From Natrialba aegyptia DSM 13077 (GTDB taxonomy: Archaea; Halobacteriota; Halobacteria; Halobacteriales; Natrialbaceae), in NCBI RefSeq assembly GCF_000337535.1, contig NZ_AOIP01000032.1:81988-145987 (forward strand): a stretch of DNA of 64,000 bases, in the 5' to 3' direction. Position numbers and translations under genes: made by a program. Of this stretch, positions 1-64,000 are shown in pieces. The notes under the pieces were generated by a model. The model had not been told where the DNA came from and did not search any database. It saw nothing but the letters and a program-made list of their open reading frames with translations. Within the stretch, counting starts at the first letter, position 1. Each line of letters opens with the position of its first letter.

Positions 1-15
1 GTCGTCGAGGCTCAT
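1..15 (-). CDS. First codons of a gene leaving the left edge
   Basis: The minus strand reads ATG then four codons (MSLDD) before the window ends. It lies 71 nt downstream of the dihydrouridine-synthase-like gene on the same strand, so it may be the next gene of the cofD cluster. In haloarchaea this position is often held by a CitG-like triphosphoribosyl-dephospho-CoA synthase family gene, but five codons cannot show that. The identity is inference only. Confidence 0.3.
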
Positions 16-86
16 AGGGGGTGGAGGTGTGCCCGCTGGAAAATCTTTTCGTGGTGTCGTCGGCAGCGAGTCGGCGGGTGGCCGCG

Positions 87-845
87 TTACGAACTCGAGT
101 CGACGTTCGCTCGCTCGCCGAGTCGGCGCGTTGCAGCATCGTGAACGCGTTCGAGCACGACGGGGTTGTCGCTCGGCCGGCCGACGCTCACCGCGTCGGC
201 CCCGTATTCGGCGTACTCGCGAACGGTTTCGTCGTCGCGGACGCCGTTGTTGGCGACGACGAACAGGTCCGTCGAGGCGGTGATGTCGGCGATGACCGAC
301 TCGGTGTCCATCGCGTCGACGTGGACGAACGCGGCCCCTGCGCGTTCGAGTTCACGAGCGAGCGCCGGCAGTTCGACGCCGGGAACCTCCGCGCGGACTT
401 TCGCGCCGACGGTGACACCGGTGGCTGCGGCCGCCTCGACGTAGCCGGCGAGGCGCTCGCGGTCGGCCAGGAGCGTCTCGCCGCAGCCGACGGCGCAGAG
501 TTCGTCCTGTCTGCAGTGGGCGTTGATCTCGAGGAAGGCGTCGTGGCCGTCGCAGATGCGGGCCGCCTCGACGATCGGGCCCGGCGTCGTACTGCGAACG
601 TTAAACGCGGGCTGGATCGGCGCGTCCGCCAGGGCCTCGAGTTCGCGGTCGATGAAGGCGAGCGGATCGTCCGGGATGAACTCGGTGCGGTCGCGGGCGA
701 CGAGTTCTCGCGCCGCTGCTCTGGCGTCTGCGTCGAGGGCGATGCCGCCGAGGAACGCGGCCCCGGCGTATTCGGAGCCAGCGCGTGCCCAGTCGGCGTT
801 CGATTCGCCGCTGAGGCTGGCGAGTGCGAGCGGAGGCGTGAACAT
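87..845 (-). CDS. Dihydrouridine-synthase-like TIM-barrel flavoprotein
   Basis: A 252-residue protein beginning MFTPPLALASLSG. It has the fold signature of the archaeal tRNA-dihydrouridine synthase-like (MJ0144-type) family: LEINAHCRQDELCAVGCGE around residues 100-118, a VGAKVRAE strand, and VSVGRPSDNP near the C-terminus for phosphate binding of FMN. Family members are TIM-barrel flavoproteins, and an actual tRNA-modifying role has not been shown for this branch as far as I know. The start lies 6 nt past the stop of cofD on the same strand, so the two are probably co-transcribed; pairing with cofD is common in haloarchaea. It could act on tRNA or serve an F420-linked function; the sequence does not decide. 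Confidence 0.75.
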   Translation of the reverse strand: MFTPPLALASLSGESNADWARAGSEYAGAAFLGGIALDADARAAARELVARDRTEFIPDDPLAFIDRELEALADAPIQPAFNVRSTTPGPIVEAARICDGHDAFLEINAHCRQDELCAVGCGETLLADRERLAGYVEAAAATGVTVGAKVRAEVPGVELPALARELERAGAAFVHVDAMDTESVIADITASTDLFVVANNGVRDDETVREYAEYGADAVSVGRPSDNPVVLERVHDAATRRLGERANVDSSS

Positions 846-851
846 CGTGAC

Positions 852-1844
852 TCAACTGACGATGTCGATCGCTTCGGCGACCGCACGGATAACTCGTCTG
901 GCATCCGCTTGGGAGTCGATTCGGATGTCCGTCTGAATCGTCGGGCGGTCGAACTCGGCGTCGTCGTCCGTGTCGATCACGTACGCGTCGGCGAACGGAT
1001 AGGCGGTCGCGAGTCCGGACGTACTCGGTTCTGCGTTGACCGCCTGCATCAACTCGCCGGCCGGCCCGGAGAAGGCGTCGTCGCCGAGGAACGGGGAGAC
1101 GACGACGACCGTCGTCTGAGCGAGTGCGTCCGCAAACCCGGGCAGCGCGAGCATCGGCCCGATACTCGTCACCGGATTCGACGGGCCGATCACGACGGTA
1201 TCATCGAGCGCGTCGAGCACGCCCGGCGCTGGCTCCGCCGTGGACGAACCGCGGAACTCGACGGTGTCGACTGACGGCTCGCCCCGACGACCGACCCAGT
1301 ACTCCTGGAAGTGCATCATTCCCTCCGGCGTGTGGATAAGACTCGCGACGGGATCGTCGCTCATCGGCAGGAGGTCGACGTCGAGTCCGAACGCGTCGGC
1401 GAGTCGTGCGGTCGCCTCGCTCAGCGTGTGACCCTGATCGATCAGACTCGTTCGCGTGATGTGGACCGCCCGGTCCCGGTCGCCGATCGTCATGAACTCG
1501 GCGACCCCGGAAAAGCGCCGCCAGTTCGCGAGTTCACGCCCGGCGGTCTGTTTCTCCGTCGGAAGGTACTGCGGTCCCTCGGGAAGGTCGGCGGCCGAGG
1601 CGATGTCCATCAGCGCCGAATTGGTTCGATGCGTGTCGTCGTCGATGCCCCACCACTGCTCCCGATCGAGGATCCCGCCGCCCTGAAAGAGCAACGTATC
1701 GACGTCCGGCGAGACGAACAGTCCGCCGAGTTCGATGTCGTCGCCCGTGTTGGCGACGATCGTCGTCTCCTCCGGTGAGAACGCGACGCCGGCACCGTCC
1801 AACAATTTCGGCGTTCCGGTGCCCCCGGAGAGGAAGGTAACCAT
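852..1844 (-). CDS. cofD: 2-phospho-L-lactate transferase (coenzyme F420 synthesis)
   Basis: CofD joins a phospholactyl-type moiety to the deazaflavin Fo, giving F420-0 (or its dehydro form). The 330-residue protein starts [15 protein letters not shown], the canonical N-terminal nucleotide-binding loop of the family, and I chose this ATG because the frame upstream of it (to 1901) is not family-like. Later motifs include [16 protein letters not shown] near residue 35, the [12 protein letters not shown] segment, and [18 protein letters not shown] around residue 200, where the phospholactate end binds. The F420-type LLM oxidoreductase at 51968-52975 is a plausible user of the product. The dihydrouridine-synthase-like gene follows after 6 nt, suggesting one transcript. 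Confidence 0.93.
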
Positions 1845-1937
1845 ATCCCAGACTCTCGCCTGTGAGTACTTAATCACTTGTGGCCACGGCCGTGGTACCA
1901 TTGCTCACGGATCGTACCGACGAGGCGGCGAAGACGG

Positions 1938-2741
1938 CTATCGATTCCAGGGCGCTTCGTCGGGATCGACCACCCGCTCACCGCGATCGAGTTCGTTGAT
2001 CTCGCCGAACTCGTCCTCGCCGAGATCGATCTCGCGCGCCGCGTAGTTCTCGCGGATGTGGTCGCCGGTCGCTTTTGGGATCGGGACGACGCCGTCGCGC
2101 TGGCAGTGCCAGGCGAGCGCGATCTGGATCGGATCGGAATCGTGGGCGGCCGCGATCTCCTGGAGCGTCTCGCTCTCGGCGAGTTCGCCGCGGGCGATCG
2201 GGCAGTACGCGACCGTCTGTATCTCTCGTTCCCGAGCGAGGGAGACGAGTTCGTCCTGCTGGAGCCACGGGTGGAGTTCGATCTGGTGGGCGAGAAGCGG
2301 CGAGTCGAGGGTGTCGGCGGCCTCACGGAGGAGGTTCGGGGTGAAGTTGCTCACGCCGACGTGGCGGGTCAGCCCCTGCGTTCGGGCCTCGTCGAACGCG
2401 GGGAGGGTATCCGCTGGGTCGTAAGCGCCGGTCGGCCAGTGAACGTACAGCAGGTCGACGGTCTCGACGCCGAGACGGTCGAGGCTCTCGCGGGTCGTCT
2501 CGAGAACGTCCTCGCCGGCCAGGTTCGAAGGGTGGACCTTCGTCGCGAGGAAGATCTCGTCGCGGTCGACATCGGTTTGCTCGAGGGCACGACCGACGGC
2601 CCGTTCGTTGTCGTACATCTGGGCAGTGTCGACGTGCCGGTAGCCCGTTTCGAGTGCCGTGACGACAGCGTCAGTACAGCTCTCGCCGTCGTGGCCGGAC
2701 GTGCCGAACCCCGGCTGTGGAAGTTGTATGTGAATGGACAC
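1938..2741 (-). CDS. Aldo/keto reductase
   Basis: An NAD(P)H-dependent carbonyl reductase of 267 residues, the usual length for bacterial-type AKRs. The catalytic tetrad can be placed at Asp38 and Tyr43 (HVDTAQMYDNE), Lys68 (LATKVH) and His101 (LLYVHWP). The VSNF motif and the C-terminal IPKATGDHIREN phosphate-binding loop are also present. The substrate cannot be read from sequence; 2,5-diketo-gluconate-reductase-like and methylglyoxal-reducing relatives share this pattern. It is on the same strand as cofD and the GCS2-type ligase, but the gaps on both sides are about 100 nt, so a shared operon is not certain. The spacer upstream of its start is filled by a hexamer repeat. Confidence 0.9.
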   Translation of the reverse strand: MSIHIQLPQPGFGTSGHDGESCTDAVVTALETGYRHVDTAQMYDNERAVGRALEQTDVDRDEIFLATKVHPSNLAGEDVLETTRESLDRLGVETVDLLYVHWPTGAYDPADTLPAFDEARTQGLTRHVGVSNFTPNLLREAADTLDSPLLAHQIELHPWLQQDELVSLAREREIQTVAYCPIARGELAESETLQEIAAAHDSDPIQIALAWHCQRDGVVPIPKATGDHIRENYAAREIDLGEDEFGEINELDRGERVVDPDEAPWNR

Positions 2742-2790
2742 GTTCGACTGTACGCCGAGGTCGTACTCGGGCGTGGGGGAACCGGCAAAT

Positions 2791-2858
2791 GGGAACGAAA
2801 ACAGAAATGGAAACGAGAACGGGAACGGGAGCGAAAACGAGAACGAGAACGAGAACGG
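2791..2858. repeat. Degenerate hexanucleotide tract in spacer
   Basis: About 11 imperfect copies of a purine-rich hexamer of the form GAACGA/GAACGG lie in the gap between the GCS2-type ligase stop and the aldo/keto reductase start. The plus strand would read as an Asn-Glu/Asn-Gly run, but no gene signal supports translation. The tract belongs to a family of similar microsatellites seen in gene tails elsewhere in this window. Confidence 0.8.
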
Positions 2859-2861
2859 ACG

Positions 2862-4415
2862 TCAGTCGCCGATCCAGTCCGCGAAACTGCCCTCGAGCAG
2901 CGTCTCGCGCTGCCGGTCGACGTACCGCCGTTGCATCGTTTCGATCGCCGTCTCGAGATCCGCACCCTCTGTCACCGCCGCGCGAACCTGCTCGCGTTTC
3001 CACCGGGCCGGCGTCACCTGCTGACGGACGCGCCGGCGCAGCGGATAAAGGTACTTCGCTGCCTGCTCGTCGGTCAGTCCGCGGGTTGTCAGGCCGTCCT
3101 CGGCGTGTGCGAGCAGGTCGTCGTAGAGCGCCAGCGTGTCCGTCGTCTCCTTGCCGTCGTTCGTGATCCAGACCAGGTCGGCATCGAGTCCGTCGCGCAT
3201 CGCGGCGTAGAAGTTCTCCCGGGCAGTCTGCCAGTCGAGTTCGTGGACGGGGTGCTCGAGCTGGACCAGACTCTCGAGCAGGCCGGCGAAGGCGGCCAGG
3301 AAAGAAATGGAGTCTCGAACCGTCGGCTGAGCGGGGATCGGTCTGAACTCGATACGCGCGTTCGCGGCCGAGCGCGTTGGGCCGCCGAAGACGGGGCGCA
3401 CCCAGCGCCAGTAGGTGCCGTGCTTGCGCCGGAAGTGGGGGAACTGGTCGTCGAAGCGCTCGCCGGCCTCGACGGGCATCGGCACCATCGTGTCGTCGCT
3501 GGCGACCCGGTCGATCGCCTCGTCGACCGACTCGAGGTCGTGGGGGAATCGCACCTTCCCCTCGCCCGTGTTCGGATCGTTCAACACGGTCTCGAAGACG
3601 CTGATGCGGTGTTCCATCCAGCCGTCGTCGAGGATGTCCGCGGCGGTCGCCCCGTCGTCGTAGAGGTCCGCGGGGAAAAACGGCGAGTTCACGCCGAGCG
3701 CGAGCAGCGGGCCGGCGGTCCGGACGGCGTAGTTGAAGTACGCGGGGAGGTCGGGCGCGTGGGGCACCTGGTAGTGGGGCTGGATCGACGTGATGAGGCT
3801 CTCGGGCATGACCGTATCGGCCTGCAACGAGACGTGCGGCGCGTCGATGCGCATGCCGGCCGCGTCGGCTCGGTCCGTGTTGGCCATCGCGTGGTAGCGC
3901 GCGGAGTCGCTCATGTTCGTCGCCGCACGGATCGACCGCGCGTCGCCGTCCGCACTATCGACGGTGCGCTCGACGCTGTCGGTGAGGTACGTCGTCGCAT
4001 CCTCGCCTTCCGGCGGAATCGTCCAGAGGCCGTCGCTGACCAGCCGCATCCGGTCGGACTTGGTCACCTTCAGCGCCGTCTTCAAGCGCGCTTTGACCTC
4101 GGACTCCTGAGCGGCGAGTCCGTGGGCGTTCAACGGCTGTGGACTCGTCGTCATCTCGGCGTTGTGGAGTCCGAGTTCTTTCTCGAAGCCGATGAGTTCG
4201 AGCAGGCGACGGGGCACTCGCCGCAGCGCGCAGTCGTCGTCCTTGATCGCGTAGAACTCGTACTCGAGGCCGACGATCGCCTGGGGGTTGTCGAAGACGC
4301 CGTCCTCGACTTCCTCTTTGATTACCTCGGCGTCGGCTTCGGCTCGCTCGCGAAAGCCGTCGGCTTCGACCGACAACACGTCCGCGACCCGCGCCGCGAG
4401 GTCCGCTGTTGGCAT
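2862..4415 (-). CDS. Glutamate-cysteine-ligase-like protein (GCS2 superfamily)
   Basis: A 517-residue acidic protein. Near residue 50 it has the glutamate pair of the GCS2 fold (LEYEFYAI, Glu51/Glu53), later APHVSLQ and, in the C-terminal half, ARIEFRPIPAQPT, which resembles the metal/ATP-binding arm of the carboxylate-amine ligase family. Haloarchaea use gamma-glutamylcysteine as their main thiol, so a ligase making gamma-peptide bonds is a reasonable role, but this protein is longer than the well-known GshA type and could be a paralogue with another substrate. I start it at MPTADLAARV; the upstream in-frame extension to 4505 is compositionally unlike the rest. GGAGGT directly precedes this ATG, too close for normal ribosome-site spacing. 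Confidence 0.7.
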   Translation of the reverse strand: MPTADLAARVADVLSVEADGFRERAEADAEVIKEEVEDGVFDNPQAIVGLEYEFYAIKDDDCALRRVPRRLLELIGFEKELGLHNAEMTTSPQPLNAHGLAAQESEVKARLKTALKVTKSDRMRLVSDGLWTIPPEGEDATTYLTDSVERTVDSADGDARSIRAATNMSDSARYHAMANTDRADAAGMRIDAPHVSLQADTVMPESLITSIQPHYQVPHAPDLPAYFNYAVRTAGPLLALGVNSPFFPADLYDDGATAADILDDGWMEHRISVFETVLNDPNTGEGKVRFPHDLESVDEAIDRVASDDTMVPMPVEAGERFDDQFPHFRRKHGTYWRWVRPVFGGPTRSAANARIEFRPIPAQPTVRDSISFLAAFAGLLESLVQLEHPVHELDWQTARENFYAAMRDGLDADLVWITNDGKETTDTLALYDDLLAHAEDGLTTRGLTDEQAAKYLYPLRRRVRQQVTPARWKREQVRAAVTEGADLETAIETMQRRYVDRQRETLLEGSFADWIGD

Positions 4416-4606
4416 ACCTCCCTGTGCGAGCGCGACCGGTTTAAAGGTCGTCCTCGATGCCGCATGCGCGGATTGCCGTCGCGACCGCTCGGGGGCCGAG
4501 ACCACGGCGGATACGTTTGAACGCTCTCCGCTAGCAAGTTGAGATTGTCACCGGCAGCCGACCGGTCTCAGAACCGTTTTAGGCACCCCGGCGATAGACA
4601 CCGCCG

Positions 4607-6304
4607 ATGGAGTTCGCCACGTTCGCCGACCGTGTCGCCGCGATCGACGCCGAATCCGCGGACCTCGAAATCGTCGCCCACGTTCGCGATCTGTTCGAAG
4701 ACGCCGGCGACGACCTCCCCGTCGTCGCTCGATTCGTCCAGGGCCGCGTCTTTCCCGCCTGGGACTCGACCACGCTCGATATCGGCCCGAACACGTGCTA
4801 CGAGGCCATCGCCCGCGCGGCGGGGACGAACGTCGCGGCGGACGACGTCGAGGAGCGCCTCGCGGAACGCGGCGAAATCGGCGACGTGGCGGCGAGTTAC
4901 GACTTCGGCGGCCAGCAGGGACTGGGCGCGTTCACCGGCGGCGGTGGCGATAGCACCGGCAGCGGCGACGACCTCACCGTCCGCGAAGTCGACGACACGC
5001 TCACCGAACTCGCGGCCGCCGAGGGCGCGGGCAGCCAGGACCGAAAGGTCGATCTCCTCTTCGGGCTGTTCAACCGCTGTTCGAGTTCAGAAGCACGCTA
5101 CCTCGCCCGCCTCGTTCTCTCGGAGATGCGCATCGGCGTCGGCGAGGGGACGGTCCGGGACGCGATCGCCGAAGCGTTCGAAGTCCCCGAGGACCGCGTC
5201 GAGCGCGCCCTGCAGGTTTCGAACGATTACGGACAGGTCGCGCAAGTTGCCCGCGACGAGGGCGTGTCGGGACTCGACGGTATTGAACTCGAACTCGGCC
5301 GGCCGGTTCAGGCGATGCTCGCCCAGGCGGGGACCGTCACGGACGCCCTCGAGGAGTGGGACGAGGCCGGCGTCGAGTGGAAGTACGACGGGGCTCGCAT
5401 CCAGTTACACCACGATCCGGGCGGCCAGACGCGCGTCTTCTCCCGGAACATGGAGGAAGTGACCGACGCGCTGCCGGAGGTCGTCGAGTTCGCCGCGGAA
5501 ACGCTCGACGAGCCAGTCATCCTGGACGGCGAAGTCGTCGCGATCGATGAGGACGGGAGCCCGCTACCGTTTCAGGAGGTGCTCAAGCGCTTCCGGCGCA
5601 AGCACGACGTGGCGAAGGCTCGCGAGGACGTGTCGGTCCGTCCGGTCTTCTTCGATTGCCTCCACGCTGGGGGCGAGGACCTGCTCGAAGTGCCGCTGAC
5701 GAGCAGGCACGAGCGCCTCGAGTCGGTGCTCGCCGCGGGGCCGGATCGGGATCAGGACCCCGCCGAAGTCGACGGTCTCTCGCTGCTGTGGCTCACCGAC
5801 GACCCGGGCGAGATCGAGGCCATCGACGCCGACGCGCTCGCGGCCGGCCACGAGGGCATCATGCTCAAGAACCCCGACTCGGCGTACTCGCCGGGTCGGC
5901 GCGGAAAGAACTGGCGGAAACGCAAGCCCGACGTGGACACCCTCGACTGCGTCGTCACCGGCGCGGAGTGGGGCGAGGGTCGCCGGGCGACCTTCCTCGG
6001 CACGTTCGAACTCTCCGTGCGCGACGGCGACGAACTGGAGACGGTCGGGAAGGTCGCAACCGGGATCACGGACGAGAAACTGGAAGAGCTGACCGAACTA
6101 CTCGACCCCCACATCGCCGCCGAGGAGGGGCAGAACGTTGAACTCGAACCCGCGGTCGTCTTCGAGGTCGGCTACGAGGAGATTCAGGCCTCGCCGACGT
6201 ACTCGTCTGGCTATGCGCTTCGGTTCCCGCGATTTGTGGGCGTTCGGTACGACAAAGATCCCGAGGAAGCGGACACGCTCGAGCGCCTCCGGAACCTGCA
6301 GTAG
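4607..6304 (+). CDS. lig: ATP-dependent DNA ligase
   Basis: This enzyme seals nicks between Okazaki fragments and after repair, using ATP. It is 565 residues, typical for archaeal replicative ligases. The adenylated lysine is Lys259 in KYDGAR (motif I), followed by the SRNME segment (motif Ia), ILDGEVVA (motif III), EGIMLKN (motif IV) and KPDVDTLDCVV (motif V). The N-terminal DNA-binding domain covers roughly residues 1-230 and contains a short Gly/Ser/Asp-rich stretch around residue 115-125 that is probably a loop. A TTTTAGG TATA-like element lies about 31 nt upstream of the ATG, consistent with a leaderless transcript. It stands alone on this strand. Confidence 0.96.
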   Translation: MEFATFADRVAAIDAESADLEIVAHVRDLFEDAGDDLPVVARFVQGRVFPAWDSTTLDIGPNTCYEAIARAAGTNVAADDVEERLAERGEIGDVAASYDFGGQQGLGAFTGGGGDSTGSGDDLTVREVDDTLTELAAAEGAGSQDRKVDLLFGLFNRCSSSEARYLARLVLSEMRIGVGEGTVRDAIAEAFEVPEDRVERALQVSNDYGQVAQVARDEGVSGLDGIELELGRPVQAMLAQAGTVTDALEEWDEAGVEWKYDGARIQLHHDPGGQTRVFSRNMEEVTDALPEVVEFAAETLDEPVILDGEVVAIDEDGSPLPFQEVLKRFRRKHDVAKAREDVSVRPVFFDCLHAGGEDLLEVPLTSRHERLESVLAAGPDRDQDPAEVDGLSLLWLTDDPGEIEAIDADALAAGHEGIMLKNPDSAYSPGRRGKNWRKRKPDVDTLDCVVTGAEWGEGRRATFLGTFELSVRDGDELETVGKVATGITDEKLEELTELLDPHIAAEEGQNVELEPAVVFEVGYEEIQASPTYSSGYALRFPRFVGVRYDKDPEEADTLERLRNLQ

Positions 6305-6460
6305 GCCGTCAGGACAGCGTCTCGAGCGGCCCGAGTTCGTCGTTTTCCGGGAGTTCAATTTTCCGAATAGTTTTCGGCGACTATCGAATATGCATGACTG
6401 TCGCGTGTGAACGCTAGTCACTACCGTTCCGTGCGAGACCGTCGACACAGGTGAGCACCC

Positions 6461-6466
6461 TTAAGA
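6461..6466 (+). promoter_or_regulatory. TATA-like element for hisC
   Basis: TTAAGA lies 29 nt upstream of the ATG at 6490, the spacing expected for a leaderless haloarchaeal transcript. It supports that start over the in-frame ATG at 6451, which would lie upstream of the promoter. Confidence 0.55.
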
Positions 6467-6489
6467 GCCACGACGAACAGAATTCGCGT

Positions 6490-7683
6490 ATGCAACCGCG
6501 CGACCTGTCCGATCACGTCGCCTACGAGGCGGGTCGAGGCATCGAGGAGGTCGCCCGTGAACTCGGGCGCGACCCCTCGGAGTTCGTCAAACTCGCCTCG
6601 AACGAGAACCCGCTCGGGCCCTCGCCGGCGGCCGCCGAGGCCATCCGCGAGGCCGCCTCGAACGTCAGTTCGTACCCGAAGTCCGCCCACACCGACCTTA
6701 CCGACGCCGTCGCCGACCGCTGGGGCGTCTCCCCCGCCCAGGTCTGGCTGGCAAACGGCGGCGACGGCGCGCTCGATTACCTCTCGCGGGCCATGCTCGA
6801 ACCCGGCGACGACGTCCTCGTCCCGACGCCCGGCTTCGCCTACTACGGGATGAGCGCGCGATTCCACCACGGCGACGTCCGCGAGTACGCGCTCGACCGC
6901 GAGGACGAGTTCACCCAGACCGCAGACACCGTCCTCAGCGAATACGAGGGCGAGCGCATCGTCTACCTCACCAGTCCACACAACCCGTCGGGGTCGACGA
7001 TCGAACTCGCGGAGATCGAACGGCTCGCCGACGAAACCGACGCGGAGACGCTCGTCGTCGTCGACGAGGCCTACGGCGAGTTCGCCGAGACCGACAGCGC
7101 CCTCTCGCTCGTCGAGGGGCGGAACGGCTTCGACGCTCGCGACGATATCGCCGTCTTACGGACGTTCTCGAAGGTCTACGGCCTCGCCGGGCTTCGCCTC
7201 GGCTATGCCGTCGTCCCCGCGGCGTGGGCCGACGCCTACGCCCGCGTGAACACACCCTTCGCCGCGAGTGAACTCGCCTGTCGGGCCGGCCTCGCCGCCC
7301 TCGAAGACGGCGATCACGTCGAGCGAACCGTCGAGACGGTCCGCAAGTCCCGCGCCGCCATGCGCGAGGAAATCGACGCACACGTCTGGGAGAGTGCGGG
7401 GAACTTCGTCCTCGTCGACGTGGGTGATGCGACCGCAGTCGCCGACGCGATGCAAGAGCGCGGCGTCATCGTCCGCGATTGTACGAGTTTTGGCCTCCCG
7501 GAGTGCATCCGAATCACCTGCGGTACCGAGGCCGAAACCGAGCGCGCGATCGAGACGCTTTCCGACGTGCTCGCGACACTCGACTACGAACCGGAACCGG
7601 AACCGGAACCGGAACCGGAATCGGAATCGGAGTCGGAGTCGAAGTCGGAATCAGAGTCGGAACCGGAGGTGGCCGACACGTGA
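6490..7683 (+). CDS. hisC: Histidinol-phosphate aminotransferase with acidic repeat tail
   Basis: HisC converts imidazole-acetol phosphate and glutamate to histidinol phosphate, a late step of histidine synthesis. The 397-residue protein has the class I/II PLP fold: KLASNENPLGPSP near the N-terminus, YLTSPHNPSGSTI, VVDEAYGEF, the PLP lysine in LRTFSKVYGLAGLRLGYA, and IRITCGTEAE near the end. After about residue 360 it carries a ~30-residue tail of alternating Glu-Pro and Glu/Lys-Ser encoded by a hexanucleotide tract; such a tail is not part of the family fold and has probably grown by slippage. The TGA stop overlaps the GTG start of the kinase gene by 4 nt, so translation is likely coupled. 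Confidence 0.93.
   Translation: MQPRDLSDHVAYEAGRGIEEVARELGRDPSEFVKLASNENPLGPSPAAAEAIREAASNVSSYPKSAHTDLTDAVADRWGVSPAQVWLANGGDGALDYLSRAMLEPGDDVLVPTPGFAYYGMSARFHHGDVREYALDREDEFTQTADTVLSEYEGERIVYLTSPHNPSGSTIELAEIERLADETDAETLVVVDEAYGEFAETDSALSLVEGRNGFDARDDIAVLRTFSKVYGLAGLRLGYAVVPAAWADAYARVNTPFAASELACRAGLAALEDGDHVERTVETVRKSRAAMREEIDAHVWESAGNFVLVDVGDATAVADAMQERGVIVRDCTSFGLPECIRITCGTEAETERAIETLSDVLATLDYEPEPEPEPEPESESESESKSESESEPEVADT
7588..7668 (+). repeat. Hexanucleotide tract encoding the HisC tail
   Basis: The end of hisC contains tandem GGAACC units that grade into GGAATCGGAGTC-type units, giving alternating Glu-Pro then Glu-Ser. The regular first part is at about 7590-7620 and the rest is degenerate, the picture expected of an old slippage tract. 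Confidence 0.85.
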
Positions 7684-8213
7684 GAATCGCAATCACCGGC
7701 ACGCCCGGAACGGGGAAGACGACAGCGACCCAGCTGCTCGACTCCCGACTCGGCGAACCCGAAGAAGCGTTCGAACTCGTCCACCTCAATCAGGTGCTCG
7801 AGGACGGGGGCCTCTACACCGAGGTCGACGCCAATCGAGAGAGCAAGGTCGCGGACCTCGACGCGCTAGCAGAGTGGCTCGCAGCGCGCGAGGGGGATCG
7901 TATCGTCGAATCCCACCTCGCACACCACTTCGACGCCGACCGCGTCGCTGTCCTCCGGTGTGCGCCTGCTGAACTCGAGACGCGCCTGCGCGAGCGCGGG
8001 GAAACCGACGCCAAGGCTCGCGAGAACGCAGAGAGCGAAGCGCTGGACGTGATCCTCTCGGAAGCCGTCGACGAACACGGTCTCGAGTCGGTCTACGAAA
8101 TCGACACCACCGACCGAGCACCCGAGACGGTCGCGGACGAACTCGAGCGCGTCGTAACCGGCGACCGGGAGCCGAGTGCCGGAGACGTTGACTTTATGGG
8201 GTATCTGACATGA
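7680..8213 (+). CDS. AK6/Fap7-type adenylate kinase (NTPase)
   Basis: A 177-residue P-loop kinase starting at GTG inside the hisC stop (VRIAITGTPGTGKTTATQLL); no ATG start gives the family N-terminus. The Walker A loop GTPGTGKTT is at residues 7-15, the base-binding ESHLAHHF segment around residue 80, and a lid arginine pattern ETRLRERGET near residue 103. This family has dual adenylate kinase and ATPase activity and, in eukaryotes and archaea, is linked to small ribosomal subunit maturation through uS11. It is coupled to hisC (4-nt overlap) and to the next gene (ATGA overlap). The biological link of the three is unclear; the arrangement is common in haloarchaea. Confidence 0.87.
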   Translation: MRIAITGTPGTGKTTATQLLDSRLGEPEEAFELVHLNQVLEDGGLYTEVDANRESKVADLDALAEWLAAREGDRIVESHLAHHFDADRVAVLRCAPAELETRLRERGETDAKARENAESEALDVILSEAVDEHGLESVYEIDTTDRAPETVADELERVVTGDREPSAGDVDFMGYLT

Positions 8214-8821
8214 CTCTCGATAGATTCAGACCGTACGTCTCGCGATTTCTGGACCCGTTCGTCACCGGCTTCGACCGCGTCGGTATGACGCCCAATGGGG
8301 TGAGCGTCCTCGCGTTCGGCATGGCCGTCCTGGCTGCTGGCGCGTTCTTCCTCGGCGGGCGGGCGGACCCGGTCTGGTATCTCGTCGCTGCGGTTCTCGT
8401 CTTCGTCAACGGCTGGCTCGACATCGTCGACGGCGCACTCGCCCGCGAACAGGAGGTCGCCTCCGCGGGCGGCGATCTACTCGATCACGTCCTCGACCGC
8501 TACGCCGACATCGTCATCATCGGTGGTCTCGCTGCCGGCATCGGCAACTACCTGCTCGGCTTCCTCGCCGTCACGGGCGTCGTCATGACTTCCTACCTCG
8601 GGACCCAGGCCCAGGCCGTCGGCCTCGACCGCGTCTACGGCGGCCTCGTCGGCCGCGCCGACCGCCTCGCGATCATCGGCGTCGTCGGCGTCCTCGCCTT
8701 TCCCGTTCCTGGTGACCTCGGCGGACTGACGCTGGTCGGCTGGCTGCTGGTCTTCCTCGCCGTCGTCGGCCACCTGACCGCGCTCCAGCGGTTCTTTTAC
8801 TCCTGGTCTGCGCTGGATTGA
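8210..8821 (+). CDS. CDP-alcohol phosphatidyltransferase
   Basis: An integral membrane enzyme of 203 residues that transfers a CDP-activated archaeal lipid to an alcohol head group. The family signature DG-x2-AR-x8-G-x3-D-x3-D is visible in DIVDGALAREQEVASAGG and the following DLLDHVLDRYAD, near residues 70-100. About six hydrophobic segments follow the usual topology. Archaeal members of this size make archaetidylinositol phosphate or archaetidylglycerol phosphate; sequence alone does not choose. It overlaps the kinase gene by ATGA and is the last gene of the hisC unit. Confidence 0.88.
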   Translation: MTLDRFRPYVSRFLDPFVTGFDRVGMTPNGVSVLAFGMAVLAAGAFFLGGRADPVWYLVAAVLVFVNGWLDIVDGALAREQEVASAGGDLLDHVLDRYADIVIIGGLAAGIGNYLLGFLAVTGVVMTSYLGTQAQAVGLDRVYGGLVGRADRLAIIGVVGVLAFPVPGDLGGLTLVGWLLVFLAVVGHLTALQRFFYSWSALD

Positions 8822-8952
8822 GGCCGTTTTCAGGTATCCGTATTTCGGAGACAAAGCATCTCGTGACGGGTAGTTCGGTTCCAACGAGACCGTTTTCTCT
8901 GCGACAGGGCCGCGCCGCATGGTTTATGACTCGCCGGGATATAGGTTCACTC

Positions 8953-9498
8953 ATGGTTCAGTGCGAGATGTGTGGCGCCGAGACGTCGTCTCCGAAGACC
9001 ATCAAGGTCGAGGGCGCGAAGTTAGACGTGTGCGCGGACTGTACCGACTTCGGAACCGAGGTCAAACAGCCCTCGAGTTCGAACACGTCCACCAAGTACT
9101 CGACCGGGTCGTCCTCGAGTTCAGGCGGCCAGTCCGGTGGGTCGGCCTCCAGTGGGACGAGTTCGTCGTCCTCGTCCTCGAGTTCACAGCGCCGGTCGGA
9201 CATGTTCGACGACATGGATGAACTCGCGCCGGATTACGACGATCTCGTTCGCTCGGCTCGCGAGGAGCAGGGCCTCAGCCAGTCTGATCTGGCGAACGAA
9301 CTCAACGAGAAGTCGAGTCTCATCCACAAGATCGAGCGGGGTGATACATTGCCGAGCGATCGCGTCCAGTCGAAACTCGAGCGCTTCCTCGACATCGATC
9401 TGAGCGCGGAGGGCGGGTCGAGCGAGGACTCCGAGTGGTCCGGTGGCTCTTCTTCGGGCAGTTACACGCTCGGGGATGTCGTCAAGCGGAAGGATTGA
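8953..9498 (+). CDS. Archaeal multiprotein bridging factor 1 homologue
   Basis: A 181-residue MBF1-type protein. It opens with a zinc ribbon (MVQCEMCGAE then CADC), has a Ser-rich flexible linker around residues 45-78, and a C-terminal Cro/C1-type HTH with SRSAREEQGLSQSDLA-like order (residues about 95-150: ARE, GLSQSDLANELNEK, IHKIERG). Archaeal MBF1 binds ribosomes and may influence translation or transcription rather than bridging TBP as in eukaryotes. I start at ATG 8953 because the zinc ribbon must be N-terminal; the frame is open further upstream but unlike the family. The linker is Ser-rich, encoded by TCG/AGT runs. Confidence 0.92.
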   Translation: MVQCEMCGAETSSPKTIKVEGAKLDVCADCTDFGTEVKQPSSSNTSTKYSTGSSSSSGGQSGGSASSGTSSSSSSSSSQRRSDMFDDMDELAPDYDDLVRSAREEQGLSQSDLANELNEKSSLIHKIERGDTLPSDRVQSKLERFLDIDLSAEGGSSEDSEWSGGSSSGSYTLGDVVKRKD

Positions 9499-9500
9499 GA

Positions 9501-9560
9501 GCGGATCGCGGATCAGGGATAATAGATAGCGGATCACGGGCCACGGATCACGGATCGCAG
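9501..9560. repeat. Short degenerate direct repeats of a GGATC-containing unit
   Basis: Directly after the MBF1 stop there are about five loose copies of GCGGATCRCGG-like sequence (GGATCGCGG, GGATCAGGG, GGATCACGG twice, GGATCGCAG). The unit is partly palindromic around GATC. No gene lies here; function unknown, possibly slippage noise. Confidence 0.6.
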
Positions 9561-9676
9561 CGAGAGCAGGACAGTGAGAGACCGAGTCGGTTACAGCCCG
9601 CCGTCTCCCGCGAGTATTGCCGCAAGTCGGTCGTCGACTCGCAAGCTATTTCTTTCGCGGGACGGGCCTCTCTGCT

Positions 9677-10321
9677 ATGTTCGTCCTCGTCAACCTGAAG
9701 ACGTATCCGTGTGATCCGGTCGCCGTTGCGGAGGCCGTCCGCGACGTAAACGAGACTACCGACGCTCGCTTGGCCGTTGCGCCCCAGGCGGCCCACCTCG
9801 AACGCGTCGCCGAGACCGGCGTCGAGACGTGGGCCCAGCACGTCGATCCGATCGACTACGGGAGCAACACGGGACACGCACTCGCCGAGTCCGTCGCCGA
9901 GGCGGGCGCGGTCGGGACGCTGATCAACCACTCCGAGCAGCGCATGAAACTCGCAGATATCGACGGCTCCGTTCAGGCAGCACGGCGGGCCGACCTGGAA
10001 ACCGTCGTCTGCGCGAACAATCCCGCCCAGATCGGTGCTGCAGCAGCACTCGGCCCCGACGCCGTCGCGGTCGAGCCCCCAGAACTCATCGGCACCGGCA
10101 CGCCGGTCAGTCAGGCCGATCCCGACGTCGTCGAGGACGCCGTCGACGCCGCGGCCGGCGTCGATTCCGAGGTATCCGTGCTCTGCGGTGCCGGCATCAG
10201 CACCGGCGACGACGTGGTCGCCGCGGGTGAACTCGGTGCCGAGGGCGTCCTGCTCGCAAGCGGCGTCGCGAAGGCTGACGATCCGACGGCGGCACTCGAA
10301 GCGCTCGTCGACCCACTCTAA
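9677..10321 (+). CDS. tpiA: Triosephosphate isomerase (archaeal type)
   Basis: Interconverts dihydroxyacetone phosphate and glyceraldehyde 3-phosphate. At 214 residues it is the short archaeal form, which lacks some helices of the ~250-residue bacterial enzyme. Visible are VLVNLKTY at the N-terminus with the substrate lysine, the catalytic histidine in LINHSEQRM (around residue 83), the catalytic glutamate region [12 protein letters not shown] (around residue 130), and the phosphate loop [13 protein letters not shown] start at MFVLVNLK because the family begins at this strand; the 20 upstream codons are not family-like. It stands alone between two spacers. Confidence 0.94.
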
Positions 10322-10400
10322 CGCGACCCGACGCAAAGCCGACCCGACACAACGACTACCAGCCCGACGACTTTTCTCTCGCCGCGCCAATGGCTCACAT

Positions 10401-10811
10401 ATGACCGACCAGCGACCCGTCGGTGTCGCACTCGAGAACCGGCTCATGAGCCACGGCATCTACGTCACCGCGTTCGAAACGGCGGGAAGCGACGGAAACA
10501 CGACGGCCGAAACGGCGGATGCAGCTATCGACGATGGCACGCGAATCGAACTCGAATACGAAACCGTCTCGGAGACCCCCGGGATCACGAGCGACGAAGT
10601 TGGAGCCGTCCTCCGAACGTTGCTCGCGATCGCCGACGAACGCGAGTGGCAACCCGGTCGACTCGAGGTGACCTCGCTGACACCCGAGGGCGACCGCCGT
10701 GGCACCTGGCACGTAGAGCGCGAGTGGTTCGACCGCCTCTCGGCGGACCTCTCGCAGGTCGAGTTCTCCCAGCGCGTTCTCGAGACAATCACCCAGGAGG
10801 CCCTTGATTGA
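10401..10811 (+). CDS. Small conserved acidic protein, function unknown
   Basis: A 136-residue protein with no motif I can name. It begins MTDQRPVGVALENRLMSHGIY, has an acidic middle with an IELEYETVSETPGITSDEVG strand pattern, and an alpha/beta C-terminal half with a GTWHVEREWFDRL segment. Base composition and acidity match the neighbours. It looks like one of the many small haloarchaea-restricted cytoplasmic proteins. The ATG at 10401 is preceded by ACAT and is the only start that gives a reasonable N-terminus. No signal peptide or membrane segment is visible. Confidence 0.7.
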   Translation: MTDQRPVGVALENRLMSHGIYVTAFETAGSDGNTTAETADAAIDDGTRIELEYETVSETPGITSDEVGAVLRTLLAIADEREWQPGRLEVTSLTPEGDRRGTWHVEREWFDRLSADLSQVEFSQRVLETITQEALD

Positions 10812-10902
10812 TCCGAAATACTGACTATCAGGAACGAGTGAGAGTCAGCCCGAGTAGATACGTTAATAATGATTCACACACCAAGGTACCGACGACCGCT
10901 GT

Positions 10903-11502
10903 ATGTCCGGAGAACAGGTATTCGTCTCGCACGCTCCCGGTGACCTCGAGCTCGTCCAAGACCTGTTCTCGACGGTCAAGAACTTCCCGTTCGGCGTCCA
11001 CATCGCCTTAGAAGAGATCGAATCCGGCCGCTCGCGGGCGCGCCTCGAGGGGCGACTCGCCAACAGCGACGTGGTCGTTGCTGTGTTGACCGAGCGGGCG
11101 GCGACCAGCCAGTGGATCAATCAAGAGACCGGCTACGCGCTCGCAAAGGGCATTCCCGTCCTCCCGCTGTACGACAGCGAGGAGAATCGCGGCGGCTTCA
11201 TCACCGACGTCGAAGGAGTCGCGATCGACCGCGAGAATCCGTCGGTGACCATCTTCAACCTGCTCTGTCGGCTCCGCAGTGAACTCGCGCCGCTTGGCGC
11301 GCTCTCGGTCCCGAACTGGTACGTCCGATTCCCGTGTACGGTTTCGAACTGCAACCACCCGGTGACACTCGAGATCAAGCGCAGCCAGACGAAACTCTGG
11401 AAACTCCACCAACACGGCCAAACGCTCTCGACGACCTGTGCGAACTGCGGGTCGCAGTATTATTTCGATCCGGGAACGATCGGGTACCTCCGTCGGGAGT
11501 GA
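10903..11502 (+). CDS. TIR-domain protein with C-terminal zinc ribbon
   Basis: A 199-residue protein. Residues 1 to about 130 form a TIR-like Rossmann domain: VFVSHAPGD as first strand and box 1, DVVVAVLTERAATSQWINQE in the middle, and IPVLPLY as the later strand. Trp71 and Glu75 form the W-x3-E pattern that in NAD-cleaving TIR proteins carries the catalytic glutamate. The last third has four cysteines (145, 150, 179, 182; CTVSNC and CANC) that would bind zinc. TIR enzymes make NAD-derived signals in defence, and others act as scaffolds; which applies here is not shown. There is no adjacent effector gene, and the gene appears to be its own unit. A GTTAATAAT box lies about 40 nt upstream. Confidence 0.8.
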   Translation: MSGEQVFVSHAPGDLELVQDLFSTVKNFPFGVHIALEEIESGRSRARLEGRLANSDVVVAVLTERAATSQWINQETGYALAKGIPVLPLYDSEENRGGFITDVEGVAIDRENPSVTIFNLLCRLRSELAPLGALSVPNWYVRFPCTVSNCNHPVTLEIKRSQTKLWKLHQHGQTLSTTCANCGSQYYFDPGTIGYLRRE

Positions 11503-11605
11503 GCAAACCGAAGGGTTTGCGATGGTCGGCGAGTCCGCTACTCGAAGCGAGTGAAACGGCGGGAGAATCGGGACACCAATAGTGGTTCAGGTCCGATGAG
11601 CACGT

Positions 11606-12022
11606 ATGGATACCGCAGTTCGGGTTGATGATCAGGGAGTGACCGTCGACCGCGAGACAATCGCGATTGCAGTTGTCGATGTCATCCTGCTCACGGGACT
11701 GATCATGTTTGGGCAGTCTCACCACGGGTCACTCGGCGGCCCACTCGCAACGCTCGAACGCGTCGCGCCGTTTTTGATCGGCTGGTTTGCGATGGCGTTG
11801 CTGGCAGGTCTCTACACGAGAGTCGCGACTCGATCGCTCGTCGAGACGATTCGAATTACGGCACTGACGTGGATCGCAGCGGCGAACGTCGGGCTTGCGC
11901 TTCGTTCCTCGCCCTATTTCGAGGGTGGGTTCCACTGGACGTTCAGCTTCGTGATCACCGGCTTCGGACTGCTCGCACTGGTCAGCTGGCGGCTCGGGTA
12001 CGTCGCCATGCGCCGAAGCTGA
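11606..12022 (+). CDS. DUF3054 family membrane protein
   Basis: A 138-residue integral membrane protein with four hydrophobic segments at about residues 18-35, 50-68, 82-98 and 108-128. The start VDRETIAIAVVDVILLTGLIMFG and the WIAAANVGLALRS segment match the haloarchaeal/actinobacterial DUF3054 family as I know it. No function is established. It is not clearly linked to the TIR gene, which ends about 100 nt earlier. Confidence 0.8.
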   Translation: MDTAVRVDDQGVTVDRETIAIAVVDVILLTGLIMFGQSHHGSLGGPLATLERVAPFLIGWFAMALLAGLYTRVATRSLVETIRITALTWIAAANVGLALRSSPYFEGGFHWTFSFVITGFGLLALVSWRLGYVAMRRS

Positions 12023-12369
12023 GCTTCCCTTTGGCTCGCCTGCGCCGAGTTCTATCTCATGGATCGAACGATTGTACACAGCGATAGCGATGCATAAGAT
12101 ACGTGAGGTGGTTGTGCATCCGCCTTCAACAGTGACAGCTAAAAACATAGTTTCTGAGAGAGGAATGTGTGCTCGATATCCACCGCTACGGCGATTCTAC
12201 GACTAGTTATATCATACATATACTCATGTATTTAATGGTGGTGTTTGGTCTATAAGAAACTCATAAGTTATACAAACCCGACGTAGTGAATATGAATTAG
12301 AAACCAGTTCAATATCAAGCGATTATGGGAAACACTTATATACTTATTTCGCGTACTATAGAACAGATT
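12023..12369. other. AT-rich spacer
   Basis: This 347-nt gap is clearly richer in A and T than its surroundings, especially from 12200 on. I see no open frame with coding character and no RNA gene. Its right end holds a TATA box at 12336-12343 for the small membrane protein that follows. Confidence 0.6.
12336..12343 (+). promoter_or_regulatory. TATA box for the small membrane protein
   Basis: TTATATAC lies about 30 nt upstream of ATG 12370, so the transcript would be nearly leaderless and the earlier in-frame ATG at 12325 falls outside it. This decides the start. Confidence 0.6.
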
Positions 12370-12585
12370 ATGACTGGATACTACGACCTTGTTCTTGGCC
12401 TCATCCCAGTCGCATTGCTCGGGATCACTGCAGCCCTAACGGCCGTTGGCCTTTCGTTGATCGCTGCCGTTCCTATCGGTGCGTTCGCCGCGATGGCGAT
12501 CATCGGCCACGCAATGTTCATCAATACGCCTGCCGATGTTTCGGACGAAGCGAGATCCGCAAAGCCGCCGCTCAACGCGGACTAG
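12370..12585 (+). CDS. Small two-segment membrane protein
   Basis: A 71-residue protein of unknown role. Two long hydrophobic segments (about residues 5-28 and 33-52) are joined by a short loop, and the C-terminus is hydrophilic (EARSAKPPLNAD). Small haloarchaeal membrane proteins of this layout are common. The start is set by the TATA box at 12336. It lies in an AT-rich setting but its own codons are ordinary. Confidence 0.65.
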   Translation: MTGYYDLVLGLIPVALLGITAALTAVGLSLIAAVPIGAFAAMAIIGHAMFINTPADVSDEARSAKPPLNAD

Positions 12586-12720
12586 TCGTCTCTTTCCAGT
12601 CACCCTCGTTATAGCTTAGCCCGAGTTCGTCGTTGTCGGGGCTCTGTCCTCTCAAGTGAAGGTGCACGCTGGGTCGAAAACGATGCACTGCCGAGTGCGC
12701 GATGAGTCGTGCGTCGACCG

Positions 12721-14226
12721 CTATGGCGTTTGCGGTCGGATTTTGAATCCGTATCGCGTCACCCCTTCCTGGGTGTAGATGCGGCGGATCGTCGTCTCGA
12801 CGCGATCACCAACAGCGAAGGCATCGGGTGCAGCGTCGGTACCCATTGCAGGGACACTGACTGTGCGAAGCGTGGCTGTCTCCGCGTTCGTGTTTGCGTC
12901 TGCAGTTTCGTTTCTGTTGCCGTCTCCGTCTCCATTGCGGTCGTTTGCCGCTGCGTCGAGTGCAACGATCGCCGCTGCGTAGTCGCCGCTCCGGGATTGG
13001 TGTGGGGCGAACTCCGGTGGAGCGCCGCCCTGTGAAATCGTCGTGACGGCTTCGACGGTCCCCGTTCCGGCGAGTTCAACTGGCTCGGCGGCATCGAGTG
13101 TCCCGCAGTCATTACAGGCACCGGCCGGTGGGAACGAGAGCGCGCCACAGTCGGGACAGCGACCGGCTTCGAGGCGGTACCGCTGGGGGATCGAACGCTG
13201 CCAGGAGGGGACGCTGACGTACGCGCCGCCGCCCGATGGCGGGCCGGTCGTGACGACGCCGCGCTGGCGCAAGTACTCGGCGTACGAGAGGGTGGCGTCA
13301 CCGTCGAGGTCGATTCGCGCTGGCACGTCCCCGGCGGTCTCGAGCGCGAACGCGTCAGCCCCGGCTCCGCTGCCGTAGGAGACGGCGAGGATCGACTCGG
13401 TGCCGGCGGCGAGTGCAGCGGCGAGCGAGGCGGGGACGCTCGCGGCACCGAGGTCGCCGAGTTCGTGAACGGTCGCAGCGGCCCGGATAGCGTCGGTGTC
13501 GACGCCCGCTGCGCCGGCGGCGCGGTAGGGGAGTTTGCCGTCCGGTGCCTGGACCACCGCTACGTCGGGGTCGCGCTCGCGCTCGAGTTCGGCGACGGCA
13601 CCGCCGATCGTTTGGGTGAACGCCCGGCGATCGTACTGCGTGACGCCGAGTCCCTGCGTCTCGTCGTCCCCGGTGTTTCGGAAGCGCGTTCCGGGATAGG
13701 GTTGGGCGAACTCGGCGCGGTCGGTGATGTGGGCGGGGCCGTCGGGTTCGAGGACGAGCGCCGCGGCACCCGCGCCGGCGGCGTGGTCGAGTTCGCCGTC
13801 CGGGTGGCCCATCGGGGCGTCGGCGGTGACGACGAGGGCGGTCGCCTCGGCAGCGTTTGCGTCGATTGCGTCCATGCCGGCCGAGATCGCGCGCGTTCCG
13901 GCCCGCGTGCTGCCCGTGAAGACGTGGCGGGTGGCCGACTCGGAGACGGCGAGCATCGCGCCGAGACGGGCGGTCAGGTCCGCCTCGGCGACGGGCGGAG
14001 TCGAGGTGGCGAACGCGAGCCAGTCCACCTCGCCACCCGCGAGTTCGGCCGCCTCGAGTGCGCGGGTTGCGGCCTCGTAGCCCATTGTCAGGGCGTCCTC
14101 GTCGGCGGCGGGGACGGTCTTTTCGGAGATGCCGGCGGCCCGGAAGTGGCCCCAGGCCTCCTCGAAGGCCGCGGCGGAGATTCGGAATCGAGGGGTGTAC
14201 GCGCCGACGGCAGTGATGGCGGTCAT
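12721..14226 (-). CDS. HMG-CoA-synthase-like protein fused to DUF35 OB/zinc-ribbon domain
   Basis: A 501-residue fusion. Residues 1 to about 340 follow the thiolase-like fold of archaeal HMG-CoA synthase (GAYTPRFRI start, GYEAATRALEAA, TSTPPVAEADLTARL). Where archaeal HMG-CoA synthase has its nucleophilic cysteine (FAC-KAGT) this protein reads GSTRAGT, with Thr107, so classical condensation is unlikely. The rest is a DUF35 module: a rubredoxin-like ribbon (CPDCGALSF, CNDCGTL) and an OB-fold with GTGTVEAVTTI. In archaea DUF35 proteins can bridge thiolase and synthase. Its start overlaps the thiolase stop (ATGA), so the pair is translationally coupled. A non-catalytic partner of the thiolase is my inference. 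Confidence 0.82.
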   Translation of the reverse strand: MTAITAVGAYTPRFRISAAAFEEAWGHFRAAGISEKTVPAADEDALTMGYEAATRALEAAELAGGEVDWLAFATSTPPVAEADLTARLGAMLAVSESATRHVFTGSTRAGTRAISAGMDAIDANAAEATALVVTADAPMGHPDGELDHAAGAGAAALVLEPDGPAHITDRAEFAQPYPGTRFRNTGDDETQGLGVTQYDRRAFTQTIGGAVAELERERDPDVAVVQAPDGKLPYRAAGAAGVDTDAIRAAATVHELGDLGAASVPASLAAALAAGTESILAVSYGSGAGADAFALETAGDVPARIDLDGDATLSYAEYLRQRGVVTTGPPSGGGAYVSVPSWQRSIPQRYRLEAGRCPDCGALSFPPAGACNDCGTLDAAEPVELAGTGTVEAVTTISQGGAPPEFAPHQSRSGDYAAAIVALDAAANDRNGDGDGNRNETADANTNAETATLRTVSVPAMGTDAAPDAFAVGDRVETTIRRIYTQEGVTRYGFKIRPQTP

Positions 14227-15404
14227 CGGGCGCTCACCTCCTGTTGCCTCTCAAATACGTGAACGACCGCAGCACCGCCGCTGCCGCCGACGTTGTGCGT
14301 GAGTCCGCGCGTCGGGGTTTCGACCTGTCGCTCGCCGGCCTTTCCGGAGAGCTGTTTGAACGCCTCGACGACCTGTCCCGCACCGGTCGCGCCGATGGGG
14401 TGACCCTTGGACTTGAGGCCGCCGGAGGTGTTGACCGGGAGGTCGCCGCCGAGTTCGGTCGCGCCGGACTCGATGAGGTCGCCGGCCTCGCCGGGTTCGC
14501 AAAAGCCGAGATCCTCGTAGGCGAGCAGTTCGGCGATGGCGAAGCAGTCGTGGACCTCCGCGAAGTCGAGGTCGGCGGGATCGATGTCGGCCATCTCGTA
14601 GGCCGTCTCGGCGGCGCGCCGGCTCGCGGGGACGCCGGTGTAGGTGTCGCGCTGGAACAGTCCCACGCTGTCGCTGCCCGCGCCGACGCCGGCGACGCGG
14701 ATCGGATCGTCAGTGTAGTCGTCGACGACGTCCTCGCTGACGATCAGGGCGCAGGCCGCGCCGTCGGAGGTCGGACAGCAGTGATAGAGGTTGAGCGGGT
14801 CCGCGACGACCGGGGCGGACTGGGCGTCCTCGAGCGAACACTCGAATCCGAGCTGGGCGTGGGGATTCTTCGCGCCGTTCGCGTGGTTCTTGACGGCGAC
14901 CCGCGAGAGCTGTTCGCGGGTGGTGCCGTACTCGTTCATGTGGGCGCTTGCCATCTGGGCGTAGACGCCGGAAAAGGTGGTTCCCGAGAGGCGTTCCCAC
15001 TCGGTTTCGCCGGAGACGCCGAGCCAGTACTTCGTCGCGTCTGAACTCATGTCGGTCATGACCTCGAAGCCGCCCGCGAGGGCGACATCTGCCATGCCGG
15101 ATTTGACCGCCTGGACGGCCTGGCGGACGGCGAAGCCGCTCGCCGCACAGGCGTTTTCGACCCGCGTACAGGGAACGCCGTCGAGACCGACGTGTTCGGT
15201 TACGGCGGGCCCCGAGAGGCCGAGTTGCCGGCCGCCGACGCCGAGCGTACCGATGAAGGCCTCGTCGATTTCGTCCGCGTCGAACTCGTCCGGAACGCTG
15301 TCTACGGCCGCGTCGAACGCCGTTCGAAACAGTGAGCGGTAGCTCTCCTCGGGAAAGGCCCCGTAGGCCGACTGTCCCGCACCGACGAGATAGGCGTCTC
15401 GCAT
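14223..15404 (-). CDS. Thiolase (acetyl-CoA acetyltransferase family)
   Basis: A 393-residue thiolase. Cys86 in NACASG is the acyl-accepting nucleophile, and GHPIGATG near residue 345 supplies the catalytic histidine. The C-terminal NVGGSGGAAVVHVFE replaces the usual C-GG motif: the second catalytic cysteine of biosynthetic thiolases is not obvious, as in SCP2-type thiolases, so degradation or a special acyl-CoA is possible. The start MRDAYLVGAGQSAYG fits the family; upstream codons in frame do not. It forms a two-gene unit with the HMG-CoA-synthase-like/DUF35 fusion, overlapping it by 4 nt. Confidence 0.88.
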   Translation of the reverse strand: MRDAYLVGAGQSAYGAFPEESYRSLFRTAFDAAVDSVPDEFDADEIDEAFIGTLGVGGRQLGLSGPAVTEHVGLDGVPCTRVENACAASGFAVRQAVQAVKSGMADVALAGGFEVMTDMSSDATKYWLGVSGETEWERLSGTTFSGVYAQMASAHMNEYGTTREQLSRVAVKNHANGAKNPHAQLGFECSLEDAQSAPVVADPLNLYHCCPTSDGAACALIVSEDVVDDYTDDPIRVAGVGAGSDSVGLFQRDTYTGVPASRRAAETAYEMADIDPADLDFAEVHDCFAIAELLAYEDLGFCEPGEAGDLIESGATELGGDLPVNTSGGLKSKGHPIGATGAGQVVEAFKQLSGKAGERQVETPTRGLTHNVGGSGGAAVVHVFERQQEVSAR

Positions 15405-15666
15405 ACACGAAAACGGTCGTCCCGGTATGAAATAGATTTCGTCAACGGTTCGCACGCGCTGTATCGAGCCGTTGCTCATCTCGGCCCCGCACGTAGGCCG
15501 GGCGTTCTCGAGTCGGATCTGCCTACTCGAAGGCGGCATCTTCGTACGGTCTCCGTACCCGCAGGCGACGCCGGTCAACGGCGAGTTTCGCCGCGACGGC
15601 GTCGGAACGGTCCCCGTTACCGTCACTGGGTTCAAACCCCTGTTTCCCGTAGGACGAGTTCAGCCT

Positions 15667-16686
15667 ATGTCCCGTGCGGCCGACCTCGTTTCGGTGCTCG
15701 AGTCGACCTCGTCGCTCGCGATCGTCTGTCACGACAATCCGGACCCCGATTGTCTGGCCAGCGCTATCGCACTCGAGGCGATCGCCGAGGAGCACGACGT
15801 CGACGAGGTGACCATCACGTATGGCGGGGAAATTTCACACCAGCAGAACCGGGCGTTCGTCAATATGCTCGCCGTCGACGTGCAACCGATCGAGGAACTC
15901 GACGGCGATATTGACGAATTCACAACCATCGCGTTCGTCGATCACACCGTTCCGGGGAGCAACACGGCGCTTGACCCGGACATCGAACCCGACATCATCG
16001 TCGACCACCACCCCGGCGAGGCGGTCGAAGCGCCCTTCGTCGACGTGCGAACCGAATACGGCGCGACGGCCACGATCTTCGTCGAATACCTCGACAGCCT
16101 CGATATCGATCTGACCAACCGCCTCGCCTCGGCGCTGCTCTTTGCGGTCCACCGCGAACGCCTCGACTTCGTCCGCGACCCGACCCGCCGCGAGTACGAG
16201 GCCGCACTCACCGTCTATCCCGACGCTGAACTCGACGTGCTCGAACAGCTCTACGGTAGCGCGTTCTCGCCGGGGACGCTCGACGCGATCGGTCGAGCGA
16301 TTGCGACCCGGGATCGCCGTGGCTCCTCGATGATCGCCAGCGTCGGCAAAACCGGCGAGACCGATGCGCTGCCCCAGGCGGCGGACTACCTCCTCAACCT
16401 GGAGGGCGTCGACACCGTCCTCGTCTACGGCATCGTCGGCGACGCGATTCGGATCAGCGGCCGGTCGATCGACCCGCGGATCAACATGGGCGAGACGCTC
16501 ACCGAGGGCTTCGGTGAACTCGGGTCGGTCGGCGGGCATCACGACATGGCCGGCGGCCACATCGGACTCGGTATCTTTGCCGACGAGCAGGGCGACGCGA
16601 ACGAACTCCTCGCGTTCGTCAGCGGACGGATCGCCCAGCGGTTCTTCGACGCGTTGAACCTGGACGAGTCGTCACCATCGACGTGA
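15667..16686 (+). CDS. DHH-family phosphoesterase (NrnA/RecJ-like)
   Basis: A 339-residue cytoplasmic phosphoesterase. The DHH domain shows CHDNPDPDCLASA near residue 20, FVDHTVPGS, and VDHHPGE at about residue 112, all metal-binding motifs. The C-terminal DHHA1 domain has GSVGGHHDMAGGHIG near residue 290, the substrate-binding GGHxxAGG motif. This layout matches nanoRNase/pAp-phosphatase (NrnA) or archaeal RecJ-like exonucleases; it could degrade oligonucleotides, pAp or cyclic dinucleotides. The DALPQAADYLL linker is typical. Start MSRAADLVSVLE is chosen because the upstream in-frame codons are unlike the family. Confidence 0.87.
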   Translation: MSRAADLVSVLESTSSLAIVCHDNPDPDCLASAIALEAIAEEHDVDEVTITYGGEISHQQNRAFVNMLAVDVQPIEELDGDIDEFTTIAFVDHTVPGSNTALDPDIEPDIIVDHHPGEAVEAPFVDVRTEYGATATIFVEYLDSLDIDLTNRLASALLFAVHRERLDFVRDPTRREYEAALTVYPDAELDVLEQLYGSAFSPGTLDAIGRAIATRDRRGSSMIASVGKTGETDALPQAADYLLNLEGVDTVLVYGIVGDAIRISGRSIDPRINMGETLTEGFGELGSVGGHHDMAGGHIGLGIFADEQGDANELLAFVSGRIAQRFFDALNLDESSPST

Positions 16687-16691
16687 TCGAT

Positions 16692-17174
16692 TCACTGGAT
16701 GTCGATCTGGTGTGACTCACTGTCCGGGTCGCGTTTGGGAAGTTCTACCGTCAGGATACCGTTGTTGACCGTCGCATCGGCGTTCTCGGCGTCGACCGGT
16801 TCCGGAACCGATACCTGTCGACTGAACGACTGAACCTCGCGCTCGCGGCGAATGTAGACATCGCCGCCCTCGTCTCCCTCATCACTCTCCTCGTCTTCCG
16901 TCGCCCGCTTTCGTTCTCCTTGAATGGACAGCGTCTTTCCCGAGAGGCGGATGTCGAGGTCATCGGTCTCGTAGCCGGGCACGTCGACGGTGACAACGAA
17001 CGCATCACCCTCGTCGGTCATGTCGAGGCTCGTCGCTGAGCTCCCCATCGAGAGGTCGAACCGGCTTCGATCCTCCATCCCCGACTCCCACGAGCGTGCG
17101 GCCGTCTCGAGCTGGCGATTGAGTCTGTCGAGCAGTTCATCGATGCCATCGAAGGGACTTGGTCTGTCTGCCAT
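16692..17174 (-). CDS. Hsp20-family small heat shock protein
   Basis: A 160-residue chaperone that holds unfolding proteins. The alpha-crystallin domain runs from about residue 55 to 150: FVVTVDVPGYETDDLDIRL, LSIQGERK, an acidic loop (EDEESDEGDEGGD) characteristic of haloarchaeal members, REREVQSFSRQVSVPEP, and the closing VNNGILTVELPK (A-x-x-x-N-G-L motif form). The C-terminal I-x-I (QIDIQ) needed for oligomer contacts is present. The upstream region lies between it and the divergent DJ-1 gene, so the two could share stress control, but no operator is visible. Confidence 0.93.
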   Translation of the reverse strand: MADRPSPFDGIDELLDRLNRQLETAARSWESGMEDRSRFDLSMGSSATSLDMTDEGDAFVVTVDVPGYETDDLDIRLSGKTLSIQGERKRATEDEESDEGDEGGDVYIRREREVQSFSRQVSVPEPVDAENADATVNNGILTVELPKRDPDSESHQIDIQ

Positions 17175-17328
17175 AGTCGCATTCAGCTACGTTCTCAGCG
17201 GCGAAAAAGGCCACTTCAGGATCGATTGAGGGTTTCGTATGCGAACATGTGTCATAGAGGTTGTGTCGGTACCGGCAGTATCATTGGCAGGGACGGAGGT
17301 TTTGAGTCTGCCGACCCTACCGCGATCG

Positions 17329-18006
17329 ATGACACGCGCACTGTTTGTCGTTAGCGAGGAAGGTTACTGGGGAGAGGAGTGTGTCGAACCGCTGGAAACG
17401 CTCTCGAACGCCGGGATCGAGATTACAGTCGCCACGCCGTCCGGCAGTCCGCCAGAAATCGACGACCGCTCGCTCGACCCCGACGAGGTCGGCGAAGAGA
17501 CCGCCGAACACGTCCGCGATGTCCACGAAAACGACGAACGGCTCAACGATCCGATCCCGACGGCACAGGCCGACGCCGCCGACTACGACACCGTCGTCTT
17601 CCCCGGCGGCCACGGAACCGAATGGGACGTCAACCAGGACAGCGATGCCCGCCGACTGCTCCGAAACACCATCGAAGGCGACGGCAAAGCACTCGTCGTC
17701 TGTCACGCCCTCGGCCTGCTCGCGTTCGCCCGCGACGGCGACGGCGAGTTCATCGTCGACGGCCGCGACGTGACCGGCTTCCCCAACGAGTGGGAAGCGA
17801 CCATCGTCGACGAGAACGATCTGATGCCGAGCGGGCGCAAACTTCCCTACTGGGTCGAAGACGAAGTTATCGCCGCCGGCGGCAACTGGGACGCCGAACT
17901 CGACCAGGACACGAGCGTCACCGTCGACGGCGACCTGCTCACCGCCCGCGGCCCCGGCTCTTCGAGTGCGGCAGCCGAAACGCTGCTGAGTGAACTCGAA
18001 CGCTGA
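17329..18006 (+). CDS. DJ-1/PfpI-family protein
   Basis: A 225-residue member of the class I glutamine amidotransferase-like superfamily. The start MTRALFVVSEEGYWGEECVEPL gives the first strand with an acidic residue, and VVCHALGLLAFA around residue 125 is the nucleophile elbow with Cys followed by His. Relatives include glyoxalase III/deglycases, Hsp31-type chaperones and proteases; the sequence does not separate them. It lies divergently next to Hsp20, which would suit a stress role. The in-frame extension to 17239 is unlikely, since the protein begins its first strand right at this ATG. Confidence 0.85.
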   Translation: MTRALFVVSEEGYWGEECVEPLETLSNAGIEITVATPSGSPPEIDDRSLDPDEVGEETAEHVRDVHENDERLNDPIPTAQADAADYDTVVFPGGHGTEWDVNQDSDARRLLRNTIEGDGKALVVCHALGLLAFARDGDGEFIVDGRDVTGFPNEWEATIVDENDLMPSGRKLPYWVEDEVIAAGGNWDAELDQDTSVTVDGDLLTARGPGSSSAAAETLLSELER

Positions 18007-18121
18007 TCTCGGGTGACCGGGTAGATCGTACGACCGACTAGTTGGCTCCCTTTGATTTCGTGGCTGACACTGGAATCGCCAATGAGAAGGGGCTTTAGGC
18101 AGTATCTATTTCATCCATACG

Positions 18122-19012
18122 ATGAGGCGTCGGCGCGCTCTGGCCGCCGTCACTGCACTCGCAGGCACAGCGACTGCTGGGCTCACGAGTTCACAGACGG
18201 GAAACGATCGCCTACTCTCCGTGGCGCGCACTCCCGGAGAGGGGGGCGAGGCCAGCACGAGCACGGAACGGCTGCTCCCCGGGACGGTTCACGAAACACC
18301 GCTGTATGCGATCGAGAGCCACCGAGACGGGCCGACAGCGATGGTGTTCGGCGGCATCCACGGGGATGAGCGAAGCGGCATTCGAGTCGCCCACGAGGTC
18401 GCCGACTGGCACCCCGACGCGGGAACGATCGTCGTCGTCCCCGAAACCAATCGCGTCGCCGTCGAAAACGATACTCGAAGGGGGACCAGTGGCGATCTCA
18501 ATCGCCAATTCCCCGGCGACGAGTCGCCGACGACATCACTCGCAGCCGGCATCTGGGATGCCGTCGAACGGTACGACCCGGATGTCGTCCTCGACTTGCA
18601 CCGCTCGCTGGGTATCTACGGCCTCCATCGAGAGTACGTCGGCCAGGTCGTCTTTCACTCGGCCGCCGCCCGTGGCAAGCCACTCGTCGATGCGCTCAAC
18701 GACGACGCCGTCCCGTGGTACCTGCCGTTCCACCGATTTACCGCCCAGGAAAGCACCGCCGGCGGTCCGTTGCTCTTCCAGAAGGCCGCCCACGAACTCG
18801 ACGCCGCCACCTACCTCTTTGAAACCACCGAGTTCCTCCTCAACCAGGCGACCAGAACCCAGCAAGCACGGCTCGTCACAGCGCACGTCCTCGCGTTACA
18901 CGGCTTACTCGAGTTCGAGCAGGCTCCAGCGAACTCGACCCCGTCGAATACGCAAGCGAAGACGGCCGCAGACTCGACCGAGACGAGTTCAGAAACGAGG
19001 GCCGACTCATGA
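18122..19012 (+). CDS. Exported aspartoacylase/succinylglutamate-desuccinylase-like metallohydrolase
   Basis: A 296-residue zinc carboxypeptidase-like protein. VFGGIHGDERSG (about residue 75-86) supplies two zinc ligands, His and Glu, and VLDLHRSLG (about residue 158) the third, His. Arg-Gln-Phe (DLNRQFPG) matches the substrate-binding motif of the AstE/AspA family. The N-terminus MRRRRALAAVTALAGTATAG has the Arg-rich plus hydrophobic layout of a Tat signal, so it probably acts outside the membrane, unlike most family members. The C-terminal ~30 residues are Thr/Ser-rich. Its stop overlaps the next gene (ATGA). An N-acyl amino acid amidohydrolase is the likeliest function. Confidence 0.82.
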   Translation: MRRRRALAAVTALAGTATAGLTSSQTGNDRLLSVARTPGEGGEASTSTERLLPGTVHETPLYAIESHRDGPTAMVFGGIHGDERSGIRVAHEVADWHPDAGTIVVVPETNRVAVENDTRRGTSGDLNRQFPGDESPTTSLAAGIWDAVERYDPDVVLDLHRSLGIYGLHREYVGQVVFHSAAARGKPLVDALNDDAVPWYLPFHRFTAQESTAGGPLLFQKAAHELDAATYLFETTEFLLNQATRTQQARLVTAHVLALHGLLEFEQAPANSTPSNTQAKTAADSTETSSETRADS

Positions 19013-19407
19013 CCGCTTCGTCCGATCCGAACGCGGAGCCCGTCTCACACCCACAGGAGAGGGAGCTGCGTACAAGCCCCTTCTTGCTCGTCCGACGAGC
19101 CCTTACCAGTCCGGTCACGATCGCGACCTACATCCTGCTCGTCGTCCCGTTCGCCCTCGGCTGGCTCAAGACTGAACTCTTCTCACCGCTTGCGCTGCCG
19201 GGCTACGTGCTCTACAGCGTCGGCACCGCAATCGGTAACGCCCTCGCTCCCCGATTCGAGTTCTGGGTGTACTGGATTCCGTTCCTCGGAAGCTGTTACG
19301 GCCTCGCAGTCAGTGTCGGAGCCGGATGCGAGTGGCTGCGTGTTCGGTCGGTCGGGACCGAGCCGGAGGGCACGAAGTCAGCGGACGAACAACGCCGCCG
19401 GCTGTGA
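19009..19407 (+). CDS. Small membrane protein coupled to the metallohydrolase
   Basis: A 132-residue protein with three hydrophobic segments (about residues 32-52, 62-80, 84-108). The order TYILLVVPFALGWLKTELFS and SVGTAIGNALAP is distinctive, but I do not know a family. It starts inside the stop of the exported metallohydrolase, so the two are probably made together; it may tether or aid the exported enzyme, which is inference. Confidence 0.72.
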   Translation: MTASSDPNAEPVSHPQERELRTSPFLLVRRALTSPVTIATYILLVVPFALGWLKTELFSPLALPGYVLYSVGTAIGNALAPRFEFWVYWIPFLGSCYGLAVSVGAGCEWLRVRSVGTEPEGTKSADEQRRRL

Positions 19408-19518
19408 GGACGCTTTCGCGGCAGCCGCCTCGAGATCGTCACCAGATCGTCACTGGCACGACCGAGCTATCGTGACGCGAATCAGTCCCTTTTTACGCGG
19501 TGGCGGGGAACTGCGACT

Positions 19519-19746
19519 ATGAGCTTCGAGGAAGACGACAGAGTCGTGCTGAACGACAAGCACAGCGAGTTCGACGGTGACACCGGCACCATCACCCAGA
19601 CGATGGAGTCGATGTTCGGCGATGTAACCTACACCGTGAGCTTCGAGGACGGCCAGGAGACGGGGATTCCGGAGGACGATCTGGAGGCGGCTGCCGAGGA
19701 GGACGCAGACACCGACACCGACACAGACGCAGACACCGACAACTAA
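19519..19746 (+). CDS. Small acidic beta-barrel-like protein, unknown function
   Basis: A 75-residue protein. Residues 1-50 (EEDDRVVLNDKHSEFDGDTGTI, then VTYTVSFEDGQETGIPEDDL) look like a small KOW/DUF1918-like barrel that could bind RNA or protein. The last 20 residues are Asp-Thr/Ala repeats from an ACCGAC hexamer tract which continues into the spacer beyond the stop. Haloarchaeal proteins of this form are widespread and uncharacterised. Confidence 0.75.
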   Translation: MSFEEDDRVVLNDKHSEFDGDTGTITQTMESMFGDVTYTVSFEDGQETGIPEDDLEAAAEEDADTDTDTDADTDN

Positions 19747-19852
19747 CGCGATACACGGGCAGTATCTGCCTCCCGACGCTCGGCACACGACTGCCTCTCT
19801 TGTCGGGTGTAGCCGCTGGCCGTGTGAATACCTCCTTCACGCGCTGTCCCGT

Positions 19853-20010
19853 TTTGTCACCGACACCGAACCGACGCTGACGGCGATACCGAGACTGCCA
19901 CTACGATCGGCACCGACACCGACGTCGAATCGAACTCGACTCTGAGGCCCACACTCACACCGAGACCGACGCCGACACCCGCACCCACACCGAAACCGAC
20001 ACCGACACCG
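19853..20010 (+). repeat. ACCGAC/ACCGAA hexamer tract abutting the next start codon
   Basis: A degenerate hexamer array runs right up to the ATG at 20011. Translated in the same frame it would read Thr/Asp then Pro-Thr rich. The frame is open back to 19828 but has no ATG, GTG or TTG, so the tract is most likely not translated and the next gene starts at 20011. It looks like an extension of the repeat at the end of the preceding gene. Confidence 0.7.
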
Positions 20011-20451
20011 ATGCCACAGATCCCGCTTCACTACGTCGACATCCGAACGTTCTGCTACGCCACCGAAGACGAAAAGCGCGTCGAGCAAGCCCTGCGTACC
20101 TTCCTCCCCGAAGAGTTCGAAATCGATCGTGCCGAAACCGAGGGCCACTACGGCGACCGCATCCTCATCCTCTCGGCGCGCGTCGAAAACGCCGACGACG
20201 TTCGCCACGTCCTCTCGCAACTCACCGAACTCGAGTCGTTCGACACCCTGCTCGACGAACTCAACGACCGCGTGACCGAAAACACCGAACTCTTCGTGCG
20301 CCTGGACAAGCAGGCCGCCTTCGGGGGAACCGTCCGCGTCGGCGACGGCATCATGTTCCGGGCGAAGGTCGAAGCCTACCCGGCGAAGAAAGAACAGGCT
20401 CTGGAGAACGCACGAGACGTTCTCGAACGGCTGCGCGACGAGTCGTCGTAG
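20011..20451 (+). CDS. Predicted RNA-binding protein (COG1325 exosome-associated type)
   Basis: A 146-residue protein of the archaeal family predicted to be an exosome-linked RNA-binding subunit. It starts MPQIPLHYVDIRTFCYATEDE, a signature first strand, then has EGHYGDRILILSARVENADDVRHVL and a FVRLDKQAAF-G-GTVRVGD segment near the C-terminus. Structural relatives have a ribosomal L5-like fold. No enzymatic motif is expected. The start codon is fixed because the open upstream frame lacks any usable start. A repeat tract abuts the ATG, leaving no normal promoter spacing visible. Confidence 0.8.
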   Translation: MPQIPLHYVDIRTFCYATEDEKRVEQALRTFLPEEFEIDRAETEGHYGDRILILSARVENADDVRHVLSQLTELESFDTLLDELNDRVTENTELFVRLDKQAAFGGTVRVGDGIMFRAKVEAYPAKKEQALENARDVLERLRDESS

Positions 20452-20477
20452 ACCGAGGAACTCCCCTCCTGTCGGTG

Positions 20478-20864
20478 TCAGGCATCCTTCCAAATAAGCC
20501 CCTCAATCGTCGCCCGCAACACGGTCTCGCCACCCTCGTTCTCGCAGTCGACGGCCGACGTGAACTCGTAGCGGTCGTCTCGTTCTGCGACTGTCTCGTA
20601 TGTTGACCGACACGTGATGTGTTCTCCGGTGTAGACCGGTCGGATGAACTCGATCTCCATCGTCCGCGCCAGTACCTCGTTGTCGCCGCCGATCTTCGTG
20701 GGCATGGTCGCCGTCAACAACCCCTGGACCATCACCCGACCGTCTTCATCCGCGTCAGTGTGACGCGGCTGCGCGTCCCCGGAGAGTTCGGCAAACTGCT
20801 TGACATCAGCTACCGTGAACGTCCGCTCGAACGTTCGCGTCTCCCCTTCGACTGGTGGGTTCAT
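20478..20864 (-). CDS. MaoC-like hotdog dehydratase family protein
   Basis: A 128-residue hotdog-fold protein. FTVADVKQFAELSGDAQPRHTD matches the (R)-specific enoyl-CoA hydratase motif (SGD-x-NP-x-H) with Asp and His in place, though the Asn-Pro is Gln-Pro. VMVQGLLTATMPTKIGG continues the family pattern. Single-hotdog proteins dimerise; the substrate could be an enoyl-CoA in fatty-acid or PHA metabolism. I start at MNPPVEGETRTFERTF since the 42 preceding in-frame residues are Arg-rich and unlike the family. It converges on the RNA-binding gene. Confidence 0.8.
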   Translation of the reverse strand: MNPPVEGETRTFERTFTVADVKQFAELSGDAQPRHTDADEDGRVMVQGLLTATMPTKIGGDNEVLARTMEIEFIRPVYTGEHITCRSTYETVAERDDRYEFTSAVDCENEGGETVLRATIEGLIWKDA

Positions 20865-21031
20865 GCAACCGGACAGTACCGGTCGGGTCGTCGTAACGAT
20901 GGCGGTCGCTGAACTCGTCGGTCCGCGGCAGTCGTAACGCGCTCGTCGGTCGAGCCGTCGGATCGCAACCGTCACTGAGGAACCCAACATGTTGGTGAAG
21001 CAGCTAAGCGATCGACGCCCGTCGATTCCGT

Positions 21032-21862
21032 ATGAACGGGAGCGACGACGTATCTGTTACCGCCGGATACGGAACGTCCGTACATAGACTGACAGCGCTC
21101 CCGCGAGACCTCCACGGAAGAAACCCGATCCTGTTCTGGACCGCCACGGGGAACGCCGTTCTGTGTCTGGGTTTTCTCGTCGGGCTCGCGGTAGACCCCA
21201 GCGTCGTCAACGGGGAGTCCGCGTGGCTCAAACCGACGAAGTTTGCCGTCTCGATCTGTCTGTTTACCGCGACCCTCGCCTGGCTTACACCGCACCTGAC
21301 GGTTTCGCGGCGATTCCGACGATCGAGTTCGTGGGCCATCGCGGGTGCGCTGGGCATCGAAATCGTCGCAATCGCCGGCCAAGCCGCTCGTGGCACCCGG
21401 TCGCATTTCAACTACGCGACGACGGTCGACACGGCCATCTACGTGACGATGGGCGCGGTGATCGTCGCGATGACGCTGCTGGTCGCGTGGCTGTTCGTTC
21501 GCGCGACGCGAAACGGGTTCGACGTTCATCCGGCGTTCGCGCTGGGGATTACACTCGGCGGCGGGCTGTTCGTCGTCGGCGCGTTCGAGGGGCAGGTGAT
21601 GGGCGTGTTGAATACGAACTCCGTCGGTAGCGGCTACACGCTGCCGGCGGTCGGCTGGACGCTCGCCGGGGATTTTCGGGTGGCACACTTCGCCGGCCTC
21701 CACGCGTTGCAGGTGCTTCCGCTAGCAGGCTACGTGGCTGCGCGCGCCGAACAACAGGGCCGGATTACCGCACCCCGAAAGGTCGTCTGGCTCGTCGGGG
21801 GCCTCTACGCGGGACTCTTACTCCTGGCGTTTTCGCTGGCGCTTGCGCCGCTGGTCGCGTGA
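21032..21862 (+). CDS. Multi-spanning membrane protein, unknown function
   Basis: A 276-residue protein with about seven hydrophobic helices (from ILFWTATGNAVLCLGFLVGLAV to LYAGLLLLAFSLALAPLV). Conserved-looking polar residues sit in helices (WLKPTKFAVSICLFTATLAW, HFAGLHALQVLPLAGY). The histidines in the last motif could bind haem or another metal, which I infer only from their place in a membrane segment. I do not recognise a named family with certainty. It is a single-gene unit. Confidence 0.78.
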   Translation: MNGSDDVSVTAGYGTSVHRLTALPRDLHGRNPILFWTATGNAVLCLGFLVGLAVDPSVVNGESAWLKPTKFAVSICLFTATLAWLTPHLTVSRRFRRSSSWAIAGALGIEIVAIAGQAARGTRSHFNYATTVDTAIYVTMGAVIVAMTLLVAWLFVRATRNGFDVHPAFALGITLGGGLFVVGAFEGQVMGVLNTNSVGSGYTLPAVGWTLAGDFRVAHFAGLHALQVLPLAGYVAARAEQQGRITAPRKVVWLVGGLYAGLLLLAFSLALAPLVA

Positions 21863-22007
21863 CCGAGTCGGTAGGTTCTCGCAGGCAGCGGGTACGTCAC
21901 GCGGCCTGCAACCGGAACCGGAGACTAATATCGATCGGCGTGTACTAGGCAGTTACACGACGCCCTACGGAAACGGTGGACGATGACACGAGACGGACTA
22001 GCCCGCG

Positions 22008-22649
22008 ATGACGGAGCGGATGATTAGCGCGACGTTCCGGATACGACTCTCGGAAGCCCTCTGGGTAGCTCAGCTCTCCACCGCGTTCCCGCAGGCGACG
22101 TTCAGGCTCCTCTCGGGATACCGGACCGAAGAGCGGGCGCTGGAACTCGGCGAAACGATCACCGACCGACCGGCGGCCGTCGTCGCGGCGATGGCCGACC
22201 ATCCCTCGATAGAGATCTCCGAACTGCTGGAATCGGACGCGCGGCGCGCGCTCGTCAAATACGAGACGACCGACACCGCCCTGTACGAGTTCGTCGAACG
22301 GTCGTCGCTCACGATCGAGTTCCCGATCACGGTACAAGACGGCTGGTACGAGTTCGATCTCACGGGGACGCGTCAGGAACTGGACCGCGTGCAGGAGCTG
22401 CTCGAAGGCGGACCCTACGAGTACGAACTCCTCTCGTTGATTCAGTCGCCGGACGCGGACCGCTTGTTGACGACGCGCCAGCGAGAAGTGATCGAAACGG
22501 CGATTCGGATGGGGTATTTCGAGATTCCGCGGACGTGTACCCTCGCTGTGGTGGCGGACGAACTCGGGATCGACAAGTCGACTGCGAGTACGATTTTGCG
22601 GCGGGGTGAGGCGCGGATTATCAAATCCTTCGTCAGCGGTCCCGACTGA
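22008..22649 (+). CDS. Bat-type HTH transcriptional regulator
   Basis: A 213-residue regulator of the bacterio-opsin activator HTH class. The C-terminal 55 residues form the HTH-10 domain: LTTRQREVIETAIRMGYFEIPR, then LAVVADELGIDKSTASTILRRGE. The N-terminal ~150 residues are the short sensor-like module seen in many haloarchaeal Bat paralogues, with no PAS or GAF signature. The targets are unknown; genes near it give no clue. An alternative start at 22020 is equally possible. Confidence 0.87.
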   Translation: MTERMISATFRIRLSEALWVAQLSTAFPQATFRLLSGYRTEERALELGETITDRPAAVVAAMADHPSIEISELLESDARRALVKYETTDTALYEFVERSSLTIEFPITVQDGWYEFDLTGTRQELDRVQELLEGGPYEYELLSLIQSPDADRLLTTRQREVIETAIRMGYFEIPRTCTLAVVADELGIDKSTASTILRRGEARIIKSFVSGPD

Positions 22650-22961
22650 CGGGACTGGCTGAGGGGCGCTGTATCAACACCGCCCGGCGAGCGTTCAGCG
22701 GGAGTGGGGTGCTCGTCGATTGTCGGGATTCGCTACGACGGTTTCAGCGCCGAGCGCTGGCGGCGGTGAATTTGACTCCGAAGTTCACTCGAGCGTCGCG
22801 TTTGCGGGCCGAGTTGTGGCGGTGGTGATGGTTGTGGTGGGTGTCGGTGTGGGTTCGATGACTGCAGTGGTGAGAGTGATGGTGGTCTCGCACACCGGCC
22901 GACAACTCGGCTGGCCGCCGCGACCCGAGTGTAGGTGAACTCGGTTGGCGGTGGCCGCGGC
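22650..22961. other. Spacer with low-complexity GTG-rich run
   Basis: A 312-nt gap between the Bat-type gene and the small zinc protein. Around 22810-22890 the plus strand is a G/T-rich run of GTGGTGGT-type units. The small open frame there encodes almost only Val/Gly/Met and does not look like a protein. I see nothing else. Confidence 0.5.
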
Positions 22962-23231
22962 TTACTCGGCGTCGGAATTCGAGTCGGACCGGTTGGGGTC
23001 CGGCGGGGCGACGCGACAGCCGCAGGGGCCGGCGACGGCTTCGCCGGGGCCGATCATGGTTCTCCGTGCGATCGGCGTCCCACAGCGGGGACAGCGGGGG
23101 AGGCTGACGGTCTCCGGCTCGCCCGTCGTCTCGGTGCCGTTGCTAGCCGTGTCGGGTGCAGTGCCGTTGTCACCCACGTCGCTCGCGGTGCCGTCGCTAG
23201 CCGCATCGCTCGCGTCCGCGTCGTCGGTCAT
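22962..23231 (-). CDS. Small zinc-ribbon protein
   Basis: An 89-residue acidic protein. The first half is Asp/Ser/Ala/Thr-rich and unlikely to fold. The second half has PRCPRCGTPI, then GPCGCRV, four cysteines in the C-x2-C ... C-x-C pattern of a zinc ribbon. Haloarchaea have many such small zinc proteins, several of which affect growth or biofilm when deleted, but this one is not assigned. I take the ATG at 23231 over the one at 23243. Confidence 0.6.
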   Translation of the reverse strand: MTDDADASDAASDGTASDVGDNGTAPDTASNGTETTGEPETVSLPRCPRCGTPIARRTMIGPGEAVAGPCGCRVAPPDPNRSDSNSDAE

Positions 23232-23317
23232 ACCGATCGGCACCCCGATTCGCTCGTTCGTTCGGCAGAACGCGTTGCTACTGGTCGACTCCGTCGATTC
23301 ATCAATCGTGCGGGATG

Positions 23318-23324
23318 TTTATAT
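23318..23324 (+). promoter_or_regulatory. TATA box ahead of the first structured repeat
   Basis: TTTATAT stands directly before the left copy of the paired repeat. A transcript would begin near 23345, inside the repeat. The right copy has only a weak TTCTATC at the same place. Confidence 0.45.
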
Positions 23325-23465
23325 CCCGTGAGAATGTACGCAAACATGGCTGCAAGCTAACCGCTTGGAAGCCACGTCTCGGATGGTGGCTCATCCGGGA
23401 CATTTTCATGTCCGTTGTGGCTTCCGTCCTAATTGTTGACTGGTAGTGACTTATATCTACCGCTG
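23325..23465 (+). repeat. Left copy of a structured ~142-nt repeat (possible ncRNA)
   Basis: This 141-nt sequence is matched by a diverged copy at 25147-25290 on the same strand. It can form three nested or adjacent stems: 23367-23375 with 23417-23425 (GGAAGCCAC/GTGGCTTCC, 9 bp), 23377-23385 with 23392-23400 (9 bp, hexaloop), and 23442-23446 with 23457-23461 (GGTAG/CTACC). A small alternative hairpin at 23398-23413 competes with the second. It has no open frame of note (ATG at 23346 reads five codons). Possible readings are a small non-coding RNA gene, an untranslated leader, or a MITE-like element. Confidence 0.6.
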
Positions 23466-23650
23466 GGCGGCGGGAAGGAGCGTTCGTCCGCGAGAGAACT
23501 CGTGTCGCTCTCGGCCGAACTCACAGATCGAATCTGACGGCAAAACCACCTCTGTACTGCCGTTCTTGGTTGTGCGATCCGGGCAGGGACACGGGTATTA
23601 AACTGCGAAGCCTCCACGATTGAAATCATTATAGAGAGCAAGGAGAATAC

Positions 23651-23670
23651 CCGCGCCTTTAGGCGCGGGA
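23651..23670 (+). repeat. 8-bp hairpin with TTTA loop, left of tnpB
   Basis: CCCGCGCC-TTTA-GGCGCGGG is a perfect 8-bp hairpin. It could be the left-end palindrome of the tnpB element. Yet in loop and in what follows (ATGAATCC) it resembles the right-end hairpin at 25059-25078 (loop TTTA, followed by AGGATGTC), so it could instead be the leftover 3' end of another such element. Confidence 0.6.
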
Positions 23671-23782
23671 TGAATCCGACACTCTGACCAGCAACCCACC
23701 GACGACACTTCACCCAGATATTCCACGCACAGTCGTTGATTTTAATAGCTATCTTTTCATAATACGTTATGAAGTCAGTACG

Positions 23783-25039
23783 ATGCTGGAGACGACCCGC
23801 ACCTACGTCGCACGCATCACGAACCACCAACAGGTTCGTGGCGATCTCGACCAGTGCGGGTTCTCCGCATCCAAACTGTGGAACGTCGGGCGCTACTACA
23901 TCCAACAACGGTGGGACGAAGACGGTGAGATACCCGGCGAAGCCGAACTGAAATCGGAGTTGAAAGACCACGAACGCTACAGTGACCTGCATTCTCAGTC
24001 AAGTCAGCGAGTTCTCGAAGAACTTGCTGAAGCGTTCACTGGCTGGTACAACTCCGACGACGGCAACAACCCACCGGGCTACCGGAAACGTGGCGACCGA
24101 CACCCACGCTCCACCGTAACGTGGAAACAGCGGGCTATCAAGCACGACGACAAACACGGTCAACTCCGCCTCTCGAAAGGGTTCAACCTGAAAGAGTCGC
24201 GGTCTGACTTCATCCTCGCCGAATACGAAACTCGTCCCGACGTACAGGTGGAGAACATCCAGCAGGTTCGTGCCGTCTGGAACGGCGACCATTGGGAACT
24301 CCACCTCGTCTGCAAGAAAGAGATTCCCGTCGAGGACGCGCCCGGCGACAAGACGGCGGGCATCGACCTCGGTATCAGTAACTATCTCGCCATCGACCAC
24401 GAGGATGGCCCCTCTGAGTTGTATCCAGGGAACACGCTGAAAGAGGACAAGCACTACTTCACCCGCGAGGAGTACCAGACCGAGGGAGAGAACGGGCCGT
24501 CGAAACGTGCGTTGAAGGCTCGCCGGAAACTCTCCCGGCGCAAAGACCACTTCCTCCACACCCTCTCAAAACACATCGTTGAGCGGTGTGTCGAGGAAGG
24601 TGTGAAGAAAATCGCGGTTGGCAATCTCAGCGACATCCGCGAAGATGAGAACGGTGACTCGCGGAACTGGGGTACGTCTGGGAACAAGAAACTCCACGGA
24701 TGGGAATTTGACCGCTTCGCCCGTCTACTCGAATACAAGGCCGAGGAACACGGTATCCTCGTTGACCGCGTAGACGAGGAGAACACGAGCAAGACGTGTT
24801 CGTGTTGCGGGCAAATTCGAGACAGTAATCGCGTGGAGCGTGGTCTGTACGTCTGTTCATCGTGCGAGACGACGATGAACGCGGATGTGAACGGTGCGGT
24901 GAATATCCGCAGAAGGATAACTCAGAGTCCCCCGACGGGGGATATGAGTAACGGCTGGTTGGCACAGCCCGGAGTCTTCCTGTTCGACCGCGAGAGCGGG
25001 TCGTTCAACACGAGAGAACAGGGAGACTGCAAACCCTAA
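23783..25039 (+). CDS. tnpB: TnpB RNA-guided nuclease-like protein
   Basis: A 418-residue OrfB/TnpB protein, the ancestor group of Cas12. The RuvC-like domain has Asp195 in GIDLGIS and Asp368 in NADVNGAVNI. The zinc ribbon between them has Cys339, Cys342, Cys358 and Cys361 (CSCCG, CSSC). The central acidic residue usually found as V-E-D-L is here VGNL (Gly280-Asn281); the nearest acidic residues are Asp284, Glu287 and Asp288 in SDIREDE. TnpB cuts DNA guided by an RNA from the element's right end, helping the element persist. Length matches active members (about 400). It has no tnpA beside it and sits upstream of dnaK. Confidence 0.9.
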   Translation: MLETTRTYVARITNHQQVRGDLDQCGFSASKLWNVGRYYIQQRWDEDGEIPGEAELKSELKDHERYSDLHSQSSQRVLEELAEAFTGWYNSDDGNNPPGYRKRGDRHPRSTVTWKQRAIKHDDKHGQLRLSKGFNLKESRSDFILAEYETRPDVQVENIQQVRAVWNGDHWELHLVCKKEIPVEDAPGDKTAGIDLGISNYLAIDHEDGPSELYPGNTLKEDKHYFTREEYQTEGENGPSKRALKARRKLSRRKDHFLHTLSKHIVERCVEEGVKKIAVGNLSDIREDENGDSRNWGTSGNKKLHGWEFDRFARLLEYKAEEHGILVDRVDEENTSKTCSCCGQIRDSNRVERGLYVCSSCETTMNADVNGAVNIRRRITQSPPTGDMSNGWLAQPGVFLFDRESGSFNTREQGDCKP

Positions 25040-25040
25040 T

Positions 25041-25085
25041 ATCCCAACGCTTGGGATTCCTCCGGCTTTAGCCGGAGGAGGATGT
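25041..25085 (+). ncRNA. Predicted right-end guide RNA scaffold (reRNA/omega RNA 3' part)
   Basis: Just after the tnpB stop are two perfect hairpins: ATCCCAA-CGC-TTGGGAT (25041-25057) and CCTCCGGC-TTTA-GCCGGAGG (25059-25078), then AGGATGTCAA. In TnpB systems the guide RNA scaffold comes from the end of tnpB and the right end, and its guide is the adjacent flank. Here the guide would begin near 25086. Only the 3' part is marked; the RNA probably extends back into the coding region. Confidence 0.55.
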
Positions 25086-25146
25086 CAACGACGCGATCCA
25101 GGGCACTAGCTGTCGTACCGTTCGGTTGCAGCCGCGTTCCTTCTAT

Positions 25147-25290
25147 CTCGTGAGAATGTACCCAACCGTGGCTGCAAACCCCATCAGCTTGGAAGCTACG
25201 TCTCGGCTGTCTCAACAGCCGGGACACTGTACGCCGGTTTAGCGGCTTCCGTTCTACTTATTGGACGGTAGCGACTCTGATCTACCGCTG
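25147..25290 (+). repeat. Right copy of the structured repeat (possible ncRNA)
   Basis: Roughly three quarters identical by eye to 23325-23465, in the same orientation. The blocks CGTGAGAATGTAC, GGCTGCAA, GCTTGGAAGC, ACGTCTCGG, GGCTTCCGT and ATCTACCGCTG are shared. The same stems form: 25191-25199 with 25242-25250 (one U-G wobble and one mismatch), 25201-25210 with 25215-25224 (10 bp, CUCA loop), and GGTAG/CTACC at 25272 onward (25267-25286 region). It lies about 60 nt after the tnpB element and about 195 nt before dnaK, which has its own TATA box, so it is not obviously the dnaK leader. Confidence 0.6.
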
Positions 25291-25453
25291 AATAACTAGA
25301 CGGACGACAATTCCACGTCTCACCGATTGATAACGCAATATCGGCCACCAGGCTTATCCGCTTCCATTCGTACTCGTCTGCGAAATCGCCCGACAGAACA
25401 GTGACAACGGCGTGTCCAGAATTTTATTCGGCTCACGAGTCTGGCTAGTAACG

Positions 25454-25461
25454 CTTAAAAC
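25454..25461 (+). promoter_or_regulatory. dnaK promoter TATA box
   Basis: CTTAAAAC lies about 29 nt upstream of the dnaK ATG at 25486. It supports that start over the in-frame ATG at 25465 and places the dnaK promoter downstream of both the tnpB element and the structured repeat. Confidence 0.6.
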
Positions 25462-25485
25462 AAAGTGCGCACAATACCCTCCACA

Positions 25486-27429
25486 ATGGCGAGCAACAAG
25501 ATTCTCGGAATCGACCTCGGTACGACGAACAGCGCGTTCGCCGTCATGGAAGGCGGCGATCCGGAGATCATCGTCAACGCCGAAGGCGAACGGACGACCC
25601 CCTCCGTCGTCGCGTTCACCGACGACGACGAGCGGCTCGTCGGCAAACCCGCGAAGAACCAGGCGATCCAGAACCCCGAAAAGACGATCGCCTCGATCAA
25701 GCGCCACATCGGCGACGACGATTACACCGTCGATATCGAGGGCGAAGAGTACACCCCCGAGGAAATCTCGGCGATGATCCTCCAGAAGATCAAACGCGAC
25801 GCCGAAGAGTACCTCGGCGACGATGTCGAGAAGGCCGTCATCACCGTCCCCGCGTACTTCTCCGACCGCCAGCGCCAGGCGACCAAGGACGCCGGCGAAA
25901 TCGCCGGCTTCGACGTCGAGCGCATCATCAACGAGCCCACCGCCGCCTCGATGGCCTACGGACTCGAAGACGACGCCGACCAGACCGTCCTCGTCTACGA
26001 CCTCGGTGGCGGGACCTTCGACGTTTCCATTCTCGACCTCGGCGGCGGCGTCTACGAAGTCGTCGCGACGAACGGGGACAACGACCTCGGCGGCGACGAC
26101 TGGGACGAAGCCATCATCGACTACCTCGCCGACGAGTTCGAGGCCGACCACGGCATCGATCTCCGCGAGGACCGCCAGGCGCTCCAGCGGCTCAAGGACG
26201 CCGCCGAGGAGGCCAAGATCGAACTCTCCTCCCGAAAGGAGACGGAGATCAACCTGCCCTTTATCACGGCCACCGACGACGGCCCGATCCACCTCGAAGA
26301 ATCGCTCACGCGCGCGAAGTTCGAATCCCTGACCCAGGAACTCATCGAGCGCACCGTCGAGCCGACCGAGCAGGCGCTCGAAGACGCCGGCTACGAGAAA
26401 GACGACATCGACGAAGTCCTCCTCGTCGGCGGTTCCACGCGGATGCCCCAGGTCGCCGAGAAGGTCGAAGAACTCGCCGGCCAGGAACCCCAGAAGAACG
26501 TCAACCCCGACGAAGCCGTCGCGCTCGGCGCGGCCATCCAGGGCGGCGTCCTCGGCGGCGAGGTCGACGACATCGTCCTGCTGGACGTGACGCCGCTCTC
26601 GCTGGGTATCGAAGTCAAGGGCGGTCTCTTCGAACGCCTCATCGAGAAGAACACGACCATCCCGACCGAGGAGTCGAAGATCTTCACCACCGCCGCGGAC
26701 AACCAGACCACGGTCCAGGTCCGAGTCTTCCAGGGCGAACGCGAACTCGCGGAGAAGAACGAACTGCTCGGCGAGTTCCACCTGACCGGCATCCCGCCGG
26801 CACCCGCGGGAACGCCACAGATCGAGGTCACCTTCAGTATCGACGAAAACGGTATCGTCAACGTCTCTGCCGAGGACAAGGGCAGCGGCGAAACCGAGGA
26901 GATCACCATCGAGGGCGGCGCTGGCCTCTCCGACGCCGAAATCGACGAGATGCAGCAGGAAGCCGAAAAGCACGCCGAAGAAGACGAGAAGAAGCGCCAG
27001 CGCATCGAGGCCCGCAACACGGCCGAAGCGACGATTCAGCGGGCCGAAACCCTCCTCGAAGAGAACGAGGAGGCGGTCGACGACGGCCTGCGCGGCGACA
27101 TCGAGGCGGCTATCGAAGAACTCGAAGCGACGATCGACGACGACGAGGCGACGGCCGAGGACATCGAGGCCGCGACCGAGGACCTGAGCACCGAACTGCA
27201 GGAGATCGGCAAGCAGATGTATCAGGAAGCCGGCGCTGGCGGCGCTGGCGGCGCTGGCGGTGCCGGCGCAGCGGGCGGTGCTGGTGCGGCCGGTGCCGGC
27301 GGCATGGGTGGCATGGGCGGCGGCCCCAACCCGGGCCCGAGCGGCACTGCCGGCGGTGACGACGAAGAGTTCGTCGACGCCGACTTCGAGGACGTTGACT
27401 TCGAAGTCGAGGACGAAGACGACGAGTAA
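25486..27429 (+). CDS. dnaK: Molecular chaperone DnaK (Hsp70)
   Basis: DnaK binds exposed hydrophobic peptides in an ATP-controlled cycle with DnaJ and GrpE. The 647-residue protein starts [20 protein letters not shown] (phosphate 1 motif), with [33 protein letters not shown] (phosphate 2) and [12 protein letters not shown] in the ATPase domain, then the substrate-binding domain from about residue 385. The C-terminal lid ends in a Gly/Ala-rich stretch (GGAGGAGGAG type) and a very acidic tail (EDEDDE), normal in haloarchaea. grpE, which usually lies just upstream in haloarchaea, is not in this window; the structured repeat and tnpB lie there. Confidence 0.97.
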
Positions 27430-27690
27430 CGGTCTCTAACTTGGATTTCGAGCGGTTTTCTTCGTGATACTCTAGCGGCGCGATTGAATCCAACGCGGCT
27501 GTCACGGGAGCCGAAATAAACTCTGTTCCCGATCCGCCGACAGCGACGGCGTTGACAGTGACGTGAACTCGGGATAGGGAGACGGACCTCTTTCTCCCTA
27601 TTTCGCCCACTTCCTGCCGCGTTCTCCCGCTTGTGATCGGTAAACGCGCCGCTCGATTCCCGGGATTCGGCGGGGCGGAAGCGGCGGTTT

Positions 27691-28476
27691 TCAGTTGTCT
27701 TTGCAACCCCAGCCGAACGCCGTCCAGCCGCCATCAGCGGTGAGCACTTCGCCGGTCACGAACGTCTCGTCGGAAGCGAGGAACGCGACGCAGTTTGCGA
27801 CCTCGTCCGGCGTCCCGAACCGGTCGAGCGGCGTCCGATCCCTGATATCCTGTTGGTCGAATCCGGTATCGTCCTGGGCTTGCTCGACCATCTCGGTCAT
27901 GATGTATCCCGGTGCGAGAGCGTTTACGTGGATATCGTGTTCCGCCCATTCGACGGCGAGACACCGGGTGAGATTGTTCACACCGCCTTTCGTCGTATTG
28001 TAGGGCGTTCGATCCTGTTGTCCCATCTTTCCCATCATGCTCGAAATATTGACGATGTGGCCGCCGTCCCCCTGGTCGATCATTTGGGTGCCCGCCGCCT
28101 GTGCACAGAAGAAAACGCCCGTGAGATTCACGTCGACGACCCGCTGCCAGTCCGCGGCCGACATCTCCTCTGCCGGACCGCGGATGTTGATTCCCGCGTT
28201 GTTTACCAGCACGTCGAGACGACCGAACCGGTCGACGGTTTCGTCGATCAAATTTTCGACGGACGACTTCTCGCTCACGTCGACTTCGACCGCGTGAGCC
28301 GTGCCGTCGTAGTCGTTCTCCTCGAACTCGTCGACGACCCGTTTACAATCAGAAAGCGAGCGCGAGCAGATAACGACGTTATCGCCGGTTTCCGCGAACC
28401 GTTCTGCAATCCGTTGTCCGAGCCCTCTCGTCGAACCCGTTACGATCACCGTTCGTGTCTCCGATTGGGGAGCCAT
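27691..28476 (-). CDS. SDR-family oxidoreductase between dnaK and dnaJ
   Basis: A 261-residue short-chain dehydrogenase. The cofactor loop is TGSTRGLGQRIA (residue 13-24), NNAGI near residue 90, and the catalytic Ser-Tyr-Lys set is SSMMGKMGQQDRTPYNTTKGG (Ser about 145, Tyr158, Lys162). The usual ADGGW end is present. It resembles 3-oxoacyl-ACP reductase or glucose-1-dehydrogenase types; the substrate is unknown. It is on the minus strand between the chaperone genes, so it does not belong to their transcript and interrupts the common dnaK-dnaJ order. Confidence 0.92.
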   Translation of the reverse strand: MAPQSETRTVIVTGSTRGLGQRIAERFAETGDNVVICSRSLSDCKRVVDEFEENDYDGTAHAVEVDVSEKSSVENLIDETVDRFGRLDVLVNNAGINIRGPAEEMSAADWQRVVDVNLTGVFFCAQAAGTQMIDQGDGGHIVNISSMMGKMGQQDRTPYNTTKGGVNNLTRCLAVEWAEHDIHVNALAPGYIMTEMVEQAQDDTGFDQQDIRDRTPLDRFGTPDEVANCVAFLASDETFVTGEVLTADGGWTAFGWGCKDN

Positions 28477-28706
28477 ACTATCGCTGATGGCCCGACCTAT
28501 ACACTTACGTATTGTGTCTTGTGATCGTGACTATCCAGACAGGAAAGAGTCAGCGGCGGATCGTCTCCCAGCACGGAGTGTCCCGAGTTCAGCCGCCGGG
28601 TGTCCGATCAGTTGACGGGGCGTACCGGCCGGAGACGAGACACGGTCGATCGTTTTCGGGGAACGGTCGTTTCAAGTGGCTCAACCGAGTATCGGTAGAA
28701 CAACGA

Positions 28707-29894
28707 ATGAGCGAGGACTTCTACGACGTACTCGGTGTGAGTCCGGACGCGGACACCGAGGAGATCAAACAGGCGTACCGGAAGAAGGCCACGGAGTACC
28801 ATCCGGACGTCAGCGACGACCCGGACGCCGAGGAGAAGTTCAAGAAGATCCAGAAGGCAAAACAGGTTCTGACCGACGAGGAAAAGCGTCAGGCCTACGA
28901 CCGCATGGGCCACGACCGCTACGAACAGGCCGAGAAACACGGCTTCGACGCCAGCGAGGGCGGTATGGGTGGCGGTATGGGCGGCGGCCCGTTCGGCGGC
29001 ATGGGCGGTGGCGGCATGGGCGGTGGCGGCATGGGTGGCGGCGGTCTCGGCGACATCTTCGAGCAAGTCTTCGGGGGCGGCGGCCGCGGCGGCGGTCGGG
29101 GTCGCCGTCGACCGCAGAAGGGCCGCGACCTGCGCACCGAACTCGATATTGAACTCGAGGAGGCCTTCGAGGGCGTCGAGAAGCAGTTCTCCGTCGAGCG
29201 CCCCGAGGAGTGCGATGACTGCGGCGGCGAGGGCCACCCGCCGGACGCTGAGTCTCGAACCTGTCCGGAGTGTCAGGGTCGCGGGCAGGTGACGCAGGTC
29301 CAGCAGACGCCGCTCGGCCGCGTCCAGCAGACGACGACCTGCCCGCAGTGTGAGGGCGAGGGGACCCTCTACTCGGAAACCTGCGACTCCTGTCGAGGCG
29401 AGGGCTACGTCCGCAACGAAGCGACGCTCACCGTCGAGGTGCCGGCTGGCATTCAGGAGGGCCAGACGCTCCGGATGGAGGGTGAGGGTGCGCCCAGTCC
29501 CGATGGCGGGCCCCACGGCGACCTGCTGATCGACGTTGCGATCCGCGAGCACGACGAGTTCGAGCGCGACGGGGACGACCTGCGCTACCGGTTGCCGATT
29601 TCGTTCCCGCAAGCGACCTTCGGCGACACGATCGAGGTGCCGACGCTCGACGGGGCCGTCGAGTTCGACGTGCCGCGGGGCACCCAGAGCGGGGAGACGT
29701 TCCGGATACAGGGCAAGGGGATGCCGCGGCTTCGCCGGCGCGGACAGGGCGATCTCTACGTGAAGGTGCAAGTCGTCACGCCGGACTCGCTCAACGAGGA
29801 GCAACGCGAGGCCCTGGAGGCGTTTGCCGAGGCGGGCGGGGACGAAATCGAGGTCAACGAAGGCTTCTTCGAGCGGATCAAGCGCGCGTTCTGA
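28707..29894 (+). CDS. dnaJ: Chaperone DnaJ (Hsp40)
   Basis: DnaJ stimulates the ATPase of DnaK and brings it substrates. The 395-residue type I protein has a J domain (residues 1-70) with the essential HPD in EYHPDV, a Gly/Met-rich linker of GGMGGG units (about residues 88-125), four zinc-finger repeats (CDDCGGEG, CPECQGRG, CPQCEGEG, CDSCRGEG, about residues 170-235) and the C-terminal substrate domain. I start at MSEDFYDVLGV; the frame upstream is unlike the family. It lies 231 nt past the start of the opposing SDR gene, so it has its own promoter. Confidence 0.97.
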   Translation: MSEDFYDVLGVSPDADTEEIKQAYRKKATEYHPDVSDDPDAEEKFKKIQKAKQVLTDEEKRQAYDRMGHDRYEQAEKHGFDASEGGMGGGMGGGPFGGMGGGGMGGGGMGGGGLGDIFEQVFGGGGRGGGRGRRRPQKGRDLRTELDIELEEAFEGVEKQFSVERPEECDDCGGEGHPPDAESRTCPECQGRGQVTQVQQTPLGRVQQTTTCPQCEGEGTLYSETCDSCRGEGYVRNEATLTVEVPAGIQEGQTLRMEGEGAPSPDGGPHGDLLIDVAIREHDEFERDGDDLRYRLPISFPQATFGDTIEVPTLDGAVEFDVPRGTQSGETFRIQGKGMPRLRRRGQGDLYVKVQVVTPDSLNEEQREALEAFAEAGGDEIEVNEGFFERIKRAF

Positions 29895-29936
29895 GCGGCG
29901 ACTCGGCGCTCGCTCGGCCGCTCGTTTCGGCGCGCT

Positions 29937-29942
29937 TTTTTC
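29937..29942 (+). terminator. T6 run after dnaJ
   Basis: A T6 run follows a GC-rich region about 40 nt after the dnaJ stop and could end its transcript as an archaeal oligo-T terminator. It is also 23-28 nt upstream of the next ATG (29965) and might instead serve as a TATA-like element for that gene. Confidence 0.35.
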
Positions 29943-29964
29943 ATCGCGGGACCCAGTGACGGGT

Positions 29965-30729
29965 ATGACCGAGCGTGTCGCGACAGTCGACGAGTTGTTC
30001 GGCAGGGATCGCCGCGGTGACCGGACGGTCCTCGTCGACGGAACGGGCCGCGAGTTCGACGCACACTGGCTGTGTACGACGACCTGGAAGGCCGGCAACT
30101 TCCTGCGACACGCGGGCGTTCACGAGGGGACGACCGTCGGCGTCGTCGGCAGCGGCCCGCTCGCCCTGCTCGCGTGTTTCGGGACGACGCTACTCGGCGG
30201 CAAGACGCACTTCGAGCCGCCGGCCGACCTCGGCGACGCGGACGACCTGCAGGCGCTGGTCGCACCCGTCGACGATATCGAGGCAGGACGCTACGACCTG
30301 CCGCGGGGAACCGGCAAACTCGGATACGGCGACGAGCCGACCACACCGGGTGTCAGGCACTTCGATGCCGGCCTCTGGAGCGAGAACCCGTCGTTTCCGC
30401 CGCAGATGCTCGATCCAGACACGGCGCTACTGACCGACGGCAAACGGACGGTGAGCCACGCGAGTGCGATCGAGACTGCTCGAGCGGTCATCGACGAGTT
30501 CGAACTCGAGGCGGGCAAGCGCGTCGTCGTCCGCGAGTCGCTCGCCGACCCGCGAGTCGCGGTCGCGGGCGTCCTCGCACCGCTGCTCGCGAAGGCCGTG
30601 GTCGTCCTTCCGGCGGACGGGGACCCGCCCGAATTGGCCCCTGCAGACGAGCGTGGGGCGGTCGCCGTCTCACGGACGACACGACCGGAACGCATACAAC
30701 TCGATCCGACTGCGATATCGCTCTTGTAA
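29965..30729 (+). CDS. Truncated AMP-dependent ligase-like protein
   Basis: A 254-residue protein resembling the N-terminal half of acyl-CoA synthetase/AMP-ligase proteins: AHWLCTTTWKAGNFLRHAGV-HEG, VGVVGSGPLALLACFGTTLLGG, and a late VAVSRTTRPERIQL. It lacks the P-loop-like TSG/STGT phosphate motif and the C-terminal lid with the catalytic lysine, so enzymatic acyl activation is unlikely. Similar short proteins are annotated in haloarchaea and actinobacteria as uncharacterised AMP-ligase-like. The start MTERVATVDELF is chosen for its match to the leading helix of the fold. It lies 70 nt past dnaJ, but a T6 run separates them. Confidence 0.7.
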   Translation: MTERVATVDELFGRDRRGDRTVLVDGTGREFDAHWLCTTTWKAGNFLRHAGVHEGTTVGVVGSGPLALLACFGTTLLGGKTHFEPPADLGDADDLQALVAPVDDIEAGRYDLPRGTGKLGYGDEPTTPGVRHFDAGLWSENPSFPPQMLDPDTALLTDGKRTVSHASAIETARAVIDEFELEAGKRVVVRESLADPRVAVAGVLAPLLAKAVVVLPADGDPPELAPADERGAVAVSRTTRPERIQLDPTAISLL

Positions 30730-30804
30730 CGCGTCACACCGCGGCGCGAACGAATAATAATTCGGACAGAATCATTTAACTGTACGTTCGTCCATACGTG
30801 ACGT

Positions 30805-31374
30805 ATGGCAGATGTTGCTATCGTCGGCGGGGGTCCCGCCGGTCTAAGCGCCGCCCTTTTCACTGCAAAGAACGGTCTCGAGACGGTCATTTTCGACACC
30901 GACGACACGTGGATGCACAAGGCCCACCTGTTCAACTACCTCGGCGTCCGCAGTCTCAGCGGGGACGAGTTCCTCGAAATCGCCCGCGGACAGGTCGAGG
31001 ACCGCGGTGGCTCGATCAACGGCGACGAACCGGTCGTCGGCATCGAACAGACGGACAACGGGTTCCACATCGAAACCGAGGCCGACGAGTACGAGGCGAC
31101 CTACGTCGTGCTCGCGACCGGCGCGGATCGATCGCTCGCCGAAGAACTCGACCTCGCGTTCGACGACGAGGACACCGTCGACGTCGACCTCGACATGGAG
31201 ACGAGCGTCGACGACCTGTACGCGACTGGTGCGATGGTGCGCGCCGAGGAGTGGCAGGCCGTCATCGCGGCCGGCGACGGTGGCTCGGCGGCGCTCGACA
31301 TCCTCAGCAAGGAGAAAGGCGAACACTTCCACGACTTCGATACGCCCGCCGACGTGCCGTCGCTCAGCGAGTGA
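30805..31374 (+). CDS. Short thioredoxin-reductase-like FAD protein
   Basis: A 189-residue flavoprotein-like chain. The N-terminal GxGxxG FAD loop is intact (ADVAIVGGGPAGLSAALFTAKNG) and ATYVVLATGADRS is the second FAD motif. Near the end DLYATGAMVRAEEWQAVIAAGDGGSAA is the closing FAD motif. It lacks the NADPH-binding domain and the CxxC redox pair of true thioredoxin reductase, which is about 310 residues. So it is an FAD-binding core only. It may be fed by another electron donor. TTTAACTG at about 30774 is a likely TATA box. Confidence 0.8.
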   Translation: MADVAIVGGGPAGLSAALFTAKNGLETVIFDTDDTWMHKAHLFNYLGVRSLSGDEFLEIARGQVEDRGGSINGDEPVVGIEQTDNGFHIETEADEYEATYVVLATGADRSLAEELDLAFDDEDTVDVDLDMETSVDDLYATGAMVRAEEWQAVIAAGDGGSAALDILSKEKGEHFHDFDTPADVPSLSE

Positions 31375-31449
31375 GCGGCCGTTACCGCCACTCCACGGCC
31401 TGCACGTTCGGGCCTCGCGACTAACTCCCTGCTCGGTGGACGAACGCAT

Positions 31450-31959
31450 ATGGAGTTCACCGACTTCGAGGACGTGTTCGTCCACAAACTCGCCCAACAG
31501 TACTACATCGAACAGGAACTCGTCGGCACGCTCGACGAGATGGCGATCAACGCGACCAACGACCGATTGAGCGACGGGTTCGCCGATCACCGCGACGAAA
31601 CCCGAACCCAGGTCGGGCGGATCGAAGACGTGTTCGCGGCGCTCGACCGACCCGCGGAGGCCAGAGACGCCCCCGTCCTCGACGCGCTCGAGGAGGAACG
31701 GACCGAACTCGAACAGGCCATCACGGACGACGACCTGCTGAATATGGTCTACCTGAACGCGGGGATGATGACCGAACGCATCGAGATGACCGCCTACGAA
31801 GGGCTATCGATGATGGCGGACCGACTCGAGTACGACAGGGCGGTCACCGCCCCGATCGAATCGAACTACGACGAGGAGAAATCGGCGTACCGCGAGCTCG
31901 AGACGATGGCGACGGCCTCGGAACTGAAATCGCTGTGGGATCGGCTGACTCCGTCGTAA
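31450..31959 (+). CDS. DUF892 (YciE/YciF-like) ferritin-like protein
   Basis: A 169-residue all-helical protein. DFEDVFVHKLAQQYYIEQEL at the start, then FADHRDETRTQVGRIEDVFAAL and MTERIEMTAYEGL, follow the DUF892 pattern, whose members form ferritin-like four-helix bundles. The Glu/His positions that would ligate two metal ions are partly kept (Glu, His-x-x-Glu). In bacteria these proteins are stress-induced and unassigned; here the TrxR-like gene next door suggests oxidative stress, which is inference. Confidence 0.82.
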   Translation: MEFTDFEDVFVHKLAQQYYIEQELVGTLDEMAINATNDRLSDGFADHRDETRTQVGRIEDVFAALDRPAEARDAPVLDALEEERTELEQAITDDDLLNMVYLNAGMMTERIEMTAYEGLSMMADRLEYDRAVTAPIESNYDEEKSAYRELETMATASELKSLWDRLTPS

Positions 31960-32045
31960 CCGATCGGATCGAACCGCCGTTTCTCACCGCAGTCCTCCGC
32001 CGGTCGACCCGTCGACTACAAGAGACCGCGCGCCGAACTCCCCGT

Positions 32046-32327
32046 GTGCAACTCGAGTGCGTCTTCTTCGGCCCGTTCCGCGACGCCGTCGGCACGAAAA
32101 CCGTCCACTACGAGACGACCGCCGAAGCCGTCGGCGACCTCCTTCGCGAACTCGAAGCCGAGTTCAGCGAACTCGACGGCGAACTCGTTGCCGCCGACGG
32201 CTCGGAACTCGCGGGCGATACCGTCGTGACGCTCGATAAGCGAAACGTGACCCACATCGACGGACTGGACACGCGACTGCGGGAGGACGCCGTGATCCGG
32301 CTAGTGCCATCGGTGTACGGTGGCTGA
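32046..32327 (+). CDS. MoaD/SAMP-type ubiquitin-like protein
   Basis: A 93-residue beta-grasp protein ending in Gly-Gly (VPSVYGG), which is adenylated and thiolated for sulfur transfer into molybdopterin or tungstopterin and, in haloarchaea, can be conjugated to proteins. I start at GTG 32046 (VQLECVFFGPFRDAVG), where the first beta strand begins; the open frame extends upstream but is Arg-rich and unlike the family. The gene converges on the AOR-type enzyme, whose cofactor needs MoaD-type sulfur delivery. The 36-nt gap between them suggests a fixed pairing. Whether this is a conjugating SAMP or only a MoaD is unresolved. Confidence 0.85.
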   Translation: MQLECVFFGPFRDAVGTKTVHYETTAEAVGDLLRELEAEFSELDGELVAADGSELAGDTVVTLDKRNVTHIDGLDTRLREDAVIRLVPSVYGG

Positions 32328-32363
32328 CCGCCAACCGGAAAGAAACAACCGGCAACCTGCACG

Positions 32364-34040
32364 TCAATCAGCGGATGGAACGGCCGAATCCGCCGTGGCT
32401 CGGTCCGCAACCGTTCCGTCGTGATTCCAGCCGCGAGCGTCGTAATACTCCGTGAGTGCGTCCTCGAGATCCGGAATCTCGTAGGGAAGTCGATCGTCGT
32501 CGCGGTCGAGGCCGCGCCGGTTGTTGAAGTGCCGTTCGCGTTCGACCGTTCGTGCGCCGATGTCGAGAAGCGTCGTGTAGTCGGCGTCGAACAACGCTTC
32601 GAGTCGGTCCTCGGTGACGTAATCGCTCCCGAACGCGCAGATAATTCCCGTGTCGCGGAACACGTTGTGATTCTCCATCGCGACGAGCGTCTCGGCCTTG
32701 CCGAGGGTGCCCTCGGGATCGAGTTCACCGCTGTACTCGAGGCCTAGCATGCCGGCGTACATGTGATCCGCGCCGCGGTTCGCGACGGCGTAGGAGAGTC
32801 CCTGCCCGTGCAGGACGCGCCCGTCGTGGGCGGCGAACTCCATGCCCTTCACGGTGTAATCGTCGACGTTGAGATCGTCGTGACAGCGGGCGACCCCCTC
32901 CGCGAGCAGATCGCCGATGCCCTCCCGGTGGGCGATCTGCGCCGTGATCTCCCGCGCGAGTTCAGCGTTGCCGAACTCGTCCTCGCTCGCGAGGTAGGCC
33001 GCGACGGTGACGCCCGCGGAGATGGTGTCCATCCCGAGGGTATCGCACAGGTCGTTTGCCTGCATCACGTCGACGATGTCGTCGACGCCCTGCAGCGAAC
33101 CGAAGGAATAGACGGTTTCGAACTCCGGTCCTTCCGTCTCGACGCCGCGGTCTTCGTCCCGGGTCGGGAGTTTGCAGGCGTAGGCACAGGCCGAGCACGC
33201 GCCCTTCTTGTATTTCTTTGCCTCGACCGCATCGCCGCCGATGTGTGCTGCGTTCTCGAACTCGTAGTCCTCGAAGTACCGCGTCGGCAGCGAGAAGTTG
33301 TCGTTGATGAACTCCGTGCTGCCGGTCGTCCCCTGGCGGCGCATCAGGTCGTCCGATTGGGCGGCCTCGCGGTGGACAGCCGTCGTCGGGGAACTCGGGA
33401 TGTCGACCTCGACGGCGTCCTTTGCGTCGCCCTCGAAGGTGACGCACTTGACGTTCTTCGAGCCCAGGACGGCACCGAGTCCGCCGCGACCGAAGGCCCG
33501 CGAGTCGAAGGTCATCACCGACGCGAAGCGAACGAGGTTCTCGCCGGCGGGACCGATCGCGATGCAGTGCTCGGGACCGAGACCGTGATGTTCGTCCATG
33601 TAGTCCGACGTTTCGGGTACCGTCGCACCCGCGAGTTCAGGAACCGGCTCGAACTCGACGCCGGAATCGGTGACGTGGACGGCGAGCGGCTCGTCGCTCT
33701 TCCCGGTGAGTTCGAGGACGCTGATGGCCGTGTCGACGAAGTTGCGCGAGAGGTAGCCGCCGGCGTTGGTCGAGACGAGGCCGTCGGTCAGCGGCGAGAG
33801 GCCGGTCATGTTCATGCGGCCGGTAAAGGACATCCTGGACTGCTGGAGCGGGCCGGTCGAGAGGTAAGCGCGGTTTTCTGGGCCAAACGGGTCCGCGTCG
33901 AACGGGATGCGTTCGTGGGCGAGGGCGGTCGCCGTCGCCCGCCCGCCGACGGTGTCGGCGAGCAGGTCCTCGATGGACGTCTCGGTGGCCGTTCGCTCGC
34001 CGACGTCGACGGTGAGCAGCGGGCCGTTCGCGTGGAGCAT
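32364..34040 (-). CDS. Aldehyde ferredoxin oxidoreductase (tungsten-type)
   Basis: A 558-residue AOR-family enzyme, shorter than the ~605-residue Pyrococcus enzyme but with the family core. It oxidises aldehydes to acids using a tungstopterin and a [4Fe-4S] cluster, passing electrons to ferredoxin. Cluster cysteines appear in ACSACAYAC near residues 279-286 and a fourth in GIICAFGSDY near 468. DSRAFGRGGLGAVLGSKNVK is the pterin-binding segment. GMEFAAHDGRVLHGQGLSYAVANRGADH follows the second pterin loop. The neighbouring MoaD-type protein fits cofactor synthesis. Haloarchaeal AORs vary in substrate. Confidence 0.92.
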   Translation of the reverse strand: MLHANGPLLTVDVGERTATETSIEDLLADTVGGRATATALAHERIPFDADPFGPENRAYLSTGPLQQSRMSFTGRMNMTGLSPLTDGLVSTNAGGYLSRNFVDTAISVLELTGKSDEPLAVHVTDSGVEFEPVPELAGATVPETSDYMDEHHGLGPEHCIAIGPAGENLVRFASVMTFDSRAFGRGGLGAVLGSKNVKCVTFEGDAKDAVEVDIPSSPTTAVHREAAQSDDLMRRQGTTGSTEFINDNFSLPTRYFEDYEFENAAHIGGDAVEAKKYKKGACSACAYACKLPTRDEDRGVETEGPEFETVYSFGSLQGVDDIVDVMQANDLCDTLGMDTISAGVTVAAYLASEDEFGNAELAREITAQIAHREGIGDLLAEGVARCHDDLNVDDYTVKGMEFAAHDGRVLHGQGLSYAVANRGADHMYAGMLGLEYSGELDPEGTLGKAETLVAMENHNVFRDTGIICAFGSDYVTEDRLEALFDADYTTLLDIGARTVERERHFNNRRGLDRDDDRLPYEIPDLEDALTEYYDARGWNHDGTVADRATADSAVPSAD

Positions 34041-34209
34041 AGCGAACAGTTATCCATGAAAGACCTTAGCTGTAAGCCACCGAACTAGTTCGCGTCGCTG
34101 TCCTGACGGGTTGTCGCTGCTACTGGAACGCGAGGACACCGGGAACCCAGCCGCGAATATGTAATAATCCTCCTGTTTGTTACTTTAAATATGACTGTGC
34201 CACAACACA

Positions 34210-34614
34210 TCAAATGGTGTCACAACTGTCTGATACAAAAATCTCAGTGCGATCCGCTTCTCGAATATCAATATGAACCTGACCACAATCAGTATCAATA
34301 CTGTTCGAAAAGTCAAATTCCTCGAGTGAGGATCCAGAAATACCGTATTCGATTCTATACGCCCCCGGTTCTGAAGGGAGATCCTCTTCTACGACAAAGG
34401 AAGGGACAGTAACATCATCAGAATTTGGCTCTATTCTCATAGATTTATCATAGACTAGGGATTCACTCTCGAATATTTGTATCTCAAAGGAGACCGCTGA
34501 AGATGAGAAGTTTCCGACAGCAACTCTAGCAAGTCTTGTCTCTTGGTTGTTCATCACGCATCCCGAAGTAATAGGTATCAGAGACAGACTAGCGAGTGCC
34601 GTTCGTCGCTTCAT
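34210..34614 (-). CDS. Small AT-rich lipoprotein, unknown function
   Basis: A 134-residue exported protein. MKRRTALASLSLIPITSGC has a twin-arginine start and a lipobox ending at Cys19, so it is probably anchored outside the cell. The rest is beta-rich with no known motif. Its codons are much richer in A/T (e.g. ATA, AGA, TCT) than the neighbours, suggesting recent acquisition. No partner gene is adjacent. Confidence 0.72.
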   Translation of the reverse strand: MKRRTALASLSLIPITSGCVMNNQETRLARVAVGNFSSSAVSFEIQIFESESLVYDKSMRIEPNSDDVTVPSFVVEEDLPSEPGAYRIEYGISGSSLEEFDFSNSIDTDCGQVHIDIREADRTEIFVSDSCDTI

Positions 34615-34871
34615 ATACTGTATCCTCTTATGTTGAGATATAAATCATTATCCCATATCAGGAATGATCAGCGCGACGCTCAGCGAAACGGTTTCGCTAC
34701 TGTTCGGACGAAGATATCATCGGTCGATATAAAATCGAATGTCTACAGCGGTCATACGATCCAGCGTTCACCCTCTCGCGTCCGTCTCCGATCGAGTACG
34801 CAAGCGACACGACACACCCCGGCGCAGCTGCCTGCCCCCGCTTTTTGGTCCCCGCGAGTGGAGGTCGCGAT

Positions 34872-35810
34872 ATGAACGACGAGCGCTGGACCGCCCTCAG
34901 AACCCAGTGTGAAACGCTCGACCCCGGCACTGAACTCGAGACGCCGGTCTCGGACCGTCGGTTCAGCGTCGTCCGAACCGCCGGTGATCGGATCGCCGTC
35001 CGCTTCGAGGACAGCGGCGAGGAACGCCCGCTCTGGCGCGACCAGTTCGACGTGTTCGTCGACCAACTTGCAAACACCCAGGTCGCCGTCGCCGACCTCC
35101 AGCCGAGCGTCGAGCCCTACGCCGTCGTCGTCACGCTCGCCCCCGAGTTCACCGTCGCGGACGACGCGATCGTCTCCGATCCAGAGGCGGCCGTCGCCGG
35201 CGAGAGTCCGTTTCTCGTCTCCGCGGTCGAGGCGCGAACCCAGCCCGAACGCGTGCACGACGACGCGCTGTTGCTCGCGGCATTGCTCGACGGTCTCGAC
35301 GATATCGACGACGCGGCCGATCCCTCGTCCCTCGAGACGGACCCACTGACCGACCTGTACGTCCTCTCCTCGGACGTGCAACGAGGCACGGATCGTCTCC
35401 GCGGATCGGCGCGGGACGCACTGCTCGACAGACTGGGCCCGGACCAGGAACTTCACGGCCGGTACGGGACCGTCCGCCGGACGGTTCGCGAACGCCGGCG
35501 GCCGCTGGACGAGGAGACGGTGTTCGATGCCCTCGACGAGTACGAGATCCCGCGCGAGTGGGTCCTCGGGATCGATCCGGAGAAACTCGACGTGGTCCTC
35601 TCGGTGACCGATCTCACCGCCGAGGAGGTCTACGAGACTCGGGAGAGCGTCTACGTGCAGAAAACGAGCGTCGACGAGGACGAGAAGTACTCGCGACTGC
35701 AGGGACTCATCGATCGGGTCGCCGCACTCGAGGGCGAGGAAGGCGAGTCCATTCGCGAGGAGTTAGACGAAATCGAATCGCGGCTCGAGGCCGCGCTCGC
35801 GAGCGGGTAG
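34872..35810 (+). CDS. Conserved-looking protein with acidic helical tail, unknown function
   Basis: A 312-residue protein that I do not recognise. It has a short N-terminal alpha/beta region (GTELETPVSDRRFSVVRTAGDRIAVRFEDSGE) and a central part (PLTDLYVLSSDVQRGTDRLRGSARDALLDRLG). Towards the C-terminus REWVLGIDPEKLDVVLSVTDL is followed by a coiled coil (LQGLIDRVAALEGEEGESIREELDEIESRLEAALA). No transmembrane helix or signal is seen. ATG 34872 follows a GCGATATG context and is preferred over 34845. Confidence 0.72.
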   Translation: MNDERWTALRTQCETLDPGTELETPVSDRRFSVVRTAGDRIAVRFEDSGEERPLWRDQFDVFVDQLANTQVAVADLQPSVEPYAVVVTLAPEFTVADDAIVSDPEAAVAGESPFLVSAVEARTQPERVHDDALLLAALLDGLDDIDDAADPSSLETDPLTDLYVLSSDVQRGTDRLRGSARDALLDRLGPDQELHGRYGTVRRTVRERRRPLDEETVFDALDEYEIPREWVLGIDPEKLDVVLSVTDLTAEEVYETRESVYVQKTSVDEDEKYSRLQGLIDRVAALEGEEGESIREELDEIESRLEAALASG

Positions 35811-35989
35811 TGGGCAGCTGTTGCCCGCGGTGTCAGTCGTCCCATGCTGTGACGGTGTCCGCAGGCATCGCCCACACCGATCTCGAGTTCGGTCGCCGGT
35901 TTGTGTTGGTGGTTGTGAGCAATCGAACGTGATCGAGACGGGGTAGACTCCCACAAACCCTTTTGGCCATCAGTGCCGTACGTCGAATC

Positions 35990-36637
35990 ATGTACGTGCG
36001 GGACGCGAAAAACAGGGAAGAGGTCTGGCTGCTCGATCATATCGAGTCGATGGGGCTCGACGACACGGCGTTCCGCTCGCGCGACTACGTCGTCGCCGTG
36101 GACGAAGAGTCCGGGGAAAAGGCCGGGTTCGGCCGGATACGAATTCACAAGGATCACAGCGGGACCGAGACGGGCGAGAGCGACGACGGTGACGGTACCG
36201 AGACTGGGGCGGCCCGAGAGGGGCCTGCCGAAGTCTGCGAACTAACCAGTATCGGCGTGCTCGAGTCCTGGCGCGGACAGGGCGTCGGCGCTCACGTCGT
36301 CGAACGACTGATCGAGTACGCCAGCGACGAGGGGTTCGACACGGTCTACTCGCTGACCGGCGAGAGCGCCTACTTGGCCCAGTTCGGCTTTCGGCGAATC
36401 GAGGAATCGCAACTCCCGGCGGTCCTGCAGGAGCGCCTCTCGGAGAAGCGCAACCGAACCGACCCCGATGCCGTCGCACTCGCTATCGATGTCGACCAGT
36501 TCCGGATGCCGGACCGCCTTCGAGAGGCGTTCAAACGCGCACCGGAAGGCCGGTCGACGGCCTCGGACGACGACTCCGCCGAGGACTTCGGGATCGATCC
36601 CGACTCGGCGACCTACAAGTACGATACCGGACGGTAG
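35990..36637 (+). CDS. GNAT-family N-acetyltransferase
   Basis: A 215-residue acetyltransferase. The acetyl-CoA loop appears as VLESWRGQGVGAHVVERLIEYA (R/Q-x-x-G-x-G), about residue 90-110, with LTSIGV before it and VYSLTGESAYLAQFGFRRIEESQLP after, the usual motif order. An acidic Glu/Asp/Thr loop is inserted before the core at residues 55-75. The last 50 residues are hydrophilic. Substrate unknown. The ATG at 35990 begins the first strand MYVRDAKNREEVWLL. Confidence 0.85.
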   Translation: MYVRDAKNREEVWLLDHIESMGLDDTAFRSRDYVVAVDEESGEKAGFGRIRIHKDHSGTETGESDDGDGTETGAAREGPAEVCELTSIGVLESWRGQGVGAHVVERLIEYASDEGFDTVYSLTGESAYLAQFGFRRIEESQLPAVLQERLSEKRNRTDPDAVALAIDVDQFRMPDRLREAFKRAPEGRSTASDDDSAEDFGIDPDSATYKYDTGR

Positions 36638-36862
36638 TCACGGCTGTCGGTCGAACCCGTGGCGGAACGCGACCCACGCGATCGCGCTCACGCCGAGAAT
36701 CGGCGGCAGAATCACGAATCCCCACAGCGGATCGAGTCCCCACCAGATCAGGATGACGAGATAGAACAGTCCGATCAGGAGAAACGGCAGCACGTACAGC
36801 GCCGCTCGACGCCGATTGCGCGGTTCATCGGTTGTCGATTGTGGCGGAAGCGACGACCCCAT
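36638..36862 (-). CDS. Small two-helix membrane protein
   Basis: A 74-residue protein. The N-terminal 20 residues are polar with NRRR before the first helix (ALYVLPFLLIGLFYLVILIW), then a second helix (LWGFVILPPILGVSAIAWVAF). Orientation with the N-terminus inside is suggested by the arginines. No known function. It is convergent with the acetyltransferase, meeting at adjacent stop codons. Confidence 0.72.
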   Translation of the reverse strand: MGSSLPPQSTTDEPRNRRRAALYVLPFLLIGLFYLVILIWWGLDPLWGFVILPPILGVSAIAWVAFRHGFDRQP

Positions 36863-37078
36863 ATCGGTGATTCAGTCACGGAAGACAAAAACGGATGTGG
36901 CGATTATATTGAGAGTCTCGGAATCGATCACGTCCGAGTAAGGACACTCTCGACCGAGCGAACCACCGATCTGATACGGAATGCCACACAGCGATGAACT
37001 CAACTATTGAGAACGGGACGAAAACAGATACCAGCACAGCGAGCAATAAAGCAGACACGGAGACAGCCCAAGCTACCC

Positions 37079-37360
37079 ATGGACACTGACGACACCACCC
37101 GTGTCTGGCTTGTCGAACGCACCTACTCGGACGACGAACTCAACCTCATCATCCTGGTGTACGCCACGACGGACGGACGCCACTACCACCGTCGAGAACG
37201 CGCGCTTCCGAGTTTTACGGGACCGGCTCGCGAGACGAAAGCCGGGCTCTCGGTGACGGCCGACGAACTCGGAACGGTCGATGACCACTCGACGCGAGAG
37301 CGCTACGCCGCCGAAGCCACGCGTGTCGCCGAAGAACACGACCCCGCTGACGCTATTTGA
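37079..37360 (+). CDS. Small hypothetical protein
   Basis: A 93-residue protein (MDTDDTTRVWLVERTYSDDELNLI start) with a short alpha/beta pattern and a basic HYHRRERAL segment. I do not recognise a family. Codon use is ordinary for the window. The ATG at 37079 is preferred because the upstream codons are Lys/Arg-rich and unlike haloarchaeal protein. Proteins like this occur in several haloarchaea as far as I recall. Confidence 0.6.
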   Translation: MDTDDTTRVWLVERTYSDDELNLIILVYATTDGRHYHRRERALPSFTGPARETKAGLSVTADELGTVDDHSTRERYAAEATRVAEEHDPADAI

Positions 37361-37525
37361 AACCGATCTCGTTCGCCACGGCAGGTACTCCGATCCGACT
37401 GGCTGACGAGACGCGCAGTCGAACGAACTCGATCACCGACGGTCTCGCACAGTCCGCTCGCTATTCGATGGCAAACAAGGCGCGTTCATCAACCTTCAAG
37501 CCCTGTCCGGTCGACGCTATTCATA

Positions 37526-39208
37526 ATGTTCGATCCCGACGAACTCGAGGAGATCCGCGCCGGACGGGACGACTGGCAGGAGACGGAGGTCGACCCGATC
37601 CTCGACCGATTCGGTGAACGCCAGGAGACGTTCACGACGGATACGGGCGGTCAAGAGGTCGATCGCCTCTATACGCCCGCCGACGTGGCCGACCTCGATT
37701 ACCAGGACGATCTCGGCTATCCGGGCGAGCCACCCTATACACGCGGCGTCTACTCGACCGGCTATCGTGGCCGACTGTGGACGATGCGCCAGTACGCCGG
37801 CTTCTCGACGCCGGCGGACACCAATGAACGCTATCACTACCTGCTCGATCAGGGCCAGACCGGACTCTCGATGGCCTTCGACCTCCCGACGCAGATGGGC
37901 TACGACTCCGACGCGGACATGGCCGCCGGCGAGGTCGGCAAGGCCGGCGTCGCCATCGACTCGCTCGCGGACATGGAGACCGTCTTCGACGGCATCCCGC
38001 TGGACGAAGTCTCCACCTCGATGACGATCAACGCGCCCGCGTCCGTCCTGCTCGCGATGTACATCGCCGTCGGCGACCAACAGGGCGTCGACCGCGAGGA
38101 GCTTCGGGGTACCATCCAGAACGACCTCCTGAAGGAGTACATCGCCCGCAACACCTACATCTACCCGCCCGAGCCCTCGATGCGGATCATCACGGATATC
38201 TTCGAGTTCTGCGCCGAGGAAACCCCGAAGTTCAACACCATCTCCATTTCGGGCTATCACATCCGCGAGGCCGGGTCGACGGCCGCCCAAGAACTCGCCT
38301 TCACCCTGGGGAACGGCATCGAGTACGTCGAGGCGGCGATCGACGCCGGCCTGGACGTCGACGAGTTCGCGCCGCAGCTCTCTTTCTTCTTCAACGGGCA
38401 CAACAACATCTTCGAGGAGGTGGCGAAGTTCCGCGCCGCCCGCCGAATGTGGCACGATATCATGGACGAGCGCTTCGACGCGCAGAACCCCAAATCGAAG
38501 CAACTCAAGTTCCACACCCAGACGGCGGGCTCGATGCTGACGGCCCAGCAGATCGAGAACAACGTCGTCCGGGTGGCCTACCAGGCGCTCGCGGCGGTGC
38601 TGGGCGGCACCCAGTCACTCCACACCAACGGGAAGGACGAAGCCCTCGCGCTGCCGACCGAGGAGTCCGTCCGGACCGCGCTACGCACCCAGCAGATCCT
38701 CGCCCACGAGTCGGGTGCGGCAGATACCATCGACCCGCTCGCCGGCAGCTACTACGTCGAATCGCTGACCGACGACGTCGAGGAATCGGCCTACGAGATT
38801 CTGGACGAAGTCGACAGCCGCGGCGGGATGTTAGACGCCGTTGAACAGCAGTGGGTCCAGCGCCAGATCCAGGACACCGCCTTCGACCGCCAGAAGGAAA
38901 TCGAGGACGACGAGCGGATCATCGTCGGCGTCAACGAGTTCGAGGTCGACGAGGACCCCGAGATGGACGTCCAGGAGGTCACCGAGGAGGACGAACGACG
39001 ACAGATCGACAACGTCGAGTCCGTCCGCGAGGACCGGGACGGGGAAACCGTCGACGCGGCGCTCGAATCCCTGCGCGAGGCCGCACGAGACGGAGACAAC
39101 CTCATGCCGTACATCATCGAGGCGGTGAAGGCGTACGCGACGGTCGGGGAAATCTGTAACGTGCTCCGCGACGAGTTCGGGGAATATCAACCCGGCAGTG
39201 CGGTGTAG
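37526..39208 (+). CDS. mcmA1: Methylmalonyl-CoA mutase large (catalytic) subunit
   Basis: The substrate-binding chain of the B12-dependent mutase, 560 residues, rearranging methylmalonyl-CoA to succinyl-CoA. Family motifs include [24 protein letters not shown] near residue 70, [28 protein letters not shown], and [17 protein letters not shown]. This chain lacks the C-terminal B12-binding domain, which in archaea is a separate small protein not in this window. The epimerase lies 3.1 kb downstream at 42309, after a large sugar-dehydrogenase gene. With the epimerase it would send propionyl-CoA carbon into the citric acid cycle. Confidence 0.95.
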
Positions 39209-39378
39209 GCAGAAGCCGCTATTAGGCGGGAGTAATCCCCGTTTAGGTATCGTCGTCTCCCCGCCGCGCTCGAACGTGAGCGCCGCGTTTCGGAGCCAAT
39301 ACGCGATTGACCCGCAAATTCGAAGGAACGGTCGCTGTTGTTTATCCAATCACCAGCCGACGCGGTGGTGAGTGCACG

Positions 39379-41988
39379 ATGAGCAAGCACGAGCACGAAC
39401 GCGATTCTGAACCGACGGGCGAGGACATCGATGAGTACGAGTACGATTCCGACTATCACCGGTCGGACACCACCTCCTGGTTGCCCACACGACGGCGAAT
39501 GCTCCAGGCGACCGCCGCCGCGGGCGGTCTCACCGCCGTCAGTTCGCTCGGGCTCGCCCAGGACGGCGAGACGATCGAACTCGGCGGCGAGACGAGCGGC
39601 TGGCAGGGCGTCGCTCCCAGCGATATCGAGGGCGAAACGAACCCCACGCTCGAACTCGAGGCGGGAACGACCTACGAACTCACGTGGGAAAACCTGGACG
39701 GCCTGGCGCACAACGTCGTCATCGTCGACGGCGACGGCGGTGAACTCGAACGCACCGAACTCATGAGCGAAGAGGGCGAGACACAGACGCTCGAGTTCGA
39801 GGCGACGAGCGAGATGGCGGAGTACTACTGCGAGCCCCATGCGGGGACGATGCGAGGGGACATCTCGATCGGCGGGAACGGCGGGGCCGACGACGGAACG
39901 GAGGAGGAGACGGACGCCGAACCGTTCTTCCAGCCCGGAGCGGAGATCGGCCTGCAGACGATCGGCGAGGGGATGACGGCACCCACGGACTTCGCCGCCG
40001 TCGAAGGCGAGGACCGATACTTCGTCGCCGACCAGACGGGCGAGCTCTGGGTCATCGACGGCGATGGCGTTCAGGACGAGCCGTTCATCGACGTGAGCGA
40101 CCGCCTCGTTGAACTCGGGACGTTCGAGGGGAGTTACGCGGACCCGGATCAGGACTACGACGAGCGGGGACTGCTCGGCGTCGAGTTGCATCCGGAGTTC
40201 ACCGACAACGGACGATTCTTCCTGCACTACAGCGCGCCGCCGAACGACGAGACGCCAGAGGGCTGGAGCCACGTTGAAGTTGTCGCCGAGTTCCAGGCGA
40301 ACGACGATCTGACGCAGGGGGAACCGGATTCCGAACGAGTGCTGATGGAGTTCCAGAAGCCCCAGTACAACCACGACGCCGGGCCGATGGCGTTCGGTCC
40401 GGACGGTTGCCTGTACGTGCCGATGGGCGACGGCGGCGGGGCGAACGACGATATGGAGGGCCACGTCGAGGACTGGTACGACGAGAACGCCGGCGGAAAC
40501 GGACAGGACGTAAGCGAGAACCTCCTCGGCGGGATTCATCGAATCGACGTCAACACCGAAGGGGCGGGGGCCGGTGATACTGGTACTGAGACCGATACCG
40601 GTGGCGATAGTGAAGACGGTGTCAGTACCGACGACGAAATGGAAACGGACACCGAGTCGGAGACGGCATCGGATTCCGAACTCGGCAACGAAACCGAGAC
40701 TGAGACGGACGATTACGGGGCCGAGAACGAGACTGAGACGGAGACAGAAACGGAAACGGACGCGGGGACGGAGACCGAGGAGACGGAAACCGACACCGAA
40801 ACCGACACCGATCCCGGAACCGGCGACAAACCGTACGGCATTCCGGAGGACAATCCCCTCGTCGACGAGGAAGAGGGCCTCGACGAGTACTACGCGTGGG
40901 GCTTCCGAAACCCGTTCGGCATCTCGTTCGACAGCGAGGGGCGACTGTTCGCCTCCGACGCCGGACAGGACCTCTACGAGGAGGCAAACATCGTCGAATC
41001 CGGCGGCAACTACGGCTGGAACGTCAAGGAGGGAACGCACTGCTTCAGCACGGACACGCCGAGCGATCCGCCGGAAGACTGTCCCGACACGGCCACCGAC
41101 GAAGCGCCGTACAACGGGCAGGAACTCCAGGACCCGATCGTCGAGTATCCCCACGTCTACGACGGCGAGATGGTCGGGATCACGATCATCGGCGGCCACG
41201 TCTACGAGAGCAGCCAGATCGAAGATCTCCAGGGCAAGTACATCTTCGGCGACTGGACCGCCGACCCGTCGCGCCAGGAACCCGCCGGCCGACTGCTCGC
41301 GGCGACCGATCCCGACGGCACGACGGGCGGCGACGCTGAAACCGGTGATGAGACGACCGACGAGGGGACCACCGACGATACGACCGACACCGGCACCGAA
41401 ACCGCAGACGACACCACCGACACCACGGACACTGCGGACAATACGACCGAATCGGCCGACACAACCGGCAACGAAACCGCCGACAACACCACCGCAGAGA
41501 ACGGAACCGACGGGATGGCCGACTCGAACGAGACGGCCACCGATGAAACCGAGAACGGAACGACCGACGACACCGTTGACAACGGGGCCGCTGACGACGG
41601 GACCACCGACAACGGGGCCACCGACGACCAGGCAGTCCCGCGCGACGAACTCTGGGAGATGGAAGAACTCCAGGTCTCGGGCACCGACGACGGCTCGTTC
41701 CCCTACTTCGTCCGCCAATTCGGCCAGGACTCCGACGGCAACGTCTACGTCCTCGCCAACCGGGAGGGCGTCCCAGAAGGCGATACCGGCGTCGTCATGG
41801 AGTTCGTCGCGCCCGACGAGGGCGAAGAACTCTCGATGCCGGATACCGAGGGTGCGGAGGAACAGGAGACGGACGAAGAAGCGACCGAAGACACGCAGGA
41901 TGAACCCGTCGAAGAGGGCGAAAACGGCAACGAAACCGCCGAGAACGAGTCCACCGAAACCGACGGCAACGAAACGATCGAGGAGTAA
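39379..41988 (+). CDS. Cupredoxin-PQQ-type sugar dehydrogenase with acidic inserts
   Basis: An 869-residue exported protein. A Tat signal (TRRRMLQATAAAGGLTAVS, residues 37-55) is followed by a cupredoxin domain with type-1 copper ligands His111, Cys151, His154 and Met158 (EYYCEPHAGTM), then a six-bladed glucose/sorbosone dehydrogenase-type propeller (DERGLLGVELHPEF, LYVPMGDGGGAND, GFRNPFGISFD). Two acidic Thr/Glu/Asp/Asn-rich inserts lie at about residues 395-485 and 645-755, and a third makes the tail (826-869). They carry many N-x-T sites and suggest glycosylated surface loops. Family members oxidise sugar hemiacetals with PQQ; here the copper domain could accept electrons. The insert placement within blades is my reading. 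Confidence 0.86.
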   Translation: MSKHEHERDSEPTGEDIDEYEYDSDYHRSDTTSWLPTRRRMLQATAAAGGLTAVSSLGLAQDGETIELGGETSGWQGVAPSDIEGETNPTLELEAGTTYELTWENLDGLAHNVVIVDGDGGELERTELMSEEGETQTLEFEATSEMAEYYCEPHAGTMRGDISIGGNGGADDGTEEETDAEPFFQPGAEIGLQTIGEGMTAPTDFAAVEGEDRYFVADQTGELWVIDGDGVQDEPFIDVSDRLVELGTFEGSYADPDQDYDERGLLGVELHPEFTDNGRFFLHYSAPPNDETPEGWSHVEVVAEFQANDDLTQGEPDSERVLMEFQKPQYNHDAGPMAFGPDGCLYVPMGDGGGANDDMEGHVEDWYDENAGGNGQDVSENLLGGIHRIDVNTEGAGAGDTGTETDTGGDSEDGVSTDDEMETDTESETASDSELGNETETETDDYGAENETETETETETDAGTETEETETDTETDTDPGTGDKPYGIPEDNPLVDEEEGLDEYYAWGFRNPFGISFDSEGRLFASDAGQDLYEEANIVESGGNYGWNVKEGTHCFSTDTPSDPPEDCPDTATDEAPYNGQELQDPIVEYPHVYDGEMVGITIIGGHVYESSQIEDLQGKYIFGDWTADPSRQEPAGRLLAATDPDGTTGGDAETGDETTDEGTTDDTTDTGTETADDTTDTTDTADNTTESADTTGNETADNTTAENGTDGMADSNETATDETENGTTDDTVDNGAADDGTTDNGATDDQAVPRDELWEMEELQVSGTDDGSFPYFVRQFGQDSDGNVYVLANREGVPEGDTGVVMEFVAPDEGEELSMPDTEGAEEQETDEEATEDTQDEPVEEGENGNETAENESTETDGNETIEE
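40560..40835 (+). repeat. First acidic repeat insert in the sugar dehydrogenase
   Basis: Degenerate ACCGAGACGGAA-type hexamer and dodecamer units encode Thr-Glu/Thr-Asp alternation. A second such tract is at about 41330-41640 and a third at 41855-41985. The units are similar in form to those in hisC and the spacer at 2791. Confidence 0.75.
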
Positions 41989-42308
41989 CGCGAGTCGGAA
42001 CCGCTAGCCGCTCGCGAACCGAACACCTTCTTTTGACTGCGCGACAGGTGGTGGGTCGCTCCGCGTTCGAAGTCCCGCCGAACGATTCACACCCAGAAAA
42101 CTCGAATTGACGCGGCTGTAGGCGGTCGCTAGAGTGCAATCGTCCCGGTAACTGTCAGGGCGTTTCACGTCCACCTCGGAAGCGATCCCCTACAGACGTA
42201 CAACCGAGCGACGATCGGCCGCGGCGCGATCCGACGGCCATCGCGATCCCCCTCGTGAGACCTGCAGCAACCCTTCGATATTTGCCGTTGCCCGAACACA
42301 CCTCTGCC

Positions 42309-42692
42309 ATGCACTTCGACCACGCCGGCATCGCCACCGAGAACGCAACTGAACTCGCCGACCGCTACGCCGCCCTGTTCGGCCTCGAAATCGCGCACGA
42401 GGAGACGTTCGACGGCATGCGCGTCGTCTTCCTCGACTGCGGAAACGGCTACTTCGAACTCCTCGAACCAACTGATGGGGGGACCATCGCCCAATACATA
42501 GAATCGAACGGTGCCGGCATCCACCACCTCGCCCTCGCGACCGACGACATCGACGACGCACTCGACACCGTCCGCACCCACGACGTCACTCTCGTCGACG
42601 AGGAGCCGCGCCCCGGTGCCTGGGGCCACACCGTCGCGTTCTTGCACCCGGCGGATACCGGCGGGATTCTGATCGAACTCGTCGAGCACTGA
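42309..42692 (+). CDS. mce: Methylmalonyl-CoA epimerase
   Basis: A 127-residue vicinal-oxygen-chelate protein that interconverts the (S) and (R) forms of methylmalonyl-CoA. MHFDHAGIATENATELADRYAALFG gives the first metal His; GIHHLALATDDID the second pair; and GGILIELVEH the terminal metal Glu. This is the usual haloarchaeal length. It serves the mutase whose large chain lies upstream, although the sugar dehydrogenase sits between them. The start is chosen because the conserved His lies at residue 5. Confidence 0.93.
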   Translation: MHFDHAGIATENATELADRYAALFGLEIAHEETFDGMRVVFLDCGNGYFELLEPTDGGTIAQYIESNGAGIHHLALATDDIDDALDTVRTHDVTLVDEEPRPGAWGHTVAFLHPADTGGILIELVEH

Positions 42693-42779
42693 ACGACGTA
42701 GCCACCGCTCAGCCACAACGTTGGCACTCCCTACTCCATCGCGTTCCGCGTAAAATACGAAATTGACTCGTCGGCCGCG

Positions 42780-42974
42780 TTACAGTCGGGTGACGTTCGT
42801 CGCCCGCGGGCCCTTGTCTGCCTGTTCGATGTCGAACTCGAGTTCTGTACCTTCTTCGAGGTCTGGACCGCCAACGTCCTCCATGTGGAAGAATACGTCG
42901 TCGTCCGCGTCCTCAGTTTCGATGAAGCCGTAGCCGCCAGTGTCGTTGAAGAAATCGACAGTTCCTTTCGCCAT
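42780..42974 (-). CDS. cspA: Cold shock protein (CspA family)
   Basis: A 64-residue OB-fold RNA chaperone. MAKGTVDFFNDTGGYGFIETED has the RNP-1 motif (GGYGFI) and DVFFHM the RNP-2 motif, with the acidic ADKGPRATNV end. It is normal length for haloarchaeal Csp. The protein binds single-stranded RNA or DNA and eases folding at low temperature. It is a monocistronic unit read on the minus strand. Confidence 0.95.
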   Translation of the reverse strand: MAKGTVDFFNDTGGYGFIETEDADDDVFFHMEDVGGPDLEEGTELEFDIEQADKGPRATNVTRL

Positions 42975-43402
42975 TGCTTTTCAAGAGAGGAGAGTCACAC
43001 AGATAAGGGTTCCGTAAGGGCCCGCCTACAGGAGTGATACCCGATCACGGCTGACCGTGGCTGAACTCGTCGTAAACACCGTCATCGGCCGTTATCCGCC
43101 TGATGAACGTATGTTCACCTCGAGAAAGGATCTGCTAACGCTGCTCGTGATACGCGAAATCCCGCCGGCCCTGAGGAATCCGTCGCTGACTGATGCGGTC
43201 TGCTGTAACGATTCCCTCCGCGACCGCGAACCATCCTGCGGTTGCGCCGCAAATGACTTACAGCAGCCCGTATGAACCGACCGACTCGTCGAGTTCAGCC
43301 CGCGGTTACGGACAGGGAGTGACGGGTGTGGCACTCACCTTCTTCGCATGTCAATAGTATCCCGAAAGTCACATATAGGATAGAGATTAAATTACTAAGA
43401 CG
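42975..43402. other. Intergenic region upstream of the surface protein
   Basis: A 428-nt gap between the divergent cold shock and PGF-CTERM genes. Two small overlapping frames (43057-43275 plus, 43092-43334 minus) have no coding character. The right end (43330-43402) is AT-rich and carries the promoter of the surface protein. No RNA gene seen. Confidence 0.55.
43372..43378 (+). promoter_or_regulatory. TATA box for the PGF-CTERM protein
   Basis: CATATAG lies about 30 nt upstream of ATG 43403, in an otherwise AT-rich leader; consistent with leaderless transcription. Confidence 0.55.
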
Positions 43403-45289
43403 ATGGGTAGGAAACTCACTAGCGGTCAGTCTTTTCGAAGTATCGTGGCAGTCGTCATGGCTGTCGTACTGATTACGTCCGGGTGTGTCGGTACCGCTCT
43501 GGCGGATACGGACGGTGACGAGGCCGATCCGGCCGACGAGGTGTTCATCAACGACGACGGTGACGCCGTGCTCGTCTACAACGAAACGACCGATGAGGAC
43601 GAAGCTACCGGCGAGTTCGGACTCGACGTGGGCGAATCGGTTGCGTACGCGTTCATCACCGATGACATGGAGGAGGACATCTCCGCGGCGTTCTCGATGG
43701 CGCTCGACGACAGCGGTGTCGATTCGTCCGGCTCGCTCACCACCGATCGTCCGGCCGCCATCGACGACTTCTCGATGGATGTCACCGGCGAGCAGACCGC
43801 CGAAACCAACGAGTTCGACGCGACACTCGATATGGCGCTCGATACCACCGAAGCCCCGATGGCCAGCGTCGTTCAGTCGGCCTCCTCGTCCGGAGAGGTC
43901 GTCTCGAGCGCCGACGAGTTCGCCACCCGCGGTGACTTCGACGTCGAACACGGCATGCCCATGACCGGTCCCGAAACCGGGCTCGACCTCGAGATTACGG
44001 ACAGCGACGACGGCTACACGATCGCGGTGAGCCAGCAGCAGAACGTCCCCGCGTTCGAAACGGATGAAATGCGAACGAAAGAGAACGCCGCAGCATCGCT
44101 TCAGTCCCAGTTTGACGAGGTCACGCAAGAGACCGGCGGCGACGCGACGGTCACCATCGACGAACACGAGTTCACCGAAAACGACGACGGGAGCGGCCAC
44201 CTCGATATGGCATACACCGTCGAACTCGAGAACGTAACGGACGGGCTCGAACAGACCATCGCAGACGAACTCGCGAGCGATTCCGAACTCGATCTCGACC
44301 AGAGCGATGCCGAACAGGTAGCGTCGGATCTCCTCGCCGCTGAACTCGATACGTTCACGCTCTCGTACACCAACGGCGCGGACGGGATCGAGGGCGACTG
44401 GAACGTCGCGTTCAGCGGGTTCGAGTCGGCCGTCCCCGCCCTGCTCGATCTCGCCAATTCCGTCGAGGGAATGGACCAGGAGACCCCTGACTACGAAGCG
44501 ATGTACGAGGCCCAGCAGGAATCCGATCTGACCCAGACGGCAGAATGGGACGTAAGCTACACCTCGGCGGATGCCGAGCAGGCGACGCTCACCGCCAAGT
44601 TCACCTCCGAGACGGAAAACTGGGAGGCCTATACGACGGCTCTCGCCGAGCGCGATATCGAGAACCCAGAGTTCTCACTCGATGCGAGCGCCGAGACCGT
44701 CGACGACGAAATCGAGATGGAGATGAGCCTCGATGTCTCACAGGAGGACTTCCTCGAGACCGCGATGACCGGCTTGCTGCAGGACTTCGAGAACGATCCG
44801 ACCGTCGACGAGAACGCAACCGAGTTCGTCTCGGCGTTCGACGAGGCCGATCTTGAACTCGCGAAGTTCGACCTCGAGATGGACAACGGAACGGTTACGA
44901 TGGAGACGGGCGCGACGTTCGACGATCTCAGCGCCTTCGAGGATCAACTCAGCGACGCTTACCACAACCTCTCGGTCACGCACGTCTACGGCGACACCGA
45001 CGAGGAGGCGACGTACGTCTACGCGGCCGGCATGGTCGACGGTGATGCGAGCGAAGACGACGTCCGTGCGGAGTCGATCGTCAACGACGAGACCACCGTT
45101 CACATGCCCGGCGAGTGGGACGAAGATCACCCGCGACTCGACATGCAACAGGTCACTGACTATCTCGGCATGGAGTCGACCAAGGCCGATACTGAGGAGG
45201 GTGACGACGACGGGATGCCAGGATTCGGCGCTGTCGCCGCTCTCGCTGCGCTCCTCTCGACGATGGCGGTAGCTCGATACCGCAACTAA
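43403..45289 (+). CDS. PGF-CTERM-anchored surface protein
   Basis: A 628-residue secreted acidic protein. A signal sequence (residues about 13-34: SIVAVVMAVVLITSGCVGTALA) starts it, and PGFGAVAALAALLSTMAVARYRN ends it, the archaeosortase ArtA recognition motif plus transmembrane helix and basic tail, so it is likely processed and lipid-anchored. The body is Asp/Glu/Thr-rich with repeated VTLE-type beta strands, unlike a known enzyme. The TSGC inside the signal is not a usual lipobox, given the sortase signal, but a lipoprotein route cannot be excluded. A T6 run follows its stop. Confidence 0.88.
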   Translation: MGRKLTSGQSFRSIVAVVMAVVLITSGCVGTALADTDGDEADPADEVFINDDGDAVLVYNETTDEDEATGEFGLDVGESVAYAFITDDMEEDISAAFSMALDDSGVDSSGSLTTDRPAAIDDFSMDVTGEQTAETNEFDATLDMALDTTEAPMASVVQSASSSGEVVSSADEFATRGDFDVEHGMPMTGPETGLDLEITDSDDGYTIAVSQQQNVPAFETDEMRTKENAAASLQSQFDEVTQETGGDATVTIDEHEFTENDDGSGHLDMAYTVELENVTDGLEQTIADELASDSELDLDQSDAEQVASDLLAAELDTFTLSYTNGADGIEGDWNVAFSGFESAVPALLDLANSVEGMDQETPDYEAMYEAQQESDLTQTAEWDVSYTSADAEQATLTAKFTSETENWEAYTTALAERDIENPEFSLDASAETVDDEIEMEMSLDVSQEDFLETAMTGLLQDFENDPTVDENATEFVSAFDEADLELAKFDLEMDNGTVTMETGATFDDLSAFEDQLSDAYHNLSVTHVYGDTDEEATYVYAAGMVDGDASEDDVRAESIVNDETTVHMPGEWDEDHPRLDMQQVTDYLGMESTKADTEEGDDDGMPGFGAVAALAALLSTMAVARYRN

Positions 45290-45298
45290 CGACGACGC

Positions 45299-45304
45299 TT
45301 TTTT
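45299..45304 (+). terminator. T6 run after the surface protein gene
   Basis: TTTTTT sits 9 nt after the surface protein stop, after a short GC-rich stretch. Oligo-T on the coding strand is enough for termination in archaea. Confidence 0.45.
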
Positions 45305-45452
45305 ATAGCGGTTTCCGATTTGGCCCCGCTCGTCTCAGGTAGGTGCCGATCTTCCCGCGCTCACCAACGGCCTCGGCCGCCACGACGGCATCGTGTGGCA
45401 TCGATCCCAACGGTCACAAATACTTATGCGGATCGTCCAACACACTCAACGC

Positions 45453-45761
45453 ATGAGTTTGTTCGAGCGTCTCGGAGAAAAAGTCGAATCCTTCAAGCAG
45501 GAAGCCGAGGCGGCACGGGACGAGGCGGCACCGTATCGGTGTCGTGAGTGCGGGGAACGATTCTACAGCGAGCAGGAGACGTGTCCGTCCTGTGGCAGTA
45601 CTGAACTCGTTGTTCGTGCGGACGACCGCGAGTCCGACTCGGAATCCGGAACCGAGTCCGAAACCGAGTCCGGATCCAACTCCACGTCCGGGTCCGAAGC
45701 CGAAGCCAAATCCGAATCCGAATCTACGGTTGAAGGGCAACACGAAGAACCCGACCAGTAA
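45453..45761 (+). CDS. Small zinc-ribbon protein with repeat tail
   Basis: A 102-residue protein. The N-terminal amphipathic helix (LFERLGEKVESFKQEAEAARDEA) leads to a zinc ribbon (YRCRECGERFYSEQETCPSCG), four cysteines in two CxxC pairs. The last 45 residues are a low-complexity Ser/Glu tail from a TCCGAA/ACCGAG hexamer tract. Function unknown; small zinc ribbons of this type in haloarchaea may bind nucleic acid or proteins. A leaderless start at 45453 is likely. Confidence 0.78.
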   Translation: MSLFERLGEKVESFKQEAEAARDEAAPYRCRECGERFYSEQETCPSCGSTELVVRADDRESDSESGTESETESGSNSTSGSEAEAKSESESTVEGQHEEPDQ

Positions 45762-45789
45762 CGGCGATCAATTGGTCAGTTGCGAGTGG

Positions 45790-46443
45790 CTAGCCGAAAT
45801 TTTCGATGTGGGCCTCGTCGGCATCGCCGCCGGCGTCGTCGATCGTGTCGGCGACGAGCGTGACGAACTCGGCGAAGCCGAAGGCGTACACCGCTCCCTC
45901 GTCGAGGTGGGATTCGATCGCGTCGGCGAGTTCAGCGTCGGCGTCGTCGTCGACGACCGTGACGGTCGTGTTCGCCTCACCGTCGTCCTCGAGTTCGTCG
46001 AGCCGATCGATGTGGGCGGGATCGTCGTCCTGGTAGAGCACGACGGCGTCGTGGCCGGCGTTGTGAGCGGCTTCGGCGATCGAGATGGCCGGGCCGATGC
46101 CGGGGCCGCCGGCGATGGCGACGACATCGTGCGTTCCCTCGTAGGCGATATTGCCGAACGGCCCCTCGATGTGAATGGTTTCGCCGGGTTCGAGCGCGGC
46201 GAGCCAGGGCGAGAGATCGCCGTCGGGGTCGACGCCGACGGTGATTTCGAAGGTGTCGGTGACGGACGACGAAGAGAGCGTGTAGTGGCGCGCAATCGGC
46301 TCGTCCGCTTCGTCGGGGTGGGCCCGAACGAGGACGAACTGGCCGGGAAGCGCGTCGAACGTGTCGGGAGTCTCGAGTTCGAGAGCGACGGTTTCGGGGC
46401 CGACATCACGTACCGATTCGACGGTGACTTGTGTGCCTTCCAT
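45790..46443 (-). CDS. Ferredoxin-NADP(+)-reductase-like flavoprotein
   Basis: A 217-residue two-domain reductase: FAD-binding barrel with RHYTLSSS near residue 55 (FAD motif), then an NAD(P) domain beginning VVAIAGGPGIGPAISIAE. No iron-sulfur domain is fused. It would move electrons between NAD(P)H and a one-electron carrier such as ferredoxin. The neighbouring 2-oxoacid:ferredoxin oxidoreductase makes reduced ferredoxin, so a link is plausible, though the two genes are divergent. The start MEGTQVTVESVRDVG is the family N-terminus. Confidence 0.85.
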   Translation of the reverse strand: MEGTQVTVESVRDVGPETVALELETPDTFDALPGQFVLVRAHPDEADEPIARHYTLSSSSVTDTFEITVGVDPDGDLSPWLAALEPGETIHIEGPFGNIAYEGTHDVVAIAGGPGIGPAISIAEAAHNAGHDAVVLYQDDDPAHIDRLDELEDDGEANTTVTVVDDDADAELADAIESHLDEGAVYAFGFAEFVTLVADTIDDAGGDADEAHIENFG

Positions 46444-46563
46444 ACCGGGACGTTCGGCCGGCGCTCGAAAAGGCGTTCCGTTCCCTGGTTCCCCCGCCGA
46501 AACCCCGACCAAACGTACAGATTCTGGGGGCTCTCAAGCGGCTTGAATGTGCTTTCAGAAGCC

Positions 46564-46570
46564 TTTTTAT
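46564..46570 (+). promoter_or_regulatory. korA promoter
   Basis: TTTTTAT lies about 29 nt upstream of ATG 46597. It fits a leaderless transcript for the korAB operon. Confidence 0.6.
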
Positions 46571-46596
46571 TGGCAGGGAGCAAGGTTCGCCTTAAC

Positions 46597-48351
46597 ATGG
46601 CTGAGGACCTCAACTGGGCGGTCGGGGGCGAGGCTGGCGACGGCATCGACTCCACTGGGAAGATTTTTGCCCAGGCGCTTTCCCGAGCCGGACGGCACGT
46701 ATTCACGTCGAAAGACTTCGCATCGCGAATCCGTGGCGGATACACGGCCTACAAGATCCGCACGTCGGTCGACCAAGTCCAGAGCGTCGTCGACCGCCTC
46801 GACATTCTCGTCGCGCTCACCCAGCGCACCATCGACGAGAACCTCGATGAACTCCACGAGGGGAGTGCGATCATCTACGACGGCGAGCGTTCCTGGGAGG
46901 CGGACATCCCCGAGGACGCAGCCGCTGTCGACGTTCCGCTGAAATCCCTCGCCGAGGACGCCGGTGGGGCGATCATGCGCAACATCGTCGCGCTCGGTGC
47001 CGCGTGTGAGATCACCGGCTTCGACGTCGAGTACCTGGACGAAGCACTCGAAAAACGCTTCGGCGGCAAGGGCTCGAAGATCGTCGAGAACAACAAGGAA
47101 GCCGCCCGCCTCGGTCAGGAATACGTTCAAGAGAACTACGACCTGGATCTCGGTTACGACCTCGAGACGACCGACAACGACTACGTGTTGCTCAACGGGA
47201 ACGAGGCGATCGGGATGGGCGCACTCGCCGCCGGCTGCCGGTTCTACGCCGGGTATCCGATCACGCCCGCAACCTCCATCATGGAGTACCTCACCGGTCG
47301 CATCGAGGACTACGGCGGCCACGTCGTCCAGGCCGAGGACGAACTCTCGGCGATCAACATGGCCCTCGGTGCCGCGCGGTCCGGCGCGCGATCGATGACC
47401 GCGACATCGGGTGCTGGGATCGACCTCATGACCGAGACGTTCGGGCTGGTCGCGACCAGCGAGACGCCGCTGGTCATCACCGACGTCCAGCGCTCCGGCC
47501 CCTCGACCGGGATGCCGACGAAGCAGGAACAGGGCGATCTCAACATGGCGCTGTACGGTGGCCACGGCGAAGTGCCGCGGTTCATCGTCGCGCCGACGAC
47601 AATCACGGAGTGTTTCTGGAAGACAATCGAGGCGTTTAACCTCGCCGAGAAGTACCAGACGCCGGTGTTCCTCGTCTCCGATCTGGCCATGTCTGTGACC
47701 GAACAGACGTTCTCACCGGAGGCCTTCGACATGGATGCAGTCGAGATCGACCGCGGCAAACTCGTCGAAGACGACGAGGTCGACGAATGGCTCGATTCCC
47801 AGGGTCGCTTCCGCGCCCACGCCGTCACCGACGACGGTGTCAGTCCGCGCGCGATCCCGGGCACGACCGACGGCGCGCACATGTCCACCGGCCTCGAGCA
47901 CGACGAACTCGGTCGCCGGACCGAAGACCAGGACGAGCGCGTTCAGCAGGTCGACAAGCGATCCCGAAAGGTCGAGACAGCCAAGGAACGAGAGGAGTGG
48001 GACTACCGCGAGTTCGGCGACGCCGACGCCGACAATCTCGTCATCTCCTGGGGATCCAACGAGGGTGCCCTGATCGAAGCCCTCGAGTATCTCGAGGACG
48101 ACGGTATCGATGTGCGCATCATCTCTGTCCCGTACATCTTCCCGCGACCGGACCTGTCAGACGAGATCGATGCTGCAGACGACACGATCGTCGTCGAGTG
48201 TAACGCGACCGGCCAGTTCGCCGACGTGATCGAACACGACGTGCTCACTCGCGTCAAGCGCATCAACAAGTACACCGGCGTCCGCTTCAAGGCGGACGAA
48301 CTCGCCGACGAAATTGCCGACAAACTCTCCCAGGAGGTGCCAGCACAATGA
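46597..48351 (+). CDS. korA: 2-oxoacid:ferredoxin oxidoreductase, fused gamma-alpha subunit
   Basis: A 584-residue subunit of the CoA-dependent 2-oxoacid oxidoreductase, in haloarchaea usually oxidising 2-oxoglutarate or pyruvate with ferredoxin as acceptor. The N-terminal ~190 residues are the gamma domain (LNWAVGGEAGDGIDSTGKIF, then FASRIRGGYTAYKIR), joined to the alpha domain (LLNGNEAIGMGALAAGCRFYAGYPITPATSIME, about residue 195 on). MPTKQEQGDLNMALYGGHGE follows the family pattern. The frame is open far upstream but this ATG, with the TATA box at 46564, gives the right start. It overlaps korB by 4 nt. Confidence 0.94.
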   Translation: MAEDLNWAVGGEAGDGIDSTGKIFAQALSRAGRHVFTSKDFASRIRGGYTAYKIRTSVDQVQSVVDRLDILVALTQRTIDENLDELHEGSAIIYDGERSWEADIPEDAAAVDVPLKSLAEDAGGAIMRNIVALGAACEITGFDVEYLDEALEKRFGGKGSKIVENNKEAARLGQEYVQENYDLDLGYDLETTDNDYVLLNGNEAIGMGALAAGCRFYAGYPITPATSIMEYLTGRIEDYGGHVVQAEDELSAINMALGAARSGARSMTATSGAGIDLMTETFGLVATSETPLVITDVQRSGPSTGMPTKQEQGDLNMALYGGHGEVPRFIVAPTTITECFWKTIEAFNLAEKYQTPVFLVSDLAMSVTEQTFSPEAFDMDAVEIDRGKLVEDDEVDEWLDSQGRFRAHAVTDDGVSPRAIPGTTDGAHMSTGLEHDELGRRTEDQDERVQQVDKRSRKVETAKEREEWDYREFGDADADNLVISWGSNEGALIEALEYLEDDGIDVRIISVPYIFPRPDLSDEIDAADDTIVVECNATGQFADVIEHDVLTRVKRINKYTGVRFKADELADEIADKLSQEVPAQ

Positions 48352-49220
48352 GCTCCCAATCCGACGTTCGATTCACCGACTTCAAATCCGACAAACAGCC
48401 CACGTGGTGTCCCGGCTGCGGCGACTTCGGGACGATGAACGGCATGATGAAAGGCCTCGCCGAGACCGGCAACGACCCCGACAACACGTTCGTGGTCGCC
48501 GGGATCGGCTGTTCCGGAAAGATCGGGACCTACATGCACAGCTACGCCTTACACGGGGTCCACGGTCGCGCGCTCCCTGTCGGCACGGGCGTCAAGATGG
48601 CCCGACCCGACATCGAGGTCATGGTCGCCGGCGGCGACGGCGACGGCTACTCGATCGGGTCCGGCCACTTCGTCCACGCCGTTCGCCGGAACGTCGACAT
48701 GTCCTACGTCGTCATGGACAACCGCATCTACGGGCTGACCAAGGGGCAGGCCTCGCCGACCTCGCGCTCGGACTTCGAGACCTCGACGACGCCTGAGGGT
48801 CCGAAGCAGCCGCCGGTCAACCCGCTCGCGCTCGCGCTCGCCTCGGGTGCGACCTTCATCGCCCAATCGTTCGCCTCCGACGCACTTCGTCACCAGGAGA
48901 TCATCCAGGAAGCCATCGAACACGACGGCTTCGGCTTCGTCAACGTCTTCAGCCCCTGCGTCACGTTCAACGACGTCGACACCTACGACTACTTCCGCGA
49001 CTCGCTGGTCGACCTGCAGGAAGACGAGGACCACGACGCGACGAACTACGAGGACGCGAAAGAAGTCATCCTCGACGCCGACAAGGAGTACCAAGGCATT
49101 ATGTACCAGGACGAGAACTCGGTGCCATACCACGAACAACACGGCGTCACCGAAGACATGTCCGAGATTCCGGACGGCGCACCCGAAGACGCGATGGACC
49201 TCGTTCGCGAGTTCTACTAG
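48348..49220 (+). CDS. korB: 2-oxoacid:ferredoxin oxidoreductase, beta subunit
   Basis: A 290-residue subunit carrying thiamine diphosphate. The [4Fe-4S] cysteine pair is in TWCPGCGDFG near residue 21, VAGIGCSGKI follows, and VMVAGGDGDGYSIG at about residue 90 binds ThDP-Mg with YVVMDNRIYGLTKGQASPTS after it. The last two cysteines of the cluster would be Cys50-type (GIGCSG) and the later VFSPCVTF. It begins within the korA stop (ATGA), so the two are stoichiometrically translated. Confidence 0.95.
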   Translation: MSSQSDVRFTDFKSDKQPTWCPGCGDFGTMNGMMKGLAETGNDPDNTFVVAGIGCSGKIGTYMHSYALHGVHGRALPVGTGVKMARPDIEVMVAGGDGDGYSIGSGHFVHAVRRNVDMSYVVMDNRIYGLTKGQASPTSRSDFETSTTPEGPKQPPVNPLALALASGATFIAQSFASDALRHQEIIQEAIEHDGFGFVNVFSPCVTFNDVDTYDYFRDSLVDLQEDEDHDATNYEDAKEVILDADKEYQGIMYQDENSVPYHEQHGVTEDMSEIPDGAPEDAMDLVREFY

Positions 49221-49383
49221 CTGACCGGTCGCCGCTTGAGTTCGTTTTCTCGCCGGGTTTCGTGGTTCTCTGTTCGTATTTGCGAGTACGATTGCGAGTG
49301 GTCGTCGATCGTCGCCAGTCATTTGAATGTCACTTATTCACACCGTCGATTGATTTTTCGGTACCGCCGCCGCAAGCCGATAC

Positions 49384-49893
49384 ATGGAGGTTCGGGAGGC
49401 CGTTCCGGACGACGCCGATGCGATTCGAACCACCCACGCGGCGTCGATCACAGAACTCGGCACTGAGAGCTACTCGCAGGAACAAGTCGACGCCTGGGCG
49501 GCGGGGTGTGAATCCGCGGACTACACCGCCGCCATCGAGTCTCCGGACCACTATCTCGTCGTCGCCGTCGTCGACGGATCGATTCGCGGGTTCGGGTCGC
49601 TCGTCGTCGCCGCTCCGGAGGCGGACGAGGCGACCGCGGACGCCGAAGTAACCGCCGTGTACGTTCATCCGAGCGTCGCCCGCGAGGGCGTCGGGTCCCG
49701 GATCTACGAATCGCTGGAACGGCGTGCCGGAGAACGGGACATCACAGCACTCGAACTCACGGCCTCGCAAAACGCCGTCGCGTTCTACCGGTCCCACGGC
49801 TACGAACGCATCGGCGCGACCCGACACGAGTTCTCCGGCCACGAATCGACGGGCGTCTACGGGACGGTCGTCGAAATGCGGAAAGAACTGTAG
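49384..49893 (+). CDS. GNAT-family N-acetyltransferase
   Basis: A 169-residue acetyltransferase. EVREAVPDDADAIRTTHAASI gives the first strand-helix pair; VTAVYVHPSVAREGVGSRIYESLE (about residue 85-108) has the acetyl-CoA pyrophosphate loop, and LELTASQNAVAFYRSHGYERIG the final motif. The target is unknown. It sits alone after korB. Confidence 0.88.
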   Translation: MEVREAVPDDADAIRTTHAASITELGTESYSQEQVDAWAAGCESADYTAAIESPDHYLVVAVVDGSIRGFGSLVVAAPEADEATADAEVTAVYVHPSVAREGVGSRIYESLERRAGERDITALELTASQNAVAFYRSHGYERIGATRHEFSGHESTGVYGTVVEMRKEL

Positions 49894-49914
49894 CCCGCTC
49901 GTCCACTGTGTGGC

Positions 49915-50625
49915 TCAGACGGGGTGTTCGGCCGACTCGAGCAGTACTTCGACGTTCGCAGATTCCTCCGCGAGCACCTCCGGATGGGTTCCGAGCAGGA
50001 CGAGCAGATCGTCCTCGTGTACGAACGAGGTCAGGGTGAGTTCCACGTCGATTTTCTCGCCGTCGTACGTCGACTGTCCGAGAAACGTGTCCACGTCCCG
50101 CCCGTCGCCGAGAACGTCGAGGCCGAACGACTCCTCGTGTTCGATCCCCTCGATCTGTCCGGCCTCGCTGTCGACCTCGCCGAGCAATCGCTCGACGAGT
50201 TCACCGTTGCTCAGATCCTCGAGCGGGTTGAACGACCGGCCGGCGACTTCGACCGCCGGAATCGAGAGCGTCGTGAACAGCGCCGCCTCCCGTTCGCCGC
50301 CCAGAATCGAGACGTCCTTGACGTACGTTGACTGCCAGATTCCCGCCTTGAACTCGCGCTCGATGCCTAGGCCAACCTCGGTCGATTTCTCGATCGATCG
50401 TTCCTCGACGGACTCTTCGGCGTATCCCGTCTCTTCGAGTGCATCATCGCTCGGCGCGACGCGGTCGCCGCTGAACTCGAGCGGTCCGTTTCCGAGCGCA
50501 AAATCGAGACAGCCGGCCGTCAGCGCGAGCGTCCCCGTCGCGCCTGCAGCGAGCAGCGACCGGCGCGATCGAGTCGAAAGATGATTGTTATCGTGACTGT
50601 CACGACGGTTTGAACTGGAAGCCAT
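49915..50625 (-). CDS. DUF6517-type haloarchaeal lipoprotein
   Basis: A 236-residue exported lipoprotein. The Tat signal has SRRSLLAAGATGTLALTAGC with lipobox Cys near residue 39. The following LEFSGDRVAPSDDALEETGYAEE segment is the family signature I associate with DUF6517 proteins, which appear many times in haloarchaeal genomes without known function. The body is beta-rich. I start at MASSSNRRD because it is nearest the promoter-like region. Confidence 0.75.
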   Translation of the reverse strand: MASSSNRRDSHDNNHLSTRSRRSLLAAGATGTLALTAGCLDFALGNGPLEFSGDRVAPSDDALEETGYAEESVEERSIEKSTEVGLGIEREFKAGIWQSTYVKDVSILGGEREAALFTTLSIPAVEVAGRSFNPLEDLSNGELVERLLGEVDSEAGQIEGIEHEESFGLDVLGDGRDVDTFLGQSTYDGEKIDVELTLTSFVHEDDLLVLLGTHPEVLAEESANVEVLLESAEHPV

Positions 50626-50818
50626 TACCACAGTGTTCGAAACGAGCACCATAGTCGTTATGGCCTAATCCGGGCGTACAGGCGTCAAGTCAACTGAATA
50701 ACTCGTTTCGGAGGGTGAACGCGTATTCGAGCGTCGGGCTGTGTTCCCTGTCACGAGTTCACCGGTGGCAACGGCCGACACATCAAGAGTTATCGGGATT
50801 GCTCGCGCCCATTCAGTT

Positions 50819-51940
50819 ATGACGGAGTTTGCAACGCGGGTCGAGAACGTGTCTATCAGTGGCATTCGGGAAGTGTTCGAGGCTGCAGGCGATGAGGCGA
50901 TCAACCTGGGAATCGGACAGCCGGACTTTCCGACGCCCGCGCACGCTCGCCGGGCGGCAGTCGAGGCGATCGAGTCGGGGCAAACGGACGCTTATACGTC
51001 GAACAAGGGGATACCACAGCTCCGCGAGGCGATCGCGGCGAAGTACGACCGCGATTACGGCATCGAGGTCGACCCCGGGAACACGATCGCCACGTCGGGC
51101 GGCAGCGAGGCGTTGCATCTCGCACTCGAGGCCCACGTCGATCCGAATCAGGAAGTTATCTTCCCCGATCCCGGCTTCGTCTCCTACGACGCGCTGACGC
51201 GGATCGCCGGCGGAACGCCGAAGCCGGTGTCGCTGCGGGACGATCTCACGCTCGATCCGGCGGCCGTCGAGGACGCCATCACCGAGGAGACGGCGGTCTT
51301 TATCGTCAACAGCCCGGCCAACCCGACGGGGGCCGTCCAGAGCGAGGCGGACATGCGCGAGTTCGCGCGCATCGCGGACGAACACGACGTGCTCTGCATT
51401 TCCGACGAGGTCTACGAGCACATCGTCTTCGAGGGAGAACACCACTCGCCGCTGAAATTCGCCGAGACGGACAACGTGGTCGTCGTCAGCGCCTGCTCGA
51501 AGACCTACTCGATGACCGGCTGGCGGCTGGGTTGGCTCGTCGGCTCCGGAGACCGGATCGATCGGATGCTGCGCGTCCACCAGTACGCCCAGGCGTGTGC
51601 CTCCGCGCCGGCGCAGTTCGCGGCCGAGGCGGCGCTGACGGGGCCGCAGGAGCCGGTCGCGGAGATGGTTGGAGCCTTCGAAGAGCGCCGCGATGTCGTC
51701 GTCGACGGCCTCGAAGACGCCGGACTTGAGGTGCCGACGCCGTCGGGAGCGTTCTACGCCATGCCGAAGGTGCCCGAGGGCTGGTGCGACGAGGTGCTCG
51801 ACCGCGGTGTGGTTGCGGTTCCGGGCGAGGCCTTCGGCTCGAACGGCGAGGGCTACGCGCGACTCTCGTATGCGACCGGGATGGAAGAACTGAAAGCGGC
51901 GCTCGAGATCATCGATAGCGCGACGGCTGCGGTTCGCTGA
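50819..51940 (+). CDS. Class I/II aminotransferase (aspartate-aminotransferase-like)
   Basis: A 373-residue PLP enzyme. NLGIGQPDFPTP near residue 34, TSGGSEALHLALEAHVDPN, NSPANPTGAVQSE and the PLP lysine in VSACSKTYSMTGWRLGWLVG (about residue 225-244), then RLSYATGMEELKAAL, follow the aspartate/alanine-aminotransferase I-gamma group. It may act on aspartate, alanine or branched amino acids. The start is MTEFATRVENVSISGIREVF, since the 26 in-frame residues upstream are not family-like. Confidence 0.92.
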   Translation: MTEFATRVENVSISGIREVFEAAGDEAINLGIGQPDFPTPAHARRAAVEAIESGQTDAYTSNKGIPQLREAIAAKYDRDYGIEVDPGNTIATSGGSEALHLALEAHVDPNQEVIFPDPGFVSYDALTRIAGGTPKPVSLRDDLTLDPAAVEDAITEETAVFIVNSPANPTGAVQSEADMREFARIADEHDVLCISDEVYEHIVFEGEHHSPLKFAETDNVVVVSACSKTYSMTGWRLGWLVGSGDRIDRMLRVHQYAQACASAPAQFAAEAALTGPQEPVAEMVGAFEERRDVVVDGLEDAGLEVPTPSGAFYAMPKVPEGWCDEVLDRGVVAVPGEAFGSNGEGYARLSYATGMEELKAALEIIDSATAAVR

Positions 51941-51967
51941 GGCCGCTCGAGAACGCAAGGTTCCTTC

Positions 51968-52975
51968 CTAGACGAGTTCAGCGACGGCTTCCATCGTCGC
52001 GTTCTTATCCGCATCGGACATGCCGGTAGCGAAGCCGATGCGAACCGCGTCGACGCCGTCGATCGCGGCGTACTCTTGAATCCATTCGCGGACCTCCGCG
52101 GGGGTGCCGGCTGGCGCGAGTTCGTCGAGCACGTGGTCGGGGAGGGCCGCAGCCATCGCGTCGGTGTCGCGGTTTTCCCAGGCGGTCCGAATGTCGTCGA
52201 CGACGTCCGCGTAGCCCTGGTCGGCGACCGAGTCGCCGTAGTACGGCCCGTAAGCGCCGAGCATGAACGCGGTCGTGCTGCGGGCGAGTTCGCGCGCCCG
52301 GTCGCGGTCCTCCGATGCGACGGCGCGGACGATCGGTGCGACGCGCAGGTCCGCGAGGGTCTTTCCGCCGAGTTCACCACCGCGTTCGAGATCGGAGAGC
52401 CGATCCCGGAGTCCGTCCGGGGTGAACAACTGCGGCGTCCAGCCGTCGCCGAAGCGCCCGGCCAGCTCGGTGGCTTTTGGGCCGAGGGTGGCGAGGTCGA
52501 TCGGTGGCGGGGTTTCGGGGATCTCGTTTTCGTAGTCCAGCCCCGAGATATCGAAGATCTCGCCCTCGTAGGCGGGCGTGCCGTTCTCGTAGACCGCGCG
52601 GATGATTTCGATCGTCTCGCGCGTGCGCCGAAGCGGGCGGTCGAAGGTCGCGCCGTGCCAGCGCTCGGTGATCGCGGGTGAACTCGGGCCGAGGCCGAGC
52701 CGGAAGCGGCCGTCTGTGGCATCCTGTAGCGTGAGCGCCGTCTGGGCGAGCAGGGCGGGCGAGCGACCGTAGGGGGAGACCACGTCGTTCGAGATGCCGA
52801 GTTCGTCGGTGCGGTCCGCGGCGAGGGTCAGTGGCGGGACGACGTTCCAGCCGGTCGTCTCGCCGGTCGAGATACGGTCGAACCCGAGGCGTTCGGCCTG
52901 GACGGCGCGCTCGGCGACGCCTTGCGGGCGGTCGTAGTCGCCGAGTCGGACGAGGAGGTCGAGGTCGGCGTTCAC
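51968..52975 (-). CDS. LLM-class flavin- or F420-dependent oxidoreductase
   Basis: A 335-residue TIM-barrel of the luciferase-like superfamily, of the methylene-tetrahydromethanopterin reductase-like branch. DYDRPQGVAERAVQAERLGFDRI at the start, SNDVVSPYGRSPALLAQTALTLQDATDGRFRLGLG and FGDGWTPQLFTPDGL are typical. Haloarchaea make F420 (cofD is in this window), so F420 dependence is plausible but not provable from sequence. It stands alone. Confidence 0.88.
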   Translation of the reverse strand: MNADLDLLVRLGDYDRPQGVAERAVQAERLGFDRISTGETTGWNVVPPLTLAADRTDELGISNDVVSPYGRSPALLAQTALTLQDATDGRFRLGLGPSSPAITERWHGATFDRPLRRTRETIEIIRAVYENGTPAYEGEIFDISGLDYENEIPETPPPIDLATLGPKATELAGRFGDGWTPQLFTPDGLRDRLSDLERGGELGGKTLADLRVAPIVRAVASEDRDRARELARSTTAFMLGAYGPYYGDSVADQGYADVVDDIRTAWENRDTDAMAAALPDHVLDELAPAGTPAEVREWIQEYAAIDGVDAVRIGFATGMSDADKNATMEAVAELV

Positions 52976-53210
52976 GGGTCGTTCCTCCGGATCGATCGCT
53001 GCGGGGTCGAATCGTCGCGTGGTATGTGTACGTGCATCACCAACTACCGCGTAACGTACTCACATAAAATTCAGCGTTCCCGACGGGTCGCGGAGATCGG
53101 AGCTGTCGGTGCGGAGTCGGTCGTCTGGCCGTTACGTTCGCCCGCCGTCCGCAAGTATCGCCGCTGATGGGGGGAGAAACGTTGATACGCTGTGTCGAGA
53201 ATGACAGCAT

Positions 53211-54611
53211 ATGACACACGATTGTTCGTTTCTCGAGGAACTCGAACTCGGCGACGGGCAGCTTTCGTTTGCGTCGGGACGGCGGGAAACCCACGCTGCG
53301 GACTGGGGCGCACAGCAACTCGACGAGGGCGTGATGCCGGATGCGGTCGTCTGGCCCGAGTCGACGGACGACGTCGCCGCCGTCCTGGCTGGCGCGACCG
53401 AGCGCGGCGTTCCGGTAACCCCCTACGCCGCGGGGACGGGCCTGGAGGGCAACGCCGTCCCGGCCCACGGCGGGATCAGTCTCGATCTGACGCGGATGGA
53501 CGACGTGATCGACTACCGGCCCGACGACTTCCAGATCGACGTCGGCCCGGGAATCATCGGCACCGAAGTCGACGAGTTCGTCGCGAGCGACGGCCTCTAC
53601 TTCCCGCCGCTGCCCTCCTCTGGCGACATCTCGACGATCGGCGGCATGATCGCGACCGACGCGAGCGGCATGCAGACCGTCAAGTACGGCGAGGTCGCCG
53701 ACTGGGTGCTGGCCCTCGAGGCCGTCCTCGCGGACGGCACCGTGATCCGGACCGGCTCGCGCGCGAGCAAGACCTCGAGCGGCTACAACCTGACCGACCT
53801 GCTCGTCGGCAGCGAGGGCACGCTCGCCGTCGTCACTGAAGCCACACTCGAACTCGCCGGGCGACCCCAGCAGAGCCGCGGCGGGCGCGCCATCTTCGAG
53901 ACGCTCGACGACGCGGCGGCGGCGATCGCCGATACCATCCGGACGGACGTCGACGTGGCGCGGATCGAACTCGTCGACGAGTTGAGTGCCCACATGGCAA
54001 ACGAGTTCCTCGGCTCCGACCTCCCCGACGCGCCGATGGTCTTCCTCGAGTTCCACGCGAACCACGGTGTCGAGACGGAGATCGACCTCTGTCGGACCAT
54101 CTTCGAGGACCACGACGTGGCCCGCTTCGAGATGAGTGCCGACGACGCCGAGATGGAGTCGCTGTGGGAGACCCGCCGGGAACTGGCCTACGCCGAAGCG
54201 AGCTACGACCCCGATCTCACGCCGATCCACCCCGGCGACGTGACCGTCCCGATTAGCTCCTATCCCGAACTCGTTCGCGAAGCGAAGCGGATCGCCGCCG
54301 AGACGGACCTCCTCATCCCCTGCTTCGGTCACGCCGGCGACGGCAACCTCCACTACACCGTCCTCGTCGACATCGACGATCCCAACTTCGTCGAACGCGG
54401 GGAACGAGCCTACCGTGAACTCGTGGAGTTGGCCCTCGAGATGGGCGGGACGGCGACGGGCGAACACGGCATCGGCCAGGGAAAACAGGCGTATCTCGAA
54501 CCTGAGCACGGCGCTGGCGCGGTCGACGCCATGAAACGGGTCAAGCGGGCGCTCGATCCGACGGGAACGCTCAATCCGGGGAAGATCTTTCCCGAGGACG
54601 ACGCGGAGTGA
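53211..54611 (+). CDS. FAD-linked oxidase (glycolate oxidase GlcD / D-lactate dehydrogenase type)
   Basis: A 466-residue flavoenzyme oxidising 2-hydroxyacids such as D-lactate or glycolate. The PCMH-type FAD domain shows TPYAAGTGLEGNAVPAHGGISLDL (residue 65-88) and SSGDISTIGGMIATDASG with KTSSGYNLTDLLVGSEGTLAVVTEATL. The C-terminal cap domain ends with GHAGDGNLHYTVLVD, MGGTATGEHGIGQGK and NPGKIFP, standard for the family. No iron-sulfur partner (GlcF) is fused or adjacent, so the electron acceptor is open. Confidence 0.94.
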   Translation: MTHDCSFLEELELGDGQLSFASGRRETHAADWGAQQLDEGVMPDAVVWPESTDDVAAVLAGATERGVPVTPYAAGTGLEGNAVPAHGGISLDLTRMDDVIDYRPDDFQIDVGPGIIGTEVDEFVASDGLYFPPLPSSGDISTIGGMIATDASGMQTVKYGEVADWVLALEAVLADGTVIRTGSRASKTSSGYNLTDLLVGSEGTLAVVTEATLELAGRPQQSRGGRAIFETLDDAAAAIADTIRTDVDVARIELVDELSAHMANEFLGSDLPDAPMVFLEFHANHGVETEIDLCRTIFEDHDVARFEMSADDAEMESLWETRRELAYAEASYDPDLTPIHPGDVTVPISSYPELVREAKRIAAETDLLIPCFGHAGDGNLHYTVLVDIDDPNFVERGERAYRELVELALEMGGTATGEHGIGQGKQAYLEPEHGAGAVDAMKRVKRALDPTGTLNPGKIFPEDDAE

Positions 54612-54940
54612 GGGCGGTTGAACTTGCAAGTCAGCGTGTCATAGAATAGCCCGCATGGATATCTGCGTATTCAGAGTCAGCGATTTCAAGATCGTTATCT
54701 CTGTTCTCATGGCAGTCATGCGCTCCACGTCGAACCACCATCGATACTGACGATATATCAGTATCCGTAATGAATTGGAATCTTTCTCGCTGATTCTATA
54801 GCTCGTGCACCGGGTGCACGTACTTCTAAACGCGTTACGGTTTGAAACAGTAATCAGATCGACCAAAGCGTGGGGCGTATTCTATGATACGCTCTCTACA
54901 GAAAACACATATAATAGCGCGGCGACTGGCGAAGCGACGG
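54612..54940. other. Intergenic, AT-rich
   Basis: The gap holds a modest AT-rich run, with the lipoprotein promoter ATATAATA at 54910-54917 near its right end. No coding frame, RNA gene or repeat seen. Confidence 0.5.
54910..54917 (+). promoter_or_regulatory. Lipoprotein TATA box
   Basis: ATATAATA lies about 31 nt upstream of ATG 54941; it supports that start over the in-frame ATG at 54884. Confidence 0.6.
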
Positions 54941-55861
54941 ATGACACGGTCACTTCGGCGAAGACGCGTGCTCGCCGGCGGCGCTGCTATCCTCTCAACC
55001 GCGCTGGCCGGCTGCGGGGGACACGGTCCACACCTGAAGATGCGGGCGGTCTCCGACTCGGTGCTCCTCTCCGACGCGGACGATTCTATCCCCGACAAGC
55101 CGACGACCGACACGAACGTAGCTATCGTCGAAACTATCGAAAACGGGACACACAGGGTGAGCTACCCGTCCAGATACCCGCCGATGCGGCCCGCGCAACC
55201 GATCGCCGCTTCGAACGTCGAGTCGCCGATCGAGTACAGGGGCGCGTACTACACACTCGCGCTGACGAGGAGGGTCCCCCGGACGCTGCTCGTCGCGGAG
55301 TTCAGGATCGGAGCCGCGGAGACGCCCGCCGAGGACGATCCGAACTCGATCGCGTACGGCGATCTGCCGGAGATAGACCGGCGGAAATTCGCCGCCGCGC
55401 TGCCGCCGAACTCCGACGGCGAGCGGATCGACGTGTACTACGACAAACGGGACGTCGACCGGTCGGAACTGGTGCCCGAACCCGACCACGAAGCGATCGT
55501 CCGGGACGACAACCGGTACTCGATCGAACCGGAGAGCGCCGAGGAGAAACAGGGATACAACTACCACTACGAGGCCGAGCGCGTCGCGTCGACGGACGAG
55601 GAGTTCCTGTCTTGGCTCCGCTCGGAGTACCGGGTCGACCTGACCGACCTCTCCGGCGACGAGCGGGAGATCGTCTCCGAAGCGATCGGGGAAAGCAGAT
55701 ACTCGGGGAGCGAAGACGACGAGGCGTTCAATTCGCTCGCCGAACGGTTTCTCTCTCACCCCGCGATCGATCGGGGCGACGAGGACAGCGGAACGTGGTT
55801 CGTTCGGTACGACGGCACCGAGTACCTGGCCGAACTGCGATCACCGACACAGTACGAGTGA
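54941..55861 (+). CDS. Tat lipoprotein, unknown function
   Basis: A 306-residue exported lipoprotein. SLRRRRVLAGGAAILSTALAGC carries the twin-arginine and lipobox (Cys near residue 25). The mature part is an acidic, Arg-rich mixed fold with EYRGAYYTLALTRRVPRTLLVAEF and GTWFVRYDGTEYLAELRSP at the end. I do not recognise a family. The start is supported by the TATA box at 54910. Confidence 0.8.
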   Translation: MTRSLRRRRVLAGGAAILSTALAGCGGHGPHLKMRAVSDSVLLSDADDSIPDKPTTDTNVAIVETIENGTHRVSYPSRYPPMRPAQPIAASNVESPIEYRGAYYTLALTRRVPRTLLVAEFRIGAAETPAEDDPNSIAYGDLPEIDRRKFAAALPPNSDGERIDVYYDKRDVDRSELVPEPDHEAIVRDDNRYSIEPESAEEKQGYNYHYEAERVASTDEEFLSWLRSEYRVDLTDLSGDEREIVSEAIGESRYSGSEDDEAFNSLAERFLSHPAIDRGDEDSGTWFVRYDGTEYLAELRSPTQYE

Positions 55862-55946
55862 GCGGATCGCGGCCGGTCAGATCCGGACCGTTTATTGACC
55901 CCGTTTAATAGTTTCTGAAAGGTAGAAGTGGGTGAATCCGATAAGA

Positions 55947-56713
<767 letters not shown>

Positions 56714-56941
56714 ACGTGTGAGTTCGGACACGAGCGAGAAAGTACTACGGCTACCGGCAGGCTAGTACGCCCTGTAGAGGGAGTACAGCCCGTCATTCAG
56801 CAAGATAGTATCCAGTTCGTGACCGTCTCGAATCGCGAGTTCAGATTCGCGGGATGCGGCCGACGCGGGCCGGCACCTCTCGCCGGAGTTGGTCGCAACA
56901 GCGAGAAAGTGAAGAAAAAAGAGCGACGGAGAGCCGATCGC

Positions 56942-57916
56942 TCATCGGCCGGTGGCCCGAACGCAGGCGAGCCCGTGCCCGTGGGACCGTTCCTCCGCCC
57001 CCGTCCGGATCGTTAGCCGCCAGGCCGCCGGCGCGGACGACGATTCGGCTGCGGAAAGTCGTTCCACGTCCGTGATCGTGAGCGACCGCGTCGCGAGCCG
57101 TCCGAAGAGTTCGACGATGATCGGGAGGGTGACGATTCGCTCGGGATGATCGCCGTCCGCGCCGTCGCCGCCGAGCGCGTAGCCGTCTATCCGGACCGTC
57201 CACGAGCGGGATTCCGACTCGGCGTCGACCGACCGCTGCTCGACGCGGTAGGACTCGAGCATATCGACGGCTTGGAACTCCGCGAGCACCGCGTCGAGCG
57301 GTTCCGCTTCGACCGCGTCCGCCTGCGCGTCGATCGGGAGGTTGGCGGCGGCCGTCGAGAGCAACGAGAGTTGTTCATCGGGATCGAGTCGCTTCTCGAG
57401 TTCGGTTGCGGTGCTCGTGAGCAACTGGAGACAGAGCTCGTCAGGATGCTCGATCGTTTCGGCGATGTCGAGGTACGTGTCCATGATCGCGTTTTCGAGG
57501 CCGTCGTGGGGCGACTCCGCGATCGATTCGAAGACGACGCCGGCGACCGTGTGACAGACGTCGATTACCGACTGCGTGTCGCCGGATGCTGGTGGCGAGT
57601 TCGGCGCTTCGGCGGGCTGGTCCGGGTCAGCAGTCGCGGCGGGGGAGGCAGTGGCGGCTCGGGACGGCGTCTCGGGGTCGCACTCACAAACGATCACGTC
57701 GTAGTACGGCACCTGGGGATCGTACCGTCGTAACACAGTGCGGTACTGTTCTGTCGCCTGCGCCGCCGCTCGGGCGGCCGATCGGCTCTCGAAGTAGAGG
57801 TCCGCTGCGGGGACTGGCCGGTGGTGCGTTCGTCCGCAAATGAGGTAGTACCGTCCGGATTCGGAGGCGAGCGAGGCGATATGGCTCCGGATTTCGTGAA
57901 GCGTTGTCCCGATCAT
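56942..57916 (-). CDS. Unrecognised haloarchaeal-type three-part protein
   Basis: A 324-residue protein with no family I can name confidently. Residues 1-80 form a small alpha/beta module (RYYLICGRTHHRPVPAADLYF, AQATEQYRTVLRRYDPQVPYYDVIVCE). Residues 80-110 are an Ala/Pro/Asp/Ser linker. Residues 110-215 are helical (VAGVVFESIAESPHDGLENA, LCLQLLTSTATELEKRLDPDEQLSLLS), and the last 100 are beta-rich (WTVRIDGYALGGDG, LTITDVERLSA). It is probably cytoplasmic. It is next to the iron-siderophore protein on the same strand but a 118-nt gap separates them. Confidence 0.7.
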   Translation of the reverse strand: MIGTTLHEIRSHIASLASESGRYYLICGRTHHRPVPAADLYFESRSAARAAAQATEQYRTVLRRYDPQVPYYDVIVCECDPETPSRAATASPAATADPDQPAEAPNSPPASGDTQSVIDVCHTVAGVVFESIAESPHDGLENAIMDTYLDIAETIEHPDELCLQLLTSTATELEKRLDPDEQLSLLSTAAANLPIDAQADAVEAEPLDAVLAEFQAVDMLESYRVEQRSVDAESESRSWTVRIDGYALGGDGADGDHPERIVTLPIIVELFGRLATRSLTITDVERLSAAESSSAPAAWRLTIRTGAEERSHGHGLACVRATGR

Positions 57917-58033
57917 GCGTCGGATTCACCCCCGCCAAGCCGCGGCAAGCGAGACGCTCTTGCTGCAAACGCGTCGATCGAACCCGGCGCGACGACCGCG
58001 AAACTCGCTCTACCGGTCGTTTTCGCGATCATC

Positions 58034-59161
58034 TCAGAACTCACCGGTGACGATATCGGCGACCGCCTGTCGATCGAACAACTGTTCGTCACCGAACTCG
58101 TCGGGGTACAGGCCCTGCGCGGCCATCTCCAGTTGGAAGAGGTAGATAATCGGTCCCTGGTAGAACTCTCCGCCGTAGATGATCCGGTCGTTTTCGACCG
58201 CACGGAGGTTGCTCGCGGTGCTGTGCTCGCGCATCGGCTCGACGATGTCCCGTTCGAACGAATCCGCCGTAACGCCCGATTCCTTCCAGATGACGATAAC
58301 GTCCGGATCGATCTCCAGGAGCATTTCGTAGTCGATCGTCCCGCCGGTTTCGTTGAACCCGCCGATACCGCTGCGTGCGATGGCGTCGCGAGCCCCGAGA
58401 TCGTCCCACTGTTTGGCTTGCGTTCCCCCGTCGATCGTGTATCCGTAGAACGCCTCCGGTGCGGTGGATTCCGGGGCGAGGATCGCGATTTCGGGCGTCT
58501 CGTCGGGGAGTCTGGACTGAACGTCCGAAAGGACCGCATCGTGAAGTTGCGCAAACGCATCGAACCGGTCTCGTTCCTGGAACACCGCCGCGACGCGTTC
58601 GAACGCCTCGTACATCGAATAGTACGTGTAATCGTGCCAGTCGTAGCTCCGGGAGTAGATCGTGTTGCCGACGAACGGTGCGACGGTATTTTCGATCTCC
58701 GCAACGTCGTCCTCGCTCCACTGGACCTGGTTGATCATGAAGTTCGGATCGATGAGGTGGACGTCCGCACCGAGTTCGTAGAACAGTTCTTTGTCGGTTT
58801 TGCCCTGCCAGAGTTCGACGAGGTCGCCTGTCTCGACCGAAACCCCCGGTAGTTCGTCGTAGTAGCGCGTTCCGAATCGGTCAGTCAATCCGATCGCCAA
58901 CAGCCCATCACTCTGACCCAGCGCGACACCCATATCGGCGTAATCCCCGGTGTAGGAAACCCACGTCTCCGGGACGGAATTGAACTCGACCGTTCCGGCC
59001 GGTTCCACCGTCACCGAATACGATCCGCCACTCGATTCGTCCGGTTCGCCCTCTTCGGAGTCGACACAACCCGCCAGCAATCCGCCGCTCATCGCTGTGC
59101 CGCCGTATGCGATATACTCCCTACGCGTCAGTCCCGTCCGACCCGTTTCGCTGCGTGGCAT
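58034..59161 (-). CDS. Iron-siderophore ABC-transporter substrate-binding lipoprotein
   Basis: A 375-residue lipoprotein of the FepB/FecB/FhuD group. TRREYIAYGGTAMSGGLLAGC is a Tat-type lipobox with Cys32. The body shows the two-lobed binding fold: WVSYTGDYADMGVALGQSDGLLAIG, ELGADVHLIDP and the long-helix-linked second lobe with DPDVIVIWKESG and PIIYLFQLEMAAQGLYPD. The permease and ATPase that must work with it are not in the window. Two DtxR-type iron boxes flank its TATA box, so it is probably expressed when iron is low. Confidence 0.92.
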   Translation of the reverse strand: MPRSETGRTGLTRREYIAYGGTAMSGGLLAGCVDSEEGEPDESSGGSYSVTVEPAGTVEFNSVPETWVSYTGDYADMGVALGQSDGLLAIGLTDRFGTRYYDELPGVSVETGDLVELWQGKTDKELFYELGADVHLIDPNFMINQVQWSEDDVAEIENTVAPFVGNTIYSRSYDWHDYTYYSMYEAFERVAAVFQERDRFDAFAQLHDAVLSDVQSRLPDETPEIAILAPESTAPEAFYGYTIDGGTQAKQWDDLGARDAIARSGIGGFNETGGTIDYEMLLEIDPDVIVIWKESGVTADSFERDIVEPMREHSTASNLRAVENDRIIYGGEFYQGPIIYLFQLEMAAQGLYPDEFGDEQLFDRQAVADIVTGEF

Positions 59162-59165
59162 ACTA

Positions 59166-59181
59166 TTTAGGCTAGCCTAAA
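59166..59181. promoter_or_regulatory. DtxR-type iron box 1
   Basis: TTTAGGCTAGCCTAAA is a perfect 16-bp palindrome and matches the DtxR/IdeR/SirR core TTAGGC-GCCTAA. It lies just upstream of the iron-siderophore lipoprotein start, downstream of its TATA box, so a bound repressor would block transcription. Confidence 0.75.
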
Positions 59182-59192
59182 ATATAATAACT
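59180..59192 (-). promoter_or_regulatory. TATA box of the iron-siderophore lipoprotein
   Basis: On the minus strand the sequence reads GTTATTATATTTT, 20-30 nt upstream of the ATG, between the two iron boxes. Confidence 0.6.
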
Positions 59193-59201
59193 ACTTCGCT
59201 A

Positions 59202-59215
59202 TTAGGCTGGCCTAA
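59202..59215. promoter_or_regulatory. DtxR-type iron box 2
   Basis: TTAGGCTGGCCTAA, a 14-bp near-palindrome with the same core, lies upstream of the TATA box. Two boxes with 36-nt centre-ish spacing could hold two repressor dimers on the promoter. Confidence 0.7.
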
Positions 59216-59572
59216 ATAAATCGCGTCGATCGGTATCCCCACAGCGGAGGCGGGATTTCGTCGCACGACTCCCGATGCCCACCGACCGATACGCATCCTG
59301 TCGCGGCGTCTACGACACGCGGTTGCTTGCGAGACGAAATTGCCGGCGAGTTGGAGTCGCTACCGCACAACGGGGCTGCAACCGGCGAGTTCGTCTTCGG
59401 CCGTCACCGCCACTCGTGTGAACCGGCGGTTACGCCGACATCGATGCCGACAGCGTCGTCACAGAGAAGGACACGGCGGGCGACGTATTCGGATCGTGTG
59501 AATTGAGTCGTGATTCTAGAAGAAATAAACATGAACGATCTCTTTTAGTTATTACGTATACTCAGCGCCGCT

Positions 59573-61132
59573 ATGGTTCGAAAGACCAATCCGCGGAGGG
59601 AGGGAGACACACCCGGCGAACCGCCGAATCGGAACCGTCGAACGGTACTGCAGACGGTGGGAACGGGGTTCGTTGCAGCAACAACGCTTCCTTCCGCGAA
59701 GGCCGATGTATCGACGATGGATACAAACGCCGAATCGAACTCATGGCGGCCCGAGTACCATTTTGCACCGTCCACCGGCTGGATGAACGACCCGAACGGC
59801 CTGATCTACCACGACGGGGTGTATCACCTGTTTTACCAGGCGGGCGAACGCCGCCGCCGGTGGGATCACGCGACGAGTTCGGATCTCGTCACCTGGACCG
59901 AACGCGGGACGAAGATTCCGGACACCGACTCGATCCAGGCGTTCTCCGGCGGAGCCGTCGTCGACTCGCGGAATACTGCCGGATTCGGGACCGACGCGCT
60001 CGTCGCTCTGTACACCGGACACCACGATGACGGAACCGAGGATCAACGGCTCGCCTACAGCACCGACGGCGGCGAAACGCTCCGAAAGTACGAGAACAAT
60101 CCGGTGATCGAGAGCGACACCGGCGAGTTCCGGGATCCGAACCCGTTCTGGTACGAGCCGGATGAGAGCTGGCGACTGGTCGTCAGCCGCGTCGAAGCGA
60201 CAGACGATCGGCCGGCAGGAATCGAGATCTACCGCTCGCCGAACCTACTCGACTGGACCTACGAAAGCACGTACGTGGACGAAGCCGGTGCCGGCTGGGA
60301 GTGTCCGAGCCTCTTCGAACGGCCGGTGGAAGGGGCCGACGAGACAAAATGGGTCCTTCCCGTCTCACCCATCGAACACCGGTCCGTCGAGTACCACATC
60401 GGTCACTTCGACGGAACGGCGTTCGTCGGCGAGGAGGTACACAGCGCGGACCACGGGTACGATTTCTACGCGACCCAACAGTGGGGGAACGAACCGGCCG
60501 ATCGCGACCTGCTACTCACGTGGATGAACAATTGGGAGTACGCGATGGAGGGGCCGGACCCTGGCTGGCGGGGGGCGATGACGGTTCCGCGGACGCTCTC
60601 CCTCGAAGCGGACGACAACGGCCTCGCGGTGATCCAACGGCCCGCAGCAGAACTCGCCTGCGCCCGACGGGAACCCGTCGCCGAACTACACTCGGAACCG
60701 ATTACACCGGGGAGGGACCCGTTGGACGGTACTGAACTCGCGGGCCGGACGCTCGAGATCGAGACGACCATCACTCCCCAGAGTGCGTCCACAGTCGGAC
60801 TCGCGGTTCGAACCGGGCCGGAGCAAGAAAGCGTGATTAGCTACGATCCAACCGACGGGACGCTCCGATTCGATCGGTCGAACGCGGGCGAGTTCTTCGG
60901 ATCGAACGACGAGGACAGGACGGTAACGTCGGTCGACCTCCCAGCCACCGACGCACTCGACCTCCGCGTGCTTATCGATCGGTGTTCGGTGGAAATCTTC
61001 GCCGCCAACGGTCGTCGAACGATGACGAATCTCGTCTACCCGGACCGGGAAAGCACCGGCGTCTCCCTCTTCGCCGAAGACGGTGTCGCTCGGCTCGAAG
61101 AACTCGTTGCCTACACCCTCTCGGCGGGGTAG
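59573..61132 (+). CDS. Secreted GH32 fructan hydrolase (levanase/inulinase type)
   Basis: A 519-residue exported enzyme that hydrolyses fructose-containing sugars. NRRTVLQTVGTGFVAATTLP is a Tat-like signal with cleavage near residue 44. In the five-bladed propeller, Asp73 in WMNDPNG is the nucleophile, Asp188 in EFRDPNP the stabiliser, and Glu243 in WECPSLFE the acid/base. The C-terminal beta-sandwich runs from about residue 345. Substrate (levan, inulin or sucrose) is not fixed by sequence. Haloarchaeal GH32 enzymes are uncommon enough that gene transfer is a reasonable guess. Confidence 0.93.
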   Translation: MVRKTNPRREGDTPGEPPNRNRRTVLQTVGTGFVAATTLPSAKADVSTMDTNAESNSWRPEYHFAPSTGWMNDPNGLIYHDGVYHLFYQAGERRRRWDHATSSDLVTWTERGTKIPDTDSIQAFSGGAVVDSRNTAGFGTDALVALYTGHHDDGTEDQRLAYSTDGGETLRKYENNPVIESDTGEFRDPNPFWYEPDESWRLVVSRVEATDDRPAGIEIYRSPNLLDWTYESTYVDEAGAGWECPSLFERPVEGADETKWVLPVSPIEHRSVEYHIGHFDGTAFVGEEVHSADHGYDFYATQQWGNEPADRDLLLTWMNNWEYAMEGPDPGWRGAMTVPRTLSLEADDNGLAVIQRPAAELACARREPVAELHSEPITPGRDPLDGTELAGRTLEIETTITPQSASTVGLAVRTGPEQESVISYDPTDGTLRFDRSNAGEFFGSNDEDRTVTSVDLPATDALDLRVLIDRCSVEIFAANGRRTMTNLVYPDRESTGVSLFAEDGVARLEELVAYTLSAG

Positions 61133-61319
61133 CGGGCTCGCGAATGGCTGCGTTGAGCGCACGGAACCACCCTCGTCTCGATCTCGGACCCGATCACCGC
61201 TCGCGTTCCGTTCGAACGTCGATGCGCGGCCGATCGACTGAACTCGCCGCCTCCGAACGAATAGTTGCCCGTGAAACACTTATGCACTCTCGTGTGGTCG
61301 GAGTCACGCGGTGATAGCC

Positions 61320-61475
61320 ATGAGCAGCAGCAACCTACCCGATCCGGAGAACGTACAGGTCGATGAGCTACAGACCCTGATCGAGAATTTACCGGAGGAG
61401 AAACGACAGCAATTGCTCTCCCAACTCGACCTCGGAAACGTCGGGGATGTCGGCGGCGGCGATCTCGGACTGTAG
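61320..61475 (+). CDS. Short 51-residue protein
   Basis: A 51-residue open frame: MSSSNLPDPENVQVDELQTL, a strongly helical middle (IENLPEEKRQQLLSQLDLG) and a Gly-rich end (VGGGDLGL). Codon bias fits the genome and a CACTTATG TATA-like box lies about 33 nt upstream. It might be a small helical regulator or peptide. I cannot assign a family; some chance it is not expressed. Confidence 0.5.
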   Translation: MSSSNLPDPENVQVDELQTLIENLPEEKRQQLLSQLDLGNVGDVGGGDLGL

Positions 61476-61598
61476 ATCATCCGGTCACCGAGCTGAGTCC
61501 GAAAAATCGACCCAGCACCCGACCGCCACTCAATCTTACCCTACCCTCCACCCCCAACACCCGCTCCTAATTATCCGGACGGAAGCCGCTCGGCCCCT

Positions 61599-63296
61599 TC
61601 AGTCGTGCACTAACACGTCGAGCACGTCCGTCCCCTCGCGTTCGACCGCCGCCGCGACGGCGTCTTCGATCTCCGCCGGCCGCTCGACGAGTTCAGCCCG
61701 CGCCCCGTGACTCTCGGCGTTTTGGACGATGTCGACCGGCGGTTCGAAGTCCATGCCGACGAACTCGTGGTCCGCTTCGTCACCGCCGAGCAAGTCGAGC
61801 GTGTTGTCCTTGAGGATGCGGTAGTTGCGGTTGTCAGGGATGACTACGGTGAGGTCGAGGTCGTACCTGGCGGCGCTGTAGATCGAGTGGGGGTAGTACA
61901 GGTACGAGCCGTCGCCGATGAAGCCGATCACGTTCCGGGGGTCCTCCCGTTGGCTTTCGGCGACGGCAGCGCCGACCGAGGCGGGCAGGCCGTAGCCGAG
62001 GCCGCCACCCTTGTTCGAGACGTACTGTTCCGGCGCGAAGTCCCAGCGCGCGAGCATGGCGTACTTCGAGGTGACGCCCTCGTCGACGATGGAGGCGTCC
62101 CCGGCCCCGGCCGCGCGTTCCATCGCGTCGACGAGTTCGGCTTTCGACGCGCGGGGATCGTCTTCTGCGTCGCCCGTTCCCATTTCGGCCATCTTGGCGT
62201 CGACCATCTCCGTGACTGCACTGACGGCCTCCAGTCGCTCGTCGACGGCGGCCGCTGAGAGTTTCGGTCGGACGCGTTCGATGAGGTCCTGCATGACGAG
62301 TCCCGGATCGCCGATGACGGCGGCGTCGGCGTGCTGGTTCTTGCCGAGTTCCCAGGCGTCGTCGCCGACGTGGATGCAGGTCGTCTCGGGATCGACCAGC
62401 GCCTCCTCGTGGCGCGTCAGCGTCGTGTTCGTCGAACAGCCGACGAACGCGATGGTGTCCGTATCGAGCAGCATCGAGGCGAGGCCCTCGTCCGGCGGAA
62501 CGTAGGACACCCACTGGTCGTGATCGGTCGGGAAGTCCACCTCGCTGGCGAGGATTTCGCCGTGGACGCGCGCCCCGGTCGACTCCGCGAGTTCGACCGC
62601 CGCGGCGACGGCATCAGCGCCGGAGCGCGCGACGTGGTCCCCGACGACGAGCACCGGGTTCTCGGCCTCGGCCAGCAGGTCGGCGGCGCGTTCGAGCTGG
62701 GCCGGATCGCCGCTGCCCGCGTTCGGAATCGGGCCGAGGCGCTCGGGCTCGGCGTCGAGTTCGGCGAGCATCACGTCGAGCGGGAGGCCGAGGAAGACGG
62801 GTCCCGTCGGCGGCGTCATCGCGACGCGGGCGGCCCGCCGGAGCATCGTCGGCAGCGCCGTCACGTCGAGCACCTCGTCGGACCACTTGCAGAACTGGTC
62901 TGCCATCTCGGCTACGTCGCCCGAAAGGATCGGCTCCTCGTGGCGGAAGTCCGTACTGTGGTTGCCCGCGGTGACGACCAGCGGAGCGCCGGTGACCGAC
63001 GCGGCGTAGAGGTTGCCGAGGCCGTGGGCCAGCCCGGGCGCGATGTGGAGGTTCGCCACGCCCAGCGGCGTGATCGAGTCGTCGTGGTGGGCGTGATAGC
63101 GCCGCGTCTGGGCGTAGCCCGACGCCATCCCGACCGCGATGTCCTCGTGCAGTCCCAGCACGTACTCGAGGTCGCTGCGACCGATCGCGTCCATCACCGG
63201 CAGTTCCGTCGTCCCCGGGTTGCCGAAGACGAACTCGACGCCGTAGGATTCGAGAGCGTCGACGAAGAAATCGGCACCAGTATACGCATCCGTCAT
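61599..63296 (-). CDS. ThDP-dependent decarboxylase/acetolactate-synthase-like enzyme
   Basis: A 565-residue ThDP enzyme. Glu51 in LGLHEDIA is the cofactor-activating glutamate; GLGNLYAASVTGAPLVVTAGNHS follows; in the middle domain PVLVVGDHVARS. The C-terminal ThDP domain has GLGYGLPASVGAA, then GDGSYLYYPHSIYSAARYDLDLTVVIPDNRNY (GDG to N metal motif). It resembles benzoylformate decarboxylase and ALS-like proteins; the H-rich substrate loop (TRRYHAHHDDS) suits a decarboxylase. No ALS small subunit is beside it. Start MTDAYTGADFFVDALESYGV is the family N-terminus. Confidence 0.88.
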   Translation of the reverse strand: MTDAYTGADFFVDALESYGVEFVFGNPGTTELPVMDAIGRSDLEYVLGLHEDIAVGMASGYAQTRRYHAHHDDSITPLGVANLHIAPGLAHGLGNLYAASVTGAPLVVTAGNHSTDFRHEEPILSGDVAEMADQFCKWSDEVLDVTALPTMLRRAARVAMTPPTGPVFLGLPLDVMLAELDAEPERLGPIPNAGSGDPAQLERAADLLAEAENPVLVVGDHVARSGADAVAAAVELAESTGARVHGEILASEVDFPTDHDQWVSYVPPDEGLASMLLDTDTIAFVGCSTNTTLTRHEEALVDPETTCIHVGDDAWELGKNQHADAAVIGDPGLVMQDLIERVRPKLSAAAVDERLEAVSAVTEMVDAKMAEMGTGDAEDDPRASKAELVDAMERAAGAGDASIVDEGVTSKYAMLARWDFAPEQYVSNKGGGLGYGLPASVGAAVAESQREDPRNVIGFIGDGSYLYYPHSIYSAARYDLDLTVVIPDNRNYRILKDNTLDLLGGDEADHEFVGMDFEPPVDIVQNAESHGARAELVERPAEIEDAVAAAVEREGTDVLDVLVHD

Positions 63297-63458
63297 ACTC
63301 GTGCGTGGCACGGGACAGCACATCAAACTGTGTGTTCCGGGCGCTGCGACTGTCTCGGTCTGCCAGTGAGAGCCGTCCATCCGGTCAAAAGAAGCCGCCG
63401 GTCCAAGCCGATGTGACGCCGGCCGTGGTATTATAGGCCCGTTCGTGGTCCATCGCGT

Positions 63459-64000
63459 ATGGCCCTCGCGAGACGCGGCACCGGGCTCGAGGCGACCGCA
63501 CGAGCGTTCCTGTCGCAGGTCCATCCCGTGTTCATGTTGCCCCCGCTCGCCGCGTCGCTATTCGGTGCCCTCCTCGCCGGCACCGTCGATCCCACACGCG
63601 CAGTCGTCCACATCGTCGCGATGTTCGCCGCGGTCTACACCGCCCACGTCAAGGACGGCTACGTCGACTTTCACATCCGCGGCGAGGACGACGACCACCC
63701 GCTGACCGAGCGCGGCTGCCGACTCGCGCTCGCCCTCTCGACGGCCCTGTTCGCCGGCTGTTGCCTCCTCCTGTACGCACTCGTCGGCTGGCTCCCCCTC
63801 GCGCTGACGCTCCCGACGTGGGTCATCGCCTACCACCACGCCCCGCAACTGGATATGAACCCCGTGACGGCGACGACCGGCTACCCCCTCGGCATCGCCC
63901 TCTCGCTTCTCGGCGGGTTCGCGACGCAGACCGCCGCGATCGCGGCCGTCCCGCTCGGCTTCGCACTCGTCTTCCTCGTCCTCCTCTCCGGCATCAAGGT
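63459..64000 (+). CDS. UbiA-family prenyltransferase (start, cut by window edge)
   Basis: The first 180 residues of an integral membrane prenyltransferase. AHVKDGYVDFHIRGEDDDHPLT near residue 64 matches the first Asp-rich metal motif in haloarchaeal members (D-x3-D), between the second and third membrane helices. Hydrophobic helices lie at about residues 22-40, 48-62, 85-105, 107-123, 140-158 and 160-178. Members attach prenyl chains to aromatic acceptors, e.g. in menaquinone or lipid synthesis. The second Asp motif would be beyond the edge. Confidence 0.82.
   Translation, partial: MALARRGTGLEATARAFLSQVHPVFMLPPLAASLFGALLAGTVDPTRAVVHIVAMFAAVYTAHVKDGYVDFHIRGEDDDHPLTERGCRLALALSTALFAGCCLLLYALVGWLPLALTLPTWVIAYHHAPQLDMNPVTATTGYPLGIALSLLGGFATQTAAIAAVPLGFALVFLVLLSGIK

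What the first reader, a model, noticed from the sequence alone, without database searches (positions are those of the whole stretch)
24617..24650. TnpB lacks the standard middle RuvC glutamate
The usual V-E-D-L strand reads V-G-N-L (Gly280-Asn281), while Asp195 and Asp368 are kept. Nearby acidic residues are Asp284, Glu287 and Asp288. Relocated catalytic residues and catalytically dead TnpB regulators are both described in the wider TnpB group, so this protein may be active through a moved residue or may only bind DNA.
Basis: partly seen in the sequence, partly recalled or inferred. Interest (0 to 1): 0.52.

Follow-up and report, generated by a model that had tools for sequence, protein, structure and literature searches.

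The report
Transposon nuclease with relocated catalytic glutamate
This salt-loving archaeon's RNA-guided DNA-cutting transposon protein lacks the usual middle catalytic glutamate but has one at a second position already described for such proteins, so it is probably a normal working member of a known variant and not a dead enzyme.

Summary
The 418-aa haloarchaeal TnpB (23783-25039, +) reads V-G-N-L at the RuvC-II strand, with Asp195 and Asp368 kept. It is not unique: Gly280 is kept in 78 of 80 relatives. Asp284, Glu287 and Asp288 vary; Glu332, 52 residues downstream, is invariant (80 of 80). Glu332 fits the published "alternative glutamate" (Ealt) signature exactly: D195-L-G, 134 residues, E332, six residues, C339xxC, 15, C358xxC, 6, D368. 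In a haloarchaeal sample the two glutamates are almost mutually exclusive: 51 canonical only, 18 alternative only (one is this copy), 1 both, 2 other ORFs, of 72 domains. A tree needs one switch. The rest looks like a working IS200/IS605-type element: zinc ribbon, omega RNA above the Rfam threshold, TTAT at the left end, and a guide matching for 17 nt a TTAT-flanked empty site in a congener; dN/dS is about 0.1. Verdict: ordinary D-Phi-G/Ealt TnpB, probably active. Cleavage and active-site distances were not tested.

The parts
23633..25088 (+). whole IS200/IS605-type (solo tnpB, IS1341-like) element, 1456 nt
   Evidence: conservation across 15 relatives starts after TTAT and stops after GGATGTCAA; flanks differ in every copy
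23629..23632 (+). TTAT, transposon-adjacent motif (TAM) at the left end
   Evidence: TTAT at the same place in 14 of 15 relatives printed, TTAC in L045; TTAT also precedes the empty target in G005
23783..25039 (+). tnpB, 418 aa
   Evidence: NF040570 guided_TnpB 197.6 bits (cut-off 100), PF07282 and PF01385 above cut-off
24365..24367 (+). codon of D195, RuvC-I (D-L-G)
   Evidence: D in 80 of 80 relatives
24620..24625 (+). codons of G280 and N281, the finding: glycine in place of the canonical glutamate
24776..24778 (+). codon of E332, alternative RuvC glutamate (Ealt), seven residues before the first zinc-ribbon cysteine
   Evidence: E in 80 of 80 relatives; ExxxxxxCxxC signature; loop after strand 326-331 in the model
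24797..24865 (+). zinc ribbon C339-C342 / C358-C361
   Evidence: all four Cys present; PF07282 match at residues 309-375
24884..24886 (+). codon of D368, RuvC-III
   Evidence: D in 80 of 80 relatives
24915..25088 (+). omega RNA (sotRNA) scaffold, overlapping the 3' end of tnpB
   Evidence: Rfam RF02656 sot0042 at 24915-25079, 97 bits, gathering 88, E 6.8e-24; DNA conserved to 25088
25089..25105 (+). start of the guide; first 17 nt match the TTAT-flanked empty site in same-genus genome G005
   Evidence: the real guide length is not known

Best explanation
It is a haloarchaeal TnpB of the D-Phi-G/Ealt kind. Its RuvC site is D195-E332-D368: the middle glutamate sits not on the RuvC-II strand (V-G-N-L) but in the loop between the next strand and the zinc ribbon. 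TnpB is expected to bind the omega RNA made from its own 3' end, use the sequence next to the element's right end as guide, and cut DNA that carries TTAT plus that sequence, that is, alleles lacking the element, which favours keeping or re-copying the element. Shown here: the signature, its invariance, the mutual exclusion with the canonical glutamate, the omega RNA match, the element ends, the TAM and the guide-target match. Inferred: metal binding by E332, cleavage, and the homing role.
For: Exact fit to the published regular expression for Ealt TnpBs. E332 invariant in 80 of 80 relatives down to 73% identity and in all 16 rows of an alignment down to 57%. Exclusion of the two glutamates: 51 canonical only, 18 alternative only including the window copy, 1 both, 2 ORFs that are not usable TnpBs, of 72 distinct domains; 0 of 56 viral-contig TnpBs have E at the alternative position. 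One switch on a tree built without the two columns. AlphaFold2 model (pLDDT 75.5, pTM 0.69) puts E332 directly after strand 326-331, D195 in strand 190-196 and D368 in helix 367-380, the layout given for Fanzor-type sites in PMC11423790 section 7. Omega RNA, element ends and TAM, guide match to an empty site, dN/dS 0.071-0.145 against 18 relatives.
Against: No cleavage or metal-binding data for this protein or, in what I read, for any haloarchaeal Ealt TnpB. Distances between the three carboxylates could not be measured because no coordinates were given; the loop 331-340 has mean pLDDT 73. One canonical TnpB (L112) has E at both places, so E there is not proof of use. The exclusion rests on about one evolutionary event, so the counts are not independent. 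N281 is rare in close relatives and its effect is unknown.
Confidence: 0.88

Rival explanations
1. The protein is a nuclease-dead RNA-guided DNA binder (TldR-like regulator) derived from a TnpB.
For: Canonical glutamate lost. No tnpA inside the element; the three Y1 transposase genes of the genome lie elsewhere.
Against: D195, E332 and D368 all present and invariant; element ends, TAM and a changing right flank in each copy show a moving element, not a fixed regulator; guide matches an empty target site, not a promoter.
Confidence: 0.05
2. A different nearby acid (D284, E287 or D288) replaces the glutamate.
For: They are acidic and within eight residues of G280.
Against: D284 is D in 51 of 80 and K, Q, N or Y in 15; E287 E in 73; D288 D in 73; E332 E in 80 of 80. 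The model gives 286-304 pLDDT under 50, so this stretch is not a well-fixed part of the site.
Confidence: 0.03
3. The kind is active, but this copy is weakened by N281 (D in most relatives) or by its odd junction, left and right flanks coming from two different TTAT sites.
For: N281 in 1 of 80 relatives; left flank matches G002 up to one TTAT, right flank matches G005 after another.
Against: N occurs at this column in 6 of 99 rows of the E332 set; ORF intact and dN/dS low; the guide still fits a TTAT target.
Confidence: 0.08

Closest known systems
Ealt TnpBs with D-Phi-G RuvC-I (PMC10711439, Nucleic Acids Res. 2023)
   Same: D-Phi-G motif, no canonical glutamate, E-x6-CxxC, zinc ribbon and final Asp with the published spacings
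   Different: nothing that I tested; the passages I read do not describe the haloarchaeal branch, so this is a placing, not a named match
Pro-Fanzors / Fanzors (DPG + Ealt)
   Same: same alternative glutamate
   Different: D-L-G, not DPG; no IS607 TnpA in the element
Halobacterium salinarum IS200/IS605 tnpB with sotRNA/omega RNA (PMC12558985; Rfam RF02656)
   Same: omega RNA family and its place at the 3' end of tnpB
   Different: the text I read does not discuss the RuvC residues
ISDra2 TnpB and AsCas12f (PDB 8h1j, 7wju)
   Same: overall fold (VIA Z 22.0 and 25.8)
   Different: canonical glutamate on the RuvC-II strand where this protein has G280
ISFba1 TnpB (8iaz) and mimivirus Fanzor2 (9b0l)
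   Same: overall fold (VIA Z 21.0 and 19.5)
   Different: residue-level comparison of their active sites was not printed

Membership tests
TnpB of the D-Phi-G/Ealt kind | RuvC-I D-x-G with x not Pro | tested here: met
   D195-L-G197; regex match residues 195-368
TnpB of the D-Phi-G/Ealt kind | Glu at E-x6-CxxC before the zinc ribbon | tested here: met
   E332...C339; 80 of 80 relatives
TnpB of the D-Phi-G/Ealt kind | no Glu at the canonical RuvC-II position | tested here: met
   G280 opposite the E of AsCas12f
TnpB of the D-Phi-G/Ealt kind | two CxxC at 12-18 spacing, then Asp at 4-8 | tested here: met
   15 and 6 residues
TnpB of the D-Phi-G/Ealt kind | RNA-guided DNA cleavage through that glutamate | not testable with these tools
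   needs protein, omega RNA and target DNA
RNA-guided TnpB (NF040570) | profile score over the curated cut-off | tested here: met
   197.6 bits, cut-off 100
RNA-guided TnpB of an IS200/IS605-type element | omega RNA at the 3' end, TAM at the left end, guide from the right flank | tested here: met
   RF02656; TTAT; 17-nt match to an empty site in G005
TldR-like nuclease-dead regulator | loss of RuvC catalytic residues (recalled) | tested here: not met
   D195, E332, D368 present
Fanzor / pro-Fanzor | DPG at RuvC-I | tested here: not met
   D-L-G; DPG regex has no match in P0001

The most novel reading that the evidence does not exclude
The haloarchaeal D-Phi-G/Ealt TnpBs are active homing nucleases whose moved glutamate gives a different cleavage behaviour (for example little collateral single-strand cutting) in an archaeal, single-strand-type transposon, independent of the cyanobacterial pro-Fanzors.
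Probability: 0.15. Interest if true: 0.4.

Novelty: new member of a known kind. Interest (0 to 1): 0.14.

Why it matters
It removes a false lead: a TnpB without the RuvC-II glutamate should be checked for E-x6-CxxC before it is called dead. If the enzyme is active it gives a clean pair for testing what the glutamate's place does, because canonical and alternative TnpBs live side by side in one haloarchaeal genome (this copy and five with a canonical E).

Tried and rejected
First AlphaFold2 run with 23 close relatives was poor (pLDDT 45.6, pTM 0.34) and was set aside for a run with 71 rows including viral-contig TnpBs. E333, six residues before C339 by another way of counting, was considered first and dropped: it is E in only 40 of 80.

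In one search my reading of the states from alignment columns failed for 62 of 94 rows because indels shifted the canonical column; states were read again by motif (64 canonical, 28 alternative, 1 both, and L262 missed by the motif but reading CCEDL). The tree itself was the same.

Rows dropped: of 75 loci L087-L161, four (L091, L092, L119, L161) gave no ORF with the zinc-ribbon pattern; one identical domain was removed. The sample was taken from the printed, best-scoring rows and is not random. Of 80 loci L220-L299, 56 gave a usable ORF. Four of the 80 close loci fail the published D-not-P-G expression or lack a parsed full ORF: L037 has DPG, L082 a short ORF, L046_1 and L054_0 are second, unrelated ORFs; L003, L004, L048 and L060 gave no ORF with the pattern. 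Five of the 80 have stops inside the matched stretch (L040, L060, L082, L083, L085). A Fisher test counted the window copy among the 18 and ignores kinship; I do not use it.

A Fanzor-by-name search for the alternative glutamate in other papers found only PMC10711439. No paper testing a haloarchaeal TnpB for cleavage showed in the listings.

Full report
What is there. The ORF at 23783-25039 (+) encodes a 418-aa TnpB, over the cut-offs of NF040570, PF07282 and PF01385. The window lies in a 4.6-Mb genome of 65 contigs; its close relatives are all haloarchaea.

Is the glutamate really missing at 280? Yes. AsCas12f aligns without a gap through this strand with its E opposite G280, and its Pro opposite E332. 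In 80 related loci from named genomes, position 280 is G in 78, D in 1, S in 1; position 281 is D in 77, E in 2, N in 1. So Gly280 belongs to the clade, Asn281 nearly to this copy.

Where did it go? Among 80 relatives D284 is D in 51, E287 is E in 73, D288 is D in 73, but E332 is E in 80, like D195 and D368. PMC10711439 (sections 10 and 23 and passages read) defines a canonical glutamate about 50 residues before the zinc finger and an alternative one just before it, with the expression D{P}G-x(120-160)-ExxxxxxCxxC-x(12-18)-CxxC-x(4-8)-D, and reports a clade with D-Phi-G and the alternative glutamate. The window protein fits throughout, with spacings 134, 6, 15 and 6. PMC11423790 section 7 places the glutamate of such sites in the loop between the fifth strand and the zinc-ribbon domain; in our model E332 follows strand 326-331 directly.

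Is it a switch or a coincidence? I sampled TnpBs of the own genome and 40 relatives through NF040570. Of 72 distinct domains, 51 have E at the canonical place and Pro or Ala at the alternative one, 18 have Gly and Glu (17 besides the window copy), 1 has E at both (L112), 2 are other ORFs (L110_0, L105_1). None of 56 TnpBs from viral contigs has E at the alternative place. The five other TnpBs of the own genome all carry the canonical E (read from the printed stretches). On a tree of 94 rows built without the two columns the alternative rows sit together and one change is needed. This is one event, so the counts show clade membership, not repeated selection. E332 is kept down to 57% identity and in a viral-contig relative at about 51% (L190).

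Is the element otherwise intact? Rfam RF02656 (sot0042) matches 24915-25079 at 97 bits, gathering score 88; PMC12558985 (abstract, section 19 and passages read) states that these sotRNAs are the omega RNAs of H. salinarum IS200/IS605 tnpB. Conservation across 16 copies ends after 25088, and every copy has a different right flank. The left end follows TTAT at 23629-23632; 14 of 15 relatives printed have TTAT and one has TTAC. Same-genus genome G005 lacks the element and has TTAT followed by the first 17 nt of the guide; the own genome has no such site with up to one mismatch, G002 and G003 have one each with a mismatch inside the TTAT. The left flank instead matches G002 up to another TTAT, so the copy joins two TTAT sites, by a deletion next to the insertion or by recombination between two copies (inference). 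The element holds no tnpA; three Y1 transposase genes lie elsewhere in the genome. dN/dS against 18 relatives is 0.071-0.145.

Structure. The 71-row AlphaFold2 model has pLDDT 75.5 and pTM 0.69. Its best matches are AsCas12f (Z 25.8, rmsd 4.7, 357 aligned), TnpB 8h1j (Z 22.0), ISFba1 TnpB 8iaz (Z 21.0) and mimivirus Fanzor2 9b0l (Z 19.5). No coordinates were available, so I could not measure the distances between D195, E332 and D368.

Verdict. The reading of a moved residue is right in kind, wrong in place; the reading of a dead binder is not supported. Activity is inferred, not shown. The finding is an ordinary member of a published variant.

Noticed in passing
window 23309-23475 and 25131-25300 (+): Two copies of a dispersed ~160-nt structured repeat flank the element, the second just upstream of dnaK. 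16 matches in the own genome, 1 to 15 in six same-genus genomes; in a 146-genome sample of the order only 12 match, all of the own family, and per-genome counts there are capped. 22-copy alignment folds into three hairpins with covariation at one pair (AU 13, GC 8, CG 1). No Rfam match up to E 1. It holds two TATA-like boxes; could be a small RNA gene or a non-autonomous mobile element.
   Followed up: partly
window 25089-25110; L174:940-1518: The element's right flank is the very 3' end of a LURP-one-related (PF04525) gene that is whole in G005; the rest of that gene is absent between the repeat copies here.
   Followed up: partly
L175:1240-3023: In same-genus G002 the same interval between the two repeat copies holds an ABC transporter ATPase-like and a permease-like ORF (by eye): the dnaK-upstream interval differs in all three genomes.
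   Followed up: no
L037 (Halorubrum coriense), TnpB: This haloarchaeal relative has D-P-G plus the alternative glutamate, the pair of motifs called the Fanzor fingerprint in PMC10711439, evidently by one change inside this clade.
   Followed up: no
L112 TnpB: A canonical haloarchaeal TnpB with glutamate at both the canonical and the alternative position.
   Followed up: no
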